DNA from: Pseudomonas sp. EpS/L25
GTDB lineage: Bacteria > Pseudomonadota > Gammaproteobacteria > Pseudomonadales > Pseudomonadaceae
Assembly (NCBI RefSeq): GCF_001512295.1
Contig: NZ_LNUP01000015.1
Coordinates: 343,058 to 407,057, forward strand
Length of the DNA: 64,000 nucleotides
Direction: 5' to 3'
The position numbers were made by a program, and so were the translations under genes. Within the stretch, counting starts at the first letter, position 1, and the number at the start of each line of letters is the position of its first letter. This document shows positions 1-64,000 of the stretch, one piece after another. The notes beneath the pieces are model-generated. The model had not been told where the DNA came from, did not search any database, and was given only the letters and a program-made list of their open reading frames with translations.

Positions 1-120
1 CTCTATTCGCAGGACGAACTGGATGAAGTGGCTCGGCAGTTAAACGAGCGTCCCAGAAAGACCCTGGGGTACTCGACTCCCGCCGAGTGTTTTAACCACG
101 CTGTTGCGTCGACCGGTTGA
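1..120 (+). CDS. IS30-family transposase, C-terminal end (partial at window edge)
   Basis: Frame 1 is open from the first base to a TGA at 118-120 and encodes the last 39 residues of a transposase. The motif NERPRKTLGYSTPAE is the characteristic C-terminal end of the IS30-family DDE integrase domain. Only this tail is in view, so it cannot be said whether the upstream element is complete. Base composition is lower in GC than the genes that follow, as expected for an insertion sequence. The right end of the element should lie just beyond the stop codon. Confidence 0.85.
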   Translation, partial: LYSQDELDEVARQLNERPRKTLGYSTPAECFNHAVASTG

Positions 121-280
121 ATCCACAGGGAAAAGCTGACGATAGAAAGGTGGCAGGGGACCTTCCGCGGCCTGGCTGGTCGAAAAAAGCTTGGAGCTCC
201 CCGGCGTTTCGCCTACAAGTAGGGGGGAAAGGTTCCAGCCGCGCTGTACGCGGCCACTTCGCGATCTGATTCCTAAGGCG
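121..280. other. IS30 right flank, no gene seen
   Basis: Non-coding stretch between the transposase stop and the structured repeat. The right terminal repeat of the IS is probably within the first few tens of bases, but the left end is outside the window, so it cannot be delimited by comparison. No open frame here has a ribosome-binding site or recognisable product. Confidence 0.4.
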
Positions 281-412
281 TGTCTGAAAAGTCGCCGAGC
301 GAAGGTGAGGCAAGGCAAAAATCAGCGAGGAAGCGGAGTTTACGAGCGGTAAATGAGCATTCCGAGCTGATTTTTAACGCAGCATCACCGATGCGCAGGT
401 ACTTTTCAGGCA
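281..412 (+). repeat. Nested-stem structured element, copy 1 (upstream of glgP)
   Basis: An outer stem pairs 281-292 with 401-412 (11 of 12 Watson-Crick plus one G-T). An inner stem pairs 317-326 with 366-375 (perfect 10 bp, AAAAATCAGC/GCTGATTTTT). The 39-base apical core 327-365 contains GCGGAGTTTACGA and GGTAAATGAGCATTCCG and can form a further small hairpin (GTTTAC with GTAAAT). A second copy lies at 48526-48651 on the minus strand. Its core is 37/39 identical but its stems have different sequences. The element ends 29 bases before the glgP start, in the same orientation, so it could be a leader, an independent small RNA or a mobile repeat. I do not recognise the family. Confidence 0.75.
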
Positions 413-441
413 AGCCTAAGCGCTTGCAGAGGTCAATCCTG

Positions 442-2883
442 ATGACAAGACCCCGCTTCATCTCGCCCAACGAAGTTTCCGCGCTGCGTACCAACATCCT
501 CTCCAAGCTCACCTATGCCGTCGGCAAGGACCCGGACAACGCCCTCGACCACGACTGGTTCCAGGCCACCGCCCTGGCCGCGCGCGACTACATCGTCGAC
601 CGCTGGATGAGTCGTACCCGCGAGGCCTATCGCACCGGCCAGAAGCGCGTCTACTACCTCTCCCTGGAATTCCTCATCGGTCGGTTGCTGATCGACAGCC
701 TGTCCAACCTCGGTATCCTCGAAGAGACCCGTCGCGCCCTGGCCGACCTCGGTGTCGACCTGGAGCGCATCCGCGGCCTGGAACCGGACGCCGCCCTCGG
801 CAACGGCGGTCTCGGGCGCCTGGCGGCCTGCTTCATGGAAAGCATGGCCACCCTGGGGATCGCCAGCCACGGCTACGGCATCCGCTACGAGCACGGCCTG
901 TTCCGCCAGGTCATCGCCGATGGCTTCCAGCTGGAGCAGCCGGAGAACTGGCTGGACTTCGGCAACCCCTGGGAATTCGAGCGCGCCGAGGTGGTGTACG
1001 AGATCGGCTTTGGTGGCCATGTCGCGCCCTACGGCGAAGGCGATCCGCGCCGGCAGATCTGGAATCCCGGCGAGCGCATCCGCGCGGTGGCCTACGACAC
1101 CCCGGTGATCGGCTGGGGCGGGGAGGGGGCCAACACCCTGAGACTCTGGCGTGCCCGGCCGCTGGAGATCCTCCACCTGGAAACCTTCAACGCCGGCGAC
1201 CACGTCGGCGCCGTCGCCAACGAAGCCCGCGCCGAGAGCATCTCGCGGGTGCTCTATCCAGCCGACAGCAGCGAAGCCGGCCAGGAACTGCGCCTGCGCC
1301 AGGAATACTTCTTCGTCGCCGCCTCCCTGGCCGACCTGACCCGCCGCCACCTCAAGCAGTACAACGACCTGCTCAGCCTGCCCGAGCATGTGTCCATCCA
1401 GCTCAACGACACCCACCCGGCCATCGCCGTCGCCGAGCTGATGCGCCTGCTGGTGGATATCCACGGCATTCCCTGGGACGCGGCCTGGAGCACCACCGTC
1501 GGCACCCTCAGCTACACCAACCATACCCTGCTGCCGGAGGCCCTGGAGACCTGGCCGGTGCAACTGATGGAGCGCCTGCTGCCGCGGCACATGCAGATCA
1601 TCTACCTGATCAACGCCCAGTTCCTCGACTCCCTGCGCGCCCGCGGCGAAACCGATGGCGCCATGATCTCCTACGTCTCCCTGATCGACGAAAGCCAGGG
1701 CCGTCGGGTGCGCATGGGCAACCTGGCCTTCCTCGGCTCCCACAGCATCAACGGCGTCTCCGGGTTGCACACCGACCTGATGCGCAAGACGGTCTTCCGC
1801 TCGCTGCACCGCCTCTATCCGGATCGCATCAACAACAAGACCAACGGCATCACCTTCCGCCGCTGGCTGCACCAGGCCAACCCGGCGCTCACCGACCTGC
1901 TGGTGGATACCCTCGGTCAGGGCGTGCTGGACGATCCCGAGAGGACCCTGCCGGAGCTCAAGCCCTACGCCAACGACAGCAATTTCCGTGAGCGCTTCGC
2001 CTTGCAACGCCAGCGCAACAAGGACACCTTCACCGGTCTGGTGAAACAGCGGATGGAGATCGACCTCGACCCCAGTGCGCTGTTCGACGTCCAGATCAAG
2101 CGCATCCACGAGTACAAGCGGCAGCTGATGAACCTGTTGCAGACCATCGCCCTGTACCAGGCGATCCGCGACAACCCCAATGGTGACTGGACGCCACGGG
2201 TCAAGATCTTCGCTGGCAAGGCCGCGGCCAGCTACCACCAGGCCAAGCTGATCATCAAGCTGGCCAACGACGTGGCCAAGGTGGTCAACAACGATCCCCT
2301 GACCCGCGACCTGCTCAAGGTGGTGTTCCTGCCCAACTACAACGTCAGCCTGGCCGAGGTCATGATCCCGGCGGCGGATCTGTCCGAGCAGATTTCCACC
2401 GCCGGCATGGAGGCTTCGGGCACCAGCAACATGAAGTTCGGCCTCAATGGCGCCCTCACCATCGGTACCCTCGATGGTGCCAACGTGGAGATGTGCGAAC
2501 TGATCGGTGCCGAGCACATGTTCATCTTCGGTCTCAAGGCCGCCGAGGTAGAGGAGCGCCAGCGCAGCGGCGGGATTTCCTCGGACATCATCGAGAATTC
2601 GCCGCGCCTCTCCCAGGTCCTGGCGGGCCTGCGCGGCGGCCAGTTCTCGCCCGAGGACCCGGCGCGCTACAACAGCCTGCTCGACGTCCTCACCTGGCAC
2701 GACCGCTTCCTCGTCTGCGCCGACTTCGATGCCTACTGGGACGCCCAGCGCCAGGTGGAAATGCGCTGGCAGCAGCCGGACAAATGGTGGCAATCGGCGG
2801 TGATCAACACCTCCAGCATGGGCTGGTTCTCCTCGGACCGTACCATCCGCGAATACGCCACGGAAATCTGGAAGGCGCTGTAA
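442..2883 (+). CDS. glgP: Glycogen/alpha-glucan phosphorylase
   Basis: Releases glucose-1-phosphate from glycogen or maltodextrin by pyridoxal-phosphate-dependent phosphorolysis in the cytoplasm. The 813-residue product has the usual family length. The PLP site EASGTSNMKFGLNGA is present, with Lys665 as the expected Schiff-base lysine, as are LSLEFLIGR and NGGLGRLAACF near the N terminus. The ATG at 442 is chosen because an AGAGG lies about 10 bases upstream and family homology begins at TRPRFISPNE. A GTG at 280 in the same frame would only translate the structured repeat. glgX follows 200 bases downstream, so this is a glycogen-breakdown locus. The start codon lies close behind repeat element copy 1, which may affect its expression. 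Confidence 0.96.
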   Translation: MTRPRFISPNEVSALRTNILSKLTYAVGKDPDNALDHDWFQATALAARDYIVDRWMSRTREAYRTGQKRVYYLSLEFLIGRLLIDSLSNLGILEETRRALADLGVDLERIRGLEPDAALGNGGLGRLAACFMESMATLGIASHGYGIRYEHGLFRQVIADGFQLEQPENWLDFGNPWEFERAEVVYEIGFGGHVAPYGEGDPRRQIWNPGERIRAVAYDTPVIGWGGEGANTLRLWRARPLEILHLETFNAGDHVGAVANEARAESISRVLYPADSSEAGQELRLRQEYFFVAASLADLTRRHLKQYNDLLSLPEHVSIQLNDTHPAIAVAELMRLLVDIHGIPWDAAWSTTVGTLSYTNHTLLPEALETWPVQLMERLLPRHMQIIYLINAQFLDSLRARGETDGAMISYVSLIDESQGRRVRMGNLAFLGSHSINGVSGLHTDLMRKTVFRSLHRLYPDRINNKTNGITFRRWLHQANPALTDLLVDTLGQGVLDDPERTLPELKPYANDSNFRERFALQRQRNKDTFTGLVKQRMEIDLDPSALFDVQIKRIHEYKRQLMNLLQTIALYQAIRDNPNGDWTPRVKIFAGKAAASYHQAKLIIKLANDVAKVVNNDPLTRDLLKVVFLPNYNVSLAEVMIPAADLSEQISTAGMEASGTSNMKFGLNGALTIGTLDGANVEMCELIGAEHMFIFGLKAAEVEERQRSGGISSDIIENSPRLSQVLAGLRGGQFSPEDPARYNSLLDVLTWHDRFLVCADFDAYWDAQRQVEMRWQQPDKWWQSAVINTSSMGWFSSDRTIREYATEIWKAL

Positions 2884-2920
2884 TCGGCTGGTTGTCTGAG
2901 CGCGGCCGTTCAGCCGATGT

Positions 2921-2985
2921 ATCGCGGCCATGGGCCGCTCCTACGGGCGCTTGATACACCTGTAGGAGCGGCCCATGGCCGCGAT
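2921..2985. repeat. Inverted pair of REP sequences
   Basis: Two 24-base arms, 2921-2944 and 2962-2985, are perfect reverse complements (GTAGGAGCGGCCCATGGCC type) around a 17-base loop. This is the Pseudomonas REP sequence arranged as an inverted doublet between glgP and glgX. A related doublet sits at 41524-41586 and a single half at 16616-16634. In RNA it would form a strong hairpin that could stabilise the glgP 3' end or limit read-through into glgX. Confidence 0.85.
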
Positions 2986-3084
2986 TAAAGCCACACCGGA
3001 ACGGGTCCCGACTGAGAACCCCTGTTGCCCCCGGCGTCTACATTCCTGAAGCATCCGCCCCGCAAGCCTGTCACCGGAGTCCCC

Positions 3085-5181
3085 ATGCCCCGCACCTTCA
3101 CCCGCCTCGAGGCGGGCTGCCCCGACCATTACGGCGCCACCCTCGTCGACGACGGGATCAACTTCGCCGTCTGGTCGCCCGCTGCCGAAGCCGTCGAACT
3201 CTGCCTCTACGCTGCCAAGGGCGAGGCTGAAACCCAGCGCCTGGTCTTTCGCGAGCATGAAGGTGGGGTCTGGCATGGCTTCCTGCCCGGTGCCAAGCCA
3301 GGCCTGAGATATGGCCTACGCGCCCAAGGGGCCTATCGCCCCCAGGACGGCCTCAGGTTCAATGTCCGCAAGCTGCTGGTGGACCCCTGGGCCCTGGCGG
3401 TGGATCGGCCCTTCCAACTGCACCCCAGCACCTACGGCTTCCACCCCGACGATCCCAGCCGCCCGGACGAACGCGACAGCGGCCCCCACGTCCCCAAGGC
3501 CATCGTCCTGCCGCCCTTACCAGCCCTGACCCCGGCACCCAAGCGCCGCGACGCCGGCCTGATCTACGAACTGCACGTGCGCGGCCAGACCAGGTTGCAT
3601 CCCAGGGTCCCGGCCCGCCAGCGCGGCACCCTGGCCGCGCTGCGCCATCCGGCGTTGATCGAGCATTGGCAGCGCCTGGGCGTCACCACCCTGGAATTGC
3701 TGCCCATCGCTGCTTGGGCCGATGATCGCCATCTGCCGGCCCTGGGGCTGGCCAACTACTGGGGCTACAACCCGGTAGTCATGGGCGCCGTCGATCCGCG
3801 CCTGGCCGGGTCCAATGCCCTGGGCGAGCTGCGCGAGACGGTGGCCACCCTGCAGGCAGCCGGCTTCGAGGTGCTGCTCGACGTGGTCTTCAACCACACC
3901 GGCGAAGGTGATGAACTCGGCCCCACCTTCAACCTGCGCGGCCTGGACAACGCCGGCTATTACCGGCTGCAGCCGGACGATCCGGCGCGTTATATCAACG
4001 ACATGGGCTGCGGCAACTGCCTGGCGCTCTATAGCCCGCCGGCGTTGCGTCTGACCCTGGACAGCCTGCGCCACTGGGTCACCGCTGCGGGCGTCGACGG
4101 CTTCCGCTTCGATCTGGCGCCCGCGCTGGGTCGGCTGGAAAGCGGCTTCGATCGCGATGCGCCGCTGCTCCAGGCCCTGGCCCAGGATCCGCTGCTGCGC
4201 CAGGTGCGGCTGGTGGCCGAACCCTGGGACATAGGGCCCGGCGGCCACCAGGTCGGCGCCTTCCGTGCTCCCTGGCAGGAATGGAACGATGCCTTCCGGG
4301 ACGACGTGCGTCGTTTCTGGCGTGGCGACGAGGGCCTGCGCGGTGCCCTGGCCACCCGCCTGGCTGGCAGTGCCGACCTGTTCGGCGTGGGCGATCGCCC
4401 GCTGCGCACCAGCGTCAACTTCATCACCGCCCATGATGGCTTCACCCTGGCCGACCTGGTCAGTTATGCCGAAAAGCACAACGAGGCCAACGGCGAAGGC
4501 AATAGGGACGGCACCACCGACAACAAGAGCTGGAACAACGGCGTGGAAGGACCGAGCGACGACCCGGCCATCAAGGAAGCTCGCGCCGCCGACCAGCGTG
4601 CCCTGCTGGCGACCCTGATCCTCGCCGGGGGCGAGCCCATGCTCACCGCCGGTGACGAATTCGGTCGCACCCAGCAGGGCAACAACAATGCCTACGTGCA
4701 GGACAATGAACTTTCCTGGCTCGACTGGCAGCAGGCCGCCAGCCCGGCAGGGCAACGGCAGAACGTCTTCGTCGGCCGGCTCATGGCGTTGCGCCGCGTC
4801 CATCCCGCCCTGCAGGCCCGGCGCCTGCTCGGGCGGCCTGATCCCAATGGCTGGGTTCAGATCGAATGGCTCGATGCCGACGGTACGCCCATGAACGACG
4901 GTCGCTGGCAGACCGCCGGCAGCCTGCCGCTCGCCCTCACCCTCGAACCCCTGGACGGCGACGGTCAGCCACAGGCGGCGCGAATCTGGCTGGCCTTCCA
5001 GCCCCGCCGCGAGGAAATCGCCTTGCACCTGCCCCCGTCACGTGACGGACATCACTGGGTGATACAGCTGGACAGTCGCCAGCCTGAACTGGAACCCGGC
5101 TCGGCAGTCTATCCCAGCGCCGAAAATCTCCGTGCTGGCCGAGGCGTACTGCTGGCCGTGGAGACCCCGGACGCGTCCTGA
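3085..5181 (+). CDS. glgX: Glycogen debranching enzyme (GlgX-type isoamylase)
   Basis: Hydrolyses alpha-1,6 branch points of phosphorylase-limit glycogen. The 698-residue product has an N-terminal CBM48-like domain ([16 protein letters not shown]) and a GH13 TIM barrel. Conserved GH13 catalytic motifs are visible: nucleophile Asp343 in GFRFDLA, acid/base Glu379 in VAEPWDIG, and Asp451 in [29 protein letters not shown] is typical of GlgX. The ATG at 3085 is preceded by CGGAG at a suitable distance; an earlier in-frame ATG at 3025 lies before the homology. It follows glgP on the same strand, and the two products act in sequence in glycogen catabolism. The trehalose-synthesis version of this family (TreX) is a less likely alternative. 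Confidence 0.92.
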
Positions 5182-5347
5182 GCACCGCGAGACGTCGCCC
5201 CTGGCGATGTCGGTGACGCCCGCCCTGGGCCGGCGTCGCCTCCTGGCGTGCAGTGCGTCCCGGCCCTGGCTGGTCCCTTCGCTCTGCTTGAGACGGAGCT
5301 TGAGCTTTGGCGCTACACTCGCGCCCATCATTACAAGGAGCACCGCG

Positions 5348-6358
5348 ATGTCCCGGATATCCCTCAGTCGTTACCTCATCGAGCAGACCCGCAGCCACAA
5401 GACCCCGGCCGACCTGCGCTTCCTCATCGAAGTCGTGGCGCGGGCGTGCAAGCGCATCAGCTACGAGGTGTCCAAGGGAGCGCTGGGTGGCGTCCTCGGC
5501 AGCATGGGCACCGAGAACGTCCAGGGTGAGGTGCAGAAGAAGCTGGACGTCCTGTCCAACGAGATCCTGCTGGAAGCCAACGAATGGGGCGGCACCCTGG
5601 CCGGCATGGCCTCCGAGGAGATGGACCAGGTTCACCAGATCCCCGGTCACTACCCCAAGGGTGCCTACCTGCTGATGTTCGATCCGCTGGACGGCTCGTC
5701 CAACATCGACGTCAACGTCTCCGTCGGCACCATCTTCTCCATCCTGCGCAAGGACTTCGTCAGCAGCACCACCGGTGACGTGACCGAAGAAGCCTTCATG
5801 CAGAAGGGCACCGAGCAGGTGGCCGCCGGCTACGCCATCTACGGCCCCCAGACCATGCTGGTGCTGACCCTGGGCGACGGCGTCAAGGGCTTCACCCTGG
5901 ATCGCGAGCTGGGCAGCTTCGTGCTGACCCACGAAGACATCACCATCCCCGAGACCACCGCCGAATTCGCCATCAACATGTCCAACCAGCGCCACTGGGA
6001 TGCCCCGGTCAAGCGCTACGTCGACGAGATGCTGGCCGGCAAGGAAGGCCCCCTGGGCAAGAACTACAACATGCGCTGGATCGCCTCCATGGTGGCCGAC
6101 GTCCATCGCATCCTCACCCGCGGTGGCATCTTCATGTATCCCCGCGACGCCCGTGAGCCGGAAAAGCCCGGCAAGCTGCGCCTGATGTACGAGGCCAATC
6201 CCATGGCTCTGCTGGTGGAGCAGGCCGGTGGCGCCGCCACCAACGGCCACCAGCGCATCCTCGACGTCCAGCCCGACGGCCTGCACCAGCGGGTAGCCGT
6301 GTTCCTGGGCTCCAAGGAAGAAGTCCTGCGCGTGACCGAGTACCACCGTCAGCGTTGA
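5348..6358 (+). CDS. fbp: Fructose-1,6-bisphosphatase class I
   Basis: Hydrolyses fructose-1,6-bisphosphate to fructose-6-phosphate in gluconeogenesis, a metal-dependent cytoplasmic reaction. The 336 residues match the class I family length. The metal and phosphate-binding signature [13 protein letters not shown] (residues 111-123) is intact and [15 protein letters not shown] near the C terminus is conserved. The ATG at 5348 follows AAGGAG. It starts 166 bases after glgX and probably has its own promoter. Next to glgP/glgX it completes a small storage-carbohydrate region, though fbp is more often placed elsewhere in Pseudomonas genomes. Confidence 0.96.
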
Positions 6359-6524
6359 TTCCTCTGCCGGACCGCCTGCAACGGGTGGTCCGGTCGCTTC
6401 GCTCTCCACCTCTCCTGCCGTTCAGCTTCGATTCAGTACCGTTAATCCGCCGATAACCTGCACGCCGCCAAGATGGCCCCGCAGCCGGTCGGGCTGTATT
6501 CGAATTGCGTGAGGAGTCATCAAC

Positions 6525-7130
6525 ATGAATGCCCTGAAATCCCGTGTCGTCCTCTTCGGCCTGCTGGCCCTGGCCAGCCACTCGGTCTTCGCCGCCGATA
6601 CCCAGAACTTCGCCGGCCTCACCTACGGCAAGAGCTACGACAACTTCGACAACAGCCACGCGCTCAATCGCAACCTGAACAGCCCCGACACCGACGGCGC
6701 CATCGACGGCAACAACACCTGGGGCCTGCGCCTCGGCCAGCAGAACGACGCCGGGCGCTACTACGCCACCCTCGACCAGGTCAGCGGCAGCAGTGATGGC
6801 ATCAAGCTCAGGCAGCAGGATCTCACCGGCAGCTACGATGCCTTCTACCCGCTGAGCAACAGTACCAAGCTGTTCGGCGGTGGCACCCTGGGCCTGACGC
6901 GGGTCACCCAGGATGGCTCCAGCTACAGCCACAACGGCGATACCGGCTACCTGGCCGGTGTCCAGGCGGGCATCCTGCAGCAGGTCAACGACCGTACCTC
7001 GTTGGAGGCGGGCTACCGCTACCTGCGCAGTAACGCCAAGCCGGACATCGACCAGGACGGCACCAAGCTCGGCTCGACCGAGCTCGACAGCACCAAGGAA
7101 ATCTACCTGGGCATGAACGTCTACTTCTGA
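6525..7130 (+). CDS. Small outer-membrane beta-barrel protein
   Basis: A 201-residue protein with a Sec signal peptide (MNALKSRVVLFGLLALASHS, cleavage near VFA-AD). The rest is alternating aromatic/polar beta strands and it ends in NVYF, a C-terminal Phe typical of outer-membrane barrels. Spacing of the strands (GLTYGKSYD, TWGLRLGQ, YYATLDQ, LTGSYDAF, LFGGGTLGL, YLAGVQAGI, SLEAGYRYL, EIYLGMNVYF) suggests eight strands, as in OmpA/OmpX/OprG-like porins. GAGGAG precedes the ATG. No specific family or substrate can be named. It sits alone between fbp and convergent copD. Confidence 0.75.
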   Translation: MNALKSRVVLFGLLALASHSVFAADTQNFAGLTYGKSYDNFDNSHALNRNLNSPDTDGAIDGNNTWGLRLGQQNDAGRYYATLDQVSGSSDGIKLRQQDLTGSYDAFYPLSNSTKLFGGGTLGLTRVTQDGSSYSHNGDTGYLAGVQAGILQQVNDRTSLEAGYRYLRSNAKPDIDQDGTKLGSTELDSTKEIYLGMNVYF

Positions 7131-7137
7131 GACGTCG

Positions 7138-7161
7138 CCGGGGCGGTGACCGCCGCCCCGG
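7138..7161. terminator. GC-rich hairpin between convergent genes
   Basis: CCGGGGCGG (7138-7146) pairs with CCGCCCCGG (7153-7161) in the 34-base gap between the barrel-protein stop and the copD stop. There is no clear T-run on either side, so termination on both strands is inferred from position only. Confidence 0.45.
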
Positions 7162-7164
7162 TCT

Positions 7165-8058
7165 TCAGGAGTACGGATCCAGGCCCGAGAAGACGGCGAC
7201 CAGCGCCACGGCCAGTACGCCGAGGCCGATCTCCACGGCGGTGGCCCGGCGCAGCCAGCGCAGGGCCTGCGGTTCCCGACCCAGTCGCGGCACCAGCACG
7301 TAGCGATTGACCAGGGCCAGGGCGACCATCCCGCCCACCACCAGCACCTTGGCCAGCAGCAGACCGGAGTAGGGCGTGAGGTGCACCAGGCCCTCGGGGC
7401 CGAGGATCAGCAGGCTGTTGCACGCTCCGCTCAGCAGGGCCAGCGCCACACTCACCTGGCCCGGCAGCGAATACCCCCGCAACAGAGACTGGACATCGTC
7501 CTTCAGGACCGCAGGCGGTCGCGACAGGCACAGCAGCACCCCGGGCAGGCTACCCAGCCAGAGACCGCCGCTCAGTAGATGTACCCCCTGATTCAACTGG
7601 TGCGCCAGGCCCAGTCCGCCGCCGATCGCCGCCGCGTGCCCACCCAGCGCGAAGCTGGCCAGCAGCGCTCCGCTCAGCCCGGCCAGCAGCCAGCTGCCCC
7701 GCTCCTGCCGTCCGCTCAGCAGCCAGAGCGCCACCAGGCAGCCCAGGGGCAATTGCCAGCGCCAGGGTTGTCCTGCCTCGGTGGCCAGATAGAGACGCCA
7801 GAGGGAAAGGTCGAAGGCGTCCGCCCAGCCATCGCCCACCAGCGCCGCCTGCAAAGGCAACTGGGCGACCAGGCCGAGCAACAGCAGGGCGCCAAGGGTA
7901 CGTGCCGCGGTGCGGGCGCGCTGCAGCAGCCATCCGCGTAGCCCAGGCCGCCCCAGGCCGAGCGCCAGCACCAGATAGCCCCAGCTCAGCAACAGTGGCA
8001 GCAGCAGCGCGCGGCTGAGCGGTCGCCAGGCGTCGGGCGTCGCCAGTCCGCCGTCCAT
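7165..8058 (-). CDS. copD: Copper resistance protein CopD, inner-membrane
   Basis: A 297-residue polytopic membrane protein with about eight hydrophobic segments, the layout of the CopD domain family. Histidines in membrane segments (GGHAAAIGGGLGLAHQLNQGVHLL) are the kind of residues proposed to carry copper. CopD is thought to move copper from periplasm to cytoplasm together with CopC. It starts 15 bases after the copC stop on the same strand, so the two are almost certainly co-transcribed. No copA/copB or copRS genes are in view, so this is a minimal CopCD (YcnJ-like) uptake pair rather than a full resistance operon. Confidence 0.85.
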   Translation of the reverse strand: MDGGLATPDAWRPLSRALLLPLLLSWGYLVLALGLGRPGLRGWLLQRARTAARTLGALLLLGLVAQLPLQAALVGDGWADAFDLSLWRLYLATEAGQPWRWQLPLGCLVALWLLSGRQERGSWLLAGLSGALLASFALGGHAAAIGGGLGLAHQLNQGVHLLSGGLWLGSLPGVLLCLSRPPAVLKDDVQSLLRGYSLPGQVSVALALLSGACNSLLILGPEGLVHLTPYSGLLLAKVLVVGGMVALALVNRYVLVPRLGREPQALRWLRRATAVEIGLGVLAVALVAVFSGLDPYS

Positions 8059-8073
8059 GAAAGCGTGCCGCCC

Positions 8074-8448
8074 TTACTGGACGGTGAAGCGATAGTCGCC
8101 CTGGGTCTTGTGCCCATCCTTGGCCAGTACCCGCCATTTCACCTCATAGCGACCTGCCGGCAGCGGCGCTTCCAGCGGCACCTCCAGGGTCCGGGCATCC
8201 GTGCCGGAAATGACCTTGCCGGTGGTGATCGCCGTACTGGCCTGGCCGTCCAGCCGTTGCAACTGCACCTGGCTGAGCGATGCCTCGATGCCCTCGGAAA
8301 AGGTCAGGCTCAACTGCTTGGGTGCCTGGCTGCTGGTGCTGTCCGGCGCGGGCTCGGCGTTCTTGAGATGACCATGGGCCAGGGCCAGGCCGGGCACCAG
8401 CAGGCAGGCCAGGGCGAGCGAACGAACACGGGGCGGGACAACGGGCAT
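8074..8448 (-). CDS. copC: Periplasmic copper-binding protein CopC
   Basis: A 124-residue precursor. The signal peptide ends at LALA and the mature protein begins HGHLKNAEP, so a histidine is the first mature residue, as required for the Cu(II) site of CopC. The C-terminal signature DGHKTQGDYRFTV supplies the other conserved His and the last beta strand. A Met-rich Cu(I) loop is not visible, so only the Cu(II) site is predicted. The start at 8448 is chosen because CTGGAG lies 8 bases upstream and a proper signal peptide follows; longer in-frame starts give no signal peptide. It is followed by copD and lies 34 bases downstream of the sulP stop. Confidence 0.9.
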   Translation of the reverse strand: MPVVPPRVRSLALACLLVPGLALAHGHLKNAEPAPDSTSSQAPKQLSLTFSEGIEASLSQVQLQRLDGQASTAITTGKVISGTDARTLEVPLEAPLPAGRYEVKWRVLAKDGHKTQGDYRFTVQ

Positions 8449-8482
8449 GACGATCTCCAGTGGCAGGATGCAAAGCGCCAGC

Positions 8483-10261
8483 TTAGCAGTCCGGCTGGCG
8501 CGCGTCCGTCTCGGCCGCTCGCGCCGCGCACTCCACGAAGGTCCGCGCGGTACAGGTGCGGCAGACCTCCGGGTCAAGGCGTGGATAGATGCTGCGCAAG
8601 GCCTGGTCCTTGGACGAGAACACATGGTGCTCGCCCAGCTCCTTGAGGAAGCCGGTCTTGGCGAACAACTGCAGCACCGGTGTCCGTGGGCGATGGAAAT
8701 ACAGATCGCCGCCCTGGGCGCGGCGCTCGCGCCATTCGCGGCGCCAGAGGTCGTTACCGGCCAGGTCGATGAAATTCATGCTCTTGGTCATGAACAGCGC
8801 GTGCTTCTGGCTTGGCTGGGCCCGGCGGAAGCCGTCCAACTGGTCGGTGACATGCTGCACGGCGCCGAAGAACACCGAACCTTCCACCCGCACCAGCTTC
8901 AGCTGCGGGCATTCCTGCGCCTGATGGCCCAGTTCGTCCAGCGGAGTGAAGCGGCGCTCGGGCGTGCTGGCATCCGGCACCAGCGGCCGGATCGCCGGAT
9001 GCGAGGTGCGATAGAGATAAGCCACCAGCGACACCAGGGTGCCCAGTAGCACCGCGCGGTCCAACGGAATGGTCAGGGTCGCCAGTAAGGTCACGCCCGC
9101 TACCAGCGCCTCGGTGCGACTGACCCGCAGCACCTCGCGCCAGCGCCCCACATCCAGCAGGCCGCGGGCCACCAGCAGCAGGGTGGCGGCAATGGCGGCC
9201 AGTGGAATGCTGGCGATCAGCGCGCCGCCGAAGGCCACCAGCGCCACCACCAGCAGGGCGGCGAACACCGCTGCCAGGGGCGTGCGGGCGCCGGCCTCCA
9301 GATTGGGCATGGATCTGTTCAGCGACCCGCAGGACACATAGGCCGAGAAGCAGCCACCGGCGAGATTGCCCAGCCCCTGGCCGATGAATTCGCGATTGAT
9401 GTCCAGCCGCTGGCCGGAGCGCTGGGCCACCGCCTTGGCGATGGACAGCGACTGCCCCAGCGCCACCAGCGTCAGGGCCACGGCGATCCCGGAGAGATTG
9501 CCCAGGTCCGTCAGGGTGACGTCTGGCAGATGGAAGGGTGGCAATGCCGAAGGGATGCGTCCCACCGTGGCGATCCCCTGGGCCGCGCCGGGTAGGCCGC
9601 GCTCCAGCAGCCAGGCGCAGAGACAGCCGGCCAGCAGCCCCAGCAGCATCGTCGGCCAGCGCGGCTTCAGCCGGCGCAGCAGCAGGGTGGCTGCCAGGGT
9701 CACCAGGCCGATCACCAGCGACGGCCAGTGGATCGCCAGCGGATGAGCGAAGAGGTAGCCGAGGATGCCGAACGCCGAGGTGCCCAGCGGCGGTGACAGC
9801 CCGAACAGATCCTTCAGTGAATAGAGGCCGATCAGCACGGCGGCGCCGCTCATGAAGCCCAGCAGCACCGAGGGCGAGATGAAGTTGGCCACCGCGCCGA
9901 GACGCAGCGCCCCCACCGTCAATTGCAGCAGGCCGACCAGCAGGGTCACCGCCAGGGCCAGGTCTATGTAGGGGCCCGAACCCGCGAGCGCCAATGGCGA
10001 GAGGGCGGCGAGCAGGGCCAGGGAGTTGGCGTTGGTCGGCCCGGTGACCACATGGCGACTGGAACCCGCCAGGGCGGCGACGATGCAGGGCACCACGGCG
10101 CCGTAGACCCCGTACTGCGGTGGCAATCCGGCCAGGGTGGCGAAGGCCACGCCCTGAGGCAGCGCCAGTACCGCCCCCAACAGGCCCGCGCCCAGATCCG
10201 CTTTCAGGGTGCTGCGGTCCACCTCGCGAAGCCAGGGCAGCAGGGTGGAGAGGGCGGACAT
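8483..10261 (-). CDS. SulP-family inorganic anion transporter with STAS domain
   Basis: A 592-residue permease. The N-terminal two-thirds contains the SulP signature region (LPQGVAFATLAGLPPQYGVY, VVTGPTNANSLALLA) and about 10-12 membrane spans. The last 150 residues form a cytoplasmic STAS domain (LKLVRVEGSVFFGAVQHV). Family members move sulfate, bicarbonate or other anions with H+ or Na+; the substrate cannot be read from sequence. The tail carries a cysteine cluster (CRTCTARTFVEC) that is not part of the standard fold. AAGGAG precedes the ATG. copC/copD follow in the same direction and could be co-transcribed. Confidence 0.9.
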   Translation of the reverse strand: MSALSTLLPWLREVDRSTLKADLGAGLLGAVLALPQGVAFATLAGLPPQYGVYGAVVPCIVAALAGSSRHVVTGPTNANSLALLAALSPLALAGSGPYIDLALAVTLLVGLLQLTVGALRLGAVANFISPSVLLGFMSGAAVLIGLYSLKDLFGLSPPLGTSAFGILGYLFAHPLAIHWPSLVIGLVTLAATLLLRRLKPRWPTMLLGLLAGCLCAWLLERGLPGAAQGIATVGRIPSALPPFHLPDVTLTDLGNLSGIAVALTLVALGQSLSIAKAVAQRSGQRLDINREFIGQGLGNLAGGCFSAYVSCGSLNRSMPNLEAGARTPLAAVFAALLVVALVAFGGALIASIPLAAIAATLLLVARGLLDVGRWREVLRVSRTEALVAGVTLLATLTIPLDRAVLLGTLVSLVAYLYRTSHPAIRPLVPDASTPERRFTPLDELGHQAQECPQLKLVRVEGSVFFGAVQHVTDQLDGFRRAQPSQKHALFMTKSMNFIDLAGNDLWRREWRERRAQGGDLYFHRPRTPVLQLFAKTGFLKELGEHHVFSSKDQALRSIYPRLDPEVCRTCTARTFVECAARAAETDARQPDC

Positions 10262-10436
10262 GGGGCACTCCTTGACGAGGGACGAGCCACTGTACCGATT
10301 CCGGCGACCGCTGGGCTACCGATGTCCCGCCGTCCACGGTCGTCGCCACGACATGCCGGGCCGACGGCGCACCGTGTTCATTTCTTCACCAGTCGCCAGC
10401 GAAGCTCTCTAGGTGGCGTTCTGCTGGCTTCATGCA

Positions 10437-10479
10437 CGGGTTATCCACATCCCTGTGCACGGGCATTGTGGGTAACCCG
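10437..10479. repeat. Inverted repeat downstream of amt
   Basis: CGGGTTATCCACA (10437-10449) is mirrored by TGTGGGTAACCCG (10467-10479), 12 of 13 pairs, with a 17-base loop. It begins 6 bases beyond the amt stop and could stabilise the amt transcript end. There is no T-run for a classic terminator. The left arm includes TTATCCACA, which matches the DnaA-box consensus but stands alone. Confidence 0.55.
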
Positions 10480-10484
10480 AGCGA

Positions 10485-11696
10485 TCAGCCGTCGTGACTG
10501 TTGGCGGCGATGCGATGGATCGACAGGTCGGCGCCCTGGTACTCCTCTTCCCGGCTCAGGCGCAGACCCAGTACCACCTTGAGCAGTCCATACACCGCCA
10601 GCCCGCCGACCAGGGCGATGGCGATACCCAGCGCCGTGCCGGCCAGTTGCGCCAGCAGGCTCACGCCCCCCAGCCCGCCGAGCGCCGCCTGGCCGAACAG
10701 GCCACAGGCGATGCCGCCCCAGGCACCGCACAGTCCGTGCAGCGGCCAGACCCCCAGGACGTCATCCAGCTTCCAGCGCGTCTGCACGGCGGTGAAGGCC
10801 CAGACGAACAGCGCTCCCGCCACCAGACCAGTGACCAGGGCGGCGATGGGATGCAGCAGGTCGGAACCGGCGCAGATGGCCACCAGCCCGGCCAAGGGAC
10901 CGTTGTGCAAGAAGCCCGGGTCGTTGCGTCCCAGCAACAGCGCGGCGGCCGTCCCGCCGACCATGGCCATCAGCGAATTCAGCGCCACCAGGCCACTGAC
11001 ACCGGCCAGGCTCTGGGCGCTCATGACGTTGAAGCCGAACCAGCCGACGATCAGGATCCACGAGCCCAGCGCCAGGAAGGGAATGTTCGACGGCGGAAAG
11101 GCCACCAGCCGCCCTTCGCGATAACGCCCCTGCCGCGGTCCCAGCAGCATCACCGCGGCCAGCGCCAGCCAGCCGCCCACCGCATGGACCACCACCGAGC
11201 CGGCGAAGTCATGGAAGCGCGCGCCGAACAGCGCCTCGAAGCGGTCCTGCAGATCCAGGTTGTTGTTCCACACCAGGCCCTCGAAGCAGGGATAGACGAA
11301 GGCCACGATCAGCGCCGTGGCGCACAGCTGCGGTGCGAAGCGCGCGCGCTCGGCGATGCCTCCGGAAATGATCGCCGGGATGGCCGCGGCGAAGGTCGCC
11401 AGGAAAAAGAACTTCACCAGTCCGTAGCCACTGTCGGCGGTCAGTACCTGCGCCGGGGCGAAGAAGGTCACGCCGTAGGCGATCCAGTAGCCAACGAAGA
11501 AATACACCAGGGTCGAGATGGCGAAATCGGCGAGGATCTTGGACAAGGCATTCACTTGATTCTTGTGCCTGACCGTACCCGCTTCGAGAAAGGCGAAGCC
11601 GGCGTGCATGGCCAGTACCATCACGGCACCCGCCAGCAGGAACAGGGTATTGGCACCTTGGACCAGGGTGGCCACGGCGGAAGGCAGTTCGTTCAT
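10485..11696 (-). CDS. amt: Ammonium transporter (Amt/Mep/Rh family)
   Basis: A 403-residue membrane channel for NH4+/NH3. The twin pore histidines are present as His171 (VVVHAVGGW) and His320 (PLHGLCGAWGG), with the conserved gate region IPAIISGGIAERARF and FNVMSAQS. It lacks an N-terminal signal peptide and is a little shorter than E. coli AmtB. glnK, which usually precedes amtB, is not adjacent, so this is probably an additional Amt rather than the primary glnK-linked one. The upstream gap (11697-11892) would hold its promoter. No clear sigma-54 site was identified by eye. Confidence 0.92.
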   Translation of the reverse strand: MNELPSAVATLVQGANTLFLLAGAVMVLAMHAGFAFLEAGTVRHKNQVNALSKILADFAISTLVYFFVGYWIAYGVTFFAPAQVLTADSGYGLVKFFFLATFAAAIPAIISGGIAERARFAPQLCATALIVAFVYPCFEGLVWNNNLDLQDRFEALFGARFHDFAGSVVVHAVGGWLALAAVMLLGPRQGRYREGRLVAFPPSNIPFLALGSWILIVGWFGFNVMSAQSLAGVSGLVALNSLMAMVGGTAAALLLGRNDPGFLHNGPLAGLVAICAGSDLLHPIAALVTGLVAGALFVWAFTAVQTRWKLDDVLGVWPLHGLCGAWGGIACGLFGQAALGGLGGVSLLAQLAGTALGIAIALVGGLAVYGLLKVVLGLRLSREEEYQGADLSIHRIAANSHDG

Positions 11697-11892
11697 CAGG
11701 GCAGTCTTCTGAAAGGGTTTGCACCAAAAACATGCTCATCGGTCGTTTGATGCGCTATTTTTGTGCGCAATACGACTCTCGGCAGTTTCACTCTTGCCGC
11801 CGGATAGGACTCGGTGCCGGAATGGCGCAGGAGTGCGCCAAGGCGGTGCGGGTCATGAAGGCGTGCACCGCCAGGTAGCAAAGGTCGTGCCG

Positions 11893-12477
11893 CTAGAGGG
11901 CGCGCAGGACGATGCGTCCGCTGCTCACATTGGTCAGGAGCGTCGCCACCTCGTCCCGTCGTGGCGGCTCTACCGCGATCCGCAGTGCGACCTCCAGGGC
12001 CTGGTAGTCCTCGTCGAGTACCACGACCGCCAGGGTCGCCAGTCGCGCCTTGAGCAACGGCCACTCTGCATAGGTGCAAGCGAAGCCGAACTCCTGGCGC
12101 ACCACTAGCGGCTGCTTGTCCGCCTGCTGCAGACAGCGCGCGGCGCAACCGCCATAGGCACGCACCAGTCCGCCCGTACCCAGCTTGATGCCGCCATACC
12201 AGCGAATGACCACCACCACGACCTGATCACAATCCTGCCCCTCGATGGCCGCCAGGATGGGGCGGCCGGCGGTACCCCCGGGTTCGCCATCGTCGTTGAA
12301 GCGATACTGGTTGCCGAGCTTCCAGGCCCAGCAGTTGTGGGTCGCGGTCGGCACGCTCACCCGCTCGATGAAGGCCATGGCGGCGTCCACGCTCGCCACC
12401 GGGGCGGCGAGGGCGAGAAAACGACTCTTGCGCACCTCTTCCTCGCAGGAGGCGTCCTGCGTCAGCGTGAATGTCAT
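11893..12477 (-). CDS. YigZ/IMPACT-family protein
   Basis: A 194-residue protein of the UPF0029 (YigZ/IMPACT) family. The signature is clear: KSRFLALAAPV, THNCWAWKLG, DDGEPGGTAGRPILAAIEG and VVVVIRWYGGIKLGTGGLVRAYG. Bacterial YigZ has an N-terminal RNase-PH/EF-G-like fold and a C-terminal EF-G domain V-like fold, with a suspected but unproven role at the ribosome or with nucleic acids. The ATG overlaps the stop of the regulator gene upstream by 4 bases (ATGA), so translation is probably coupled. Its place as last gene of a nucleobase-uptake operon is unusual. Confidence 0.88.
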   Translation of the reverse strand: MTFTLTQDASCEEEVRKSRFLALAAPVASVDAAMAFIERVSVPTATHNCWAWKLGNQYRFNDDGEPGGTAGRPILAAIEGQDCDQVVVVVIRWYGGIKLGTGGLVRAYGGCAARCLQQADKQPLVVRQEFGFACTYAEWPLLKARLATLAVVVLDEDYQALEVALRIAVEPPRRDEVATLLTNVSSGRIVLRAL

Positions 12478-13163
12478 GGTGCCTTGAGACCCAGTCCCTT
12501 CAGCACGACATGGGTCAGGGTCCGGGATGCCTCCTCGAAATCCTGCCGCGTCAGGCGCGTACGTCCCGTCACCCGACAGATCTGGCTGGCGAAGTCGGCA
12601 TAGTGCTGGGTACTGCTCCAAAGCAGGAAGATGACATGGATGGGGTCCACCGGGTCCATCTTGCCGGCAGCGATCCAGGCCTCGAACACCGCCGCCCGAC
12701 TGCGGAACCAGGCCTGGTAGTCCTGGTTGAAGTACTCGTACAGGCAGGTGCCGCCGCCGATGATCTCCATCGCGAAGATCCGCGAGGCCAGTGGCTGGCG
12801 GCGCGAGAACTCCAGCTTGGCGCGGATGTAGCGGGCCAGCGCCTCGGCCGGATCGTCGTCCACCGTCAGATGGTTGAAGGTGCTGTCCCACAGCTCGAGG
12901 ATGTTGCCCAGCACCGCCATATAGAGGCCGAGCTTGTTGTTGAAATAGTAGTGGAGATTGGCCTTGGGCAGCCCCACGCGCTGGGCGATGGTGTTCATGC
13001 TGGTGCCCTTGAAGCCATTGCGGGCGAATTCCTCCTCCGCCGCGGCGAGGATCAGCTCCTCGTTCTTCTGCCGGATGCGACCGGCCGGTTTGTCCTGGCC
13101 GGTGTAGTGGGCGGGTACGAGTAGGGTCATGACGACTGCAGGGTCCGAGGGCGGGGCAGGCAT
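12474..13163 (-). CDS. TetR-family regulator, RutR-like
   Basis: An N-terminal TetR helix-turn-helix (EEEFARNGFKGTSMNTIAQR, then GLPKANLHYYFNNKLGLY) is followed by a ligand domain that resembles E. coli RutR closely (ASRIFAMEI, then PIHVIFLLWSSTQHYADFA). RutR senses uracil/thymine and controls pyrimidine degradation and purine-related genes. Here the gene follows a xanthine/urate-type permease and a Tsx-like porin, so a nucleobase ligand is likely. The start at 13163 (229 residues) is favoured by an AAGGGG about 10 bases upstream; 13130 (218 residues) and a GTG at 13190 are alternatives. It probably represses its own operon. Confidence 0.82.
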   Translation of the reverse strand: MPAPPSDPAVVMTLLVPAHYTGQDKPAGRIRQKNEELILAAAEEEFARNGFKGTSMNTIAQRVGLPKANLHYYFNNKLGLYMAVLGNILELWDSTFNHLTVDDDPAEALARYIRAKLEFSRRQPLASRIFAMEIIGGGTCLYEYFNQDYQAWFRSRAAVFEAWIAAGKMDPVDPIHVIFLLWSSTQHYADFASQICRVTGRTRLTRQDFEEASRTLTHVVLKGLGLKAP

Positions 13164-13200
13164 CAATAGCGCACCCCTTGCCTCGGACACAAGTCTCCGC

Positions 13201-14577
13201 TCAAGGGTGCTGCGCCGAGGGGTTGCCCTCGGTCACCGGTGCAGTGCGCTCCTCGGGCAGCAGCAGGTTGAGGAGGATGGCGGTGATGCCGCCACTGGTG
13301 ATCGCGGTATCGAACAGATTCTTCACCAGCGGCGGTAGCTGATCCAGCAACGTCGGCTGGCTGGCTACGCCCAGCCCTACGCCCAGGGAGGTGGCGATGA
13401 TCAGCAGGCTGCGGCGGTCCAGGCTGCACTGCGCCAGCAGGCGGATACCCGCCGCGGCGACGCTGCCGAACAGCACCAGCGTCGCACCCCCCAGCACCGG
13501 CTTGGGGATTTGCTGCAGGACGGCGCCGAGCACCGGGAACAGGCCCAGCAACAGTAAGATGCCGCCGATCCAGTAGCCTACGTAGCGACTGGCTACGCCG
13601 GTGAGCTGGATCACGCCGTTGTTCTGCGCGAAGGTGGTGCTGGGAAAGGTATTGAAGGTGGCCGCCACCAGGCAGGCGACGCCATCGCCCAGCACGCCGC
13701 CCCGGATGCGCCGCAGATAGGCCGGTCCTTCGATGGGCTGCCGCGAGATCAGGCAGTTGGCGGTCAGGTCGCCGGTGGTCTCGAGAGTGCTGATCAGATA
13801 GATCAGCGCCACCGGCAGGAAGGCCGACCAGTCGAAGGCGAAGCCGAAGTGGAAGGGGAGGGGGACGCTCACCAAAGGCAGCGGCGGCAAGGGCTGGGGT
13901 TTCAGCAGGCCGCAGGCCCAGGCGGCCAGCGAGCCGACCAGCAGGCCGATCACCACCGCCGACAGCCGTAGCCAGGGCCGTCGCGACAGATTCAGGCCGA
14001 TGATGACCACCAGCACCAGTCCACCCAATGCCAGGTTGGTCGGTGCGCCGAAGTCGCTGGCCTTGGCGCCGCCGCCGAGGTCGGTCACGCCCACCCTGAT
14101 CAGGCTCACACCGATCAGGGTGATGACGATGCCCGTCACCAGGGGCGTGATCACCCGGCGTAACAGACCCAGGCACTGACTCAGGCCTATCTGCACGAAG
14201 GCGCCGAAGAAACAGACGCCGAAGATCATCGCCAGGATGTCCTCCGACGTGCCGCCGCGCTGCTTTACCAGCATTCCCGCCGCCAGCACCGCCGACAGGA
14301 AGGAGAAACTGGTGCCCTGCAGGCAGATCATGCCGGCGCCCAGCCCGCCTGGGGCCCGCGCCTGCAGGAAGGTGCCGACACCCGATACCATCAGTCCCAT
14401 GCTGATCAGATAGGGCAGGTGCTCGTGCAGGCCCAGGGCGCCGGCGATGATCAGCGGCGGAGTGACGATTCCCACGAAGCTGGCCAGCACATGCTGCAGC
14501 GCGGCGCAAAAGGCCGCGAGGGGCGCTGGGCGATCGTCCAGGCCATAGAGAAGATCGTCCCGGGAAGGAGTGGTCAT
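13201..14577 (-). CDS. NCS2 nucleobase permease (xanthine/urate type)
   Basis: A 458-residue permease with about 14 membrane spans. It has the QH motif of the NAT/NCS2 family (ALQHVLASFVGIVTPP) and the signature QNNGVIQLTGVASRYVG, which resembles the xanthine permeases XanP/XanQ and urate permease more than uracil permease UraA. Function is proton-coupled uptake of xanthine or a related purine base across the inner membrane. GAGGTAA lies just before the ATG. The regulator gene starts 37 bases downstream and the porin gene lies 70 bases upstream on the same strand, so it forms the core of a purine-uptake operon. Exact substrate is inferred. Confidence 0.88.
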   Translation of the reverse strand: MTTPSRDDLLYGLDDRPAPLAAFCAALQHVLASFVGIVTPPLIIAGALGLHEHLPYLISMGLMVSGVGTFLQARAPGGLGAGMICLQGTSFSFLSAVLAAGMLVKQRGGTSEDILAMIFGVCFFGAFVQIGLSQCLGLLRRVITPLVTGIVITLIGVSLIRVGVTDLGGGAKASDFGAPTNLALGGLVLVVIIGLNLSRRPWLRLSAVVIGLLVGSLAAWACGLLKPQPLPPLPLVSVPLPFHFGFAFDWSAFLPVALIYLISTLETTGDLTANCLISRQPIEGPAYLRRIRGGVLGDGVACLVAATFNTFPSTTFAQNNGVIQLTGVASRYVGYWIGGILLLLGLFPVLGAVLQQIPKPVLGGATLVLFGSVAAAGIRLLAQCSLDRRSLLIIATSLGVGLGVASQPTLLDQLPPLVKNLFDTAITSGGITAILLNLLLPEERTAPVTEGNPSAQHP

Positions 14578-14647
14578 GGATGATTACCTCACATCGAATC
14601 CGCGGGTGCGGACGGCAGCGACAGGACCGCGGATGGCCCTGGGCGAC

Positions 14648-15445
14648 TTAGAATTGATACTTCACCAGGAAGCTGAAGACGCTCTGGTCGGTACGGAAAC
14701 CCTCGCTGTCCTTGATGCCGTACTTGTCCGACCAGTAGTCGTACTCGGTACCTACATAAAGGTGCTTGGCCTCGTAGCCCATGGCTTTGCCCAGGTCGTA
14801 CTTGATCTGCGGATTGAAGTGCAGGTTGGCGTGGTAGCCGCCCTTGTTGTTCATCACCCAATCCATGTAGCCATCGATGAGCAGGTCCGAGTTGCCCAGC
14901 GGCAGGGTATAGGCCCACACCGGCGTGAGCTGCCAGGCCCCGGAAGGCGCGCTGCCGCCATCGGGCTTGCGGTAATAGAGATTCAGCTGGAAGTAGTCGA
15001 AACCTGGCACCTTGAGATCGAAGCCCGGGCCCACCAGGTAGTTGCGCTGGTCGCGGCCGGCGCCGCTGCCATCGTTCTGGTCGTACTCCAGCGTCGTGGC
15101 CAGCAGGACATCGCTGACCGGCCCGAAGGAAAGATCCTTGCCGGACAGCTTGCCGAACGACAGCCGCGGACTGACCTCGCCATAGAAGCCCTGGTGTCCA
15201 TCGCTGGCATTGCTCGCACCGTTGAACCAGATGCTGTCGACGAACAGGAAGAGGTCGCCCCAGGTCCAGGCGCTGGCGTGCTCGAAGGTGACGGTCTGCT
15301 GAATGTGCGGATCGACCCGGAAATCCTTGCCATATAGATAGGTGAGGCTTTCGCCATGCCACAGCAGCGGGCTGTCGTCGGCCTCGACTGTAGCTGTGGC
15401 CAACAGGCTGCCCGTCAGTAGTGTGGCGGTTAAGATTCTGCGCAT
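14648..15445 (-). CDS. Tsx/OmpK-type nucleoside-specific outer-membrane channel
   Basis: A 265-residue precursor with signal peptide MRRILTATLLTGSLLATATV. The rest is a 12-strand-like beta barrel ending in FLVKYQF with terminal Phe. Motifs such as WGDLFLFVDSIWF, FDYFQLNLYYRK and YGTEYDYWSDKYG-like segments fit the Tsx/OmpK family (Channel_Tsx), which passes nucleosides and bases through the outer membrane. The start at 15445 is chosen for its GGGGAG and the signal peptide directly after it; a longer in-frame start adds 15 residues with no signal features. It heads the operon with the NCS2 permease, giving an outer- plus inner-membrane route. Confidence 0.82.
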   Translation of the reverse strand: MRRILTATLLTGSLLATATVEADDSPLLWHGESLTYLYGKDFRVDPHIQQTVTFEHASAWTWGDLFLFVDSIWFNGASNASDGHQGFYGEVSPRLSFGKLSGKDLSFGPVSDVLLATTLEYDQNDGSGAGRDQRNYLVGPGFDLKVPGFDYFQLNLYYRKPDGGSAPSGAWQLTPVWAYTLPLGNSDLLIDGYMDWVMNNKGGYHANLHFNPQIKYDLGKAMGYEAKHLYVGTEYDYWSDKYGIKDSEGFRTDQSVFSFLVKYQF

Positions 15446-15732
15446 TTCAGCTCCCCAGATGACTTTCTCGTTATGGTTTCCTGTCCCCACGGCCAGGTAT
15501 CGCCGTCGTTAGCAATATCGAAGCCACTTCCGCGATTGTGGATAAAGTGATTGTTTTTCAATGATATAGATATCGCTTGGGATGGCTGCAGGCAGGTGCC
15601 TCAGGCCTGGAACCTGACCGCTCGCTCAGTTTCTGTGCGGGGCAGGCGTCTGCCTGGGTGCCCGTGCTTCGAAAGGGAGCGCGGTTCCGGCTGGCCGGTG
15701 CTAAGGTTCGTAACGACTCGGAGGAGACCGTC

Positions 15733-16110
15733 ATGAAATGGCTTGCTGGTGTTTTCGCCGTCCTGCTCTGTAGTACCTCTGCGCTTGCCCAGGTCGCCCA
15801 GGGCGGGACGGGGCAGCCGGGCATTCTGATGATCACGCGCAATGACGCCTACCCGGGCTCGGGGTGCGATATCGGCCTGGTGATCCAGGGACGCCTGGCC
15901 GGAACCCTCATGGCTGGCCAGAGTGCCTCCTTCAACCTGCCTCCGGGAGAGATCGCGGTGAGCCTCACCTCATCCGGTCCCGGCGCCTGTGCCGCTCCCA
16001 TGGCCAGTGCCGTGTCCCAGTCCATCCTCCTGGCGCCCGGCGAGATCAAGCAATACCGGATCATCGGCACCGAGGCGGGCTATCGCCTGGCGCCCATTCC
16101 CCTTTATTGA
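15733..16110 (+). CDS. Small secreted protein of unknown function
   Basis: A 125-residue protein with a clear signal peptide (MKWLAGVFAVLLCSTSALAQ). The mature part is about 105 residues, beta-rich, with two cysteines (GSGCDIGL, GPGACAAP) that could form a disulfide. The LVIQGRLAGTLMAGQSASF-LPPGE pattern resembles the small PEGA/DUF2846-type domains found in periplasmic proteins, but this is a weak likeness. GGAGGAG precedes the ATG at good spacing. It is a single-gene unit whose stop lies 20 bases before the first rrn-type promoter. Confidence 0.6.
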   Translation: MKWLAGVFAVLLCSTSALAQVAQGGTGQPGILMITRNDAYPGSGCDIGLVIQGRLAGTLMAGQSASFNLPPGEIAVSLTSSGPGACAAPMASAVSQSILLAPGEIKQYRIIGTEAGYRLAPIPLY

Positions 16111-16129
16111 ATATTCTCGAAATAACCTG

Positions 16130-16157
16130 TTGACCTGCCCCAAAACTCCCCTATAAT
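16130..16157 (+). promoter_or_regulatory. rrn-type promoter P1
   Basis: -35 TTGACC (16130-16135) and -10 TATAAT (16152-16157) with a 16-base spacer. It is the first of three tandem sigma-70 promoters with identical spacing leading into a ribosomal-RNA leader. Confidence 0.75.
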
Positions 16158-16289
16158 GTGCCCCACTTCCGGCGCAGCCGCTGAAGCGGCTTGAAAATCA
16201 AGCACTTAGGTCTGGGTCGGGCGAGTGCTCCACGGAGTCCTCGCGGTTGGGTCAACGCCTTCGGGTGATGGCGCAGTGAAGGGGAGGGG

Positions 16290-16317
16290 TTGACAGCGTC
16301 TTGGGATGCTGTAGGAT
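16290..16317 (+). promoter_or_regulatory. rrn-type promoter P2
   Basis: -35 TTGACA (16290-16295) and -10 TAGGAT (16312-16317), 16-base spacer. The surrounding sequence resembles the upstream promoter of Pseudomonas rRNA operons. Confidence 0.78.
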
Positions 16318-16398
16318 TCGCCTCCCGCTGCCGAGATTGGCTAGGCCGGTCAGGGTGGCGCAAGTGGTTGAGTTGAAACGAAAAGTTCAAATCAACGC

Positions 16399-16426
16399 TT
16401 GACAGGATGTGAGGCTGGCGTAGAAT
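16399..16426 (+). promoter_or_regulatory. rrn-type promoter P3
   Basis: -35 TTGACA (16399-16404) and -10 TAGAAT (16421-16426), 16-base spacer, followed by the GC-rich discriminator GCGCGCC typical of stringently controlled rRNA promoters. This is the proximal Pseudomonas rrn promoter almost base for base as I remember it. Confidence 0.85.
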
Positions 16427-16461
16427 GCGCGCCTCGGTTAGCGGCTCGGGTCGCAGCCAAC

Positions 16462-16508
16462 TGCTCTTTAACAAGTTGAATCAAGCAATTCGTGTGGGTG
16501 CTTGTGAG
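16462..16508 (+). other. rRNA leader with boxA antiterminator, cut before 16S
   Basis: TGCTCTTTAACAA (16462-16474) is the boxA antitermination element, followed by the conserved leader text TCAAGCAATTCGTGTGGGTG and CTTGTGAG. In Pseudomonas this leader continues for roughly 130 bases into the 16S rRNA gene. Here the match stops at about 16508 and neither 16S, 23S, 5S nor the spacer tRNAs follow. The leader is therefore orphaned and now points at uvsE. Confidence 0.85.
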
Positions 16509-16587
16509 AGGTCAGCAGGGGGCGGGACCGGCTCCTACACGTGCTCGAAACACTGCGGCCCTACAGCCTGCCCCCTGCTGCTCTCAC
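16504..16587 (+). repeat. Long imperfect inverted repeat at the rrn leader break
   Basis: Left arm 16504-16526 (GTGAGAG, then CAGCAGGGGGC) is mirrored by right arm 16567-16587 (CCTGCCCCCTGCTGCTCTCAC) with one two-base bulge and one mismatch; the loop is 40 bases. The left arm begins inside the last bases of the rRNA leader. In RNA this would be a very stable stem. It lacks a T-run. Confidence 0.7.
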
Positions 16588-16811
16588 CTCCATCCTAACG
16601 GCAAGCCAAGACACAAGCGGCCCATGGCCGCGATGGCCGCGCTAACGTTGGATCTCAATAGCTTACCGCTGCCATACCGCCCCCTCTCCGGCCGGGGTGA
16701 GGGCAACCCCGGCCCCTGCATTCCAAGGCACCACCCCTCCACCCATCACCCCACCCGCACCCAGGCGGCGCGCTGCGGACTAATCCCTAGAGTCCCTGTC
16801 CCGAGCGTCCC
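16588..16811. other. Intergenic with degenerate REP half and GC hairpin, no gene
   Basis: A single REP half (AGCGGCCCATGGCCGCGAT, 16616-16634) and a CCCCTCTCCGGCCGGGGTGAGGG hairpin near 16682-16704 are the only structures seen. Together with the leader they separate the orphan rrn promoters from uvsE. No convincing promoter was seen directly in front of uvsE. Confidence 0.5.
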
Positions 16812-17888
16812 ATGTATCGAATCGGCTTCGCCTGCATGTACCGTCACCCCGAGCGCAGCCTGTCGCTCAAGGCACTGGAGCAGGTCGAGCGGGCCTTCAA
16901 TACCCGCACCACCACCCTGCGCTGGCTGGGCAGCGTCGAGCGCGCCGCCGCCGAGGCCAAGTTGCTCGATGTGGTCACCCACAACCTGGATGCCCAGCTG
17001 AGATTCGTCGAGCACGTCGCCGACCTGCCGGACAACCTGCGCATGCTGCGCCTGAGCAGTGACCTGCTGCCCTTCTACAGCCACGCCGAGTTCGCCTACT
17101 TCTATCGTTCCCAGGAGCTTCAACAACTGTTGGAGGATCGCTTCGGCCGGCTGGGCGAGCTGGCGCGCCGCCGCGACGTGCGGCTGTCGCTGCATCCGGG
17201 GCAATTCTGCGTGCTGGGTTCGGATCGCCCCGAGGTGGTGGAGAACAGCCTGGCGGAATTCGAATACCACGCCGACATGATCCGGCTGATGGGCTACGGC
17301 CAGAGATTCCAGGACTTCAAGTGCAACGTGCACATCGCCGGTCGCCTGGGCGTGCCCGGCATCCGCGCGGTCTGGCCGCGTCTGTCGAGCGAGGCGCGCA
17401 ACTGCATCACCTTCGAGAACGATGAAAAGACCTATGGCGTCGACGACTGCCTGCAACTGGCCGACCTCGCCCCGGTGGTGCTGGACATCCACCATTGCTG
17501 GATCCACGAGGAGGCCTACATCGATCCCTGGGAGCCGCGCGTGGCGCGGATCATCGACAGCTGGCGCGGCGTGCGCCCGGCCATGCACTACTCCCAGCCG
17601 CCGGAGGCACTGCTGGAAATGGGCGTCTCGCCCAGCGAGCGGATCGATATCAAGTTCCTGCTGCAAGAGATCAGCAAGCGGTTGCTCTACGGCCACAGCG
17701 ACATGATGTGGAACGACTGGTGCAATCGCTACGCCTGCCAGTTCCTCGACCGTTTCGACATCATGTTCGAGGCCAAGCACAAGAACGTGACGGTGCGGGA
17801 TTTCTACGACCGCTATCTGGGTGGCGATGGCAGCCTGCCGCCGGCGGATCATGGCATTCTCGCGGGCCAGGATGCCGCCAACCCGTAG
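16812..17888 (+). CDS. uvsE: UV-damage endonuclease (UvsE/UvdE family)
   Basis: A 358-residue TIM-barrel DNA repair enzyme that nicks 5' of UV photoproducts in the alternative excision pathway. Hallmarks are MYRIGFACMY at the N terminus, VRLSLHPGQFCVLGS, a CNVHIAGR strand, CITFENDEKTYG and VVLDIHHCWIHEE, which supply the His/Glu/Asp metal ligands. This enzyme is typical of Bacillus, Deinococcus and fungi and is uncommon in Pseudomonas, suggesting acquisition. No strong ribosome-binding site lies before the ATG. Upstream are orphan rrn promoters and downstream an array of hairpin repeats, so the gene sits on a repeat-bounded island. A photolyase for the same lesions is at 58.6 kb. Confidence 0.88.
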   Translation: MYRIGFACMYRHPERSLSLKALEQVERAFNTRTTTLRWLGSVERAAAEAKLLDVVTHNLDAQLRFVEHVADLPDNLRMLRLSSDLLPFYSHAEFAYFYRSQELQQLLEDRFGRLGELARRRDVRLSLHPGQFCVLGSDRPEVVENSLAEFEYHADMIRLMGYGQRFQDFKCNVHIAGRLGVPGIRAVWPRLSSEARNCITFENDEKTYGVDDCLQLADLAPVVLDIHHCWIHEEAYIDPWEPRVARIIDSWRGVRPAMHYSQPPEALLEMGVSPSERIDIKFLLQEISKRLLYGHSDMMWNDWCNRYACQFLDRFDIMFEAKHKNVTVRDFYDRYLGGDGSLPPADHGILAGQDAANP

Positions 17889-17889
17889 C

Positions 17890-18077
17890 GTGGAAAACCG
17901 CGCAGCGTTTTCCACGGGTGGGCCCTGACGCCATCAGTGGACAAGGCTGCGCCGTTGTCCACGCTACCGGGAGCCTTTCCCCAGCCGCTTGCCTTGCGTC
18001 GTAGCGTGGAAAACCGCGTAGTGTTTTCCACTGAGAGGCTCGGACATGAACGTTGGACAAGGCTGTGTCTTTGTCCA
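17890..18077. repeat. Four alternating hairpin repeats downstream of uvsE
   Basis: Two hairpin types alternate. Type A pairs GTGGAAAAC with GTTTTCCAC (17890-17915 and 18006-18031). Type B pairs GTGGACAA with TTGTCCAC or shortened versions (17937-17962 and 18054-18077). The loops read GCGCAGC or GGCTGCGCC and three copies are preceded or followed by CGTAGCGTGG or its complement. Related type-A hairpins recur in the 41.1-41.5 kb repeat patch. This fills the 321-base gap between uvsE and the aldo/keto reductase; no gene is present. Confidence 0.75.
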
Positions 18078-18209
18078 GGCTACAAAGATCTCCCGCCGGC
18101 CGGCTGTACGAAGGACGCAACATGCTGCAATGAGCCTGACAAGCGACACCCCAGGCAAAGGGCTTAACTCAAGGGTCATCCTTCCCCACTGATCGTCGCG
18201 AGGCCCGCC

Positions 18210-19127
18210 ATGCCGACCCGTCGTCATTTCCTGCAGACCACCACCGCCCTGGTCGCCGCCGTGACCGCGGCGCCCTGGCTGTGGCAGAGCGCCCTGGCCG
18301 CCGAGCCGCTGCTGACCCGCAAGATCCCGCGCAGCGGCGAGGCGCTACCCGTCATCGGTCTGGGCACCTCGGGCAACCTGAACGTCGAGCTGACCGACGC
18401 CGCCCTGGCGCCGCTGCAAGAGGTGCTCAAGGCCTTGCTCGACGGCGGCGGCAGCCTCATCGATACCGCGCCCAGCTATGGCAACTCCGAGCGGGTGGCC
18501 GGCGAGCTGGTCAAGCGCGCCCAGGCCCGGGAGCGGGTCTTTCTCGCCACCAAGGTGTCGTCCACCGGGCGCGAACGCGGCGCGGCGCAACTGGCCGCCA
18601 GCTTCCAGGCCCTGCAGACCGACCGCCTGGATCTGGTCCAGGTGCACAACCTGCAGGACACCGCCAACCAGCTCGCCCTGCTGCGCGAACAGCAGCAGGC
18701 CGGCAAGGTGCGCTACGTGGGTGTCACCCACTACCGCGAGGCGGCGCTGGACGATCTGCTCGCCACCCTGAAACAGGAGCAGGTCGACTTCGTGCAATTC
18801 AACTATTCGGTGGGCGAGCGCGAAGCCGAAAAGCGCCTGCTGCCCTATTGCCGTGACCAGGGTATCGCCGTGCTGATCAACCGGCCGTTCCAGCGCGGCA
18901 ATCTGCTCTCCGGCACCCGCGGCAAGCCGCTGCCACCGCTGGCCGCCGAACTAGGCGCGACCAGTTGGGCGCAGTTGCTGCTCAAGTTCATCCTCGCCGA
19001 CCCGGCGGTGACCGCGGTGATTCCGGCCACCAGCAATCCGCGCTACATGGTCGACAACCTCCAGGCCGGGCGCGGGCGGCTGCCCGATACCCGTCAGCGC
19101 GAGGCCATCGCCGGGTTGTTCGCCTAG
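18210..19127 (+). CDS. Tat-exported aldo/keto reductase
   Basis: A 305-residue protein. It starts with a twin-arginine signal (TRRHFLQTTTALVAAVTAAP) and continues with an aldo/keto reductase barrel. The catalytic tetrad is visible as Asp and Tyr in IDTAPSYGNSE, Lys in LATKVS and His in QVHNLQ. It should reduce carbonyls with NADPH, but a periplasmic location raises the question of where a nicotinamide cofactor comes from; Tat export would allow cofactor loading in the cytoplasm. The stop codon directly abuts the start of the next gene (TAG then ATG), so the two are translated as a unit. Confidence 0.85.
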   Translation: MPTRRHFLQTTTALVAAVTAAPWLWQSALAAEPLLTRKIPRSGEALPVIGLGTSGNLNVELTDAALAPLQEVLKALLDGGGSLIDTAPSYGNSERVAGELVKRAQARERVFLATKVSSTGRERGAAQLAASFQALQTDRLDLVQVHNLQDTANQLALLREQQQAGKVRYVGVTHYREAALDDLLATLKQEQVDFVQFNYSVGEREAEKRLLPYCRDQGIAVLINRPFQRGNLLSGTRGKPLPPLAAELGATSWAQLLLKFILADPAVTAVIPATSNPRYMVDNLQAGRGRLPDTRQREAIAGLFA

Positions 19128-20420
19128 ATGAAGGACTGGCTCGGCCGCGTCCTCGACGCCCGTGCCGGCGAGTCGCCCGCGGCCCTGGCGGGCTTCGCGT
19201 TGTTCCTCTGCCTGTTCGCCGGCTACTTCATGCTGCGGCCGATCCGCGAGGCCATGGGCATCGCCGGTGGGGTGGACAATCTGCAGTGGCTGTTCACCGC
19301 CACCTTCGTGGTGATGCTGGTCGCCGTACCCCTGTTCGCCTGGCTCAATTCGCGGGTGGCGCGCCGGCGCTTCGTCGACTGGGTCTATGGCTTCTTCGCC
19401 CTCAACCTGCTGGCCTTCGCCGCCTGCTTCGCAGGCCTGGGCGACAGCGTCTGGCTGGCGCGCACCTTCTATGTCTGGATCTCGGTCTACAACCTCTTCG
19501 TGGTCTCGGTGGCCTGGAGTCTGATGGCCGATGTCTTCGATGGTGCCCAGGCGCGGCGGCTGTTCGCCTTCATCGCCGCCGGGGCCAGCGTCGGCGGGCT
19601 GCTCGGTCCGGTGTTGGCCGCGGCCCTGGCCCCGCTGGTCGGCGAGGCCGGCCTGGCGCTGCTGGCCGCCGCGCTGCTGCTCCTGGCGCTCACGCTCAAG
19701 GCCTATCTGCTGGGCTGGCGCGAGATCCGGGGCGCCGGGCGCCCAGGCGCGCCACCGACCGAAAGTCCGCGCCGGCCGGTGGCCGGCAATCCCTTCAGCG
19801 GCCTGACCCGGGTGCTGGCGTCACCCTATCTGCTGGCGGTGAGCGCCTTCGTCATCCTGCTGGCCACGGTCAGTACCTTTCTCTACTTCGAGCAGGCGCG
19901 GCTGGTGGCCGAGCTGTTTCCCGACCGTGCGCGCCAGGTGCAGGTGTTCGGCCTGCTGGACTTCGTGGTCCAGGCCGGCGCCCTGGCCAGCCAGGTGCTG
20001 ATCACCGGCCGCCTGGCCCAGCGCCTGGGCGTGCGGGTACTGCTGGCCGGGGTGCCGCTGCTGATGTGCGTGGGCTTCGTGGGGCTGGCGCTGCTGCCCA
20101 CCTTCGCCGTGCTGGCGGGGCTGATGATCGTGCGACGCATCGGCGAATACGCCTTCATCCGCCCGGGCCGCGAGATGCTCTTCGCGCCGCTGGACGCCGA
20201 GACCAAGTACAAGGCCAAGAACTTCATCGACACCGTGGTCTATCGCGCCGGCGACGCCGCCAGCGGCTGGGCCAAGAGCCTGCTGGACCTGCTCGGCCAC
20301 GGCGCCTGGCTGCCGGCGCTGGTCGGCGCGGGCTGTGCGGCGCTCTGGGCCTGGCTCGGCTTCTACCTGGGCCGGCGGGCGGATCAGGCGGTCCAGGCGA
20401 GCGCCACGGAGCGGCGCTGA
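19128..20420 (+). CDS. NTP/NDP-exchange-type (Tlc-like) membrane transporter
   Basis: A 430-residue protein with about 11-12 membrane spans. The start (ESPAALAGFALFLCLFAGYFMLRPIREAMG) and the late motif REMLFAPLDAETKYKAKNFIDTVVYRAGD are characteristic of the COG3202 ATP/ADP-translocase-like family found in many free-living proteobacteria. In obligate intracellular bacteria these exchange nucleotides; in Pseudomonas the substrate is unknown and annotation is often just MFS transporter. The ATG follows the preceding stop without a gap, so it depends on the aldo/keto reductase for translation. A link between the two is suggested only by this arrangement. Confidence 0.82.
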   Translation: MKDWLGRVLDARAGESPAALAGFALFLCLFAGYFMLRPIREAMGIAGGVDNLQWLFTATFVVMLVAVPLFAWLNSRVARRRFVDWVYGFFALNLLAFAACFAGLGDSVWLARTFYVWISVYNLFVVSVAWSLMADVFDGAQARRLFAFIAAGASVGGLLGPVLAAALAPLVGEAGLALLAAALLLLALTLKAYLLGWREIRGAGRPGAPPTESPRRPVAGNPFSGLTRVLASPYLLAVSAFVILLATVSTFLYFEQARLVAELFPDRARQVQVFGLLDFVVQAGALASQVLITGRLAQRLGVRVLLAGVPLLMCVGFVGLALLPTFAVLAGLMIVRRIGEYAFIRPGREMLFAPLDAETKYKAKNFIDTVVYRAGDAASGWAKSLLDLLGHGAWLPALVGAGCAALWAWLGFYLGRRADQAVQASATERR

Positions 20421-20518
20421 ATACCGGCTGAATCGTTGTAGCCGGAAACACTCCGGGGCTCCGGCGCCCGGTCGGTAGGGTGCTAAGGTAGAACCTTCTC
20501 CTTGCCCCAGGGCCCTCC

Positions 20519-21637
20519 ATGTTCCGCTCCCGCACCGCGATGTACCTGGTCCTTCTCGCCCTGCACCTGTTCATCGGCGTCAGCCTGATCGGCGATCTCG
20601 GGTTGTCGCTGGTAGGGCAACTGCCGTTCTGGCTGCTGCTGATCCTGTCCTTCGTCCTGGTCCCCCTGGGTTTTCGCTCGCGCGACATGCGCTCCCGGCT
20701 ACTGGCCTGGACGGCGCTGATCGCCATGGGGGTGTTTTCCAGCCTGGCGATCTTCAGCCTGCTGCGCGGCCTGGTCATGGCCCTGGCGAGTCTCGTAGGC
20801 CAGCCGCTCGACGCCGCCTGGCGGGCCGGTAGCGCCTGGGCGGTGCTGGGCCTGGTGCTGCTGGTGGCGCTGCGTAGCCTCTACAACGCCCGTCGCACGG
20901 CCAAGGTCAAGGAGGTGGAGCTGGCCCTGCCGGCGCTGCCCGCCGGCCTGGACGGGCTGCGCATCGTGCAACTGAGCGACCTGCACATCGGCCCGACCAT
21001 CAAGGCCGGGTATCTGCAACGCATCGTCGATAGGGTCAACGGCCTGGACGCCGACCTGGTGGCCATCACTGGTGACCTGGTGGACGGCAGCGTGGCCGAG
21101 CTGCAGCACGAATTCCTGCCGCTGCAAGGGCTCAAGGCGCGCCTGGGCACCTACGCCATCACCGGCAACCACGAGTACTACTCCGGCGCCGAGGCCTGGG
21201 TGCGCGCCTGGCGTGACCAGGGACTGGCGATGCTGATCGACGAGCATCGGGTGCTGGAGCACCAGGGCACGCCCTTCGTACTGGCCGGCATCACCGACTA
21301 CTCGGCGCCGCTCTATGTCCCCAGCCACAGGAGCGACGCCGCGGCCGCCTTCGCAGGCGCTCCGGAAGGATTGTTCCGCCTGCTGCTGGCCCACCAGCCG
21401 CGCTCGGCGCCCAAGGCCGAGGCCGCCGGCGCCGACCTGCAGCTCTCCGGCCATACTCACGGCGGCCAGTTCTGGCCCTGGATGTACTTCGTACGCTTCC
21501 AGCAACCCTGGGTCGCCGGCAGCCACCGCCTCGGCCGCCTCACCGTCTACATCAGCCGCGGCACCGGCTACTGGGGCCCGCCGCTGCGTTTCGGCGCGCC
21601 GAGCGAAATCACCTTGATCAGGTTGCGGCGGGGCTAG
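20519..21637 (+). CDS. Membrane-anchored metallophosphoesterase (YkuE-like)
   Basis: A 372-residue protein with four hydrophobic segments in the first 125 residues and a calcineurin-type phosphoesterase domain. All metal motifs are present: LSDLHIGP (D-x-H), ITGDLVDG (GD), ITGNHEYYSG (GNHE) and LSGHTHGGQFWP (GHTH). Homologues act on UDP-glucose-type or phospholipid head-group substrates, but the substrate here is unknown. Its last 20 bases overlap the convergent lysR gene. Confidence 0.85.
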   Translation: MFRSRTAMYLVLLALHLFIGVSLIGDLGLSLVGQLPFWLLLILSFVLVPLGFRSRDMRSRLLAWTALIAMGVFSSLAIFSLLRGLVMALASLVGQPLDAAWRAGSAWAVLGLVLLVALRSLYNARRTAKVKEVELALPALPAGLDGLRIVQLSDLHIGPTIKAGYLQRIVDRVNGLDADLVAITGDLVDGSVAELQHEFLPLQGLKARLGTYAITGNHEYYSGAEAWVRAWRDQGLAMLIDEHRVLEHQGTPFVLAGITDYSAPLYVPSHRSDAAAAFAGAPEGLFRLLLAHQPRSAPKAEAAGADLQLSGHTHGGQFWPWMYFVRFQQPWVAGSHRLGRLTVYISRGTGYWGPPLRFGAPSEITLIRLRRG

Positions 21638-22541
21638 GATTGGCCATGCCAGCGGCCTTGAACAGCCGCTGTTCGATGAAGTCGACGAACACCCGCACCT
21701 TGGGGGAAAGATGGCGGCTGGAAGGCCAGAGCGCCCAGAACTGGCCTTCGTCCTGGGTATAGGCGTCCAGCAGCGTCTCCAGCCTGCCCGCGGCGAGGGC
21801 GTCTTGCACCAGGAAGTCCGGCATGAAGGCGATGCCATGGCCGTCCTGCGCCGCCATGAGGATGGCTTCCATGTTGTTGAGGACCAGGGTGGTCGGCAGG
21901 TGCAGGCGGGTGAGCAACGGGTCGGCTGAAAGGCTCCAATCCATGATCTTGCCGGTAGTCACGAAGCGGTAGCGCAGGCAGTCATGCCGTTCCAGCTCTG
22001 CCGGGACAGTGGGATACCCACGCCGCTGTAGATAGCCAGGTGCGGCGCACAGCAGGAAGCGAAAGGGCCCCAGGCGCCGGGTCATCAATTTGTTGTCGGC
22101 CAGGCCGCCACTGCGGATGACCACATCGAAGCCTGCGTCGATCACGTCGACCAGTTCGTCGTTGAAATCCAGCTCCAGCTCGATCTCCGGATAGTGCTGG
22201 CGAAAGGGCGCGAGGTGAGGAAGCAGGAAACGATAGCCGATGGTCGGCAGGCTGATCTTGAGCCGGCCCTGGGGCGTTCGGGCGGCTTGGGAGAGCAGCG
22301 CCCGGGCATCTTCCAGCTCATCCAGAATTCGCTTGCAGCGCTCGTGGAACAAGACGCCTTCCGGCGTGAGACTGACCTTGCGCGTGCTGCGATGGAACAG
22401 CCGCACCTGCAAGGAGGCTTCGAGCTTCGCCACGTTCTTGCCGACGGCGGACGCCGAGATTCCCATGGCCTGTCCGGCATTGACGAAGCTCAAGGCATCC
22501 GCGGTCTTCACGAAGGCGACCAGGCTGGTCAGGCTATCCAT
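21618..22541 (-). CDS. LysR-family transcriptional regulator
   Basis: A 307-residue regulator with N-terminal winged HTH (FVKTADALSFVNAGQAMGIS, then ASAVGKNVAKLEASL) and a periplasmic-binding-like effector domain. It belongs to the CrgA/DmlR-like branch (LFHRSTRKVSLTPEG). It is divergent from an MFS drug-type exporter starting 140 bases away, the usual arrangement for regulator and target. The effector cannot be predicted. The 3' end overlaps the metallophosphoesterase gene by 20 bases. Confidence 0.88.
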   Translation of the reverse strand: MDSLTSLVAFVKTADALSFVNAGQAMGISASAVGKNVAKLEASLQVRLFHRSTRKVSLTPEGVLFHERCKRILDELEDARALLSQAARTPQGRLKISLPTIGYRFLLPHLAPFRQHYPEIELELDFNDELVDVIDAGFDVVIRSGGLADNKLMTRRLGPFRFLLCAAPGYLQRRGYPTVPAELERHDCLRYRFVTTGKIMDWSLSADPLLTRLHLPTTLVLNNMEAILMAAQDGHGIAFMPDFLVQDALAAGRLETLLDAYTQDEGQFWALWPSSRHLSPKVRVFVDFIEQRLFKAAGMANPSPAAT

Positions 22542-22681
22542 CTCGATTGAATCCCTTTGTTCCGTTATCAGTGGATATTAGCCCTGTTTATCACCGATTG
22601 CGTCCTGAATAAGGTGAGTGCAATCCCGTCGCGCGCTTACCCCGGCAGTCCGGCCAACTGCCTGTTCCGCAGGACTCTTCC

Positions 22682-24181
22682 ATGCACCAGTCTCCAGCCG
22701 TAGCCATGCCCACGGCATCAGGTCGTTATCCGGTTGTCCTGGCCATTTGCCTGGCCGCCTTGGTATTGCCACTGAGTTTCACGGGCGGCGCGGTGGCGAC
22801 GCCTGCCATAGGCGTGGCATTGCGCGCCGATGCCATGGCCATGGCCTGGATCACCAATGCCTTCATGCTCAGTTTCGGCAGCCTGCTCATGGCGGCGGGA
22901 GCCCTGGCCGATCGCTATGGCCGCAAGCGCCTCTTTCTTGCCGGCGTGGCGGGCTTCACCCTGGTTTCCCTGCTGCTTGCGGGGGCCCCTTCGATCCTTT
23001 GGTTCGATGGCTTGCGGGCCGCTCAGGGCGTTGCGGCAGCCGCGGCCTTGGCGGGAGGGAGCGCGGCGCTGGCCCAGGAATTCGAGGGGCCGGCGCGCAC
23101 GCGCGTCTTCAGCCTGCTCGGCACGACCTTCGGGCTGGGGTTGGCCTTCGGCCCGTTGCTTGCCGGGATCTTGCTGGACGAGTGGGGCTGGCGGGCCATC
23201 TTCCTGGGTACCGCCATGCTGGCCGGCAGTGCCGCGCTGGTCGCCTGGAAGTGGCTGCGCGAGAGTCGCGATCCGCAGGCGGGTCGTCTCGATGTACCGG
23301 GAGTACTGAGTTTTTCCTCCACGCTGATCGCCTTCACCTCCGCCATCATCCTGGGGCCGCGCCAGGGATGGGCCTCGCTCGCGGCGACGTCCCTGTTTCT
23401 GCTCGCTGCGTTCGGTTTGCTGCTGTTCGTGCGCGGGCAATTGAGGAGTCAACGCCCGATGCTGGACGTGCGGCTGTTTCGCCTGCCGCGCTTTCTCGGC
23501 GTGCAGCTGCTGCCCATCGGGACCTGCGTCTGCTACATCGTGTTCATCGTCCTGTTGCCCCTGCGCCTGATCGGTGTAGAAGGCCTGGGGGCGACCCAGG
23601 CGGGCCTGATTCTGCTGGCCCTGACCCTGCCGTTGCTGGTGGTCCCCCTGCTGACGGCCTGGTTGACGCGTTGGCTGTCTGCCGGTTGCCTCTGCGCCCT
23701 CGGCTTCCTCCTCGCGGCGGCGGGTCTGCTGGCGCTCAGCCACCTGCCCGTGGGTGGCGAGTGGCCGGTACTGCTGTGCCTGATCGTGATCGGCGTGGGG
23801 ACGGGGCTGCCCTGGGGGCTGATGGATGGCCTGGCGATAGGCGTTGTACCCAGGGAACGGGCCGGCATGGTGGCCGGTATCTTCAATACCGTCCGGGTCG
23901 CCAGTGAGGGTGTCGCCCTGGCAATCGCTTTCGCGCTCTTGAGCGCCCTGATAGAGCGGCAGCTCACCCACTCGCTGGTCGGTTGGTCCGCCCCGGCGAG
24001 GCTGGCGCTGGCTCAGCAGGTCGCGCTGGGCGATCTGAAGAATCTACCTCTGGCCACGTCCGGCGTGCTCCAACGTGCTTACTTGCATAGCTTCGACACC
24101 CTACTGCAAGGCGCGAGTCTCGTGACCGCATTGATCGGGTTGGTCACCTTGGTGATGCTGAGGCCGGCACGCCCGAGCTAG
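22682..24181 (+). CDS. MFS transporter, DHA2 (14-TM) drug-export type
   Basis: A 499-residue exporter with about 14 membrane segments. MFS motif A is present (GALADRYGRKRLF) and the central region carries extra helices typical of the EmrB/QacA/SmvA subfamily. It probably expels toxic organic compounds by proton antiport. It is transcribed divergently from the lysR gene at 21618-22541 with a 140-base shared promoter region. No membrane-fusion partner (EmrA) is present, which favours the SmvA-like stand-alone type. Confidence 0.85.
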   Translation: MHQSPAVAMPTASGRYPVVLAICLAALVLPLSFTGGAVATPAIGVALRADAMAMAWITNAFMLSFGSLLMAAGALADRYGRKRLFLAGVAGFTLVSLLLAGAPSILWFDGLRAAQGVAAAAALAGGSAALAQEFEGPARTRVFSLLGTTFGLGLAFGPLLAGILLDEWGWRAIFLGTAMLAGSAALVAWKWLRESRDPQAGRLDVPGVLSFSSTLIAFTSAIILGPRQGWASLAATSLFLLAAFGLLLFVRGQLRSQRPMLDVRLFRLPRFLGVQLLPIGTCVCYIVFIVLLPLRLIGVEGLGATQAGLILLALTLPLLVVPLLTAWLTRWLSAGCLCALGFLLAAAGLLALSHLPVGGEWPVLLCLIVIGVGTGLPWGLMDGLAIGVVPRERAGMVAGIFNTVRVASEGVALAIAFALLSALIERQLTHSLVGWSAPARLALAQQVALGDLKNLPLATSGVLQRAYLHSFDTLLQGASLVTALIGLVTLVMLRPARPS

Positions 24182-24410
24182 AGCGATCTGGCAGACCTGG
24201 GCTCCGCGATGTCCCGCCAAACGGCGGCGGGATGCTGCTGATGTCGGCCACCATCGATGACCGCAGCTCGACTCGGACAAAAGCTGAAATCCGTGAACCA
24301 CGCGGAAAAAGCCGCTTGCCCTCATGGCGTAAGTTCTTATCCTCACCTCAACTTCACCCGGACGCCCCATCGTCCAAGGAAAATCGCAACACGGATAAGG
24401 ATGTATCGCC

Positions 24411-25364
24411 ATGACGAGGACAGTGGCCTTCTTGCTGGTCCCCGAGGTGCTGATGCTGGATTTCGCCGGGCCGGTGGAGGTGTTCTCCATCGCCAATCGT
24501 TATCTGCCAGCCGCCGACCACTATCGCATCGTGACCATCGCCGCCGGGCGGCGGCGGACCCTGCGTTGTTCCAATGGCATGACGATACGCACGGAGCTCA
24601 CCACCCAGCAGCCGCCTGGGACCTATGACCTGCTGCTGGTGCCCGGTGGGCCGGGGGCCTATCTGGAGCCCCATCCGGACGTCGCGGCCTGGCTGCGGCT
24701 GGTGCCCGCGCAGTGCACGCGCTACGGGGCGGTCTGCACCGGCACCTTTCTGCTCGGCAGCGCCGGTCTGCTCGATGGTCGGCGGGTAACCACCCACTGG
24801 AATTATCGCGAGCGGCTGGCGCGACGCTTTCCCCGTGCCCAGGTGACCGCCGATGACATCTACCTGAGCGATGGCCCATTGCTGAGCTCGGCCGGGGTCA
24901 CCGCCGGCATCGACCTGGCGCTGGCCCTGGTGGCCGAGGACCACGGCAAGGCCATCGCCCGGGAGGTGGCCAAGGTGCTGGTGGTGGTGACCCAGCGCCA
25001 GGGCAAGCAGGCCCAGTTCAGTCCGCTGTTTGACGAACCGGAAGCAGCCACCGCCATCACCCGGGTGCAGCACCATGTCGTGGCGAACATCGACCAGGCG
25101 TATTCGATCAGCCGGCTCGCCGAACTGGCGACCATGGGCACCCGTAACTTCGCCCGGGTGTTCAAGCGCGACACCGGCATGACACCGCTGGAGTTCGTGC
25201 TCAGGGCGCGCATCGATCATGCGCGCGAATTGCTGGAGACCTCCGAGCTGCCGCTGAAGACCGTGGCCTTTCGCAGCGGCTTCGCCAGCGACCGCTGCAT
25301 GCGCGGCGCCTTCCAGAGCCATCTCGGTCTGACCCCGGCCCAGTATCGCTACCAGTTCAGCTGA
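24411..25364 (+). CDS. GlxA-family regulator: DJ-1/PfpI domain plus AraC HTH
   Basis: A 317-residue protein. Residues 1-180 form a DJ-1/PfpI-like domain (FLLVPEVLMLDFAGPVEVF, then LLLVPGGPGAY, and nucleophile-elbow Cys in YGAVCTGTFLLG). The C terminus is a double AraC HTH (YSISRLAELATMGTRNFARV, then FKRDTGMTPLEFVLRARI). This is the arrangement of GlxA, CdhR and ArgR-type activators, many of which sense quaternary amines or amino acids. The 229 bases upstream hold its promoter but no partner gene is divergent to it. Confidence 0.88.
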   Translation: MTRTVAFLLVPEVLMLDFAGPVEVFSIANRYLPAADHYRIVTIAAGRRRTLRCSNGMTIRTELTTQQPPGTYDLLLVPGGPGAYLEPHPDVAAWLRLVPAQCTRYGAVCTGTFLLGSAGLLDGRRVTTHWNYRERLARRFPRAQVTADDIYLSDGPLLSSAGVTAGIDLALALVAEDHGKAIAREVAKVLVVVTQRQGKQAQFSPLFDEPEAATAITRVQHHVVANIDQAYSISRLAELATMGTRNFARVFKRDTGMTPLEFVLRARIDHARELLETSELPLKTVAFRSGFASDRCMRGAFQSHLGLTPAQYRYQFS

Positions 25365-25538
25365 AATCGGCTCCTGGTGGCGGTATCACGCCCATCGATG
25401 GCAGCTTCTGGCCGTATATCGTCATACGGCTTGCCCGGGCAGCGGCCAGAATGGTCGTACCTATCGGCAAGGAGAGGCGCACACGGTCGAGGGGCTGCGG
25501 AGCCTGGCGCCCGCAGGACCCGAGGCAAGGTGCGCGAC

Positions 25539-27038
25539 ATGGTCATGCAAGAGCTCGAGTCCCTGGAAGACGCCAGTGCCTTCCGCTTCTGCGGCCTGGT
25601 CCTGGATGCGCGACGACGCCTGTTGCTGGATGGCGAGCGCCCGCTGCCGCTGAGCGGGCGGGCACTGGACATCCTGCGGGTGCTGCTGGAACACCCCGGC
25701 GAGCTGATCGACAAGCAGACCCTGATGGCGCGGGTCTGGCCCGGTAGCGTCGTGGAGGACATCAACCTACGGGTGCACATCTCGGCCCTGCGTCGGGTAT
25801 TGCGCCCCTACAGTGCCCGGGATCCCATCCTCAGCGCCCGTCATCGCGGGTACGGCTTCGCCCTCGCGGTGGAGCGCCCGGGCGACGAGGACCTGACGCC
25901 GCTGGCCGAGACGCCGCTGCCCCTGACGCCCCTGGAAGGTCGCGAGACCAGCCTGGTCGAGTTGCGCCGGTTGCTTGCCCAGCGCCGTCTGGTGTCGGTG
26001 GTGGGTGCCGGTGGTGTCGGCAAGTCACTGCTGGTCCAGCACCTGCTGCCAACCTTGGCGGAGGACTTTCCGGACGGGATACAGAGTCTCGATCTCGCCG
26101 CGCTGGGCCACATGATGGCGCTGGTGGAACGGCTCGCCAGTGACCTGGGACTCGCCAGTGGCAGTGGTCTGCCGGCGCTGCAGGACGCCCTGGCCACGCG
26201 GCGCCTGCTGCTGGTGCTGGACAATGCCGAGCGGCTGGTCGAGCCCGCGGCCTGGTTGGTGGAAAACCTGCTGCAAGGCTGTCCGCAGCTCAGGGTGCTG
26301 GTCGCCAGTCGCGAGGCCCTGCGGGTAGCGGGGGAAGCCGTGTTGCGACTGGCACCGTTGCCGGTCGCGAATCCACCCTCGCGGCACCTGCGCGATGCCA
26401 TGCGCGAGCCGGCCTTCCGCTTGTTCGTCCGGCGCGCCCGGGCGCGGTTGCCGGAGCTGCAACTGCGGCCGGCCGACGTGCAGCTGGTGGGCGAGATCTG
26501 TCGTCGCAGCGAAGGTGTGCCCCTGGCGCTGGAGATCCTTGCCGAGCAGGTGGCGGCCCTGGGCCTGAACGGAGTGCTGGCGCAACTCGACGGCGGCTAT
26601 TACCTGAGCGTGGCCGGGCGGCGTACTGCGCCGCAGCGCCAGCGCAGCCTTGGCGCCATGCTCGACTGGAGTCTGCACAGCCTGAGCGAATCCGAGTTCG
26701 GCGTGCTGGCGACCCTGGCCGAGGCCGGCGAGCATTTCAGTCGTCAGGAAGCCCTGAGGCTGGCGGCGCAGCGCGGGCTGGAGGAAGCCTTGTTCATCCC
26801 CCTCCTGGGGCAATTGGTGGACAAGTCGCTGATCCTGGTGGAGGGCAGTGGGGCGACCCTAGGCTACCGCCTGCTGGCCATGCTGCGACTGCACCTGCGC
26901 CAGTTCCGTCAGCAACCGCCGCTCCAGGGCTTGCTGCTGCCAGGCCAGCGGCGGGATCCCGACGGCGCGGGTGAATACCCGGCTCAGATGGGCCTGATCG
27001 AAGAAGCCGCATTCCAGGGCGATCGCCGCCAGGGGTGA
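25539..27038 (+). pseudogene. Winged-helix/AAA ATPase regulator, truncated at C terminus
   Basis: Starts with an OmpR/CadC-type winged helix (residues 17-110, FRFCGLVLDARRRLLLDGE), then an NB-ARC/STAND-like ATPase with Walker A GAGGVGKSLL (156-163) and sensor LLLVLDNAERLVEP. Relatives are usually around 900 residues with a long TPR tail. Here family-like sequence stops near residue 455 (YRLLAMLRLHL) and the remaining 40 residues are the reverse reading of the convergent araC gene. The ATG at 25539 has GAGG upstream; the longer frame from 25377 lacks support. It may be a non-functional remnant or a short active variant without the sensor repeats. Confidence 0.75.
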
Positions 27039-27299
27039 TTCGCGCTCGGCGAGCAATTGCTGGGCGCGGTGGATGCGCTGCTGCCGCAACCATTCCAGTG
27101 GAGCGAGCCCGGCGCTGAGCTTGAACTGGCGGGTGAAGTGGCTGCGCGACAGGCCGCAGACGGACGCGACCTGGCTGACGCTGATGCCGCGCTCCAGATG
27201 CTGCAGCAGCACTTCCTTGGCCAGCCGTTCCTGCCAGGCGGCCAAGCCGACCAGCCGCGTATTGGATAGAGCCAAGGTGCTATCGACGGTCGTGGACAT
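26859..27299 (-). CDS. AraC-family transcriptional regulator, short form
   Basis: A 146-residue protein that is essentially only the AraC double HTH (GISVSQVASVCGLSRSHFTR, then QFKLSAGLAPLEWLRQQRI, and IALECGFFDQAHLSRVFTR). It has no effector domain, as in MarA/SoxS/Rob-type regulators. Its 3' end overlaps the truncated ATPase regulator on the other strand by 180 bases, and the overlap probably marks the joint of a deletion or insertion. The 115 bases upstream before the DedA gene contain its promoter region. Confidence 0.82.
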   Translation of the reverse strand: MSTTVDSTLALSNTRLVGLAAWQERLAKEVLLQHLERGISVSQVASVCGLSRSHFTRQFKLSAGLAPLEWLRQQRIHRAQQLLAERESPLAAIALECGFFDQAHLSRVFTRAVGIPPLAWQQQALERRLLTELAQVQSQHGQQAVA

Positions 27300-27414
27300 G
27301 GCGCTCTCCCTATCAAACCAGCCGCATGGCGCGCTGGCCTAGATGAGAATGATTCCGTACGGTTGTCTGACGTGCGAGTTGGCTATCGTTAATTAGCGTT
27401 AAAACGGCAACGGC

Positions 27415-28005
27415 CTAGGCGCAATACTGTCGCGACGGGCTTGGCCGACCGTGGCGGCGGGCCAGCAGGTGCCAGCCCAGCAGGGCGAGGCCGAGCAGTC
27501 CGGCCAGCAGCAGGGGCGCCGGGCCATAGGCCTGGAGGGCGTCGAGCAGGGCCAGGATGTGTTCGTCGAACAGCCGCCCCAGGGCCAGGCCGGAGCCGAT
27601 CCACAAGGTGGCGCCGCCCAGGTCGTAGGCCAGGAAACGCCGCAAGGGCATGGCACTGGCACCGGCGCTCAGGGTGGCGAGGGCCGCGGCGCCGGGGACG
27701 AACTTGGCGATCAGCAGCAGGCTGGGCAGGCGAGTGGCGGCAGGGACGTGCTGGCCGGGTAGATGACGCAACAGCCAGGCGCCATGCCGCCGACCGGCCC
27801 AGTACCAGAGCAGATCGGCCACCCCGGTGACCGCGACGGTGGCCAGCAGCGCCAGGAGCAACTCGGTCTCATCGGCCGCCGCGCCCATCACCACCAGCGA
27901 CGGATAGGCCGGTATCGGCAGGCCCAGCTGTTCGCCGAAGACGTTCAGCGTCAGCCAGAAGGTGGCGTTACCGGCTATCAGGGAGGTCAGGGCTTGAGGG
28001 CTCAT
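27415..28005 (-). CDS. DedA-family membrane protein
   Basis: A 196-residue integral membrane protein with the DedA features: the early NVFGEQLGLPIPAYPSLVVMG helix pair, RRHGAWLLRHLP, and FVPGAAALATLSAGASAMPLRRFLAYDLGGATLW. DedA proteins are membrane transporters linked to undecaprenyl-phosphate or phospholipid recycling and envelope stress resistance. It stands as a single gene between araC and the pirin gene. Confidence 0.85.
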   Translation of the reverse strand: MSPQALTSLIAGNATFWLTLNVFGEQLGLPIPAYPSLVVMGAAADETELLLALLATVAVTGVADLLWYWAGRRHGAWLLRHLPGQHVPAATRLPSLLLIAKFVPGAAALATLSAGASAMPLRRFLAYDLGGATLWIGSGLALGRLFDEHILALLDALQAYGPAPLLLAGLLGLALLGWHLLARRHGRPSPSRQYCA

Positions 28006-28085
28006 GGCGGGTTCTCGGCAAGGGGAGGCCGTGGCAGCGGGCTCCTAGCGCAAACTAGGCCTACGATTTCGCGAGCAAATCGTAG

Positions 28086-28808
28086 TCAGGGCATTTGCGG
28101 CAGTTCGTTGGGCCGCAGATCGAACACCAGCACCTCGGCGTCCGTCCCTTGGGCCAGCTGCAATTCACGCTCGCCGCGCAGCCGTACGCCATCACCGGCC
28201 TGCAGCAAGACGCCATTCAGCTCCAGGCTGCCGCGGGCGACGTGCACATAGGCATGGCGCTCGGGGGCCAGTTGCAGGGTGGCGCTTTCCGCGCCGTCGA
28301 ACAGACCGGCGTAGACCCGGGCGTCCTGGCGGACTTCCAGCGAGCCCTCGGCGCCATCCGGCGAGATGATCAGCGCCAGGCGGCTACGCTTGGTCGCGTC
28401 ACTGAAATGCCGCTGCTGATAGCGCGGCTCGGCGCGGCGCACGTTGGGCACGATCCAGATCTGCAGGAAGTGCACCCGCTCGCTGTCGGAGTGATTGTAC
28501 TCGCTGTGGCTCACGCCACTGCCGGCGCTCATCAGCTGGACGTCGCCGGGACGGATCACCGAGCCGGTGCCCAGGCTGTCCTGGTGCTCCAGGGCGCCTT
28601 CGAGCACATAGGAGAAGATCTCCATGTCGCGGTGCGGGTGCTCGCCGAAGCCCTGGCCCGGGGCCACGGTGTCATCGTTGATCACCAGCAGGTCGGAGAA
28701 GCCCTGCTCCGCCGGGTTGCGATAGCTGGCGAAGGAAAAGGTGTGGAAGGACTTGAGCCAACCGTGGTTGGCGGCGCCGCGATCGGAAGCTTTACGAATG
28801 GCCAGCAT
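28086..28808 (-). CDS. Pirin-family protein (YhhW-like quercetinase)
   Basis: A 240-residue bicupin. The N-terminal cupin has the metal ligands of pirins: FGEHPHRDMEIF (two His), then SGVSHSEYNHS (His and Glu). The family-specific LKSFHTFSFASY and LQIWIVP are present. The E. coli homologue YhhW oxidises quercetin in vitro; the physiological role is unclear and often tied to redox or electrophile stress. A GGAGCATCATC sequence precedes the ATG. It is monocistronic. Confidence 0.9.
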   Translation of the reverse strand: MLAIRKASDRGAANHGWLKSFHTFSFASYRNPAEQGFSDLLVINDDTVAPGQGFGEHPHRDMEIFSYVLEGALEHQDSLGTGSVIRPGDVQLMSAGSGVSHSEYNHSDSERVHFLQIWIVPNVRRAEPRYQQRHFSDATKRSRLALIISPDGAEGSLEVRQDARVYAGLFDGAESATLQLAPERHAYVHVARGSLELNGVLLQAGDGVRLRGERELQLAQGTDAEVLVFDLRPNELPQMP

Positions 28809-28979
28809 GATGATGCTCCTTCTGTGGATAAGGGCGTGGTCTGTTCCGACGCCATGGAAGTCATCCTACTGTGGCCAGAGGCTTTGATTAACGAGCTGGA
28901 AGGGGAAGGTTCGTCCTGTTTTGGTTGACTATGGCGGAGCCAGGTGCTGTGTTCCGACCCCGCGATAGCCTCAAAAGCG

Positions 28980-30194
28980 CTACCTAGCCGCGGGCCAGGC
29001 CCGGACCGACAGCGCGGCCAAAGCGGTCGCCAGGGCCAGGCCGGCGACGGCACTCCAGCCCAGCCGGGCCAGGAGCAGGCTGCCCAGGGCCGCGCCGCTG
29101 GCCATGCCGATGAACATACCGGTGAAGAGCACGGCGTTGAGTCGGCTGCGCGCCTCGGGTTCCAGGCCGTAGACCTGTGCCTGGTGAGCGATGAGCGTGG
29201 CCTGGACGCCGAGGTCGAAGACCGCCGTCGCCACCGCCAGGAGGACCAGACCGGTCACCCCCGGCAGCCAGGGCAAGGTGAGCAGGCTGGCGAAGGCCAG
29301 GGCGGTGAGGCCGATGCCCAGGCGCGTCACCCATTCCGAGCCGTGACGATCCGCCAGGCGTCCGGCCCAGGGCGCGGCCAGGGCCCCGGCCGCTCCGGCC
29401 AGGCCGAAGGCGCCGGCCGCGGCGCTGCCCAGTTGGAAGGGACCGGCATGCAGATAGAGGGCGAGGGTCGACCAGAAGGCGCTGAAACCGACGGACAGCA
29501 GCCCCTGCGCCAAGGTCGCCCGGCGCAGGGCGGCATACCGGCGCCAGAGCGCGCCCAGCGAGCCGAGCAGGGCCGGATAGCTGAGCCGGGTGGTCGCGGC
29601 AAAGGCCGGCAGGCCGCGCCAGACCGCCACGGCGATGGCGGCGATGCTCAGGGCGGCGAACAGATAGACCGCCCGCCAGCCAAGCCACTCGCCGATCAGG
29701 CCACTCACTACCCGGGACAGCAGAATGCCCAGCAGCAGGCCGGTCATCACCGTGCCGACGATGCGCCCGCGCGCGGCGGGCGGCGCCAGGGTCGCGGCAG
29801 CGGGCACCAGGTCCTGGGCCACGGTGGCGGCCAGGCCGGTGACCAGGCTGGCCACCAGCAGCCCGTGCAGCCCCGGCGCCAGGCTGGCGCCGAGCAGTGC
29901 CAGCAGCAGCACGGCCAGCTTGGCCAGGATGATGCGGCGGCGGTCGAAGCGATCACCCAAGGGCGCGAGCAACAGCAGCCCCAGGGCATAGCCGAGCTGG
30001 GTGAGGGTAGGAATCAGGCCCACGTCGGCGGCAGGTGCCGGCAGGGCGCCCGCGAGAATGCCGAGCAGGGGTTGGCTGTAATAGAGGTTGGCCACGCTGA
30101 GGCCGGCGCCGGTGGCGAGCAGGCCGAGCAGGGCAGGGGACAAACTGCTGCGGTGAGCTGATGTCTGGCTATGCGAAAGTGGAATGTCGGTCAT
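28980..30194 (-). CDS. MFS transporter, 12-TM (DHA1-like)
   Basis: A 404-residue transporter. The N-terminal motif LSVANLYYSQPLLGIL and motif A region LAPLGDRFDRRRI are shared with the MFS gene at 43147-44334, so the two are paralogues. The start at 30194 is chosen for its CGGAG; a longer in-frame start lacks a site. It is divergent from a lysR gene 97 bases away, which probably regulates it. The substrate is unknown; arabinose-efflux or small-organic exporters are the closest types. Confidence 0.85.
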   Translation of the reverse strand: MTDIPLSHSQTSAHRSSLSPALLGLLATGAGLSVANLYYSQPLLGILAGALPAPAADVGLIPTLTQLGYALGLLLLAPLGDRFDRRRIILAKLAVLLLALLGASLAPGLHGLLVASLVTGLAATVAQDLVPAAATLAPPAARGRIVGTVMTGLLLGILLSRVVSGLIGEWLGWRAVYLFAALSIAAIAVAVWRGLPAFAATTRLSYPALLGSLGALWRRYAALRRATLAQGLLSVGFSAFWSTLALYLHAGPFQLGSAAAGAFGLAGAAGALAAPWAGRLADRHGSEWVTRLGIGLTALAFASLLTLPWLPGVTGLVLLAVATAVFDLGVQATLIAHQAQVYGLEPEARSRLNAVLFTGMFIGMASGAALGSLLLARLGWSAVAGLALATALAALSVRAWPAAR

Positions 30195-30291
30195 GATGAT
30201 TCTCCGGGTGGGAAGACGATGAGCGCATTCTTCGCCAGATATTTCGCTGCGTGTAGCCGAACGCCGGGTACAGGGGGTATACGTAGGCCGT

Positions 30292-31212
30292 ATGAACACG
30301 ACCTTTTCCCATGATCGTCTCGACCTGCTGGAAACCTTCGTCCGTATCGTCGAGGCTGGCAGTCTATCGGCGGCGGCACGTCAGCTCGGCACTACCCAGC
30401 CCACCGTCAGCCGGCGCCTGCAGGCGCTGGAAGCGGCGCTGCAGGTCCGCCTGGTACAACGCTCGACCCACGCCCTGCGCCTGACCGAGGACGGCCAGCG
30501 CTGCTATCGCCAGGCGCAGCAGTTGCTCGGCGACTGGCAGGCCTTCGCCGCCGCGCTGCACGGCGCCCATGCCGAACCCGAGGGGCGGCTGCGGGTGGTA
30601 ATGCCCCACGCCTTCGGCCAGGAGCAATTGCTCGATCCCCTGGAGACCTATCTACGGCGCTATCCGGGCATGCAGGTGGACTGGGTGCTCAGCGACCGGG
30701 CGCCGAACTTCGTCGCCGATGGCGTCGACTGCGCCATCCGGGTAGGGGGGGTGGATGACCCGGAGACGGTGGCGGTGCGCCTGGGCGATATCCAGCGCAT
30801 CCTGGTCGCGGCGCCGGAGCTGGCCGGAACCCTGAGCGGGCCCGAGGACCTGGCGGCGCTGCCCTGGATCGCCATGAGCCAGTTCTACCAGAACAAGTTG
30901 CGCCTGGAGCGCCGCGCCTCGGGCGAGAGCCACGTGGTGACCCTGCGCCCGCGCCTGGCTACGGAAAGCCTGTTCGTGGCGCGCCATGCCGCGGTCCGCG
31001 GCCTGGGTTGTGCGGCGCTGTCCCACTGGATGGTGCGCGAGGACGTGGCAGCAGGGCGACTGGCGCACCTGCTGCCCGAGTGGCAGGCCGCGCCCCTGCC
31101 GCTCTATCTCATCTATCCCTACGCCCGGGTCTATCCGGCACGACTACGGTTGTTCCTCGACCTGCTGCGCGAGGCCTGCGCGCAGATGCTGGACGTGACG
31201 GCGCCCGCCTGA
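30292..31212 (+). CDS. LysR-family transcriptional regulator
   Basis: A 306-residue regulator with HTH FVRIVEAGSLSAAARQLGTT-QPTVSRRLQALE and a standard effector domain. It is transcribed away from the MFS gene at 28980-30194 with a 97-base shared region, the classic divergent regulator-target layout. A convergent doxX gene ends 35 bases downstream of its stop. Effector unknown. Confidence 0.88.
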   Translation: MNTTFSHDRLDLLETFVRIVEAGSLSAAARQLGTTQPTVSRRLQALEAALQVRLVQRSTHALRLTEDGQRCYRQAQQLLGDWQAFAAALHGAHAEPEGRLRVVMPHAFGQEQLLDPLETYLRRYPGMQVDWVLSDRAPNFVADGVDCAIRVGGVDDPETVAVRLGDIQRILVAAPELAGTLSGPEDLAALPWIAMSQFYQNKLRLERRASGESHVVTLRPRLATESLFVARHAAVRGLGCAALSHWMVREDVAAGRLAHLLPEWQAAPLPLYLIYPYARVYPARLRLFLDLLREACAQMLDVTAPA

Positions 31213-31247
31213 CCGCGGAATCAGGCGGGCGCATCAACCGAGCGCGA

Positions 31248-31658
31248 TCAGGCCAACCGGGCCGCCCGCACCGGCCGCCGACCATCCACGCTCAGGACCC
31301 CGGCGCCGAAGGCCGCCACCTGCAGCAGGCCACCGGCGATGGCGACGTTCTTGAGGAAGTGGATCAGCTGGTTCTGGTCGGCGAAGTTGTGGTGGAACAC
31401 CAGGGCGGTCACCAGGGTGAAGGCGGCCATGGCCAGCGCCACCGGGCGGGTGCGATAGCCGATCAGCAGCAGGCTGGCGAGGCCCAGCTCCACCACCAGG
31501 GCGCCCAGGTAGGCGAGGTCCGGGAAGGGCATGCCCATGGCGGCGATGTAGCCCTTGGTGGCGGCCGGGGCGAGCACTTTGCCCACGCCGCTGAACAGGA
31601 AGAGGCTGGCCAGCAACAGGCGGCCGGTGGTGGCGGTGAAGGCTTGGGCGGTGTTCAT
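31248..31658 (-). CDS. DoxX-family membrane protein
   Basis: A 136-residue protein with four membrane helices and the DoxX signature (RLLLASLFLFSGVGKVLAP, then GALVVELGLASLLLIGYRTR). Family members are linked to oxidative or sulfur stress complexes but lack a firm function. The ATG at 31658 has AAGGA at good distance; a TTG six codons upstream is less likely. Another DoxX protein is encoded at 31955-32380 on the other strand, and the 296 bases between the two starts hold both promoters and a duplicated AGCACAGGCGT. Confidence 0.85.
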   Translation of the reverse strand: MNTAQAFTATTGRLLLASLFLFSGVGKVLAPAATKGYIAAMGMPFPDLAYLGALVVELGLASLLLIGYRTRPVALAMAAFTLVTALVFHHNFADQNQLIHFLKNVAIAGGLLQVAAFGAGVLSVDGRRPVRAARLA

Positions 31659-31954
31659 CGTCAGCGGTCCTTTCAAGGTCTGGCATCCGTCGTGGATGCG
31701 ATGGGTGCAGATTACTGTCCACTCTTATCCCGATTAAGTGGCTGACCGGTGTTTTACCGTCACGTATGAGTTGACTGTTCAGCACGTCCAGGTCGTTGTT
31801 GTGACCTGAATCCTTTCACCTGCACGCCACAGCACAGGCGTACAAAAACCAGCACAGGCGTCCAAGGCCGAGCCCCGCCGGCCGGGCGAAAGTCCGCCCC
31901 ATCGACGGCGCGGGGTCTTTCTCGCAGCCGACTCTCTCATCAGGAGGATGGGCC

Positions 31955-32380
31955 ATGCGTGACGCGCGGCTGGATCTGGGGCTCTTGTTCCTGCGCCTGG
32001 GTGGCGCCGGGCTGCTCTTGGCGGTGCATGGCCTGCCCAAGGCGCTGCACTTTCGCCAGCAGCTCGGGCTGATCGAAGACCCGCTGCACCTCGGTGCCTG
32101 GCCGACGCTGGGTTTCGCCGTCTTCGCCGAGGTGCTCTGCCCGCTGCTGATCGCCCTGGGCTGGGCGACGCGCCTGGCCTGCCTGCCGATCCTCGGCTTG
32201 TTGCTGATCGCCCTCCTGGTGGTGCATCCGCAGTGGTCCCTGGAAGAGGGCCAGTTCGGTTGGCTGCTGCTGGTGCTGTTCGGCACCCTGGCGCTCACCG
32301 GGCCGGGGCGCTATTCGCTGGCGGCCTGGCTGGCTGGACGCCGCGCGCCCCAGGGTGGTTTCGCGAGGGCGCTGTCATGA
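31955..32380 (+). CDS. DoxX-family membrane protein, first gene of detoxification-like operon
   Basis: A 141-residue four-helix membrane protein (LFLRLGGAGLLLAVHGLPKA, then GFAVFAEVLCPLLIALGWATR) of the DoxX family. GGAGGATGGGCC before the ATG provides the ribosome site. Its stop overlaps the next start by 4 bases (ATGA), so it is the first gene of a coupled set with the ABM-fold protein and the alpha/beta hydrolase. DoxX may act as a redox-linked membrane component for the neighbouring enzymes; that is inference. Confidence 0.85.
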   Translation: MRDARLDLGLLFLRLGGAGLLLAVHGLPKALHFRQQLGLIEDPLHLGAWPTLGFAVFAEVLCPLLIALGWATRLACLPILGLLLIALLVVHPQWSLEEGQFGWLLLVLFGTLALTGPGRYSLAAWLAGRRAPQGGFARALS

Positions 32381-33006
32381 CCGCCGCACTCGGGCAAGAC
32401 CCGCAACAGACCCACGGCCGCATCGTCACCCTGGTGATCCGTCACCAGCCGCTGGCCGGCCAGCACCAGGCCTACCAGCGCTGGCTGGAGCGCGCCGTCA
32501 CCGCCGCCCGCGAAGCCTGTGGTCATCTCGGTGTGGACGTCATCCCGCCGGCCGAGGAGGGCGCTGCCTTCACCACCCTGGTGCGCTTCGCCGACGTCGA
32601 TCTGCTGCAGGCCTGGCTGGCCTCACCGCAGCGCCAGGCGTTGATCGCGGAGGTGGCGCCGCTGCTCTGCGAGGCCGACGCCCCCGAGGTGCACGCCGAT
32701 GCCGAGTTCTGGTTCAACCCGCCGCGCCCCGGTGTACGCCAGCCGCCGGCCTGGAAGCAGGCGGTGCTGACCTATCTGGTCATCGCGCCCCTGACCATGC
32801 TCATCCCGCCGCTGTGGCACCCGCTGTTCGCCCGCTACCCGCTGCTGGCCGGCCCGGTACCGAGCAACCTCTTGATCACCCTCTGCATCGTGCCGCTGGT
32901 GGTGTTCCTGATCATGCCCAGGGTGAGCCGCCTGTGCGCACCCTGGCTCAACGCCCGCTCGGGCGCCTTTTCCACTCCTTCCACTCACCGAGGCGAACAA
33001 CCATGA
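32377..33006 (+). CDS. Antibiotic-biosynthesis-monooxygenase-fold membrane protein
   Basis: A 209-residue protein. Residues 1-115 resemble the dimeric ABM ferredoxin-like fold (RIVTLVIRHQPLAGQHQAYQ, then TLVRFADVDLLQAWLASPQR). It is followed by about two membrane helices (VLTYLVIAPLTMLIPPLW, then LLITLCIVPLVVFLIMP). This ABM-plus-membrane layout is known in other bacteria (COG3224). It overlaps both neighbours by 4 bases (ATGA at each end), showing tight translational coupling. Catalytic activity is unproven for this type. Confidence 0.78.
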   Translation: MTAALGQDPQQTHGRIVTLVIRHQPLAGQHQAYQRWLERAVTAAREACGHLGVDVIPPAEEGAAFTTLVRFADVDLLQAWLASPQRQALIAEVAPLLCEADAPEVHADAEFWFNPPRPGVRQPPAWKQAVLTYLVIAPLTMLIPPLWHPLFARYPLLAGPVPSNLLITLCIVPLVVFLIMPRVSRLCAPWLNARSGAFSTPSTHRGEQP

Positions 33007-33821
33007 GCACCTTCACCACCCGCGACGGCGTCGAGATCTATTTCAAGGACTGGGGCAGCGGCAAGCCCGTGCTGTTCAGCCACGGCTGGCCGCTGGACGC
33101 CGACATGTGGGACTACCAGATGCACCATCTGGCCGCCAACGGCTATCGCGCCATCGCCTTCGACCGCCGCGGCTTCGGGCGCTCCGATCAGCCCTGGAAT
33201 GGCTACGACTACGACACCTTCGCCGACGACATCAAGGAGCTGATCGAGCACCTGGACCTGCGCGACGTCACCCTGGTGGGCTTCTCCATGGGCGGTGGCG
33301 ACGTCAGTCGCTACCTGGCGCGCCATGGTTCGGCGCGGGTGGCCAAGCTGGCGCTGCTCGGCGCCGTCACCCCGCTGTTCGGCCAGAAGCCGGACTTCCC
33401 CCAGGGCGTGGATAAAGGCGTCTTCGACGGTATCCGCGGCGGATTGCTGAAGGACCGCGCCCAGTTCCTCGCCGACTTCGCACCCATCTTCTATGGCACC
33501 AACCAGGGCCAGGAGGTCTCCGCGGGCGTCTTCACCCAGACCCTCAACATCGCCCTGCTGGCCTCGCTGAAAGGCACCCTGGACTGCGTCATCGCCTTCT
33601 CCGAGACCGACTTCCGCCCGGACATGGCCAAGATCGACGTGCCCACCCTGGTGATCCACGGCGACGCCGACCAGGTGGTGCCCTTCGCGACCACCGGCAA
33701 GCTGGCCGCCGAGTCGATCCGCGGCGCCGAACTCAAGGTGTATGCCGGCGCGCCCCATGGCTTCGCGGTGACCCACGCCGAGCAGCTGAACCAGGACCTG
33801 CTGGCCTTCGTGGCGAGCTGA
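33003..33821 (+). CDS. Alpha/beta hydrolase (non-heme chloroperoxidase/arylesterase type)
   Basis: A 272-residue cytoplasmic enzyme. Nucleophile Ser95 lies in GFSMGGGD, the oxyanion segment is FSHGWPLDADMW, the acid is in VIHGDADQVVP and the base His in YAGAPHGFAVTH. It matches the cofactor-free haloperoxidase/arylesterase group, which hydrolyses esters or lactones and can form peracids in vitro. It overlaps the ABM gene by 4 bases and precedes an amidohydrolase by 48 bases. Confidence 0.9.
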   Translation: MSTFTTRDGVEIYFKDWGSGKPVLFSHGWPLDADMWDYQMHHLAANGYRAIAFDRRGFGRSDQPWNGYDYDTFADDIKELIEHLDLRDVTLVGFSMGGGDVSRYLARHGSARVAKLALLGAVTPLFGQKPDFPQGVDKGVFDGIRGGLLKDRAQFLADFAPIFYGTNQGQEVSAGVFTQTLNIALLASLKGTLDCVIAFSETDFRPDMAKIDVPTLVIHGDADQVVPFATTGKLAAESIRGAELKVYAGAPHGFAVTHAEQLNQDLLAFVAS

Positions 33822-33869
33822 GTACCCGCCCGGGCAGCCCCAGGCGCTGGCCGGGCCGCGAGCGCCGCC

Positions 33870-35828
33870 ATGAGCCAAGAACCCCTGGACCCCCAACGCC
33901 GCCGCGCCCTCCTGCTGGGCGCCGCCGGCGCGCTCTGGTCCGTCCTGCCCCTGGCCGGACGCGCCGACAACGCCTCTGGAGGCACCATGCAACACGCCGA
34001 TCTGATCCTGCACAACGGCAAGCTTCACACCGTCGATCCCGAGCGCCCCGAGGCGACGGCGGTCGCCATCAGGGACGGCGTCTTTATCGCCGTGGGCAGC
34101 GACAGTGACGCCATGGCCCATCGCGGTCCGGCCACCCAGGTGGTCGACCTGCGCGGGCGCCGTGCCATCCCCGGCCTCAACGACTCCCACCTGCACCTGA
34201 TCCGCGGCGGTCTCAACTACAACCTGGAACTGCGCTGGGAGGGCGTGCCCTCGCTGGCGGATGCCCTGCGCATGCTCAAGGACCAGGCCGAGCGCACCCC
34301 GGCGCCCCAGTGGGTGCGGGTGGTGGGCGGCTGGAACGAATTCCAGTTCGCCGAGCGCCGGCTGCCGACCCTGGACGAACTCAACCAGGCGGCCCCGGAC
34401 ACCCCGGTGTTCATCCTCCACCTCTATGACCGGGCGCTGCTCAACCGCGCCGCCCTGCGGGTCGTGGGCTACACCAAGGACACGCCCAATCCGCCAGGTG
34501 GCGAGATCCAGCGCGATGCCCGCGGCGAGCCCACCGGCATGCTCATCGCCCGGCCCAACGCCATGATCCTCTACGCTACCCTGGCCAAGGGGCCCAAGCT
34601 GCCGCTGGAATACCAGGTCAATTCCACTCGCCAGTTCATGCGCGAACTCAATCGCCTGGGCCTGACCAGCGCCATCGACGCCGGCGGCGGTTTCCAGAAC
34701 TACCCGGACGACTACCAGGTGATCCAGGAACTGGCCGATGCCGACCAGCTCACCGTGCGCATCGCCTACAACCTCTTCACCCAGCGGCCCAAGGAAGAGC
34801 TGACCGACTTCAAGAACTGGACCAGCAGCGTCACCCTGCACCAGGGCACCGACTTCCTCCGGCACAACGGCGCCGGCGAGATGCTGGCCTTCTCCGCGGC
34901 CGACTTCGAGGACTTCCTCGAACCGCGCCCGGACCTGCCGCCCACCATGGAAGCGGATCTGGAACCGGTGGTGCGCCACCTGGTGGAACAGCGCTGGCCG
35001 TTCCGCCTGCACGCCACCTACGACGAATCCATCTCGCGGATGCTCGACGTCTTCGAGCGGGTCAACCGCGACGTGCCTTTCAACGGTCTGCCCTGGTTCT
35101 TCGATCACGCCGAAACCATCAGCCCGCGCAACATCGAGCGGGTCAAGGCCCTCGGCGGCGGCATCGCCATCCAGGATCGCATGGCCTTCCAGGGCGAATA
35201 CTTCGTCGACCGCTATGGTGCCCAGGCCGCCGAGCAGACGCCGCCGATCCAGCGGATGCTGGCCGAAGGCGTGCCGGTGGGGGCTGGGACGGACGCCACC
35301 CGCGTCTCCAGCTACAACCCCTGGACCTCGCTGTACTGGCTGGTCAGCGGCCGTACCGTAGGGGGCCTGGCGCTCTACCAGGAAGGCCTGCCGCGCGCCA
35401 CCGCCCTGCAACTGTTCACCCAGGGCAGTGCCTGGTTCTCCTCGGAACAGGGCAAGAAGGGCCAGCTGCGGGTGGGCCAGCTGGCCGACGTGGCAGTGCT
35501 CTCGGCGGATTTCTTCAGCGTCGAGGAAGAGGCCATCAAGCACCTGGAGTCGGTGCTGACCGTGGTCGGCGGCCGCATCGTCCATGGTGCCGAGGAATTC
35601 GATCGCCTGGGTCCGGCACCCCTGCCGGTCACCCCGGACTGGTCGCCGGTGGTCAAGGTGCCCGGGCACTGGAAGCCCGGCGCGCCCTTGCAGGCCGCCG
35701 TGCACCAGTGCGCCGGCGCCTGTGCCGTGCATGGCCACGGCCATGAACGAGCGCGCCAGAGCAAGGTGCCGGTCAGCGACTTCAGTGGCTTCTGGGGCGC
35801 CTTCGGCTGCTCCTGCTTCAGCTTCTGA
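33870..35828 (+). CDS. Amidohydrolase, YtcJ/AepA-like, with twin-arginine leader
   Basis: A 652-residue metal-dependent hydrolase. The N terminus (QRRRALLLGAAGALWSVLPL) looks like a Tat signal. The amidohydrolase_3 core shows DLRGRRAIPGLNDSHLHL with the HxH metal ligands, a His in FDHAETISPRN and GAGTDATRVSSYNPW for the final Asp. An extra C-terminal tail of about 60 residues is rich in His and Cys and ends in GAFGCSCFSF. Homologues were named exoenzyme-regulatory AepA, but hydrolysis of an amide or ester compound is more likely. It lies in the middle of the operon, between a hydrolase and an exporter. Confidence 0.85.
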   Translation: MSQEPLDPQRRRALLLGAAGALWSVLPLAGRADNASGGTMQHADLILHNGKLHTVDPERPEATAVAIRDGVFIAVGSDSDAMAHRGPATQVVDLRGRRAIPGLNDSHLHLIRGGLNYNLELRWEGVPSLADALRMLKDQAERTPAPQWVRVVGGWNEFQFAERRLPTLDELNQAAPDTPVFILHLYDRALLNRAALRVVGYTKDTPNPPGGEIQRDARGEPTGMLIARPNAMILYATLAKGPKLPLEYQVNSTRQFMRELNRLGLTSAIDAGGGFQNYPDDYQVIQELADADQLTVRIAYNLFTQRPKEELTDFKNWTSSVTLHQGTDFLRHNGAGEMLAFSAADFEDFLEPRPDLPPTMEADLEPVVRHLVEQRWPFRLHATYDESISRMLDVFERVNRDVPFNGLPWFFDHAETISPRNIERVKALGGGIAIQDRMAFQGEYFVDRYGAQAAEQTPPIQRMLAEGVPVGAGTDATRVSSYNPWTSLYWLVSGRTVGGLALYQEGLPRATALQLFTQGSAWFSSEQGKKGQLRVGQLADVAVLSADFFSVEEEAIKHLESVLTVVGGRIVHGAEEFDRLGPAPLPVTPDWSPVVKVPGHWKPGAPLQAAVHQCAGACAVHGHGHERARQSKVPVSDFSGFWGAFGCSCFSF

Positions 35829-35838
35829 GGACGCCGCC

Positions 35839-37437
35839 ATGACCGCCGCCACCCTGACCCCCAATGCCGCCTCGCCCTGGCAGCCCTTGCGCCAGCGCGC
35901 CTTCCGCTGGCTATGGCTGGCCAGTATCGCCTCCAACATAGGTACCTGGATGCACGAGGTGGGTGCCGGCTGGCTGATGACCTCGCTGTCGGCCAGCCCC
36001 CTGGCGGTGGCCCTGGTCCAGGTGGCGGGCGCCTTGCCGATGTTCCTGCTGGCGCTGCCGGCCGGCGCCCTGGCCGACATCGTCGATCGCCGCCGCTACC
36101 TGCTCGGCGTACAGCTGTGGATGGCCGCGGTGGCCCTGGCCCTGGCGGGCCTGACCCTGGCCGGCTGGATGACCGTACCGCTGCTGCTGGGCCTGACCCT
36201 GGCCATGGGCGTGGGCACGGCGTTGATGCTGCCGGCCTGGTCGGCGCTCACCCCCGAGCTGGTCGACAAGAGCGAGCTGCCCGCGGCCATCGCCCTGTCC
36301 AGCCTGGGCATGAATGTGGCGCGGGCCCTGGGTCCGGCGCTGGCCGGGGTGCTGGTCAGCCTGGCCGGTCCCTGGCTGACCTTCGCCCTCAATGCCGTCT
36401 CTTTCCTTGCCGTCATCGTCGCGCTCCTGACCTGGCGGCGAGAGCCTGCAGCCGCCGTGCTGCCCGCGGAGCGCCTGCTGGGCGCGGTCCGGGTCGGTTT
36501 CCGCTATGCCCGCAGCTCTCCCCGGCTGCAGGTGGTGCTGGCCCGGACCGCCGCGTTTTTCCTCGGTGCCAGCGCCGGCATGGCGCTGCTGCCGCTGCTG
36601 GTACGCCAGGCGCTGCAGGGCACCGCCCTGGATTTCGGCATCCTGCTCGGGTGCGTCGGGTTGGGTGCCATCGGCGGCGCCATGTTGCTGCCGCGGCTGC
36701 GCGAACGGCTGTCCAGTGACCTGCTGATCGCCAGCGCCAGCGCGCTCTATGCCCTGGTCCTGCTGGGCCTGGCCTGGATTCGCGACTTCGCCAGGCTGCT
36801 GCCGGTGATGCTCGCCAGCGGCCTGGCCTGGATCGCCGTGCTCTCCAGCCTGCAGGTGGCGGCCCAGACCGCCGTGCCCGGCTGGGTGCGCGCCCGCGCC
36901 CTGGCCGTCTACATCCTGGTGTTCTTCGGCACCAGCGCCCTGGGTGGCGTTGTCTGGGGCGCCCTGGCCAGTCATTTCTCCCTGAGCCTGGCCCTGAGCG
37001 CGGCGGCCGGGGTGCTGCTGGCCGGCATCGGGCTGACCTGGCGCCTGCGCCTGCCGGTCACCCCGGCGGCGGACATCGCCCCTTCGCTGCACTGGCCGGC
37101 GCCCATCCTCGACGATTCCCTGGACCGCGAGCGCGGCCCGGTGATGGTCACCCTGGAATACGACATCGCCCTCGAGCACGGCCCGGCCTTCCGCCAGGCC
37201 ATGCAGGCGGTGGGCGCCATGCGCCGGCGCAACGGCGCCTTCTCCTGGGCCCTGCTGCAGGACAGCGCCGAGCCGCGCCGCTGGCAGGAATTCTTCTTCT
37301 GCGACGAATCCTGGCTGGAACACCTGCGCCACCACCACCGCGTGACCCAGGGCGAACAGCGCCTGGAGGCGGCGGCGCGGCAGTACCAGACCCCCGGCGT
37401 GCCCATCGCCATCCGCCATCTCCTGGGCGGCGCCTGA
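35839..37437 (+). CDS. MFS transporter (MFS_3/EntS-like) fused to ABM-like domain
   Basis: A 532-residue protein. Residues 15-400 are a 12-TM major facilitator of the MFS_3/DUF894 type (LASIASNIGTWMHEVGAGWL, then LPAGALADIVDRRRYL). After residue 430 a soluble ABM-like domain follows (VMVTLEYDIALEHGPAFRQA, then RWQEFFFCDESWLEHLRHHH). The fusion is a known family arrangement. The ATG at 35839 follows the amidohydrolase stop by 10 bases. It probably exports the substrate or product of the neighbouring hydrolases. Confidence 0.85.
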   Translation: MTAATLTPNAASPWQPLRQRAFRWLWLASIASNIGTWMHEVGAGWLMTSLSASPLAVALVQVAGALPMFLLALPAGALADIVDRRRYLLGVQLWMAAVALALAGLTLAGWMTVPLLLGLTLAMGVGTALMLPAWSALTPELVDKSELPAAIALSSLGMNVARALGPALAGVLVSLAGPWLTFALNAVSFLAVIVALLTWRREPAAAVLPAERLLGAVRVGFRYARSSPRLQVVLARTAAFFLGASAGMALLPLLVRQALQGTALDFGILLGCVGLGAIGGAMLLPRLRERLSSDLLIASASALYALVLLGLAWIRDFARLLPVMLASGLAWIAVLSSLQVAAQTAVPGWVRARALAVYILVFFGTSALGGVVWGALASHFSLSLALSAAAGVLLAGIGLTWRLRLPVTPAADIAPSLHWPAPILDDSLDRERGPVMVTLEYDIALEHGPAFRQAMQAVGAMRRRNGAFSWALLQDSAEPRRWQEFFFCDESWLEHLRHHHRVTQGEQRLEAAARQYQTPGVPIAIRHLLGGA

Positions 37438-37483
37438 CGTCGCCCTTCATCCCAAGCACCACCACTCCACTGAGGACTCCACC

Positions 37484-38107
37484 ATGAGCAAGCCCTACAA
37501 CCGTCTCGACAAGAACGATGCCGTCGTCCTGCTGATCGACCACCAGGCCGGTCTGATCTCCCTGGTACAGGATTTCACTCCCAGCGACTTCAAGAACAAC
37601 GTCCTGGCCCTGGCCAACAGCGCCAAGTTCTTCGGCCTGCCCACCATCCTCACCACCAGCTTCGAGCAGGGCCCCAACGGTCCGCTGGTGCCCGAGCTGG
37701 TCGAGCTGTTCCCCGAGGCGCCCTACATCGCCCGGCCCGGCCAGATCAATGCCTGGGATAACGAAGACTTCGTCGCCGCCATCAAGGCCACCGGTCGCAA
37801 GCAGCTGATCATCGCCGGGGTGGTGACCGACGTCTGCGTGACCTTCCCGGCACTGGCGGCCATCGCCGAGGGCTTCGATGTCTTCGTGGTGACCGATGCC
37901 TCCGGCACCTTCGACAAGACCGTGCAACAGGCCGCCTGGGCGCGCATGAGCGCCGCCGGGGTGCAACTGATGAACTGGTTCAGCGTGGCCTGCGAACTGC
38001 ACCGCGACTGGCGCAACGACATCGAGGGCCTGGGTGCCCTGCTGTCCAACCACATCCCCAACTACCGCAACCTGATGACCAGCTACGCCAAGCTGTCCGC
38101 CAAGTAA
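37484..38107 (+). CDS. ycaC: YcaC-type hydrolase of the isochorismatase-like family
   Basis: A 207-residue cysteine hydrolase. Asp19 in LLIDHQAG and nucleophile Cys118 in GVVTDVCVTFPA are in place; the third triad position, usually Lys in the superfamily, appears as Arg84 in YIARPGQINAW. Length and the C-terminal FSVACELHRDWRND are typical of YcaC, which forms octamers of unknown substrate. AGGACTCCACC stands before the ATG. It ends the operon that begins with doxX and is followed by lysR on the same strand. Confidence 0.9.
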   Translation: MSKPYNRLDKNDAVVLLIDHQAGLISLVQDFTPSDFKNNVLALANSAKFFGLPTILTTSFEQGPNGPLVPELVELFPEAPYIARPGQINAWDNEDFVAAIKATGRKQLIIAGVVTDVCVTFPALAAIAEGFDVFVVTDASGTFDKTVQQAAWARMSAAGVQLMNWFSVACELHRDWRNDIEGLGALLSNHIPNYRNLMTSYAKLSAK

Positions 38108-38175
38108 GGGGAACGATGGTCCGGCGCCTCCCTTGGCGCCGGACCATCCCTGCCAGACCTTCGCGGAGGGATGCC

Positions 38176-39087
38176 GTGAACCGCAACGATCTGCGCCGCA
38201 TCGACCTGCACCTGCTGGTGGTGTTCGAAAGCCTGATGCACGAGCGCAACCTCACCCGCACCGCGGAAAAGCTCTTTCTCGGCCAGCCGGCCATCAGCGC
38301 CGCCCTGGTGCGCCTGCGGCAATTCTTCGACGATCCCTTGCTGGTGCGCAGCGGCCGGGCGATGGAGCCCACGCCGCGGGCCCTGGCCATTCTCGAACGG
38401 CTGAGGCCGGCGCTGGACGGCCTGTCCAATGCCTTGAGCGAGGTCGACGACTTCGATCCCGGCGCCAGTCGCGCGGTGTTTCGCCTGGGCATGTCCGACG
38501 ACGTCGAATGCGGCCTGCTGCCGCCACTGCTGGCCCATCTGCGCGAGGCGGCGCCGCACTGCGTGCTGGTGGTGCGCAACGCCAACTTCCTGCTCCTGCC
38601 CGGCCTACTGGCCAGCGGCGAGGTGTCCCTGGGCATCAGCTACACCACCCAGCTGCCGGCCAATGCCAGGTGCCGCACCCTGAGGCACATCCGCGCCCTG
38701 GTGGTGCGCGCCGACCGCGATCCCGCGCCCCTGACCCTGGATGACTACTGCGCCCGGCCCCATGTGCTGGTGTCCATGTCCGGCGATCTCTGTGGCAACA
38801 TCGACGACGACCTGGCGCGCCTCGGCCGCAGTCGCAAGGTGGCCCTGGGCGTGCCGCACTTCAACGGCCTCGGCGCCCTGCTGGCCGGCAGCGAATTACT
38901 CGCCACCGTGCCCGACTACGCCGCCCGGGCCCTGGCCGCCGGCGGCGGCCTGCGCATCGAGGAACCGCCGTTTCCCATCGTCCCGGCCAAACTGTCGCTG
39001 GTCTGGCGCGCGGCCCAGGACCAGGACCCGGGCGAGCGCTGGCTACGGGGCGAGATCCTCAGGTTCATGGGCGAACCGGCTGTGTGA
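38176..39087 (+). CDS. LysR-family regulator, NodD/PcpR-like
   Basis: A 303-residue regulator of the NodD-like branch (LHLLVVFESLMHERNLTRTA, then EKLFLGQPAISAALVRLRQF). The start is a GTG at 38176 with GGAGGG seven bases upstream; no ATG in frame fits. It lies 68 bases after ycaC in the same direction and may be co-transcribed with or control the operon before it, or the convergent MFS gene, with which it overlaps by 23 bases at the 3' end. Confidence 0.85.
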   Translation: MNRNDLRRIDLHLLVVFESLMHERNLTRTAEKLFLGQPAISAALVRLRQFFDDPLLVRSGRAMEPTPRALAILERLRPALDGLSNALSEVDDFDPGASRAVFRLGMSDDVECGLLPPLLAHLREAAPHCVLVVRNANFLLLPGLLASGEVSLGISYTTQLPANARCRTLRHIRALVVRADRDPAPLTLDDYCARPHVLVSMSGDLCGNIDDDLARLGRSRKVALGVPHFNGLGALLAGSELLATVPDYAARALAAGGGLRIEEPPFPIVPAKLSLVWRAAQDQDPGERWLRGEILRFMGEPAV

Positions 39088-40324
39088 GCTGTGCCGGTTG
39101 AGGGGCGGTCGACGGATCGGCCACCGCCCCGGAAATTCGCATGCCGCGGGTTTCCTTGCCGAAGGCCACGAACAGCACGATCAGCACGGCGACGGTGCCG
39201 GCCACCAGTGCCATGGCCAGACCGTAGTTGCCGCCGTGGGCCGCGGCGATCTGCGCCTGCAGGGTGGCGTTGACCGAGGCCAGCAGGTTGCCCATCTGGT
39301 AGACGAAGCCCGGTAGCACGGCTCGCGCATTGCCCGGCACCAGTTCGTTGAGATAGGTGGGTATCACGCCCCAGGCGCCCTGCACCATGAACTGCATCAG
39401 GAAGGCGCCGATGCCCAGCGTCCAGGAACCGCTGGCGAAGGCCCACAGCGGCAGGATCGGCAGCGACAGCAGGGCGGCCAGGATGATCGCCTTCTTGCGC
39501 CCGATGCGCTCCGACAGCGAGCCGAAGAAAACCCCGCCGAGCATCGCCGCGATGTTGTAGCCGATGGCGATCAGGCTCACGGTATGGGCGTCGAACTGGT
39601 GCTGCACCTTGAGGAAGGTCGGATAGAGGTCCTGGGTGCCGTGGCTGAAGAAATTGAAGCAGGCCATCAGCAGCACCATGTACAGGCAGATCGGCCAATG
39701 CTGACGCAGGATCGGCAGCAGGGCGGTGCTCTCCTTGCGCTCCCGGGCCGCCAGCCACACCGGCGACTCCGGCACCTTGAAGTAGATGAAGGGCAGCAGC
39801 AGGATCGGCACGGCGCCGATCAGGAACAGGCCACGCCAGCCCACCGCCTCGAAGCACAGCCCGTAGACGATGGAGGCCAGCAGGTAGCCGCAGGGATAGC
39901 CGGCCTGGAAGATCCCCGACATCAGCCCCCGCGAGCGATCCGGGATGGTTTCCATCGCCAGCGATGAGGCCACGCCCCAGATGCCGCCCATGGCCACTCC
40001 GTAGAGGATGCGGAAGGCCATGAACGCCGTGAAGGTCGGCGACCAGGCGGAGAGGATCTCGAACAGCGAGAACAGCACGATGTTGAGCATCAGGATCGGC
40101 TTGCGTCCATGGCGCTCGGCCAGCCGGCCGAACAGCAGGGCGCCCACCGGCCGCACGGCCAGGGTCAGCATGATCGCCAGGGATACGTCGGTCACGGAGT
40201 CCTGGAAGTACTGCGCCAGATTGCTGAGGACGAACACCAGGATGAAGAAGTCGAAGGCATCCAGCGTCCAGCTGGCGAAGGTGGCGAAGGCCACGTTGCG
40301 CTGCGTCGAAGTCCAGGTAGACAT
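39065..40324 (-). CDS. MFS metabolite:proton symporter (sialate/lactate or aromatic-acid type)
   Basis: A 419-residue transporter. N-terminal ATFASWTLDAFDFFILVFVL and motif A GRLAERHGRKPILM, with a second copy GSLSERIGRKKAI, fit the SHS/AAHS and metabolite:H+ symporter groups that import carboxylates. It is convergent with the NodD-like lysR gene, overlapping by 23 bases at the 3' end. The 265 bases upstream are shared with the small lipoprotein gene. Confidence 0.83.
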   Translation of the reverse strand: MSTWTSTQRNVAFATFASWTLDAFDFFILVFVLSNLAQYFQDSVTDVSLAIMLTLAVRPVGALLFGRLAERHGRKPILMLNIVLFSLFEILSAWSPTFTAFMAFRILYGVAMGGIWGVASSLAMETIPDRSRGLMSGIFQAGYPCGYLLASIVYGLCFEAVGWRGLFLIGAVPILLLPFIYFKVPESPVWLAARERKESTALLPILRQHWPICLYMVLLMACFNFFSHGTQDLYPTFLKVQHQFDAHTVSLIAIGYNIAAMLGGVFFGSLSERIGRKKAIILAALLSLPILPLWAFASGSWTLGIGAFLMQFMVQGAWGVIPTYLNELVPGNARAVLPGFVYQMGNLLASVNATLQAQIAAAHGGNYGLAMALVAGTVAVLIVLFVAFGKETRGMRISGAVADPSTAPQPAQLTQPVRP

Positions 40325-40589
40325 GGCGATCTCCTTGCCCGAAGGGCTTCCTGTCCCTGGCGGCAGGCGCGGCCGGGTACAGGGGCGACAGGGTTGTAGT
40401 GGTTGTGCCGCCAGCCTCCACCCGCCCGGCTTACCGGAACCTTAAGGTGGACATCACCATCTTCCCGACCTGACCGGGGGTAGCCCGCGGTCGCCATCAG
40501 CCGCATCGATAAGCGCTATCCGCCGGTACGATTTATGGAAGAGGGGGTTGGCTTTCTACGATGGCTCCATATCGTTCGGAGCCACTCCC

Positions 40590-40958
40590 ATGTCCCTCGC
40601 CGCCTTCCGCACCGCCCTCCGCCTGCTGGCCTGTGCCGGCTTTCTCGCCCTGCTGGCCGGCTGTGCCAGCTCCCACACCGCCTACCTGCAGGACGGCCGC
40701 ACGGCCTACCTGGTGCAGTGCAACGGGGTGTTCGGCAGTTGGTCCGGCTGCGCCAGCGAAGCGGCGGCGCGCTGCTCCACCGGCAGCTACCAGGTGCTGG
40801 CCCGCAATCACCTGGACGGCGCCAGCGAGGCCGAGGCCGAGGCCAGCGTCGCCGGCCAGTCCTACCGGGTACGCAACCTGCTCGTGCAGTGCCAGGGCGA
40901 GCAATTCGCCTGGCGCGTCGGCACCTTCGTCCGCCGCCTGCCGGTGAGCGAGGGTTGA
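40590..40958 (+). CDS. Small lipoprotein of unknown function
   Basis: A 122-residue protein with a lipoprotein signal (LACAGFLALLAGC, lipobox LAGC), so it should be anchored to a membrane, probably the outer one. The mature part has five further cysteines and a pattern YLVQCNGVFGSWSGCASEAA, then RCSTGSYQVL, seen in several small proteobacterial lipoproteins without assigned function. The ATG at 40590 has CGGAG; a longer frame from 40548 would hide the signal peptide. Confidence 0.7.
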   Translation: MSLAAFRTALRLLACAGFLALLAGCASSHTAYLQDGRTAYLVQCNGVFGSWSGCASEAAARCSTGSYQVLARNHLDGASEAEAEASVAGQSYRVRNLLVQCQGEQFAWRVGTFVRRLPVSEG

Positions 40959-41097
40959 GGGTGGCTCAGGAGGCTACCGGGCGTTCGGCCATTGGCGGTG
41001 AAGGCAGGGCGCGAAGTTGTCGTTACTAACGGACCAGGATATGACGGCTGATCGCGATCTGGCCGTGGCTGATGGAGTTGATGGAGCTGACCGGGCT

Positions 41098-41500
41098 GAT
41101 CGCCTGCCCGGATAGCCCCCTCACCCTTTGGAATAGGGTTGGAGTGAGGGCGCGCCGCGCAACGCCGTCACCCGTGGAAAAGGCTGCGCCGTTTTTCCAC
41201 GCTACGGCTCTGCTTGCGATCTTGCCGGCGCTGAGGGAACTGATCGCCTGCTCAGATAGCCCCCTCTCCCCCCTGGGAGAGGGTTGGGGTGAGGGCGCGC
41301 CCCGCGCAACGCCGTCACCCGTGGAAAAGGCTGCGCCGTTTTTCCACGCTACGGCTCTGCTTGCGATCTTGCCGGCGCTGAGGGAGCTGAACTCCTGCTC
41401 GGCTAGCCCCCTCTCCCCCTGGGAGAGGGTTGGGGTGAGGGCGCGCCGCACAACGACGCCACCCCTGGAAAAGGCTGCGCCGTTTTCCACGCGACGACGC
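41098..41500. repeat. Three tandem copies of a ~145-base composite repeat
   Basis: Aligned by the TAGCCCC motif, units begin near 41098, 41242 and 41389, with periods of about 144 and 147 bases; the third is cut short. Each unit combines a CCCTCTCCC...GGGAGAGGG hairpin followed by GGTGAGGGCGCGCC, then a GTGGAAAAGGCTGCGCC hairpin of the kind found after uvsE, then a GATCTTGCCGGCGCTGAGGG joint in the first two. This is the bulk of a 736-base stretch without a gene (40959-41694). Confidence 0.85.
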
Positions 41501-41523
41501 TACGGCACTCCGGTGTTTTGTTG

Positions 41524-41586
41524 ATCGCGGCCATGGACCGCTCCGACGGTTACCTCGAGCCTGTAGGAGCGGCCCATGGCCGCGAT
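41524..41586. repeat. Inverted pair of REP sequences
   Basis: ATCGCGGCCATGGACCGCTCC (41524-41544) and its mirror TGTAGGAGCGGCCCATGGCC... (41562-41586) form an inverted REP doublet with one mismatch, equivalent to the one at 2921-2985. It immediately follows the triple repeat, so repeats cluster here. Confidence 0.8.
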
Positions 41587-41694
41587 AGGCGATCAAGACA
41601 GTGACTCCTACAGTTGATCCCGTACCCGCAGGAGTGGCCGCAGCGGTAGACCGCCACGGCGATCAGACCGTGGCTCTCGCCCTGCGCCAAGCCC

Positions 41695-42044
41695 TCAGGC
41701 ATGCGCCAGGAAATTCAACAGCCGCCCCCCGGGATCGCGGACGAAGAAACGCCTCACCCCCAAGGCTCGGTCACCGGGCCGTACTCCGGCGCGTAGCCCG
41801 CCCGTTCCAGTCGACGCAAGACCTCGTCCAGGTCGTCGACTTCCAGCGACAGCTCCGGGACCGGCGTGCCCGAGCCACCTTCCACCGCGAAGCTGACCTG
41901 GGGCCTGCTCTGGCCCGCGCCGACGAAGGTCAGGAGCCAGCCGTGATCCATCGCCAGCGTCAGGCCCAGCACTTCACCGTAGAAGGCCTTCATGGCGGCC
42001 AACTGTTCGGTCGCGAGGTTCGGCAGGATACGCGTGATCTTCAT
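41695..42044 (-). pseudogene. VOC (glyoxalase/bleomycin-resistance) family protein, frameshifted near the end
   Basis: Starts at 42044 with GGGGAG upstream (MKITRILPNLATEQ) and encodes a typical VOC domain (MKAFYGEVLGLTLAMDHGWL, then LSLEVDDLDEVLRRL). The frame meets TGA at 41754-41756 after VTEPWG. One base off, the expected ending continues as VRRFFVRDPGGRLLNFLAHA and stops at 41695. The slip is in a run of five G; one extra G would restore a normal 116-residue protein. Either a recent mutation, a phase-variable tract or a sequencing error. Confidence 0.8.
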
Positions 42045-42168
42045 GGCTGACGTCTCCCCGGGATGGACCTGGAAGCTTGGCAAAGCGCTGAATCCTGGCA
42101 GCGGGGTACGGCCCGGTACAGCGCAGTGACGACCGAGCTGCCAGGCGCATCGGTACCTTCGTCGAGCG

Positions 42169-43044
42169 CTAGTCGCCCAGCGCCTCTGCCACGATCTGCA
42201 GGAACTCCCGGGTCGCCGGCGTCGGCAGCCGCGACCAGATGGCATAAACGTTACGCTGCGGCGCATCGCTCACCGGCACGCAGGCCAGGCCGCTGAAGGT
42301 CAGCGCCAGGCTGCGTGGTACCAGCCCCACCGCCAGGCCGCGGCGGACGAAGCGTTCCAGCAGCTGCATGTGGCTGGTCTCGAAGCGTACCCGATGCGGC
42401 AGGCCCAGGGCGGCGAAGGCTTCGTCGGTCTGCCGCCGCGCGCCGCTGCCGGCCGGCAGATCCACCAGTGGCAGATCCACCAGCTCGTGCAGCGACAGCC
42501 TGTCCCGCCCCGCCAGGGCATGCGCCGCGGGCAGCACCGCCACCAATTCCTCGCTGAGCAGCAGACGACTTTCGATCCCCTCCAGCCGCACCTGCCGCGA
42601 GACGCCGATCAGGGCGAAATCCAGCTGCCGCTCCCGCACCGCCGCCAGCAGCGTCTCGCTCTTGTCCTGGCGCAGCTCGATGTCCACCTGCGGATGGCGG
42701 GCGTGGAAGGCCGCCAGCAGCTCGACGATGTCCAGGCGCGGCACCGAGGAGATCAGGCCCACCGTCAGGCTGCCACGAATGTCGCCCACCGTCGCCGCCA
42801 CGTCCTGCTGCAGCCGCTCCACCGCTGCCAGCACCTGGCGCGCATTGACCAGCAGCGCCTCGCCCGCCGGGGTGATCCGCACCTGGCGCGGCAGCCGTTC
42901 GAACAGGGTGGCGCCCAGCTCGGCTTCCAACCGGGCGATCTGGTGACTGAGGGCCGACTGCACCACATGGCAGCGCTCGGCGGCACGGGTGAAGTGCCGT
43001 TCCTCGGCCAGGGCCACGGCGAATTCCAGTTGCTTGAGAGTCAT
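42169..43044 (-). CDS. LysR-family transcriptional regulator
   Basis: A 291-residue regulator with HTH LAEERHFTRAAERCHVVQSA-LSHQIARLEAELG, of the CynR/OxyR-like branch. Two starts are possible (43044 and 43074); 43044 gives the canonical MTLKQLEF beginning. It is divergent from the MFS gene at 43147, about 100 bases apart, and is its probable regulator. Confidence 0.88.
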   Translation of the reverse strand: MTLKQLEFAVALAEERHFTRAAERCHVVQSALSHQIARLEAELGATLFERLPRQVRITPAGEALLVNARQVLAAVERLQQDVAATVGDIRGSLTVGLISSVPRLDIVELLAAFHARHPQVDIELRQDKSETLLAAVRERQLDFALIGVSRQVRLEGIESRLLLSEELVAVLPAAHALAGRDRLSLHELVDLPLVDLPAGSGARRQTDEAFAALGLPHRVRFETSHMQLLERFVRRGLAVGLVPRSLALTFSGLACVPVSDAPQRNVYAIWSRLPTPATREFLQIVAEALGD

Positions 43045-43146
43045 GGTGCTATCTTTAACTGAGATCGAAGTCATCTTAACGATTCATTTAACCGATGGCT
43101 GCTGTTGTCCGATACTCACCACTCTTTCCTGTTCCGGACCTCACGG

Positions 43147-44334
43147 ATGTCGACTCCCACGCCACCCCTCAGCCGCTGGCTGACCCTGCTCATGGCCGTC
43201 GCCACCGGCATCGCCGTGGCCAGCAACTACTACAACCAGCCGCTGCTGCACACCATCGCCCAGCGCTTCGACCTCAGCTACACCCAGGCTGGCAGCATCG
43301 TCACCACCGCCCAACTCAGCTACGCCGCGGGACTCCTGCTGCTGGTGCCCCTGGGCGATCTACTGGAGCGGCGGCGGCTGATCGTCACCATGAGCGTGAT
43401 CGCCGCCGCCGGCCTGGCCCTGAGCGCCACCGCCACCAGCCTGCCCTGGCTGCTGTTGGGCACCGCCATGACCGGGCTCTTCTCGGTGGTGGCCCAGGTG
43501 CTGGTGCCCTTCGCCGCGACCCTGGCCGCGCCGGAGCAGCGGGGCAGGGCGGTGGGCACGGTGATGAGCGGCCTCATCCTCGGCATCCTGCTGGCCCGTA
43601 CCGTGGCCGGGGCGCTGTCGTCCCTCGGCGATTGGCGCACCGTCTACGCCGTGGCCGCCGGCCTCATGCTGGCCACCGCCCTGGCCCTGCGCCTGGCGCT
43701 GCCGCGCTACCAGCAGTCGGCGGGCCTGAGCTATCCGCGACTGCTGGGCTCGGTGTTCGTGCTCCTGCGCGACGAACCCCTGCATCGCTTGCGTACCCTG
43801 CTGGGTTTTCTGGGCTTCGCCGTCTTCGCCGTGTTCTGGACGCCCCTGGCCTTCCTGCTCGCCGCCGAGCCCTATGGCTTCAGCGACGGCACCATCGGCC
43901 TGTTCGGTCTTGCCGGCGCGGTGGGGGCCCTGGCCGCCAACCTGGCCGGGCGCATGGCCGACCAGGGCAAGGGCAGTCTCGCCACCAGTATCGGCCTCCT
44001 GTCCCTGACGCTCGCCTGGCTGCCCCTGGCCCTCGCCCAGCACTCCCTGGCAGCGCTGCTGCTCGGCATCCTGGTGCTGGATCTCGCCGTGCAGCTCAGT
44101 CACGTCAGCAACCAGAACGTGGTCTATCGGCTGCGCCCGGAAGCCCGTAGCCGCCTCAACGCCGGCTACATGACCGGCTATTTCCTCGGCGGCTCCCTCG
44201 GTTCGCTGCTGTCGGCGCGGCTGTACGAACACTTCGGCTGGACCGGTGTGAGCCTGGCCGGCTGCCTGCTGGCGGCCACGGCCTTGGGTGTCTGGTGCCT
44301 GTTCCTGCTGCGTCAAGGCCAGGCACGGGGCTAG
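43147..44334 (+). CDS. MFS transporter, 12-TM (DHA1-like)
   Basis: A 395-residue transporter with ASNYYNQPLLHTIAQRF near the N terminus and motif A VPLGDLLERRRLI. It is a paralogue of the MFS at 28980-30194, and both are divergent from lysR genes, so the pairs may have arisen by duplication or from similar acquired cassettes. The ATG at 43147 gives the conserved start; a further upstream in-frame ATG at 43105 would lie in the promoter region. Confidence 0.85.
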   Translation: MSTPTPPLSRWLTLLMAVATGIAVASNYYNQPLLHTIAQRFDLSYTQAGSIVTTAQLSYAAGLLLLVPLGDLLERRRLIVTMSVIAAAGLALSATATSLPWLLLGTAMTGLFSVVAQVLVPFAATLAAPEQRGRAVGTVMSGLILGILLARTVAGALSSLGDWRTVYAVAAGLMLATALALRLALPRYQQSAGLSYPRLLGSVFVLLRDEPLHRLRTLLGFLGFAVFAVFWTPLAFLLAAEPYGFSDGTIGLFGLAGAVGALAANLAGRMADQGKGSLATSIGLLSLTLAWLPLALAQHSLAALLLGILVLDLAVQLSHVSNQNVVYRLRPEARSRLNAGYMTGYFLGGSLGSLLSARLYEHFGWTGVSLAGCLLAATALGVWCLFLLRQGQARG

Positions 44335-44443
44335 TCCTGGGCGATCATCAGCGCGGTCGATGATCGCTATCCCGCGAGACGATTTCTAGGCGAGGGCCAG
44401 GCTGGGGACAATGAGTCCACACCCACCCGACAAGGTACTCGCC

Positions 44444-44959
44444 ATGAAAACCCTCACCGCACTCTTCGCCGCCACCCTGCTCACCGCTGCCGTCGTCCAG
44501 TCGGCCCAGGCGGAGAAGAGCGCCCTGCGTCCCCTCGGCTCGCTGATCGAAAAACACCAGCAGACCGACCGCACCCTGGCCGAGAATGGCGCCGACCGCA
44601 GCTTGCAGCCCTCTATCGAGCGCCAGCAGCAACGCCTGGAGCCGCGTCGCGCCCTGGCCGAGAACGGCGCCGACCGCAGCTTGCAGCCCTCTATCGAGCG
44701 CCAGCAGCAGCGCCTGGAGCCGCGCCGCACCCTGGCTGAGAACGGCGCTGACCGTAGCCTGCAGCCCTCGATCCAGCGCCAGCAGCAACGCCTGGAGCCG
44801 CGTCGCGCCCTGGCCGAGAACGGCGCCGACCGCAGCTTGCAGCCTTCTATCGAGCGCCAGCAGCAGCGCCTGGATGGCCAGCGCCTGGCCGCGGACGGTG
44901 CCGAGCGCACCCTCCAGCAATGGCCGCAGCGCCAGCCGACCCGTGGCGCCGTGGCGTGA
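44444..44959 (+). CDS. Periplasmic protein made of four 27-residue repeats
   Basis: A 171-residue protein: signal peptide (MKTLTALFAATLLTAAVVQS, cleavage near AQA-E), then four near-identical 27-residue repeats with consensus LAENGADRSLQPSIERQQQR plus LEPRRA, and a shorter degenerate fifth. At the DNA level the period is 81 bases with high identity, implying recent expansion. The protein is rich in Gln and Arg with no Cys. The AENGADR element resembles the AEGGSDR motif of small Pseudomonas periplasmic proteins of the PtrA/CopQ type, some of them copper-induced; this is a tentative likeness. AAGG precedes the ATG. Confidence 0.7.
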   Translation: MKTLTALFAATLLTAAVVQSAQAEKSALRPLGSLIEKHQQTDRTLAENGADRSLQPSIERQQQRLEPRRALAENGADRSLQPSIERQQQRLEPRRTLAENGADRSLQPSIQRQQQRLEPRRALAENGADRSLQPSIERQQQRLDGQRLAADGAERTLQQWPQRQPTRGAVA

Positions 44960-44964
44960 GCCGG

Positions 44965-45843
44965 CTAGATCATCAGTCGGTCGCGCAGATAGTCCGAGAA
45001 CAGCTGGACGATGCGCGCCGACTGGCGATGCTGGGGATAGACCGCATAGACCGCGGCACTGGGCAGGGTGAAGTCCTCCAATACCTGCACCAATGTCCCG
45101 GCGGCCAAGGCGTCCCCGATGATGAAGGTCGGCAGCACCGCTACCCCCTGGCCGGCAATGGCCGCATCCCGCACCACCTCCCCGTTGTTGGCCCTGAGCT
45201 GACCCTGCATGGGCAGCACCAGTGGCTTGCCCCCGCGCTGGAAACGCCATTCCACCTGGCGACCATGGCCATAGAGCAGACAGCTGTGCCTGGCCAGATC
45301 CTCCGGCTGCGCCAGCGGCGGCGCCTTCTGTAGATAATCCGGACTGGCACAGGTCACCAGCTGCATCTCGGTCAACCGCTTGGCGATCAGGCTGGAATCG
45401 GCCAGGGTGCCGATCCGGATCGACATGTCGTAACCCTCCGCCAGGAGATCCACCGCCCGGTCGTTGAGATCCAGCTCCAGGCGAATCTGCGGATAGGCGG
45501 CAAGAAAATCCGGCAGCAAGGGGCTCAGGTGCAGCGTGCCGAAGGTCATGGGCGCACTCACGCGCAATACGCCCTGGGGCACCGTGCGCCGGCTGGACAG
45601 CAGCTCCTCGGTATCGTTGACGTCCTCGAGAATCTTCACCGCCCGCTCATAGAGCAGCACCCCCAGCTCGGTCGCCTGCAAGCGCCGCGTGGTGCGATTG
45701 ATCAACCGCACGCCAAGGCTCTCTTCCAGCAACAGGGTCCGCCGGCTGACGAACTGCTTGGACAGCCCCAGCTTGTCGGCGGCAGCGGTGAAGCTGCCCT
45801 CGTTCAGGGTGGTGACGAACAGGCGCAGGTCATCGAAATTCAT
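44965..45843 (-). CDS. LysR-family transcriptional regulator
   Basis: A 292-residue regulator (FVTTLNEGSFTAAADKLGLS, then KQFVSRRTLLLEESLGVRLI) of the CrgA/DmlR-like branch. The start at 45843 gives the standard MNFDDLRLFV beginning; the frame extends 22 codons further upstream without a clear ribosome site. It is convergent with the repeat-protein gene, ending 5 bases after that stop. Target genes are not evident. Confidence 0.87.
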   Translation of the reverse strand: MNFDDLRLFVTTLNEGSFTAAADKLGLSKQFVSRRTLLLEESLGVRLINRTTRRLQATELGVLLYERAVKILEDVNDTEELLSSRRTVPQGVLRVSAPMTFGTLHLSPLLPDFLAAYPQIRLELDLNDRAVDLLAEGYDMSIRIGTLADSSLIAKRLTEMQLVTCASPDYLQKAPPLAQPEDLARHSCLLYGHGRQVEWRFQRGGKPLVLPMQGQLRANNGEVVRDAAIAGQGVAVLPTFIIGDALAAGTLVQVLEDFTLPSAAVYAVYPQHRQSARIVQLFSDYLRDRLMI

Positions 45844-45955
45844 GGCGGCATCCAGGCGGCGGGTAGCGCTTTCGCGGGCGGTCGATTGGCGGTCATTGTG
45901 CCAAATCAATGCCCCGTGAACCGTGCCTTTGCGCTTTGACAGCTAACCTGCGCGC

Positions 45956-45994
45956 AAAAGAAAACCCCCTCCTTACCTTGCGGTGAGGAGGGGG
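45956..45994 (-). terminator. Rho-independent terminator of ychF
   Basis: On the minus strand a 13-bp stem (45982-45994 with 45965-45977, one G-T pair, loop GCAA) is followed by TTTTCTTTT. It lies 20 bases beyond the ychF stop and closes the prs-rplY-pth-ychF segment. Confidence 0.9.
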
Positions 45995-46013
45995 CTCTGA
46001 GGTTCGCTGTTGC

Positions 46014-47114
46014 TTAGACGTTGAAGCGGAAATGCATGACATCACCGTCCTTGACGATGTAGTCCTTGCCTTCCAGGCGCCATTTGCCGGCTTCCTTGGC
46101 ACCGTTCTCGCCCTTGAAGGCGATGAAGTCGTCGTAGGCCACCACTTCGGCGCGGATGAAGCCTTTCTCGAAGTCGGTATGGATGGCCGCGGCCGCCTGG
46201 GGCGCGGTGGCGCCGACGCGCACGGTCCAGGCGCGGACTTCCTTCACCCCGGCGGTGAAGTAGGTCTGCAGGTTGAGCAGCTCGTAGCCGGCGCGGATCA
46301 CCCGGTTCAGGCCCGGCTCTTCCATGCCCATGGATTCGAGGAACATCTGCTTTTCCTCGTCGTCGTCCAGTTCGGCGATCTCCGCTTCGATCTTGTTGCA
46401 CACCGGCACCACCACGGCGCCTTCTTCCTCGGCGATGGCGCGGACCACGTCCAGGTGTGGATTATTCTCGAAGCCGTCTTCGGCGACGTTGGCGATGTAC
46501 ATCACTGGCTTGCTGGTCAGCAGGTGGAAGCTGCGCACCAGGCGCTTCTGCTCTTCGTCCAGCCCCTTCAGCAGGCTGCGGGCAGGCTTGCCGGCCTCGA
46601 AGTGGGGGATGAGCCGTTCCAGCAGGGCCTTCTGCGCCAGGGCTTCCTTGTCACCGCCCTTGGCGTTGCGGGTGACGCGCTGCAGCTGCTTCTCGCAGCT
46701 GTCGAGGTCGGCGAAGATCAACTCCAGGTCGATGACCTCGATATCCCGCTTGGGATCCACCGAGTTGGCGACGTGAATGACGTTCTCGTCTTCGAAGCAG
46801 CGCACCACGTGGGCGATGGCATCGGTCTCGCGGATGTTGGCGAGGAACTTGTTGCCCAGGCCCTCACCCTTGGACGCGCCCGCCACTAACCCTGCGATGT
46901 CGACGAACTCCATGGTGGTAGGGATCACCCGCTCGGGCTTGACGATCTCCGCGAGGGCGTTCAGCCGCGCATCGGGCATGGGCACGATGCCGCTGTTGGG
47001 CTCGATGGTGCAGAAGGGAAAGTTTTCCGCCGCGATACCGGATTGGGTCAGGGCATTGAACAGGGTGGACTTGCCGACGTTGGGCAGGCCGACGATGCCG
47101 CAATTGAATCCCAT
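46014..47114 (-). CDS. ychF: Redox-responsive ATPase/GTPase YchF (OLA1 family)
   Basis: A 366-residue Obg-type P-loop NTPase that binds ribosomes and prefers ATP. G1 GLPNVGKST (9-17), G3 [14 protein letters not shown], and NKIE in place of the NKxD specificity motif, as expected for YchF. A C-terminal TGS domain ([20 protein letters not shown]) is complete. It follows pth by 41 bases, the standard gamma-proteobacterial pth-ychF pair, and ends at a strong terminator. Confidence 0.97.
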
Positions 47115-47155
47115 GGTGTGTGTCCTCGCGGAAGAAAAGGAAGAGGGTAGGGTGG

Positions 47156-47740
47156 TCAGGCCTTGCGGCTGTGCAGGCGCTGCATGGCGCGGGTCAGGTC
47201 ACCGGCCAGCAACTCCGGTACCACCTCCAGGGCGGCATCGATGCTGGCGTCGAGCAGTTCCTGCTCGCTGCGCGGTGCGCGGCCCAGCACGAAGTTGGAC
47301 ACCAGGCTGGCATGGCCCGGATGGCCGATGCCCAGGCGCAGGCGCTGGAAACCGTTCTGATTGCCGAGCTGGGCGATGATGTCACGCAGCCCGTTGTGGC
47401 CACCATGGCCGCCGCCGGTCTTGAGACGCGCGGTGCCGGGTGGCAGGTCGAGTTCGTCGTGGGCCACCAGGATGGCTGCCGGCGGGATGCGGAAGAAGCC
47501 GGCGAGCGCCGCCACGGCCTGGCCGCTGCGGTTCATGTAGGTGGTGGGAATGAGCAGACGAACGTCGTTGCCCGCGTGGCGAAAGCGCCCCACGAGGCCA
47601 TGGTACTTGCGGTCGGCAGCCAGGCTCGCGCCCTGGGCGGCAGCCAAACGCTCAACGAAGAGGGCCCCTGCATTGTGCCGGGTCTGGTCGTATTCGGGGC
47701 CTGGATTACCCAGGCCGACGATCAGTTGAACGGCAGTCAT
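47156..47740 (-). CDS. pth: Peptidyl-tRNA hydrolase
   Basis: A 194-residue enzyme that frees tRNA from drop-off peptidyl-tRNA. The catalytic His22 lies in [14 protein letters not shown], Asp in [11 protein letters not shown], and the substrate-binding [13 protein letters not shown] and TTYMNRSG are present. It lies between rplY (34 bases upstream) and ychF on the minus strand, all in one transcription direction. Confidence 0.97.
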
Positions 47741-47774
47741 GTCAGGGGCCCTTATCGGTCAGGCGTGCGCGAGC

Positions 47775-48395
47775 TTACTCGGCAGCGCCTTCTTCGGCAC
47801 CGTCAGCTGCTTCTTCACGGATGCGCGGCAGGTGGATGCTGGCAACCGGCAGATCGCTGCCGTGGGCCAGGGACACCAGCTCGACGCCAGCCGGGACCTT
47901 CAGGTCGCTCAGGTGAACGATCTGGTCCAGCTCGACCTTGGCCATGTCGACTTCGATGAATTCCGGCAGGTCTTTCGGCAGGCAGGAGACTTCGACTTCG
48001 TTGACGGTATGCAGGATCTCGCCACCTTGCTGCTTCACGCCCACGGAAGTTTCCTGGTTCATGAAGTGCAGGGGTACGTGAGCGGTCAGCTTCTGGTCGG
48101 CGATGACGCGCAGGAAGTCGGCGTGCATGACGTAGCCCTTGGAGGGGTGACGCTGCAGGGCCTTGACCAGGACGCTTTCGTTGCTGCCACCGACCTTCAG
48201 GGTGATGACGCTGGCGAAAGCGGCTTCGCTTTCCAGCATCTTGGCCAGGTCCTTGCCGACCAGGGTGATGGACGTCGGGGCCTTGTCGCCACCGTAGATC
48301 ACGGCGGGAACGTTACCGGCGTTACGACGCAGGCGGCGGCTCGCACCTTTCCCCAGGTCGGAACGCACTTCGGCATTCAGAGTGAAATCAACCAT
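47775..48395 (-). CDS. rplY: 50S ribosomal protein L25/CTC
   Basis: A 206-residue long-form L25 (CTC-type). The N-terminal 5S rRNA-binding domain ([20 protein letters not shown], then NVPAVIYGG) and C-terminal TL5/CTC domain ([20 protein letters not shown]) are both present; the acidic tail [14 protein letters not shown] is usual in Pseudomonas. CTGGAG precedes the ATG. A terminator for prs lies upstream, so this gene and pth/ychF probably have their own promoter, with a strong hairpin in the leader. Confidence 0.96.
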
Positions 48396-48417
48396 TGTGA
48401 ATCTCCAGGATAAGGAA

Positions 48418-48459
48418 TCGGCGGGCGAGAACTTGCGACCAGTTCCTGCGCCCTACCGA
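48418..48459 (-). promoter_or_regulatory. Hairpin in the rplY leader
   Basis: On the minus strand TCGG, GGGCG, AG and AACT pair with AGTT, CT, CGCCC and CCGA across a short loop, about 15 base pairs with three small bulges. It sits 22-64 bases before the rplY start, where an autoregulatory L25-binding leader would be expected. The regulatory role is inferred from position and stability only. Confidence 0.45.
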
Positions 48460-48461
48460 CT

Positions 48462-48497
48462 AAAAAGCCCCGGTAGACCAAGATGGCCTTCCGGGGC
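48462..48497 (-). terminator. Rho-independent terminator downstream of prs
   Basis: Minus strand: GCCCCGG (48491-48497) pairs with CCGGGGC (48467-48473), with further AGGCCA/TGGTCT pairing inside, followed by TTTTT (48462-48466). It closes the transcript that includes prs and structured element copy 2. Confidence 0.85.
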
Positions 48498-48525
48498 GCT
48501 TCCAGAGCGGCTGTTCCAGAAGCAT

Positions 48526-48651
48526 TTCAAGACCTGCTGCGCGTCGGTCAAACTGCATTGAAAAGGCCTTCGGAATGCTCATTTACCATTCGTAAACTCC
48601 GCTTCCTCAGGCCTTTTCGCCTTGTTTGTCTCTAGCTCGCGAGGTCTTGAA
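48526..48651 (-). repeat. Nested-stem structured element, copy 2 (prs 3' region)
   Basis: Outer stem 48526-48535 with 48642-48651 (perfect 10 bp, TTCAAGACCT type). Inner stem 48560-48569 with 48609-48618 (perfect 10 bp, GAAAAGGCCT type). The 39-base core 48570-48608, read on the minus strand, is 37/39 identical to that of copy 1 and differs only by AT for GC in its loop. The strand segments between stems also match copy 1 (GAGC, CAAGGC, AA-GCAG, ACCGA-GCGCAG). It starts 6 bases after the prs stop, in sense with prs, and is followed by the prs terminator. Confidence 0.78.
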
Positions 48652-48657
48652 CCGCTT

Positions 48658-49599
48658 CTAACGGAACATCGCGCTGATGGATTCTTCGTTACTGATCCGG
48701 CGTACCGCCTCGGCCACCACTGGCGCGATGTCCAGCTGGCGGATCCGGCTGCAGGCCTGGGCCGCGGCGGACAGCGGAATGGTGTTGGTCACCACCAGCT
48801 CGTCCAGCACGGAGTTATCGATGTTCTCGATGGCACGGCCCGACAGCACTGGGTGGGTGCAATAGGCCAGGACCTTGGCGGCGCCGTGTTCCTTCAGGGC
48901 CTTGGCCGCATGGCACAGGGTGCCGGCGGTGTCGACCATGTCGTCGACCAGCACGCAGGTGCGGTCCTGGATGTCACCGATGATGTGCATCACTTCCGAC
49001 TGGTTGGCCTTGGGACGACGCTTGTCGATGATCGCCAGGTCCACACCCAGGCTCTTGGCCACGGCACGCGCACGCACCACGCCGCCGATATCGGGGGAGA
49101 CGATCATCAGGTTTTCGAAACGCTGGTCTTCGATGTCGTCCACCAGGGCGGGGGAGCCGTAGATGTTGTCCACGGGAATATCGAAGAAACCTTGGATCTG
49201 GTCAGCGTGCAGGTCGACGGTGAGCACCCGGTTGATGCCCACCACGGTCAGCATGTCGGCGACGACCTTGGCGCTGATGGCGACCCGCGCGGAACGCGGA
49301 CGGCGATCCTGGCGCGCATAGCCGAAATAGGGGATGACTGCGGTGATACGCGTCGCCGAGGAGCGGCGGAAGGCATCGGCCATCACCACCAGTTCCATCA
49401 GGTTGTCGTTGGTCGGCTCGCAGGTCGGCTGGATGATGAAGACATCCTTGCCACGCACGTTCTCGTTGATTTCGACGCTGATCTCGCCATCGGAGAACTT
49501 ACCGACAGAGACGTCACCGAGAGGGATGTGCAGCTGGCGCACGATGCGCCGTGCCAGATCGGGGTTGGCGTTCCCCGTGAAGACCATCATCTTGGACAC
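48658..49599 (-). CDS. prs: Ribose-phosphate pyrophosphokinase
   Basis: Makes PRPP from ribose-5-phosphate and ATP for nucleotide, His and Trp synthesis. A 313-residue class I enzyme: [12 protein letters not shown], the catalytic flexible-loop region [20 protein letters not shown], the [14 protein letters not shown] metal site and the PRPP loop [12 protein letters not shown] are intact. Translation starts at a GTG (49599) with AGGA upstream, as in other pseudomonads; ATGs a few codons inside would cut the first strand. It follows tRNA-Gln by 41 bases, probably on one transcript. Confidence 0.97.
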
Positions 49600-49640
49600 G
49601 CTGCAGTTCCTGCGGCTTGAGGTGGGTCTTGGAAGGAAAA

Positions 49641-49715
49641 TGGCAGGGGCGGCTGGATTCGAACCAACGCATGGCAGGATCAAAACCTGCTGCCTTACCG
49701 CTTGGCGACGCCCCT
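49641..49715 (-). tRNA. tRNA-Gln (anticodon TTG)
   Basis: A 75-base cloverleaf on the minus strand: acceptor AGGGGCG/CGCCCCT, D-arm GCC-AAGCGGTAA-GGC, anticodon stem GCAGG/CCTGC with loop TTTTGAT giving anticodon TTG, T-arm GTTGG-TTCGAAT-CCAGC, and genome-encoded CCA. It lies between ispE and prs, its standard Pseudomonas position. No integrase or duplicated 3' end is seen beside it. Confidence 0.97.
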
Positions 49716-49740
49716 GTATCTTGCTGAGTACTAGCTGTAC

Positions 49741-50601
49741 TCATTCTCTGGTCAGACTTGCCAGCGCTCGGTGCAACATCGAAACGTTGCTGCCTTTGGC
49801 TACGAAGCCTGGAAGTGATGCTGGTAGCTGGCTCGCTACTGTATCAGCTTCGGTCTTACTTGGAAAGCTTCCAAATATGCAACCTCCAGTGCCGGTTAAT
49901 CTAGCTGAAACAAATTTGTTTAGCAAGATCAAAGCGTTACGAATTTCTGGGTAACGCTTCTCGACCGTACTCTGGCAGTCATTCCGACCTGTCCACTCGA
50001 GAACGGCGCAAACTTTAATGGCGGGAGTGTCACGTGTCAACAGCGGATCGGAAAAAATTTCTGCAGTACTAACAGAGACTTGCGGCACGGCCACCAGATA
50101 CCAGGGTTCCGGTGGTGAAACGGGGGTGAGCTTTTCCCCCACGCCCTCGGCGAAGGCAGCCTGGCCGCGAACGAATACCGGGACGTCGGCGCCCAGGCGC
50201 AAACCCAGGGTGGCCAGATCGTCGAGGCTGGCGCCGAGCCCCCAGAGGTGATTGAGGCCGAGCAGGGTGGTGGCGGCATCCGAGCTGCCGCCACCGATGC
50301 CGCCGCCCATGGGCAGGCGCTTGGTCAGCCAGAGATCGGCGCCGCGGGTGATACCGCCTTCCTCTTGCAGCAGGCGGGCGGCGCGCAGGATCAGGTTCTG
50401 TTCCGGAGCGACTCCGGGCAGGCCGTCGTGCAGCTCGAGGGCGCCGTCGTCACGCGCGGCGAAGCCCAGGTCGTCGCCCCAGTCGAGGAATTGGAAGAGC
50501 GTCTGCAGTTCGTGATAGCCGTCCGGCCGGCGACCGAGGATGTGCAGGAACAGATTGAGCTTGGCCGGCGCCGGCAGGGTGAAGGCGGGTGCCGCGGTCA
50601 T
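49741..50601 (-). CDS. ispE: 4-diphosphocytidyl-2-C-methyl-D-erythritol kinase
   Basis: GHMP kinase of the MEP isoprenoid pathway. 286 residues; [20 protein letters not shown] holds the substrate-binding Lys, [18 protein letters not shown] is the ATP loop and [11 protein letters not shown] the third GHMP motif. The ATG overlaps the lolB stop by 4 bases. The last third of the gene (about 49741-50095) is much lower in GC than the first two-thirds, near 40-53% per 60-base line by my count, although the protein remains homologous to the end. Confidence 0.95.
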
Positions 50602-51218
50602 TTGCCCAGCTCGCGCGGCTGCCAGCTCTTCACCACCAGGATGACTTCCAGATCCTTGCCAGTGAGTTTGAGGCGCTCGGGCAAGGTATAGCCGTTCTGT
50701 TCGGTATAGCGGCTGTATTCGACGGTCCAGCCGTCCTGCACCAGGCGCGCCAGGTGGCTGTCGGCGTCCAGAGTCAGCTGGCTGCGGCTGTCCGGTGCCG
50801 GCAGGCCGCGGACCCACCAGAGCAGGTGCGAGACCGGCAGGCGCCAGCCGAGTTGCTGTTCGAGCAGGGCTTCGGGAGAGTCGGCCTGGTAGCTGCCCTG
50901 GCCGGAGACGTCGAGGGTGACGGCACCCGGACGACCGGTGAGGCGGGTGGCGCCGCGCCCCAGGGGGCCGGCCAGGCGGATGTCGTAGTAGTCCTGGCGC
51001 TGCAGCCAGAACAGGGTGCCGCTGCCGGAATCGCGCGGGGCACGGATGCCGACCTTGCCGTCGATCTGCCAGCCGTCGAGGGCGGCGATGCGCTGCTTGT
51101 GGGCTTGCCACTGGGCAGCGTTGCCCTGGCCTTCCACGGCCTCCTGGCGAGAGGTGCTGGCGCAGCCGGCCAGCAGGGCGAGCAGGAACAGGGTGAGGAG
51201 GGTACGCACGCGGATCAT
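50598..51218 (-). CDS. lolB: Outer-membrane lipoprotein receptor LolB
   Basis: A 206-residue lipoprotein ([19 protein letters not shown], lipobox LAGC) that accepts lipoproteins from LolA and inserts them in the outer membrane. Family strands are visible: [20 protein letters not shown], then [18 protein letters not shown] and WWVRGLPAP. It is linked to ispE and to the upstream TPR gene by 4-base overlaps (ATGA at both ends), so the three are one translational unit. Confidence 0.93.
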
Positions 51219-52939
51219 CGGAGGGTTTCGCTTCCAGTCAGGCGTTTGAGGGTGCTGCGCAGGATGGTGTCGTCGGCATCGGCGTCGAGACCGGCGCGCC
51301 AGACCTTGCGGGCTTCGCTGCGCTTGCCCCGGGCCCAGAGCACCTCGCCGAAGTGGGCGGCCACCTCGGCATCGGGGAAGCGTTCGAAGGCCTGGCGCAG
51401 GTAGCGCTCGGCGTCGGCCAACTGGCCCTGGCGATAGCGGACCCAACCCATGCTGTCGAGGATGGCCGGATCGTCCGGGCTCAGCTGGTGCGCCTTGTCG
51501 ATCAGCTGGCGCGCCTCGGCCAGGCGGGGGGTGCGATCGGCCAGGGTGTAGCCCAGGGCATTGAGCGCCATGGCGTTGTCGGGGTCGTGGGCGATGATGT
51601 AGCGCAGGTCGCTCTCCAGCTGACCGAGATCGCCGCGCTTCTCCGCCAGCATGGAGCGGACGTAGAGCAGGTTGAGGTCGTTGGGGTACTGCTGCAGGGC
51701 CTGCTGCACGGTCTGGTCGGCGAGGGCGAGCTGGTCGGCGCTGGCCAGGCCTTCGGCCTCGAGGAGGTACAGCGGCACGGCGTATTCGCTCTGGCGCTTG
51801 CGGGCCTCGGCCAGGCGCTGGCGTGCCTCGACGGTGCGGCCGGCACCGAGCAGGATTTCCGTCTGGCGCTGCTGGGCGGCCAGGTAATCGGTACCCGGAC
51901 CGACCTGGGCGTATTCGGCCAGGGCCTGCTCGGGCTGGTCGAGCTCTTCGTAGCTGCGCCCCAGGTTGAGGTGCGCGGCGTCCACATGGCTGCCGCGGGC
52001 GACCAGCTCCTTGAGGTAGACCTGGGCTTCCTGCCAGGCCTGGGCCTCCAGGCAGACCAGCGCCAGGGAGAATCGGAGGTCGTCGTCATCGGGGAACTGG
52101 CTGACCAGCTCGGCGAATTCGCGCTTGGCCTGGTCCAGGCGATCCAGCTCCACCAGCAGGCGCGCATGGGCCAGGCGCAGGCGACGGTCTTCCGGATGCT
52201 GGCGAATGCCGGCCTCGAGCAGCGGCAGGGCCTCGGCGCTGCGATCCTCGCTCTGCAGCAGGCGGGCCCGCAGCAGCAGCGGGGCGACTTCGCGCTTGGC
52301 CGCCGGATTGCGCTCCAGCAGTTTCAGGGCTTCGTCGGCACGACCGTCCTGCTGCAGCAGCAGCGCCTTGCCGAACAGCAGCTGGCCGTTGTGCGGGTAC
52401 TTGGTCAGCAGTCGGTCGAAGCTCTTGAGCAGGCCGGCGCGGGTGGTCTCGTCGGTTTCCGCCGCGGACAGGGCGAGGAAGTCGAAATGGGTATCGCCCT
52501 GGCCCTGGAGCACCTTTTCCATGTAGACCATGGATTCGTCATAGCGCCCGGCGCGGGCCAGCATGATGGCGGCGGCGCGCTGGGCGTCCAGGTTGTCCGG
52601 GGCGTTGCGGGCCCAGATCTGCGCGGTTTCCAGCGCCGGGGTGTCCGCGCCGAGGTACTCGGCGATGCGGAAGGCCCGTTCGGCCACGCCCGGATCCTGG
52701 GTCGACTTGGCCTGCTCGACGTAGTTGGTCAGGGCGATGTCGAACCTATTGCGCTGGCCGGCCAACTCGGCGACCAGCAGGTCGTAGAGGGTGTCTTCGC
52801 GAAAGGAGCCGGCCGGTTGTGGCGTGCTCGTCTTGGCGGTGGGCGCAGGAATGGCGGCTTCGGGCGTCGGCTGACGGCCGAGATTCTGGCAGCCGGCGAG
52901 CAACAGGGCGGTCGTCAGCAGCGCGAGGTATCTGGTCAT
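51215..52939 (-). CDS. TPR-repeat lipoprotein upstream of lolB
   Basis: A 574-residue lipoprotein ([17 protein letters not shown]) with many tetratricopeptide repeats between residues 80 and 540 (for example [20 protein letters not shown]). It matches the conserved Pseudomonas protein encoded next to lolB (PA4667 position) that is thought to work in the periplasm as a scaffold; no activity is known. It is divergent from hemA, sharing the 245-base gap, and overlaps lolB by 4 bases. Confidence 0.9.
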
Positions 52940-53089
52940 AGGGTCGGGGCGGCCTTTTTACAGTCGGTCCATCATGCCACAAGAGTCGCCGTGGCCGCGT
53001 TGCCCACGCGTGGCGACGCGCACGGGAAGTGCGGTGGTCGAGGCTGTTGACGCCTTTTGTCCGGCAAGATTCATTCGCCCAGGCTATGA

Positions 53090-53154
53090 CGGCCATTGTC
53101 CGACGGCTCGTCGCTGCTGGTTGTCGCCACCGCCCGCGCGTAGGACAATGGCCG
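53090..53154 (+). promoter_or_regulatory. Perfect 12-bp inverted repeat in the hemA leader
   Basis: CGGCCATTGTCC (53090-53101) and GGACAATGGCCG (53143-53154) are exact reverse complements 41 bases apart, ending 30 bases before the hemA ATG. A TTGACG at 53046-53051 upstream may be the -35 of the hemA promoter. It could form a leader stem or be a divided operator. No T-run follows. Confidence 0.6.
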
Positions 53155-53184
53155 GCTTTCCTATCCGTTCGACTGCTTGCGTCC

Positions 53185-54453
53185 ATGGCCTTTCTCGCGC
53201 TCGGCATCAATCACAAGACCGCCTCGGTTGAGGTGCGCGAACGTGTGGCTTTCACTCCGGAGCAGACGGTCGAGGCCCTGCGCCAGCTGGAGCAGGCCAC
53301 CCACAGCCGCGAAGCGGCCATTCTCTCCACCTGCAATCGCAGTGAACTCTACCTGGAGGTGGAGCCCAGTCTGGCGGAAGCCGTGCTGGCCTGGCTCGCC
53401 CAGTATCACCGGGTGCCGCTGGAGGATCTGCGCGCCAGCATCTATTTGCATCAGGACGAAGCCGCGGTGCGCCACATGATGCGGGTGGCCGCGGGCCTGG
53501 ATTCCATGGTGCTGGGCGAACCGCAGATCCTCGGCCAGTTGAAGTCGGCCTATGCCGTGGCGCGCGAGGCCGGCACCGTCGGCCCGCTGCTGGGACGGTT
53601 GTTCCAGGCCACCTTCAATACCGCCAAGGCGGTACGCACCGACACGGCGATCGGCGAGAACCCGGTGTCGGTGGCCTTCGCCGCGGTCAGCCTGGCCAAG
53701 CAGATCTTCAGCGACCTGAGTCGCAGCCAGGCGCTGCTGATCGGCGCCGGCGAGACCATCACCCTGGTCGCCCGCCATCTCCACGATCAGGGCGTACGCC
53801 GGATCGTGGTCGCCAACCGCACCCTGGAACGTGCCAGCCACCTGGCGGAAGAATTCGGCGCCCATACCGTGCTGCTGGCCGATATTCCCGACGAACTGGT
53901 CAACAGCGACATCGTCATCAGCTCCACCGCCAGCCAGTTGCCCATCCTCGGCAAGGGCGCGGTCGAGCGGGCACTCAAGCAGCGCCGGCACAAGCCCATC
54001 TTCATGGTCGACATCGCCGTCCCACGCGACATCGAGCCGGAGGTGAGCGAGCTGGAAGACGTCTACCTCTATACGGTGGACGACCTGCACGAGGTGGTGG
54101 CGGAGAATCTCAAGAGTCGCCAGGGCGCCGCCCAGGCCGCCGAGAAGCTGGTGCTGGCCGGGGTCGAGGACTTCATGCAGCGGCTGCGCGAGCGCGCCGC
54201 GGTGGACGTGGTCCGCGCCTATCGCCAGCAGGGCGAGCAGATCCGCGACGACGAACTGGCCCGTGCCCAGCGCCTGCTGGCCAACGGCGCCGATCCTCAG
54301 GAAGCCCTGGCGGCCCTGGCGCGTAGCCTGACCAACAAGCTGATGCACGCGCCCAGCGTGCAGCTCAAGAAACTATCCGCCGAGGGACGCGTCGATGCGC
54401 TGACCCTGGCCCAGGAACTCTTCGCCCTCGACGAGGGTTTGGACAAGACATGA
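53185..54453 (+). CDS. hemA: Glutamyl-tRNA reductase
   Basis: First step of C5 tetrapyrrole synthesis: reduces glutamyl-tRNA to glutamate-1-semialdehyde with NADPH. 422 residues. Catalytic Cys50 in [11 protein letters not shown], the NADPH fold [13 protein letters not shown] and the dimer domain are present. [20 protein letters not shown] starts right at the ATG, supporting this start despite no obvious ribosome site. The stop overlaps the prfA start by 4 bases. Confidence 0.97.
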
Positions 54454-55532
54454 AGACCTCTCTGTTGCACAAGCTCGACGGTCTGCAGGATCGTTTCGAG
54501 GAACTGACGGCGCTGCTCGGCGACGCCGAGGTCATCAGCGACCAGACCCAGTTCCGCGCCTATTCCAAGGAGTACGCCGAACTCGAGCCGGTGAGCCAGG
54601 CGTTCAGCGAGTATCGCAAGGTGCAGGCCGACCTGGAGGGCGCCCAGGCGCTGCTCAAGGACAGCGATCCGGACCTGCGCGAGATGGCCGAGGAAGAGGT
54701 CGCTACCGCCAGGGCGCGGCTGCAGGAGCTGGAGGACGAGTTGCAGCGCATGATGCTGCCCAAGGACCCCAACGATGGGCGCAACGTCTTCCTGGAAATC
54801 CGCGCCGGTACCGGTGGCGACGAGGCGGCGATCTTCGCCGGCGACCTGTTCCGCATGTATTCGCGCTATGCCGAGCGGCAGGGCTGGCGGCTGGAAGTGC
54901 TGTCGGAAAACGAGGGCGAGCACGGTGGCTTCAAGGAAGTCATCGCCCGGGTCGAGGGCGACAACGTCTACGCCAAGCTCAAGTTCGAGTCCGGTGCGCA
55001 CCGGGTGCAGCGGGTGCCGGAGACCGAATCCCAGGGTCGCATCCATACCTCGGCCTGCACCGTGGCGGTACTGCCCGAGCCCGACGAGCAGCAGGCCATC
55101 GAGATCAACCCGGCCGATCTGCGCGTCGATACCTATCGTTCCTCCGGCGCGGGCGGTCAGCACGTCAACAAGACCGACTCCGCCGTGCGTATCACCCACC
55201 TCCCCACCGGCATCGTGGTGGAGTGCCAGGAAGAGCGCTCGCAGCATAAGAATCGCGCCAAGGCCATGGCCTGGTTGTCGGCCAAGCTCAACGATCAGCA
55301 GGATGCGGCGGCGCACAAGGAGATGTCCGATACCCGTCGGCTGCTGGTGGGTTCCGGTGACCGCTCCGAGCGCATCCGCACCTACAACTTCCCCCAGGGG
55401 CGGGTCACCGATCACCGCATCAACCTGACGCTCTACTCCCTGGGTGAGGTGGTGAACGGCGATGTCCAGCAGGTGATCGACCCGCTCCTGCAGGAGTACC
55501 AGGCCGATCAACTGGCGGCGCTGGGAGACTGA
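54450..55532 (+). CDS. prfA: Peptide chain release factor 1
   Basis: Recognises UAA/UAG and triggers peptide release. 360 residues. The GGQ motif (235-237, [12 protein letters not shown]) and the PxT-type codon-recognition region are in place. ATGA overlap with hemA; prmC, which methylates the GGQ Gln, starts 3 bases downstream, the usual hemA-prfA-prmC order. Confidence 0.97.
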
Positions 55533-55535
55533 CCC

Positions 55536-56366
55536 ATGGCCACCATCGGCGCCTTGCTGCGCGAAACCCAGTTGCCGGACTCGTCCAGCGCTCGCCTCGA
55601 CGTGGAGCTGCTGCTGGCCGCCGCCCTGGGCAAGCCGCGTAGTTACCTGCGCACCTGGCCGGAAAAGCTGGTGTCGCGCGAGGTCTTGGCGCGCTTCCAG
55701 GCCGATCTGGAGCGCCGCCGCCAGGGCGAGCCGGTGGCCTACATCCTTGGGCAGCAGGGCTTCTGGTCGCTGGATCTGGAGGTGAGCCCCGATACGCTGA
55801 TTCCCCGCCCGGACACCGAGGTGCTGGTGGAGACCGCCCTCGCGTTGCCGCTGGCCGACGAGGCCCGGGTGCTGGATCTGGGAACCGGTACCGGCGCCAT
55901 CGCCCTGGCCCTGGCCCATGAACGGCCGCGCTGGCAGGTCCTCGGGGTGGATCGTATTCCCGCCGCAGTCGAACTGGCCCGTCGCAATGCCGAGCGCCTG
56001 CGCCTGGGCACTGTCCGCTTCGTCGAGAGTCATTGGTTCAGCGCCCTGGAAGGCCAGCGTTTCGCGCTCATCGTCAGCAACCCGCCCTATATCGCCGGTA
56101 GCGATCGTCATCTGGACGAGGGCGACGTGCGCTTCGAGCCGCGCAGCGCCCTGGTCGCCGGCGCCGATGGCCTGGACGACATCCGCGACTTGATCATGGC
56201 AGCACCCGCCCACCTGCAGCCCGATGGCTGGCTGTGGCTGGAGCATGGCTTCGAGCAGGCCGCCGCGGTGCGCGAGCTGCTGGAGCGCCAGGGCTTCCGC
56301 GCGGTCGAGAGTCGGCGCGACCTGGGCGGTCACGACCGGATCAGCGGAGGCCGTTGGTCATGCTGA
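55536..56366 (+). CDS. prmC: Release-factor glutamine methyltransferase
   Basis: Methylates the GGQ glutamine of RF1 and RF2 with S-adenosylmethionine. 276 residues. The SAM loop VLDLGTGTGAIALALA and catalytic NPPY (182-185) are intact, as is RPDTEVLVE. The stop lies 7 bases inside the following moeB gene, so translation is coupled. Confidence 0.96.
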   Translation: MATIGALLRETQLPDSSSARLDVELLLAAALGKPRSYLRTWPEKLVSREVLARFQADLERRRQGEPVAYILGQQGFWSLDLEVSPDTLIPRPDTEVLVETALALPLADEARVLDLGTGTGAIALALAHERPRWQVLGVDRIPAAVELARRNAERLRLGTVRFVESHWFSALEGQRFALIVSNPPYIAGSDRHLDEGDVRFEPRSALVAGADGLDDIRDLIMAAPAHLQPDGWLWLEHGFEQAAAVRELLERQGFRAVESRRDLGGHDRISGGRWSC

Positions 56367-57115
56367 GCGACCGTGAGCTGCTGCGCTACAGCCGGCAGAT
56401 CCTGCTGGCCCAGGTGGACATCGCCGGACAATTGCGCCTGAAAGCGGCCAAGGTGCTCATCGTCGGGCTCGGCGGCCTGGGCTCGCCGGTGGCACTCTAT
56501 CTGGCTGCGGCCGGCGTGGGCGAATTGCACCTGGCCGACTTCGACTGCGTCGACCTGAGCAATCTACAACGTCAGGTGCTGCACGACGAAAGCCTGATCG
56601 GCCAGGGCAAGGTGGATTCCGCCCTGCAACGCCTGGCAGCGCTCAATCCCGAGGTGCGCCTGCTGCCGCTGCGCGAGGCGCTGGATGCCGACAGCCTGCA
56701 GGAGCGGGTCGCCGCGGTGGATCTGGTATTGGATTGCTCGGACAACTTCACCACCCGCACGGCGGTGAACGCCGCCTGCGTGGCCACCGGTCGCCCCCTG
56801 GTGAGCGGTGCGGCCATCCGCCTGGAAGGCCAACTCAGCGTGTTCGATTCGCGCCGGGCCGACAGCCCCTGCTACCACTGCCTCTATGGCGAGGGCAGCG
56901 AAGCCGAACTCAGTTGCAGCGAAGCCGGGGTGCTCGGCCCGGTGGTTGGACTGGTAGGCAGCCTGCAAGCGCTGGAAGCCCTGAAACTGCTGGCCGAATT
57001 CGGCGAGCCCCTGATTGGTCGCCTGCTGCTGGTGGATGCAGCGGGTAGTCGCTTCCGCGAATTGCGGGTCAAGCGCGATCCGGGTTGCCCGGTATGCGGC
57101 GCCCGCCATGGCTGA
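56360..57115 (+). CDS. moeB: MoeB/ThiF-type adenylyltransferase
   Basis: A 251-residue E1-like enzyme that adenylates the C terminus of a small sulfur-carrier protein (MoaD for molybdopterin). The ATP loop [17 protein letters not shown], Arg in [10 protein letters not shown] and two CxxC zinc pairs (CYHC and CPVC) are present. Overlaps prmC by 7 bases and murI by 8 bases. Activation of ThiS instead of or besides MoaD is possible, as no other moa genes are nearby. Confidence 0.92.
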
Positions 57116-57899
57116 CGAGGCACCGGTCGGGGTCTTCGACTCGGGCGTCGGCGGCCTGTCGGTGCTGGCGGAGATCCACCGGCTGATGCCGGCGGAAACC
57201 CTGCATTACGTGGCCGATTGCGGCCACATCCCCTATGGCGAGAAAACCCCGGAATACATCCGCGAGCGCTGCCAGGTGATCGCGGCGCGGCTGCGCGAGC
57301 AGGGTGCCAAGGCACTGGTGGTGGCCTGCAACACTGCCACGGTGGCCGCGGTGGCCGATCTGCGCGAACGCTATTCCGACTGGCCCATCGTCGGCATGGA
57401 ACCCGCGGTCAAGCCGGCGGCGGCGGCCACGCGCAATGGCGTGGTCGGGGTCCTGGCGACCACCGGCACGCTGCAGAGCGCCAAGTTCGCCGCCTTGCTC
57501 GACCGCTTCGCCCATGGCGTCCAGGTACTTACCCAGCCCTGCCCGGGCCTCGTGGAGCAGGTCGAACGCGGCGATCTGCACGGCCCCCAGACCCGCCGGC
57601 TGCTGCAGGGGTTCGTCGAGCCGCTGCTGGCAGCCGGCTGCGACACCCTGATCCTGGGTTGCACCCACTATCCCTTCCTGCGTCCGTTGTTGGCCGAGCT
57701 GGTGCCACCCGAGGTCATCCTGGTGGACACCGGCGCCGCCGTGGCGCGCCGGCTGCAGAGTCTGTTGGCGCTCGGCGGGCGGCTCGCGCAGGGGCCGGCC
57801 GGTCCGACCCGTTTCTGGACCTCGGGCGATTCCGTCGAGCTGGCTGGGGTACTGCCCCAGCTATGGCCGGCGGGCGCCGAGGTACAGGCGTTCGTCTGA
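57108..57899 (+). CDS. murI: Glutamate racemase
   Basis: Makes D-glutamate for peptidoglycan. 263 residues. The catalytic pair Cys74 (VVACNTA) and Cys185 (LGCTHYPF) and the DSGVGGLSV signature with Asp11 are intact. It starts inside the end of moeB (8-base overlap), completing the hemA-prfA-prmC-moeB-murI string. The 150 bases after it contain the pagL promoter region. Confidence 0.96.
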
Positions 57900-58050
57900 C
57901 TATCCGTCAGGGTTTCGCTCGCCAAAGTCTTTTCCAGCGATTAGCATCCGACCTTGTAGGTAAAAAAGTCTTAGCCTGTGAACCCCTTCACGGCTTGCTG
58001 GTCAATGCTGGCAGTTCGTAAAAACTAGAAACATCCATAAGGGCACTTTC

Positions 58051-58575
58051 ATGAACAAATTGCTTTCCTTCGCAGTAGCCACCGCGCTTGCGCTCGGTGG
58101 AGTGGCGTCGGTACAGGCCGCCGAGATCACCGGTGCGGTCGGTGCGACCAGCCAGAGCGGGATGACCTACCGCCTTGGTGCCGGTTGGAAGTGGGACAAG
58201 AGCTGGTGGGAAAGCTCCACGGGCCGCCTGACCGGCTACTGGGATGCCGGCTACACCTACTGGGAAGGCGAGAGCGGCCATTCCTCCGGTGAGCATTCGC
58301 TGTCCTTCGCTCCGGTATTCGTCTATGAATTCGGCAGGGGCTACGTGAAGCCCTTCGTCGAGGCCGGTATCGGCGTTTCGGTGTTCTCCAGCACCAAGGT
58401 CGGCGAGCAGGACCTGGGGTCGGCCTTCAACTTCGAGGACCGCATCGGCCTGGGTCTGAAGTTCGGTGAAACTCAGCGCGTCGGCATCCGCGCCACCCAC
58501 TATTCCAACGCGGGCATCAAGCAGCCCAACGACGGCATCGAGTCGTACGCGCTGTTCTATAGCCACAGCCTCTGA
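58051..58575 (+). CDS. pagL: Lipid A 3-O-deacylase PagL
   Basis: An outer-membrane eight-stranded barrel that removes the 3-O acyl chain of lipid A. The 174-residue precursor has a signal peptide ending VQAA. The catalytic triad is in RATHYSNAGIKQPNDGIESY: His150, Ser152 and Glu164 of the precursor, and the protein ends FYSHSL. P. aeruginosa has pagL in this same place. AAGGG precedes the ATG. A bidirectional terminator follows the stop. Confidence 0.93.
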   Translation: MNKLLSFAVATALALGGVASVQAAEITGAVGATSQSGMTYRLGAGWKWDKSWWESSTGRLTGYWDAGYTYWEGESGHSSGEHSLSFAPVFVYEFGRGYVKPFVEAGIGVSVFSSTKVGEQDLGSAFNFEDRIGLGLKFGETQRVGIRATHYSNAGIKQPNDGIESYALFYSHSL

Positions 58576-58591
58576 GCCGCGGTTGGAATGC

Positions 58592-58618
58592 AAAAAGCCG
58601 GACCTAGTCCGGCTTTTT
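58592..58618. terminator. Bidirectional terminator shared by pagL and phrB
   Basis: AAAAAGCCGGAC-CTA-GTCCGGCTTTTT is an almost perfect palindrome with a T-run on both strands. It terminates pagL rightwards and phrB leftwards. The phrB stop codon (58604-58606) is the three-base loop of the hairpin, so its last codons form part of the stem. Confidence 0.92.
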
Positions 58619-60025
58619 CGTTTCCGTCTTCCGCGCCATACCGCGATAGGCGGCGAGGGCGCGCTGGCGGCTTTCGCCCAGATCCACCAGGGGTGTCAGG
58701 TAGCGGGCGCCCGGGGTGTGCACGGCCTTGCCCTTGAGCTCAGCCAGTTCCGGTACCCAGGTGCGCACATAGTCACCCCGCGCATCTATCTTCAACGCCT
58801 GGGTCTGGGGATTGAATACCCGGAAGTAGGGCACCGAGTCCGTGCCGGTGGAGGCGCTCCACTGCCAGCCGCCGTTGTTGGAGGCCAGGTCGCCATCGAC
58901 GAGATGACGCATGAACCAGCGCTCGCCCTCACGCCAGTCGATCAGCAGGTTCTTGCAGAGGAACATGGCGGTGAGCATGCGCATACGGTTGTGCATCCAG
59001 CCGGTCTGCTGGAGTTGGCGCATGGCCGCATCGATGATGGGAATGCCGGTGCGACCTTGCTGCCAGGCGGCGAGGCCGTCGGGATCGTCGCGCCAGGGCA
59101 GGGCGGCGAGTTCGCGATTGAAGGGTTGATGACGCGAGACCCAGGGATAGCCCACCAGCACATGGCGATAGAATTCGCGCCAGAGCAGTTCGGTGATCCA
59201 GGTCGCCGCGCCTTGGCTACCGCCGCTCAATCGTCCCCCGTTGGCCACGACCGCGGCCTGCAGGCATTGCCGTGGCGACAGCACGCCGGCATTCAGGTAA
59301 GCCGATAGCTGGCTGGTACCGGGTTCGGACGGGATGTCGCGTGCCTGGTAATAATCGTCCAGGTCATCGCGGATGAAGGTCTTCAGGCGTTGCAATGCCG
59401 CCTGTTCACCTGCCGGCCAAAGCTGGCGCACCTCGGCCGCAGGCTCGGTGAAGCCGTCGATCCGGGTAGGCAACTCGTCGGACTGAAGCGCAGCCTTCTG
59501 CTGCTTGCCAGGCGCTGGCAGCGGCGTAGGCAAGCCGGTCTCCAGGCGCGCCAGGCAGGTCTTCTTGAACTGGCCGAAGACCTTGAAATAGCCGCCACTC
59601 TTGGTCAGCACCGTACCCGGCGCGAACAGGGTCTGGTCCAGATAGCGATGCGTAGCGAGCCCGGCGGCGTCGAAGGCCTGGGTCACCGCCTCGTCACGGG
59701 CGGCTTCGTTGAGGCCGTATTCGTCATTGAAATAGAGATGCTGGGCCTCGACTTCCCGGGCCAGGTCGAGCAGCACCTGCGGCGCCTGCTCCCAGGTAGC
59801 GGCCTTGCGGACCAACAGGGGAATGCCCAGTGCCTTGAGGGTCTTGCCCAGCTCGGCAAGATTGCGCAGCCAGAAGTCGACCTTGACCGGCGCCTCGTCG
59901 TGCGCCTGCCATTGCACAGGGCTCACCAGGAAGACGGCGATGACCGGCCCCTGTTCGGCGGCGGCGTGGAGAGCGGGATGGTCATGGTGGCGCAGGTCGG
60001 TTCGAAACCAGACGAGGCCCCTCAT
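58604..60025 (-). CDS. phrB: Deoxyribodipyrimidine photolyase
   Basis: Light-driven repair of cyclobutane pyrimidine dimers. 473 residues: the N-terminal antenna-binding Rossmann domain (LVWFRTDLRHHDHPAL) and C-terminal FAD domain with TELLWREFYRHVL, WQQGRTGIPIIDAAMRQL, WMHNRMRML and the DLASNNGGWQWSASTGTD signature. It overlaps the merR gene by 4 bases as the last gene of a ybgA-merR-phrB operon. Confidence 0.96.
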   Translation of the reverse strand: MRGLVWFRTDLRHHDHPALHAAAEQGPVIAVFLVSPVQWQAHDEAPVKVDFWLRNLAELGKTLKALGIPLLVRKAATWEQAPQVLLDLAREVEAQHLYFNDEYGLNEAARDEAVTQAFDAAGLATHRYLDQTLFAPGTVLTKSGGYFKVFGQFKKTCLARLETGLPTPLPAPGKQQKAALQSDELPTRIDGFTEPAAEVRQLWPAGEQAALQRLKTFIRDDLDDYYQARDIPSEPGTSQLSAYLNAGVLSPRQCLQAAVVANGGRLSGGSQGAATWITELLWREFYRHVLVGYPWVSRHQPFNRELAALPWRDDPDGLAAWQQGRTGIPIIDAAMRQLQQTGWMHNRMRMLTAMFLCKNLLIDWREGERWFMRHLVDGDLASNNGGWQWSASTGTDSVPYFRVFNPQTQALKIDARGDYVRTWVPELAELKGKAVHTPGARYLTPLVDLGESRQRALAAYRGMARKTETKKPD

Positions 60026-60966
60026 GCATGGCGTTCCTGACGCAACAGCCCGGCGCTCTGCAGCCGATCGAAGGCCTCACCCGGGCCGCGGGCCGGTGCG
60101 GCTTCGGCGGTCAGGGATTCGCCCAGCGCACCCAGGGTCAGGCAGGGCAGGGAATGCCGGTTGGCGAAGGCTTGCAGCTGGCGCCGCAGGTCGCTGTCAG
60201 GACGGCTGTCGCGGCAAAGGATCAGCGCACGGGGTTCGAGCTGTTCGACCAGGCGATCCAGATTGCTGGCCGGGATCGACCATTCCACCAGCTCCACCGG
60301 GCAATCCGCGGCGCTGATCAACCAGGCGCACAGCCAGAGCGACGCGTTCATCGGCGTGTCGTCCAGGTTCAGCAGCACCAGCGGGGCACCACGCAGACTG
60401 TGCTGGCTATGGTAGATACGCGCCCCCAGCTTGCTGCGCAGCCAGGTATGGAAGAACACCTGCTGCAGGCGACCGTCGTCGGTGGCCTGGCACAGCCGCT
60501 CCAGTTCGCGCAGCAGGGGCGCCAGCAACTGGTCCAGCAATACCCGCGGCGGATAGAGCGACGCCGCACGGTTGTAGGCTTCATCCAGTGACCGCGAGGC
60601 GAGCCGGCCGATGGCGTCCATCATCTCCCGATGGATGCCTTGCCAGGGCGTATCGCTCGGCAGCACCGCCGGCCGCTGCTCGTCGAGCAGTCCCTTGACC
60701 TGGCTGACCGCTACGCCCCGGGCGATCCAGGCGAGGACCTGCTGTACGCGGACCACATGAGCCTCGCTGTACAGACGATGGCCCTTGGGGGTGCGCTTGG
60801 GCACCAGCAACCCATAGCGACGCTCCCAGGCGCGCAGGGTCACGGCATTCACCCCCGTACGCCGGGCGATTTCGCGGATGGGCAGCCACCCTTCGTGGAG
60901 GGCGGAATCGTAGTCCTGATCCTCACCGCCGGGCGATGAAGGCAAGGGGGTAGCGCTAGATGGCAT
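60022..60966 (-). CDS. MerR-family regulator of the LitR/CarH group, without the B12 histidine motif
   Basis: A 314-residue regulator: N-terminal MerR HTH (LPIREIARRTGVNAVTLRAW, then ERRYGLLVPKRTPKGHRLYS) followed by a helical domain and a Rossmann-like domain as in cobalamin-binding LitR/CarH photoreceptors. The W-x9-EH motif that contacts B12 is not preserved; the segment reads RLCQATDDGRLQQVFFHTW. P. putida has such regulators that act with separate light sensors. The gene overlaps ybgA (11 bases) and phrB (4 bases) and probably controls the operon through the TGTACA pair upstream. Confidence 0.82.
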   Translation of the reverse strand: MPSSATPLPSSPGGEDQDYDSALHEGWLPIREIARRTGVNAVTLRAWERRYGLLVPKRTPKGHRLYSEAHVVRVQQVLAWIARGVAVSQVKGLLDEQRPAVLPSDTPWQGIHREMMDAIGRLASRSLDEAYNRAASLYPPRVLLDQLLAPLLRELERLCQATDDGRLQQVFFHTWLRSKLGARIYHSQHSLRGAPLVLLNLDDTPMNASLWLCAWLISAADCPVELVEWSIPASNLDRLVEQLEPRALILCRDSRPDSDLRRQLQAFANRHSLPCLTLGALGESLTAEAAPARGPGEAFDRLQSAGLLRQERHA

Positions 60967-61924
60967 TTCGCAGACTCAGACGTTCGGGGTGCGGTTGCAG
61001 GTAGGCCTGCTCGTTCACATAGCGATCCGGATGCTGGCGGAAGTGATGCTTGAGCAGGGTCAGGGGGACCACCAGCGGGACGATCCCCTCATGGTACTGC
61101 TCGATCAGCTGCTGCATCTCCTGCTTCTCGCTGTCGCTTAGCACACGACGCAGATAACCGAAGAGATGATAGAGCACATTGCAGTGGGTGCCACGGGTCG
61201 CGCAGCGCTTGAGCGCCGCCATCAGGCCACTGAAGTACTCCTGACCCAGTTCGTCCAGGTTGCGCTGGCCGATGCTGCCGACCAGTTGGCCAAGCGCCCG
61301 GGCACGCTGCGGATCGTGGGCCATCAGCTGATACTTGTAGCGGGAATGGTAGGACAACAGTGCCCGCGCCGTCAGGCCCTGTTGCACCAGTTGCAGCCAG
61401 TGGGCGTGGGCGAAGACGCGGGTGACGAAGTTTTCCCGCAGCACCGGGTCGTTCAGCCGACCGGCTTCTTCCACCGGCAGGTCCGGACGCAGACGCATGA
61501 TGGCCGCGGCGAACAGACCACGCCCGTCGCTGTCGCTGCCCTGGCCGTTGGCGTGATAGACCTTGACCCGTTCCATGCCGCAAGAAGGCGATTTCTGCAT
61601 GAAGATGAAACCGGACAGGTCGGAGAGCTCCCCTGCCATCTTCTCACCATAGGCCGTAAGGGCATCGGTCACGTCCAGGCTTGGGTCGATGGTACCCACG
61701 GCACGCGGCGCCGATGAATCGCCAACCAGGCGAATCGGCTCGCGAGGCGTTCCCAGGCCGATAGCCATTTCCGGGCAGACCCGGACGAAATCGAAGTGCT
61801 CGGCGAAGGTCTGGCTGCAGAGCCGGGATTCCTTGTGCCCGCCGTTGTAGCGGACTTCGTCACCCAGCAGGCAGGCACTGATGCCCAGGCGCGGGCGGGG
61901 CAGTCTGGCGGCGTTGGAAGGCAT
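60956..61924 (-). CDS. ybgA: DUF523/DUF1722 protein (YbgA-like)
   Basis: A 322-residue fusion: DUF523 (LGISACLLGDEVRYNGGHKE, then VCPEMAIGLGTPREPIRL, with the SPSCG cysteine motif) and DUF1722/YbgA (LLSYHSRYKYQLMAHDPQR). E. coli ybgA is also next to phrB. Function is unproven; a thiol or metal centre is suggested by the conserved cysteines. AGGGG lies before the ATG, and a paired TTGTACAA operator lies 24-52 bases upstream of the start. Confidence 0.88.
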   Translation of the reverse strand: MPSNAARLPRPRLGISACLLGDEVRYNGGHKESRLCSQTFAEHFDFVRVCPEMAIGLGTPREPIRLVGDSSAPRAVGTIDPSLDVTDALTAYGEKMAGELSDLSGFIFMQKSPSCGMERVKVYHANGQGSDSDGRGLFAAAIMRLRPDLPVEEAGRLNDPVLRENFVTRVFAHAHWLQLVQQGLTARALLSYHSRYKYQLMAHDPQRARALGQLVGSIGQRNLDELGQEYFSGLMAALKRCATRGTHCNVLYHLFGYLRRVLSDSEKQEMQQLIEQYHEGIVPLVVPLTLLKHHFRQHPDRYVNEQAYLQPHPERLSLRNAI

Positions 61925-61947
61925 GGCAATCCCCTGTCGTGTATTTT

Positions 61948-61976
61948 CTTGTACAAGGATTTCCTATTTGTACAAG
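61948..61976. promoter_or_regulatory. Paired TGTACA operator upstream of ybgA-merR-phrB
   Basis: Two copies of TTGTACAA (61949-61956 and 61968-61975), each a palindrome, with centres 19 bases apart in an AT-rich promoter. TGTACA half-sites spaced by a dozen or so bases are the reported target of LitR/CarH-type MerR regulators. It is positioned for control of the leftward operon and perhaps of nearby genes. Confidence 0.72.
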
Positions 61977-62049
61977 TTTGGTGCAATTTTCGACAGGGGG
62001 CTGCCACAAAAAATTCGCCGCAGGTTACCAACGGCGTGCGCTTCGTCGT

Positions 62050-63123
<1,074 letters not shown>

Positions 63124-63213
63124 TCATTCGACCCACGACCATAACAAACAATCCTCATCCCTATCGTCCAGATGCCAACTGGCGAGAGGGCTTTACGAGA
63201 AGGAAGTGACGAC

Positions 63214-64000
63214 ATGCATATCCTGCTGACGGGTGGTACCGGACTCATCGGCCGTGCCCTCTGCCGCCAATGGACGGCGGCTGGGCACCAGCTCAGCGTG
63301 CTCAGCCGGGACCCGGGACGGGTCGCCCGGGAATGTGGACCGGGCGTGCGCGGCATCGCCCGGCTGGAAGAACTGGGTGACGAACCCCTGGACGCCGTGG
63401 TCAATCTGGCCGGTGCACCCATCGCTGACAAGCCCTGGACGCGCAGTCGCAAGGCCGAGCTCTGGGAAAGCCGGATCGGCACCACCGAACGGCTGGTCGA
63501 CTGGCTGCGCGGGCGCAGTCAGAAGCCCGCGGTGCTGCTCTCCGGCTCGGCGACCGGCTTCTATGGCGACAGCGGCGAGAAGCCGGTGAGCGAGACCGAC
63601 AACCTGGCGGGTCCCGATTTCGCCGGCGAGCTGTGCCTGGCCTGGGAGCAGATGGCCAACGAGGCCGAGAAGCTGGGCATCCGGGTGGTCAATCTGCGTA
63701 CCGGTCTGGTGCTGGCCGCCGACGATGGCTTCCTGCTGCGCCTGTTGCCACCCTTCCGCTTTGGTCTGGGCGCGCGCCTGGGCAATGGACGCCAGTGGAT
63801 GCCGTGGATTCATTTGCAGGATCAAATCGGGGCCATCGATTTTCTTCTCAACCGCAGCGACGCCCAGGGTCCCTATAATCTCTGTGCCCCCCAGCCGGTG
63901 CGCAACCGCGACTTCACCGAAGCCCTGGGCCGGGCCTTGCGGCGCCCGGCGCGATTGCTGATCCCCGCCTTCGCCCTGCGCCTGATGGGAGAGCTGTCCA
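63214..64000 (+). CDS. TIGR01777-family epimerase, partial at window edge
   Basis: 262 codons are visible of a usual 300. It starts MHILLTGGTGLIGRALCRQW, an extended-SDR Rossmann fold; LLSGSATGFYGDSGEKPVSE is the TIGR01777/YfcH signature. GAAGGAAG precedes the ATG. It is divergent from the renalase-like gene across 177 bases. Substrate unknown. In P. aeruginosa hemH follows, outside this window. Confidence 0.88.
   Translation, partial: MHILLTGGTGLIGRALCRQWTAAGHQLSVLSRDPGRVARECGPGVRGIARLEELGDEPLDAVVNLAGAPIADKPWTRSRKAELWESRIGTTERLVDWLRGRSQKPAVLLSGSATGFYGDSGEKPVSETDNLAGPDFAGELCLAWEQMANEAEKLGIRVVNLRTGLVLAADDGFLLRLLPPFRFGLGARLGNGRQWMPWIHLQDQIGAIDFLLNRSDAQGPYNLCAPQPVRNRDFTEALGRALRRPARLLIPAFALRLMGELS

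Follow-up and report, generated by a model that had tools for sequence, protein, structure and literature searches.

The window, a stretch of 64,000 nucleotides from Pseudomonas sp. EpS/L25, contains two copies of a 140-bp element, one near its left border on the plus strand (copy 1) and one further to the right on the minus strand (copy 2). Positions 1-120, directly left of copy 1, hold the end of an apparent IS30-type transposase gene (as named in the initial annotation), and near-identical stretches were observed at five further places in the EpS/L25 genome. The initial annotation described the two copies as a structured element, and its basic observations were reproduced: the core at 327-365 was identical to the minus strand of 48570-48608 at 37 of 39 positions, and the two helices were unlike in sequence between the copies, yet self-complementary within each copy. 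It had placed copy 1 at 281-412, which was nearly right, but the inverted repeat and the TAA duplication put the exact ends at 277 and 416. The top strand of copy 1 folded at -68.1 kcal/mol (z -8.4) and that of copy 2 at -62.6 kcal/mol (z -6.5), and none of 200 shuffles of either copy reached such a value; the stability of both folds is far above chance. The features of the two copies are given below, where A1 is an alignment of 32 sequences and R1 a covariance model whose training set included both copies.

277-416, plus strand: copy 1, whole 140-bp element, delimited by inverted repeat, target-site duplication (TSD) and exact empty site
298-398: R1 match to copy 1, 102.8 bits (copy 1 within the R1 training set)
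274-276, unstranded: left TAA target duplication (3 bp) of copy 1, a single TAA in empty sites L353 and L355-L358
417-419, unstranded: right TAA target duplication of copy 1, from the TSD and the empty sites
277-295, plus strand: left terminal inverted repeat (5' side of the outer helix in the initial annotation), like the IS5-family end GGGTTTGTCTGAAAAGTCG
398-416, minus strand: right terminal inverted repeat of copy 1
312-316, plus strand: AAGGC side of the AAGGC/AACGC asymmetric loop, conserved in A1
376-380, plus strand: AACGC side of the same loop, conserved in A1
317-326, plus strand: 5' side of the inner helix, AAAAATCAGC, double changes in 10 of 10 pairs in A1
366-375, plus strand: 3' side of the inner helix, GCTGATTTTT, double changes in 10 of 10 pairs in A1
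327-328, plus strand: GA of the tandem G.A mismatch, facing 364-365 (A1 columns 33-34 and 72-74, by eye)
329-343, plus strand: upper helix GGAA, GC pairs, GSA loop side and apical GTTTAC, from A1
349-363, plus strand: 3' side with GTAAAT, GA, GC, A bulge and TTCC, from A1; paired 329/363 change in L360
48519-48658, minus strand: copy 2, whole 140-bp element with degenerate GAGCCTGTTC-type ends
48537-48637: R1 match to copy 2, 93.7 bits (copy 2 within the R1 training set)
48659-48661, unstranded: TTA target remnant over the TAG stop codon of the upstream gene (ORF 48658-49683, minus strand)

The right flank of copy 2 is TGG, and its match to the left flank is gone. The initial annotation held that its reading would be refuted if there were just two copies worldwide, which is not the case: a 30-base core pattern, allowing up to 3 mismatches, matched the EpS/L25 genome 109 times (53 forward, 56 reverse), while the reversed-pattern control gave 0 matches. 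We took 100 of these matches with their flanks (9 left out), and both ends were resolved by script in 78 (22 left out). Element length was 136-145 bp in 56 of the 78 resolved copies, with a mode of exactly 140 bp (31 of 78). In 71 of the 78, at least 10 of the 12 terminal-repeat bases agreed. Identical 3-bp flanks were observed for 21 of these 71 copies, and in 20 of the 21 the flank was TNA (TAA, TTA, TCA, TGA). None of the 100 copies lay inside a predicted gene. Exact abutment was observed, as raw counts, to a stop codon in 27 of 78 copies and to a start codon in 0 of 78; the gene calls came from a simple codon-usage script, and all gene-relative counts are approximate. The abutment to stop codons fits a TNA target whose duplication restores TAA or TGA.

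Several copies carried inserts. A recurrent left-arm insert of about 45 nt, starting with CGCAACGACCAACGGGAGTAACAGCC, gave variants of 185-186 bp (L017, L019, L022, L029, L036, L051), and GC-rich left-arm inserts like CCTGGGCGGCCCCAC were observed in L020, L055, L072 and L087. Right-arm inserts like CGGGGCCGCCCAGG, by eye complementary to the CCTGGGCGGCCCCAC-like left-arm inserts, were present in L065, L081 and L094, and another right-arm insert, CCGGGCTGGCGACCCAGG, gave variants of 156 bp (L009, L025, L037). At L107 (366-514) two tandem core units stood 119 bases apart near the start of a putative tRNA gene. Two to three elements in series within a few hundred bases were found at L261 (836-1296), L124 (591-1331) and L311 (1501-1723), possibly from insertion beside older copies.

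The site of copy 1 was observed both empty and filled. All five congener loci read (L353, L355-L358; 97-99% identity) contained GATTCCTAAGCGCTTGC, with a single TAA and no element. When the flanks of copy 1 were joined and compared with other genus genomes, 7 matched over the joint, 2 were split and 3 matched on the glgP side only (the gene name is that of the initial annotation). Genome G753 carried an element at the orthologous place (L360), and G747 had a 144-base gap there, containing a core match. Between the orthologous copies in G000 and G753 the upper-helix pair 329/363 was changed on both sides, from G-C to A-T, which is a compensatory change at one locus. For another copy, L066, 9 of 12 other genus genomes gave a match that ran on over the joint between its flanks. 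Seven of these matches spanned 512-513 bases and two spanned 348 and 368, and some of the base-level alignments begin at the joint; two of the remaining genomes had no match and one a weak match. The EpS/L25 genome itself held the two flank pieces of L066 with the element between them. The empty and filled sites establish that the element has moved in the past. The element is a short non-coding unit with terminal inverted repeats and many copies, has duplicated target sites (the identical flanks in 21 of 71 copies, and copy 1 when compared with its empty site) and is polymorphic in its insertions (copy 1 and L066), which together are the marks of a MITE.

We examined the element ends beside those of resident transposons. 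The IS5-family elements of EpS/L25 (DUF4096 + DDE_Tnp_1) have ends GGGTTTGTCTGAAAAGTCG, similar to the ends GGCTTGTCTGAAAAGTCGCC of the copy-1 subfamily. A transposase of this family lies at L098 2336-3209. One of them, at L098 1064-1971, has a GGGTTTGTCTGAAAAGTCG-type sequence at one end and GGCTCTGTACGAAAAATACTGG at the other end only, the latter similar to the end GGCTCTGTACGAAAAGTCGCC of a second element subfamily; this second IS-matched end type, GGCTCTGTACG, was present at this single IS end. Similar resident IS5-family ends were thus found for 2 of the 3 element end types in the EpS/L25 genome, and we therefore regard the outer helix as a transposon end. The initial annotation had taken it for a helix with compensatory change in a structured RNA or a hairpin DNA element read by a protein; in our view it is instead the inverted repeat at the ends of a mobile element. 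The unrelated outer helices of the two window copies represent two end families, of which that of copy 1 matches the resident IS5-family elements. No IS partner for GAGCCTGTTC, the commonest end in EpS/L25, was found among the five loci of the DDE_Tnp_1 search, and R1 gave no fold match in these five transposase loci up to E 10. In G122, whose elements have CAGGCTGTTGAAAAA ends, no transposase-like ORF was seen by eye at five of six lone-end loci (L361, L362 and L364-L366). Among 80 matches surveyed for end types, more than ten types were distinguished by eye and many elements were 138-143 long, the end search being poor (8 or fewer of 16) in 20 of the 80. IS5-family groups use TA, TNA or YTAR targets. 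The shared ends suggest that IS5-family transposases may move the element.

Copies were observed in every orientation relative to neighbouring genes: of 100 copies, 27 were in tandem in the same direction, 29 in tandem in the opposite direction, 18 divergent and 17 convergent, with the neighbour undefined for 9. In view of this absence of orientation bias, we set aside a role as terminator or 3' UTR. Across five single-contig genomes, 61 of 148 copies were co-directional with replication (p 0.04), with no single genome significant and four of the five genome lengths being rounded values; any replication-fork preference is thus weak. By these gene and replication orientations, copies seem to be near neutral at their insertion sites.

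The interior fold was supported by covariation in three alignments. A1, consisting of 10 EpS/L25 copies and 22 sequences from other genomes aligned by MAFFT, showed changes on both sides in 22 of 31 pairs, with 91.8% paired cells (73.1% in shuffles) and 196 double-changed cells (63 in shuffles). A2, with 82 model matches, had double changes in 27 of 31 pairs, and A3, with 104 sequences that include Bacteroidota and weak matches down to 25.7 bits, had them in 30 of 31, with 820 double-changed cells compared with 236; A2 and A3 were fitted to the covariance model and lean towards structure, and the model E-values are rough. In all three alignments the signal was above all shuffles, and sliding the partner by 1-3 columns removed most of it. 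The parts best conserved across phyla include unpaired modules, namely AAGGC facing AACGC, the tandem G.A (GA/GA) and the GSA/GA loop, which sits below the G.U-closed apical helix (GTTTAC/GTAAAT). Apical stems in other genomes were of 11 sequence types, in a count that required Watson-Crick complementarity. A variant in family f188 (L315, L316, L325, L332, L333) has CCGGAG or CCGCAG, CGTAC/GTACG and mostly TGAGGA, several core pairs having changed together. The structure with compensatory change and conserved loops that was proposed from the two copies is therefore strongly supported, and it is strand-specific. Rfam, with its skipping-rope motif, was searched as the initial annotation had advised: Rfam covariance models at gathering and relaxed thresholds gave no relevant match in the window or in 20 other-genome loci.

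For an element that matters only as double-stranded DNA, a G.T mismatch is equivalent to an A.C mismatch. Inner helices in other genomes, counted without a model alignment for stems in which 5 or more of 9 pairs were Watson-Crick, contained 50 G.T/T.G and 7 A.C/C.A mismatches (18:4 after clustering of related stems), and A2, with the fixed wobble pair left out, gave 65:28. The EpS/L25 copies gave 15:10 with this stem filter and 20:21 with misaligned stems included; such a lack of asymmetry would be expected if the copies decay, and lends no support. The terminal repeats of other genomes had the same lean (52:21), so that polarity extends beyond the interior. The top strand was more stable than the bottom strand in 52 of 56 EpS/L25 copies and 90 of 101 other copies, while flanking control sequence was balanced (34 vs 43 of 78); with DNA parameters the counts were 52 of 56 and 94 of 101. 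The 101 other copies were chosen by the model, and the 56 EpS/L25 copies were chosen by sequence but are related to one another. What matters, by this result, is one strand with a fixed polarity, and RNA and single-stranded DNA fit equally.

The family was also found well outside Pseudomonas. The core pattern was present in 51 of 369 sampled genomes of the class Gammaproteobacteria (reversed control 0), and R1 at E 1e-5, with about 11 candidates scored per genome, matched 153 of the 369 genomes and 123 of 272 genera. Among genomes of the phylum Pseudomonadota, R1 matched 104 of 398, in 46 of 212 genera. A stricter exact pattern found at least 119 stretches in named genomes, and the 80 of these that were listed included Pseudomonas, Halomonas, Marinobacter, Nitrosomonas, a Desulfobacterales bin, and Alistipes and other Bacteroidota; many matches lie in metagenome bins, and individual ones may be contamination. 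All eight Bacteroidota loci scored by R1 matched, at 42 to 69 bits. By these sequence matches the element family is spread across phyla. Copy 1 matched 23 plasmid records, 22 of them from Pseudomonas, and the phage records searched gave 0 matches.

The landmarks of the element resembled those of the ERIC core. The ERIC core sequence used as query had matches in 5375 of 5426 E. coli genomes. Applied to an E. coli locus, R1, trained without ERIC, placed its best match on ERIC (17.6 bits, next 5.5), and a further model trained without ERIC, R2, likewise matched ERIC best when given this locus from three strains (23.3 bits). R2 matched 8 of nine ERIC copies in register; its top scores were 44.4, 32.9 and 29.2 bits, its two lowest were 15 bits, and the ninth copy, L338, gave no R2 match. 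The canonical ERIC core pattern gave 0 matches in the 369 class genomes, and the ERIC set was therefore drawn from one E. coli locus and plasmids. In the reverse direction, R3, an ERIC-only model from seven ERICs whose middle helix was paired in only 64% of cells, was searched at E 0.1 against 83 sources (350 kb) and gave 11 matches, of which 10 fell exactly on the element and its strand (best 42.1 bits) and the eleventh (L318 1330-1424) was ERIC-like by eye. That ERIC-like sequence and a member of the element family (1501-1578) lie about 76 bases apart on opposite strands of the same genome. R3 at E 0.1 matched neither window copy and 1 of 20 EpS/L25 loci (L001); with matches in just 10 of 83 sources, most element copies are beyond its reach.

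ERIC and the element share the landmark order AAGGC, GA, GGAG-YTTAC/GTAAR-TGA, AACGC, and L311, with the intermediate loop CGGGAG/TGACCG, is a bridging form. At the level of a superfamily the two therefore share fold and landmark order, within the reach of R3 to 10 of 83 sources, while at the level of nucleotide similarity copy 1 had no blastn match in 20,395 E. coli records. Judged by sequence, the element is outside the definition of ERIC; on profile evidence, ERIC appears to be an enterobacterial branch of the element's family. In searches of the open-licence PMC literature, no title or opening of an abstract among the matches connected ERIC with such elements, and no match printed the 15 core bases.

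The complementarity of the arms could have other causes than selection for a folded strand. At the DNA level alone, a palindromic MITE could keep its arms complementary by template switching (quasipalindrome correction) or homogenisation of ends, which would make compensatory changes cheaply; this would agree with the absence of G.T/A.C asymmetry in the EpS/L25 copies and with the mutually complementary left-arm and right-arm inserts noted by eye. Such a process leaves the conservation of unpaired modules across phyla unaccounted for, as well as the top-strand polarity, both in mismatches (50:7) and in stability (52 of 56 EpS/L25 copies vs 34 of 78 in the flank control), and we consider it unlikely. 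The polarity is matched equally well by a hairpin of single-stranded DNA that works at the replication fork or is the substrate of transposition, as in IS200/IS605 or integron attC; the stabilities computed with DNA parameters and the weak fork skew agree with this. The target duplications and IS5-type ends point instead to double-strand DDE transposition, and the skew is small, rests on rounded lengths in 4 of 5 genomes and is significant in no genome alone, which makes this reading improbable too.

A host cis-acting RNA, kept for gene regulation as a 3' UTR stabiliser, terminator or leader, is a very unlikely explanation given that the insertions are polymorphic among genus genomes and show no gene-orientation bias in 100 copies, even though the hairpin is strong, stop codons are abutted in 27 of 78 copies, and ERIC in Yersinia alters mRNA stability depending on its orientation, as described in PMC2229807. 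The structured RNA proposed in the initial annotation is thus supported in its strand-specific structure, and is not supported as an RNA gene or cis-regulator serving its neighbours. As for the likeness to ERIC, two unrelated hairpin MITEs could have converged on it: copy 1 lacks blastn similarity to E. coli records, the ends of ERIC differ, its middle helix is paired in just 64% of cells, and R3 misses most sources, the window copies included. We hold convergence to be quite unlikely, since the covariance matches are reciprocal and fall in the right place and on the right strand, the landmark order is shared, and L311 is a bridging form.

The reading that we prefer, and consider likely, is that the element is a non-autonomous MITE of about 140 bp, with IS5-type ends served in trans and a conserved top-strand fold that would function as RNA. 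IS5-superfamily transposases would act in trans on its DNA ends, and insertion would duplicate a TNA, TA or YTAR target; where the TNA target is itself a stop codon, its duplication would restore that codon. The conserved fold of the top strand consists of the AAGGC/AACGC bulged loop, the inner helix, the tandem G.A, the upper helix, the GSA/GA loop and the apical G.U-closed helix. As the family spread, this fold would have been kept while the ends were exchanged or re-evolved to suit the resident transposase. When a copy is transcribed, the fold most likely acts as RNA, for instance through protection of the insertion from harm or through contact with a host factor that it binds; this is our best guess, in preference to a role as regulator of each host gene. 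More tentatively, and with somewhat less than even confidence, we propose that ERIC and the element are branches of one old, SINE-like superfamily of structured MITEs, in which the conserved chassis that replicates would be the folded strand, probably in the form of RNA, and the ends would be interchangeable adapters for the resident IS5-type transposase, so that the family can cross phyla.

ERIC is a long-used genotyping tool for which we know of no mover and no settled function. If it is a twig of a widespread family with IS5-like ends, its mobilisation could be put to the test, and there would be a name for many intergenic hairpins that stand unannotated in Pseudomonadota and Bacteroidota. 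A single-strand fold that is kept across phyla while the ends change also raises the question of what a selfish element gains from structure.

Among known systems, skipping-rope is structured with variable stems, but neither it nor other Rfam motifs gave a relevant covariance match to the element. IS200/IS605-type elements make no target duplication, whereas TAA is duplicated at copy 1; they insert with fork orientation, and the copies here have a weak fork skew (61 of 148 co-directional, p 0.04). REP/BIME palindromes are 20-40 nt, and the unit here is 140 bp. Correia/NEMIS, RUP and BOX are each known from one or few genera, with a single end type. Like the element, they are small and multi-copy, many with inverted ends and TA-type targets, and transcripts of these and similar MITEs form hairpins, according to PMC2229807 and PMC10969869. 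The R0 and R2 repeats of Pseudomonas fluorescens resemble the element in being intergenic and MITE-like, with inverted repeats equal to those of resident ISs, and differ from it, by the description in PMC2718517, in their lengths of 89 and 110 bp, repeats of 24 and 43 bp and variable core. IS5-superfamily ISs (DUF4096 + DDE_Tnp_1) have terminal repeats like two element end families in EpS/L25, and unlike the element they encode a transposase and, at the five EpS/L25 transposase loci scored with R1, are without its fold. ERIC (IRU, RU-1; about 127 bp) appears to be a distant relative; like the element it is a short MITE with one long stem-loop, intergenic and multi-copy, with the same order of unpaired landmarks and reciprocal covariance matches at the family level. 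ERIC has other ends and targets and extra stem segments, while the element has TNA, TA or YTAR targets with IS5-type ends. ERIC is described in PMC10969869 from Enterobacteriaceae and Vibrionaceae, and the range of the element goes beyond this to other Pseudomonadota, Bacteroidota and a Desulfobacterales bin.
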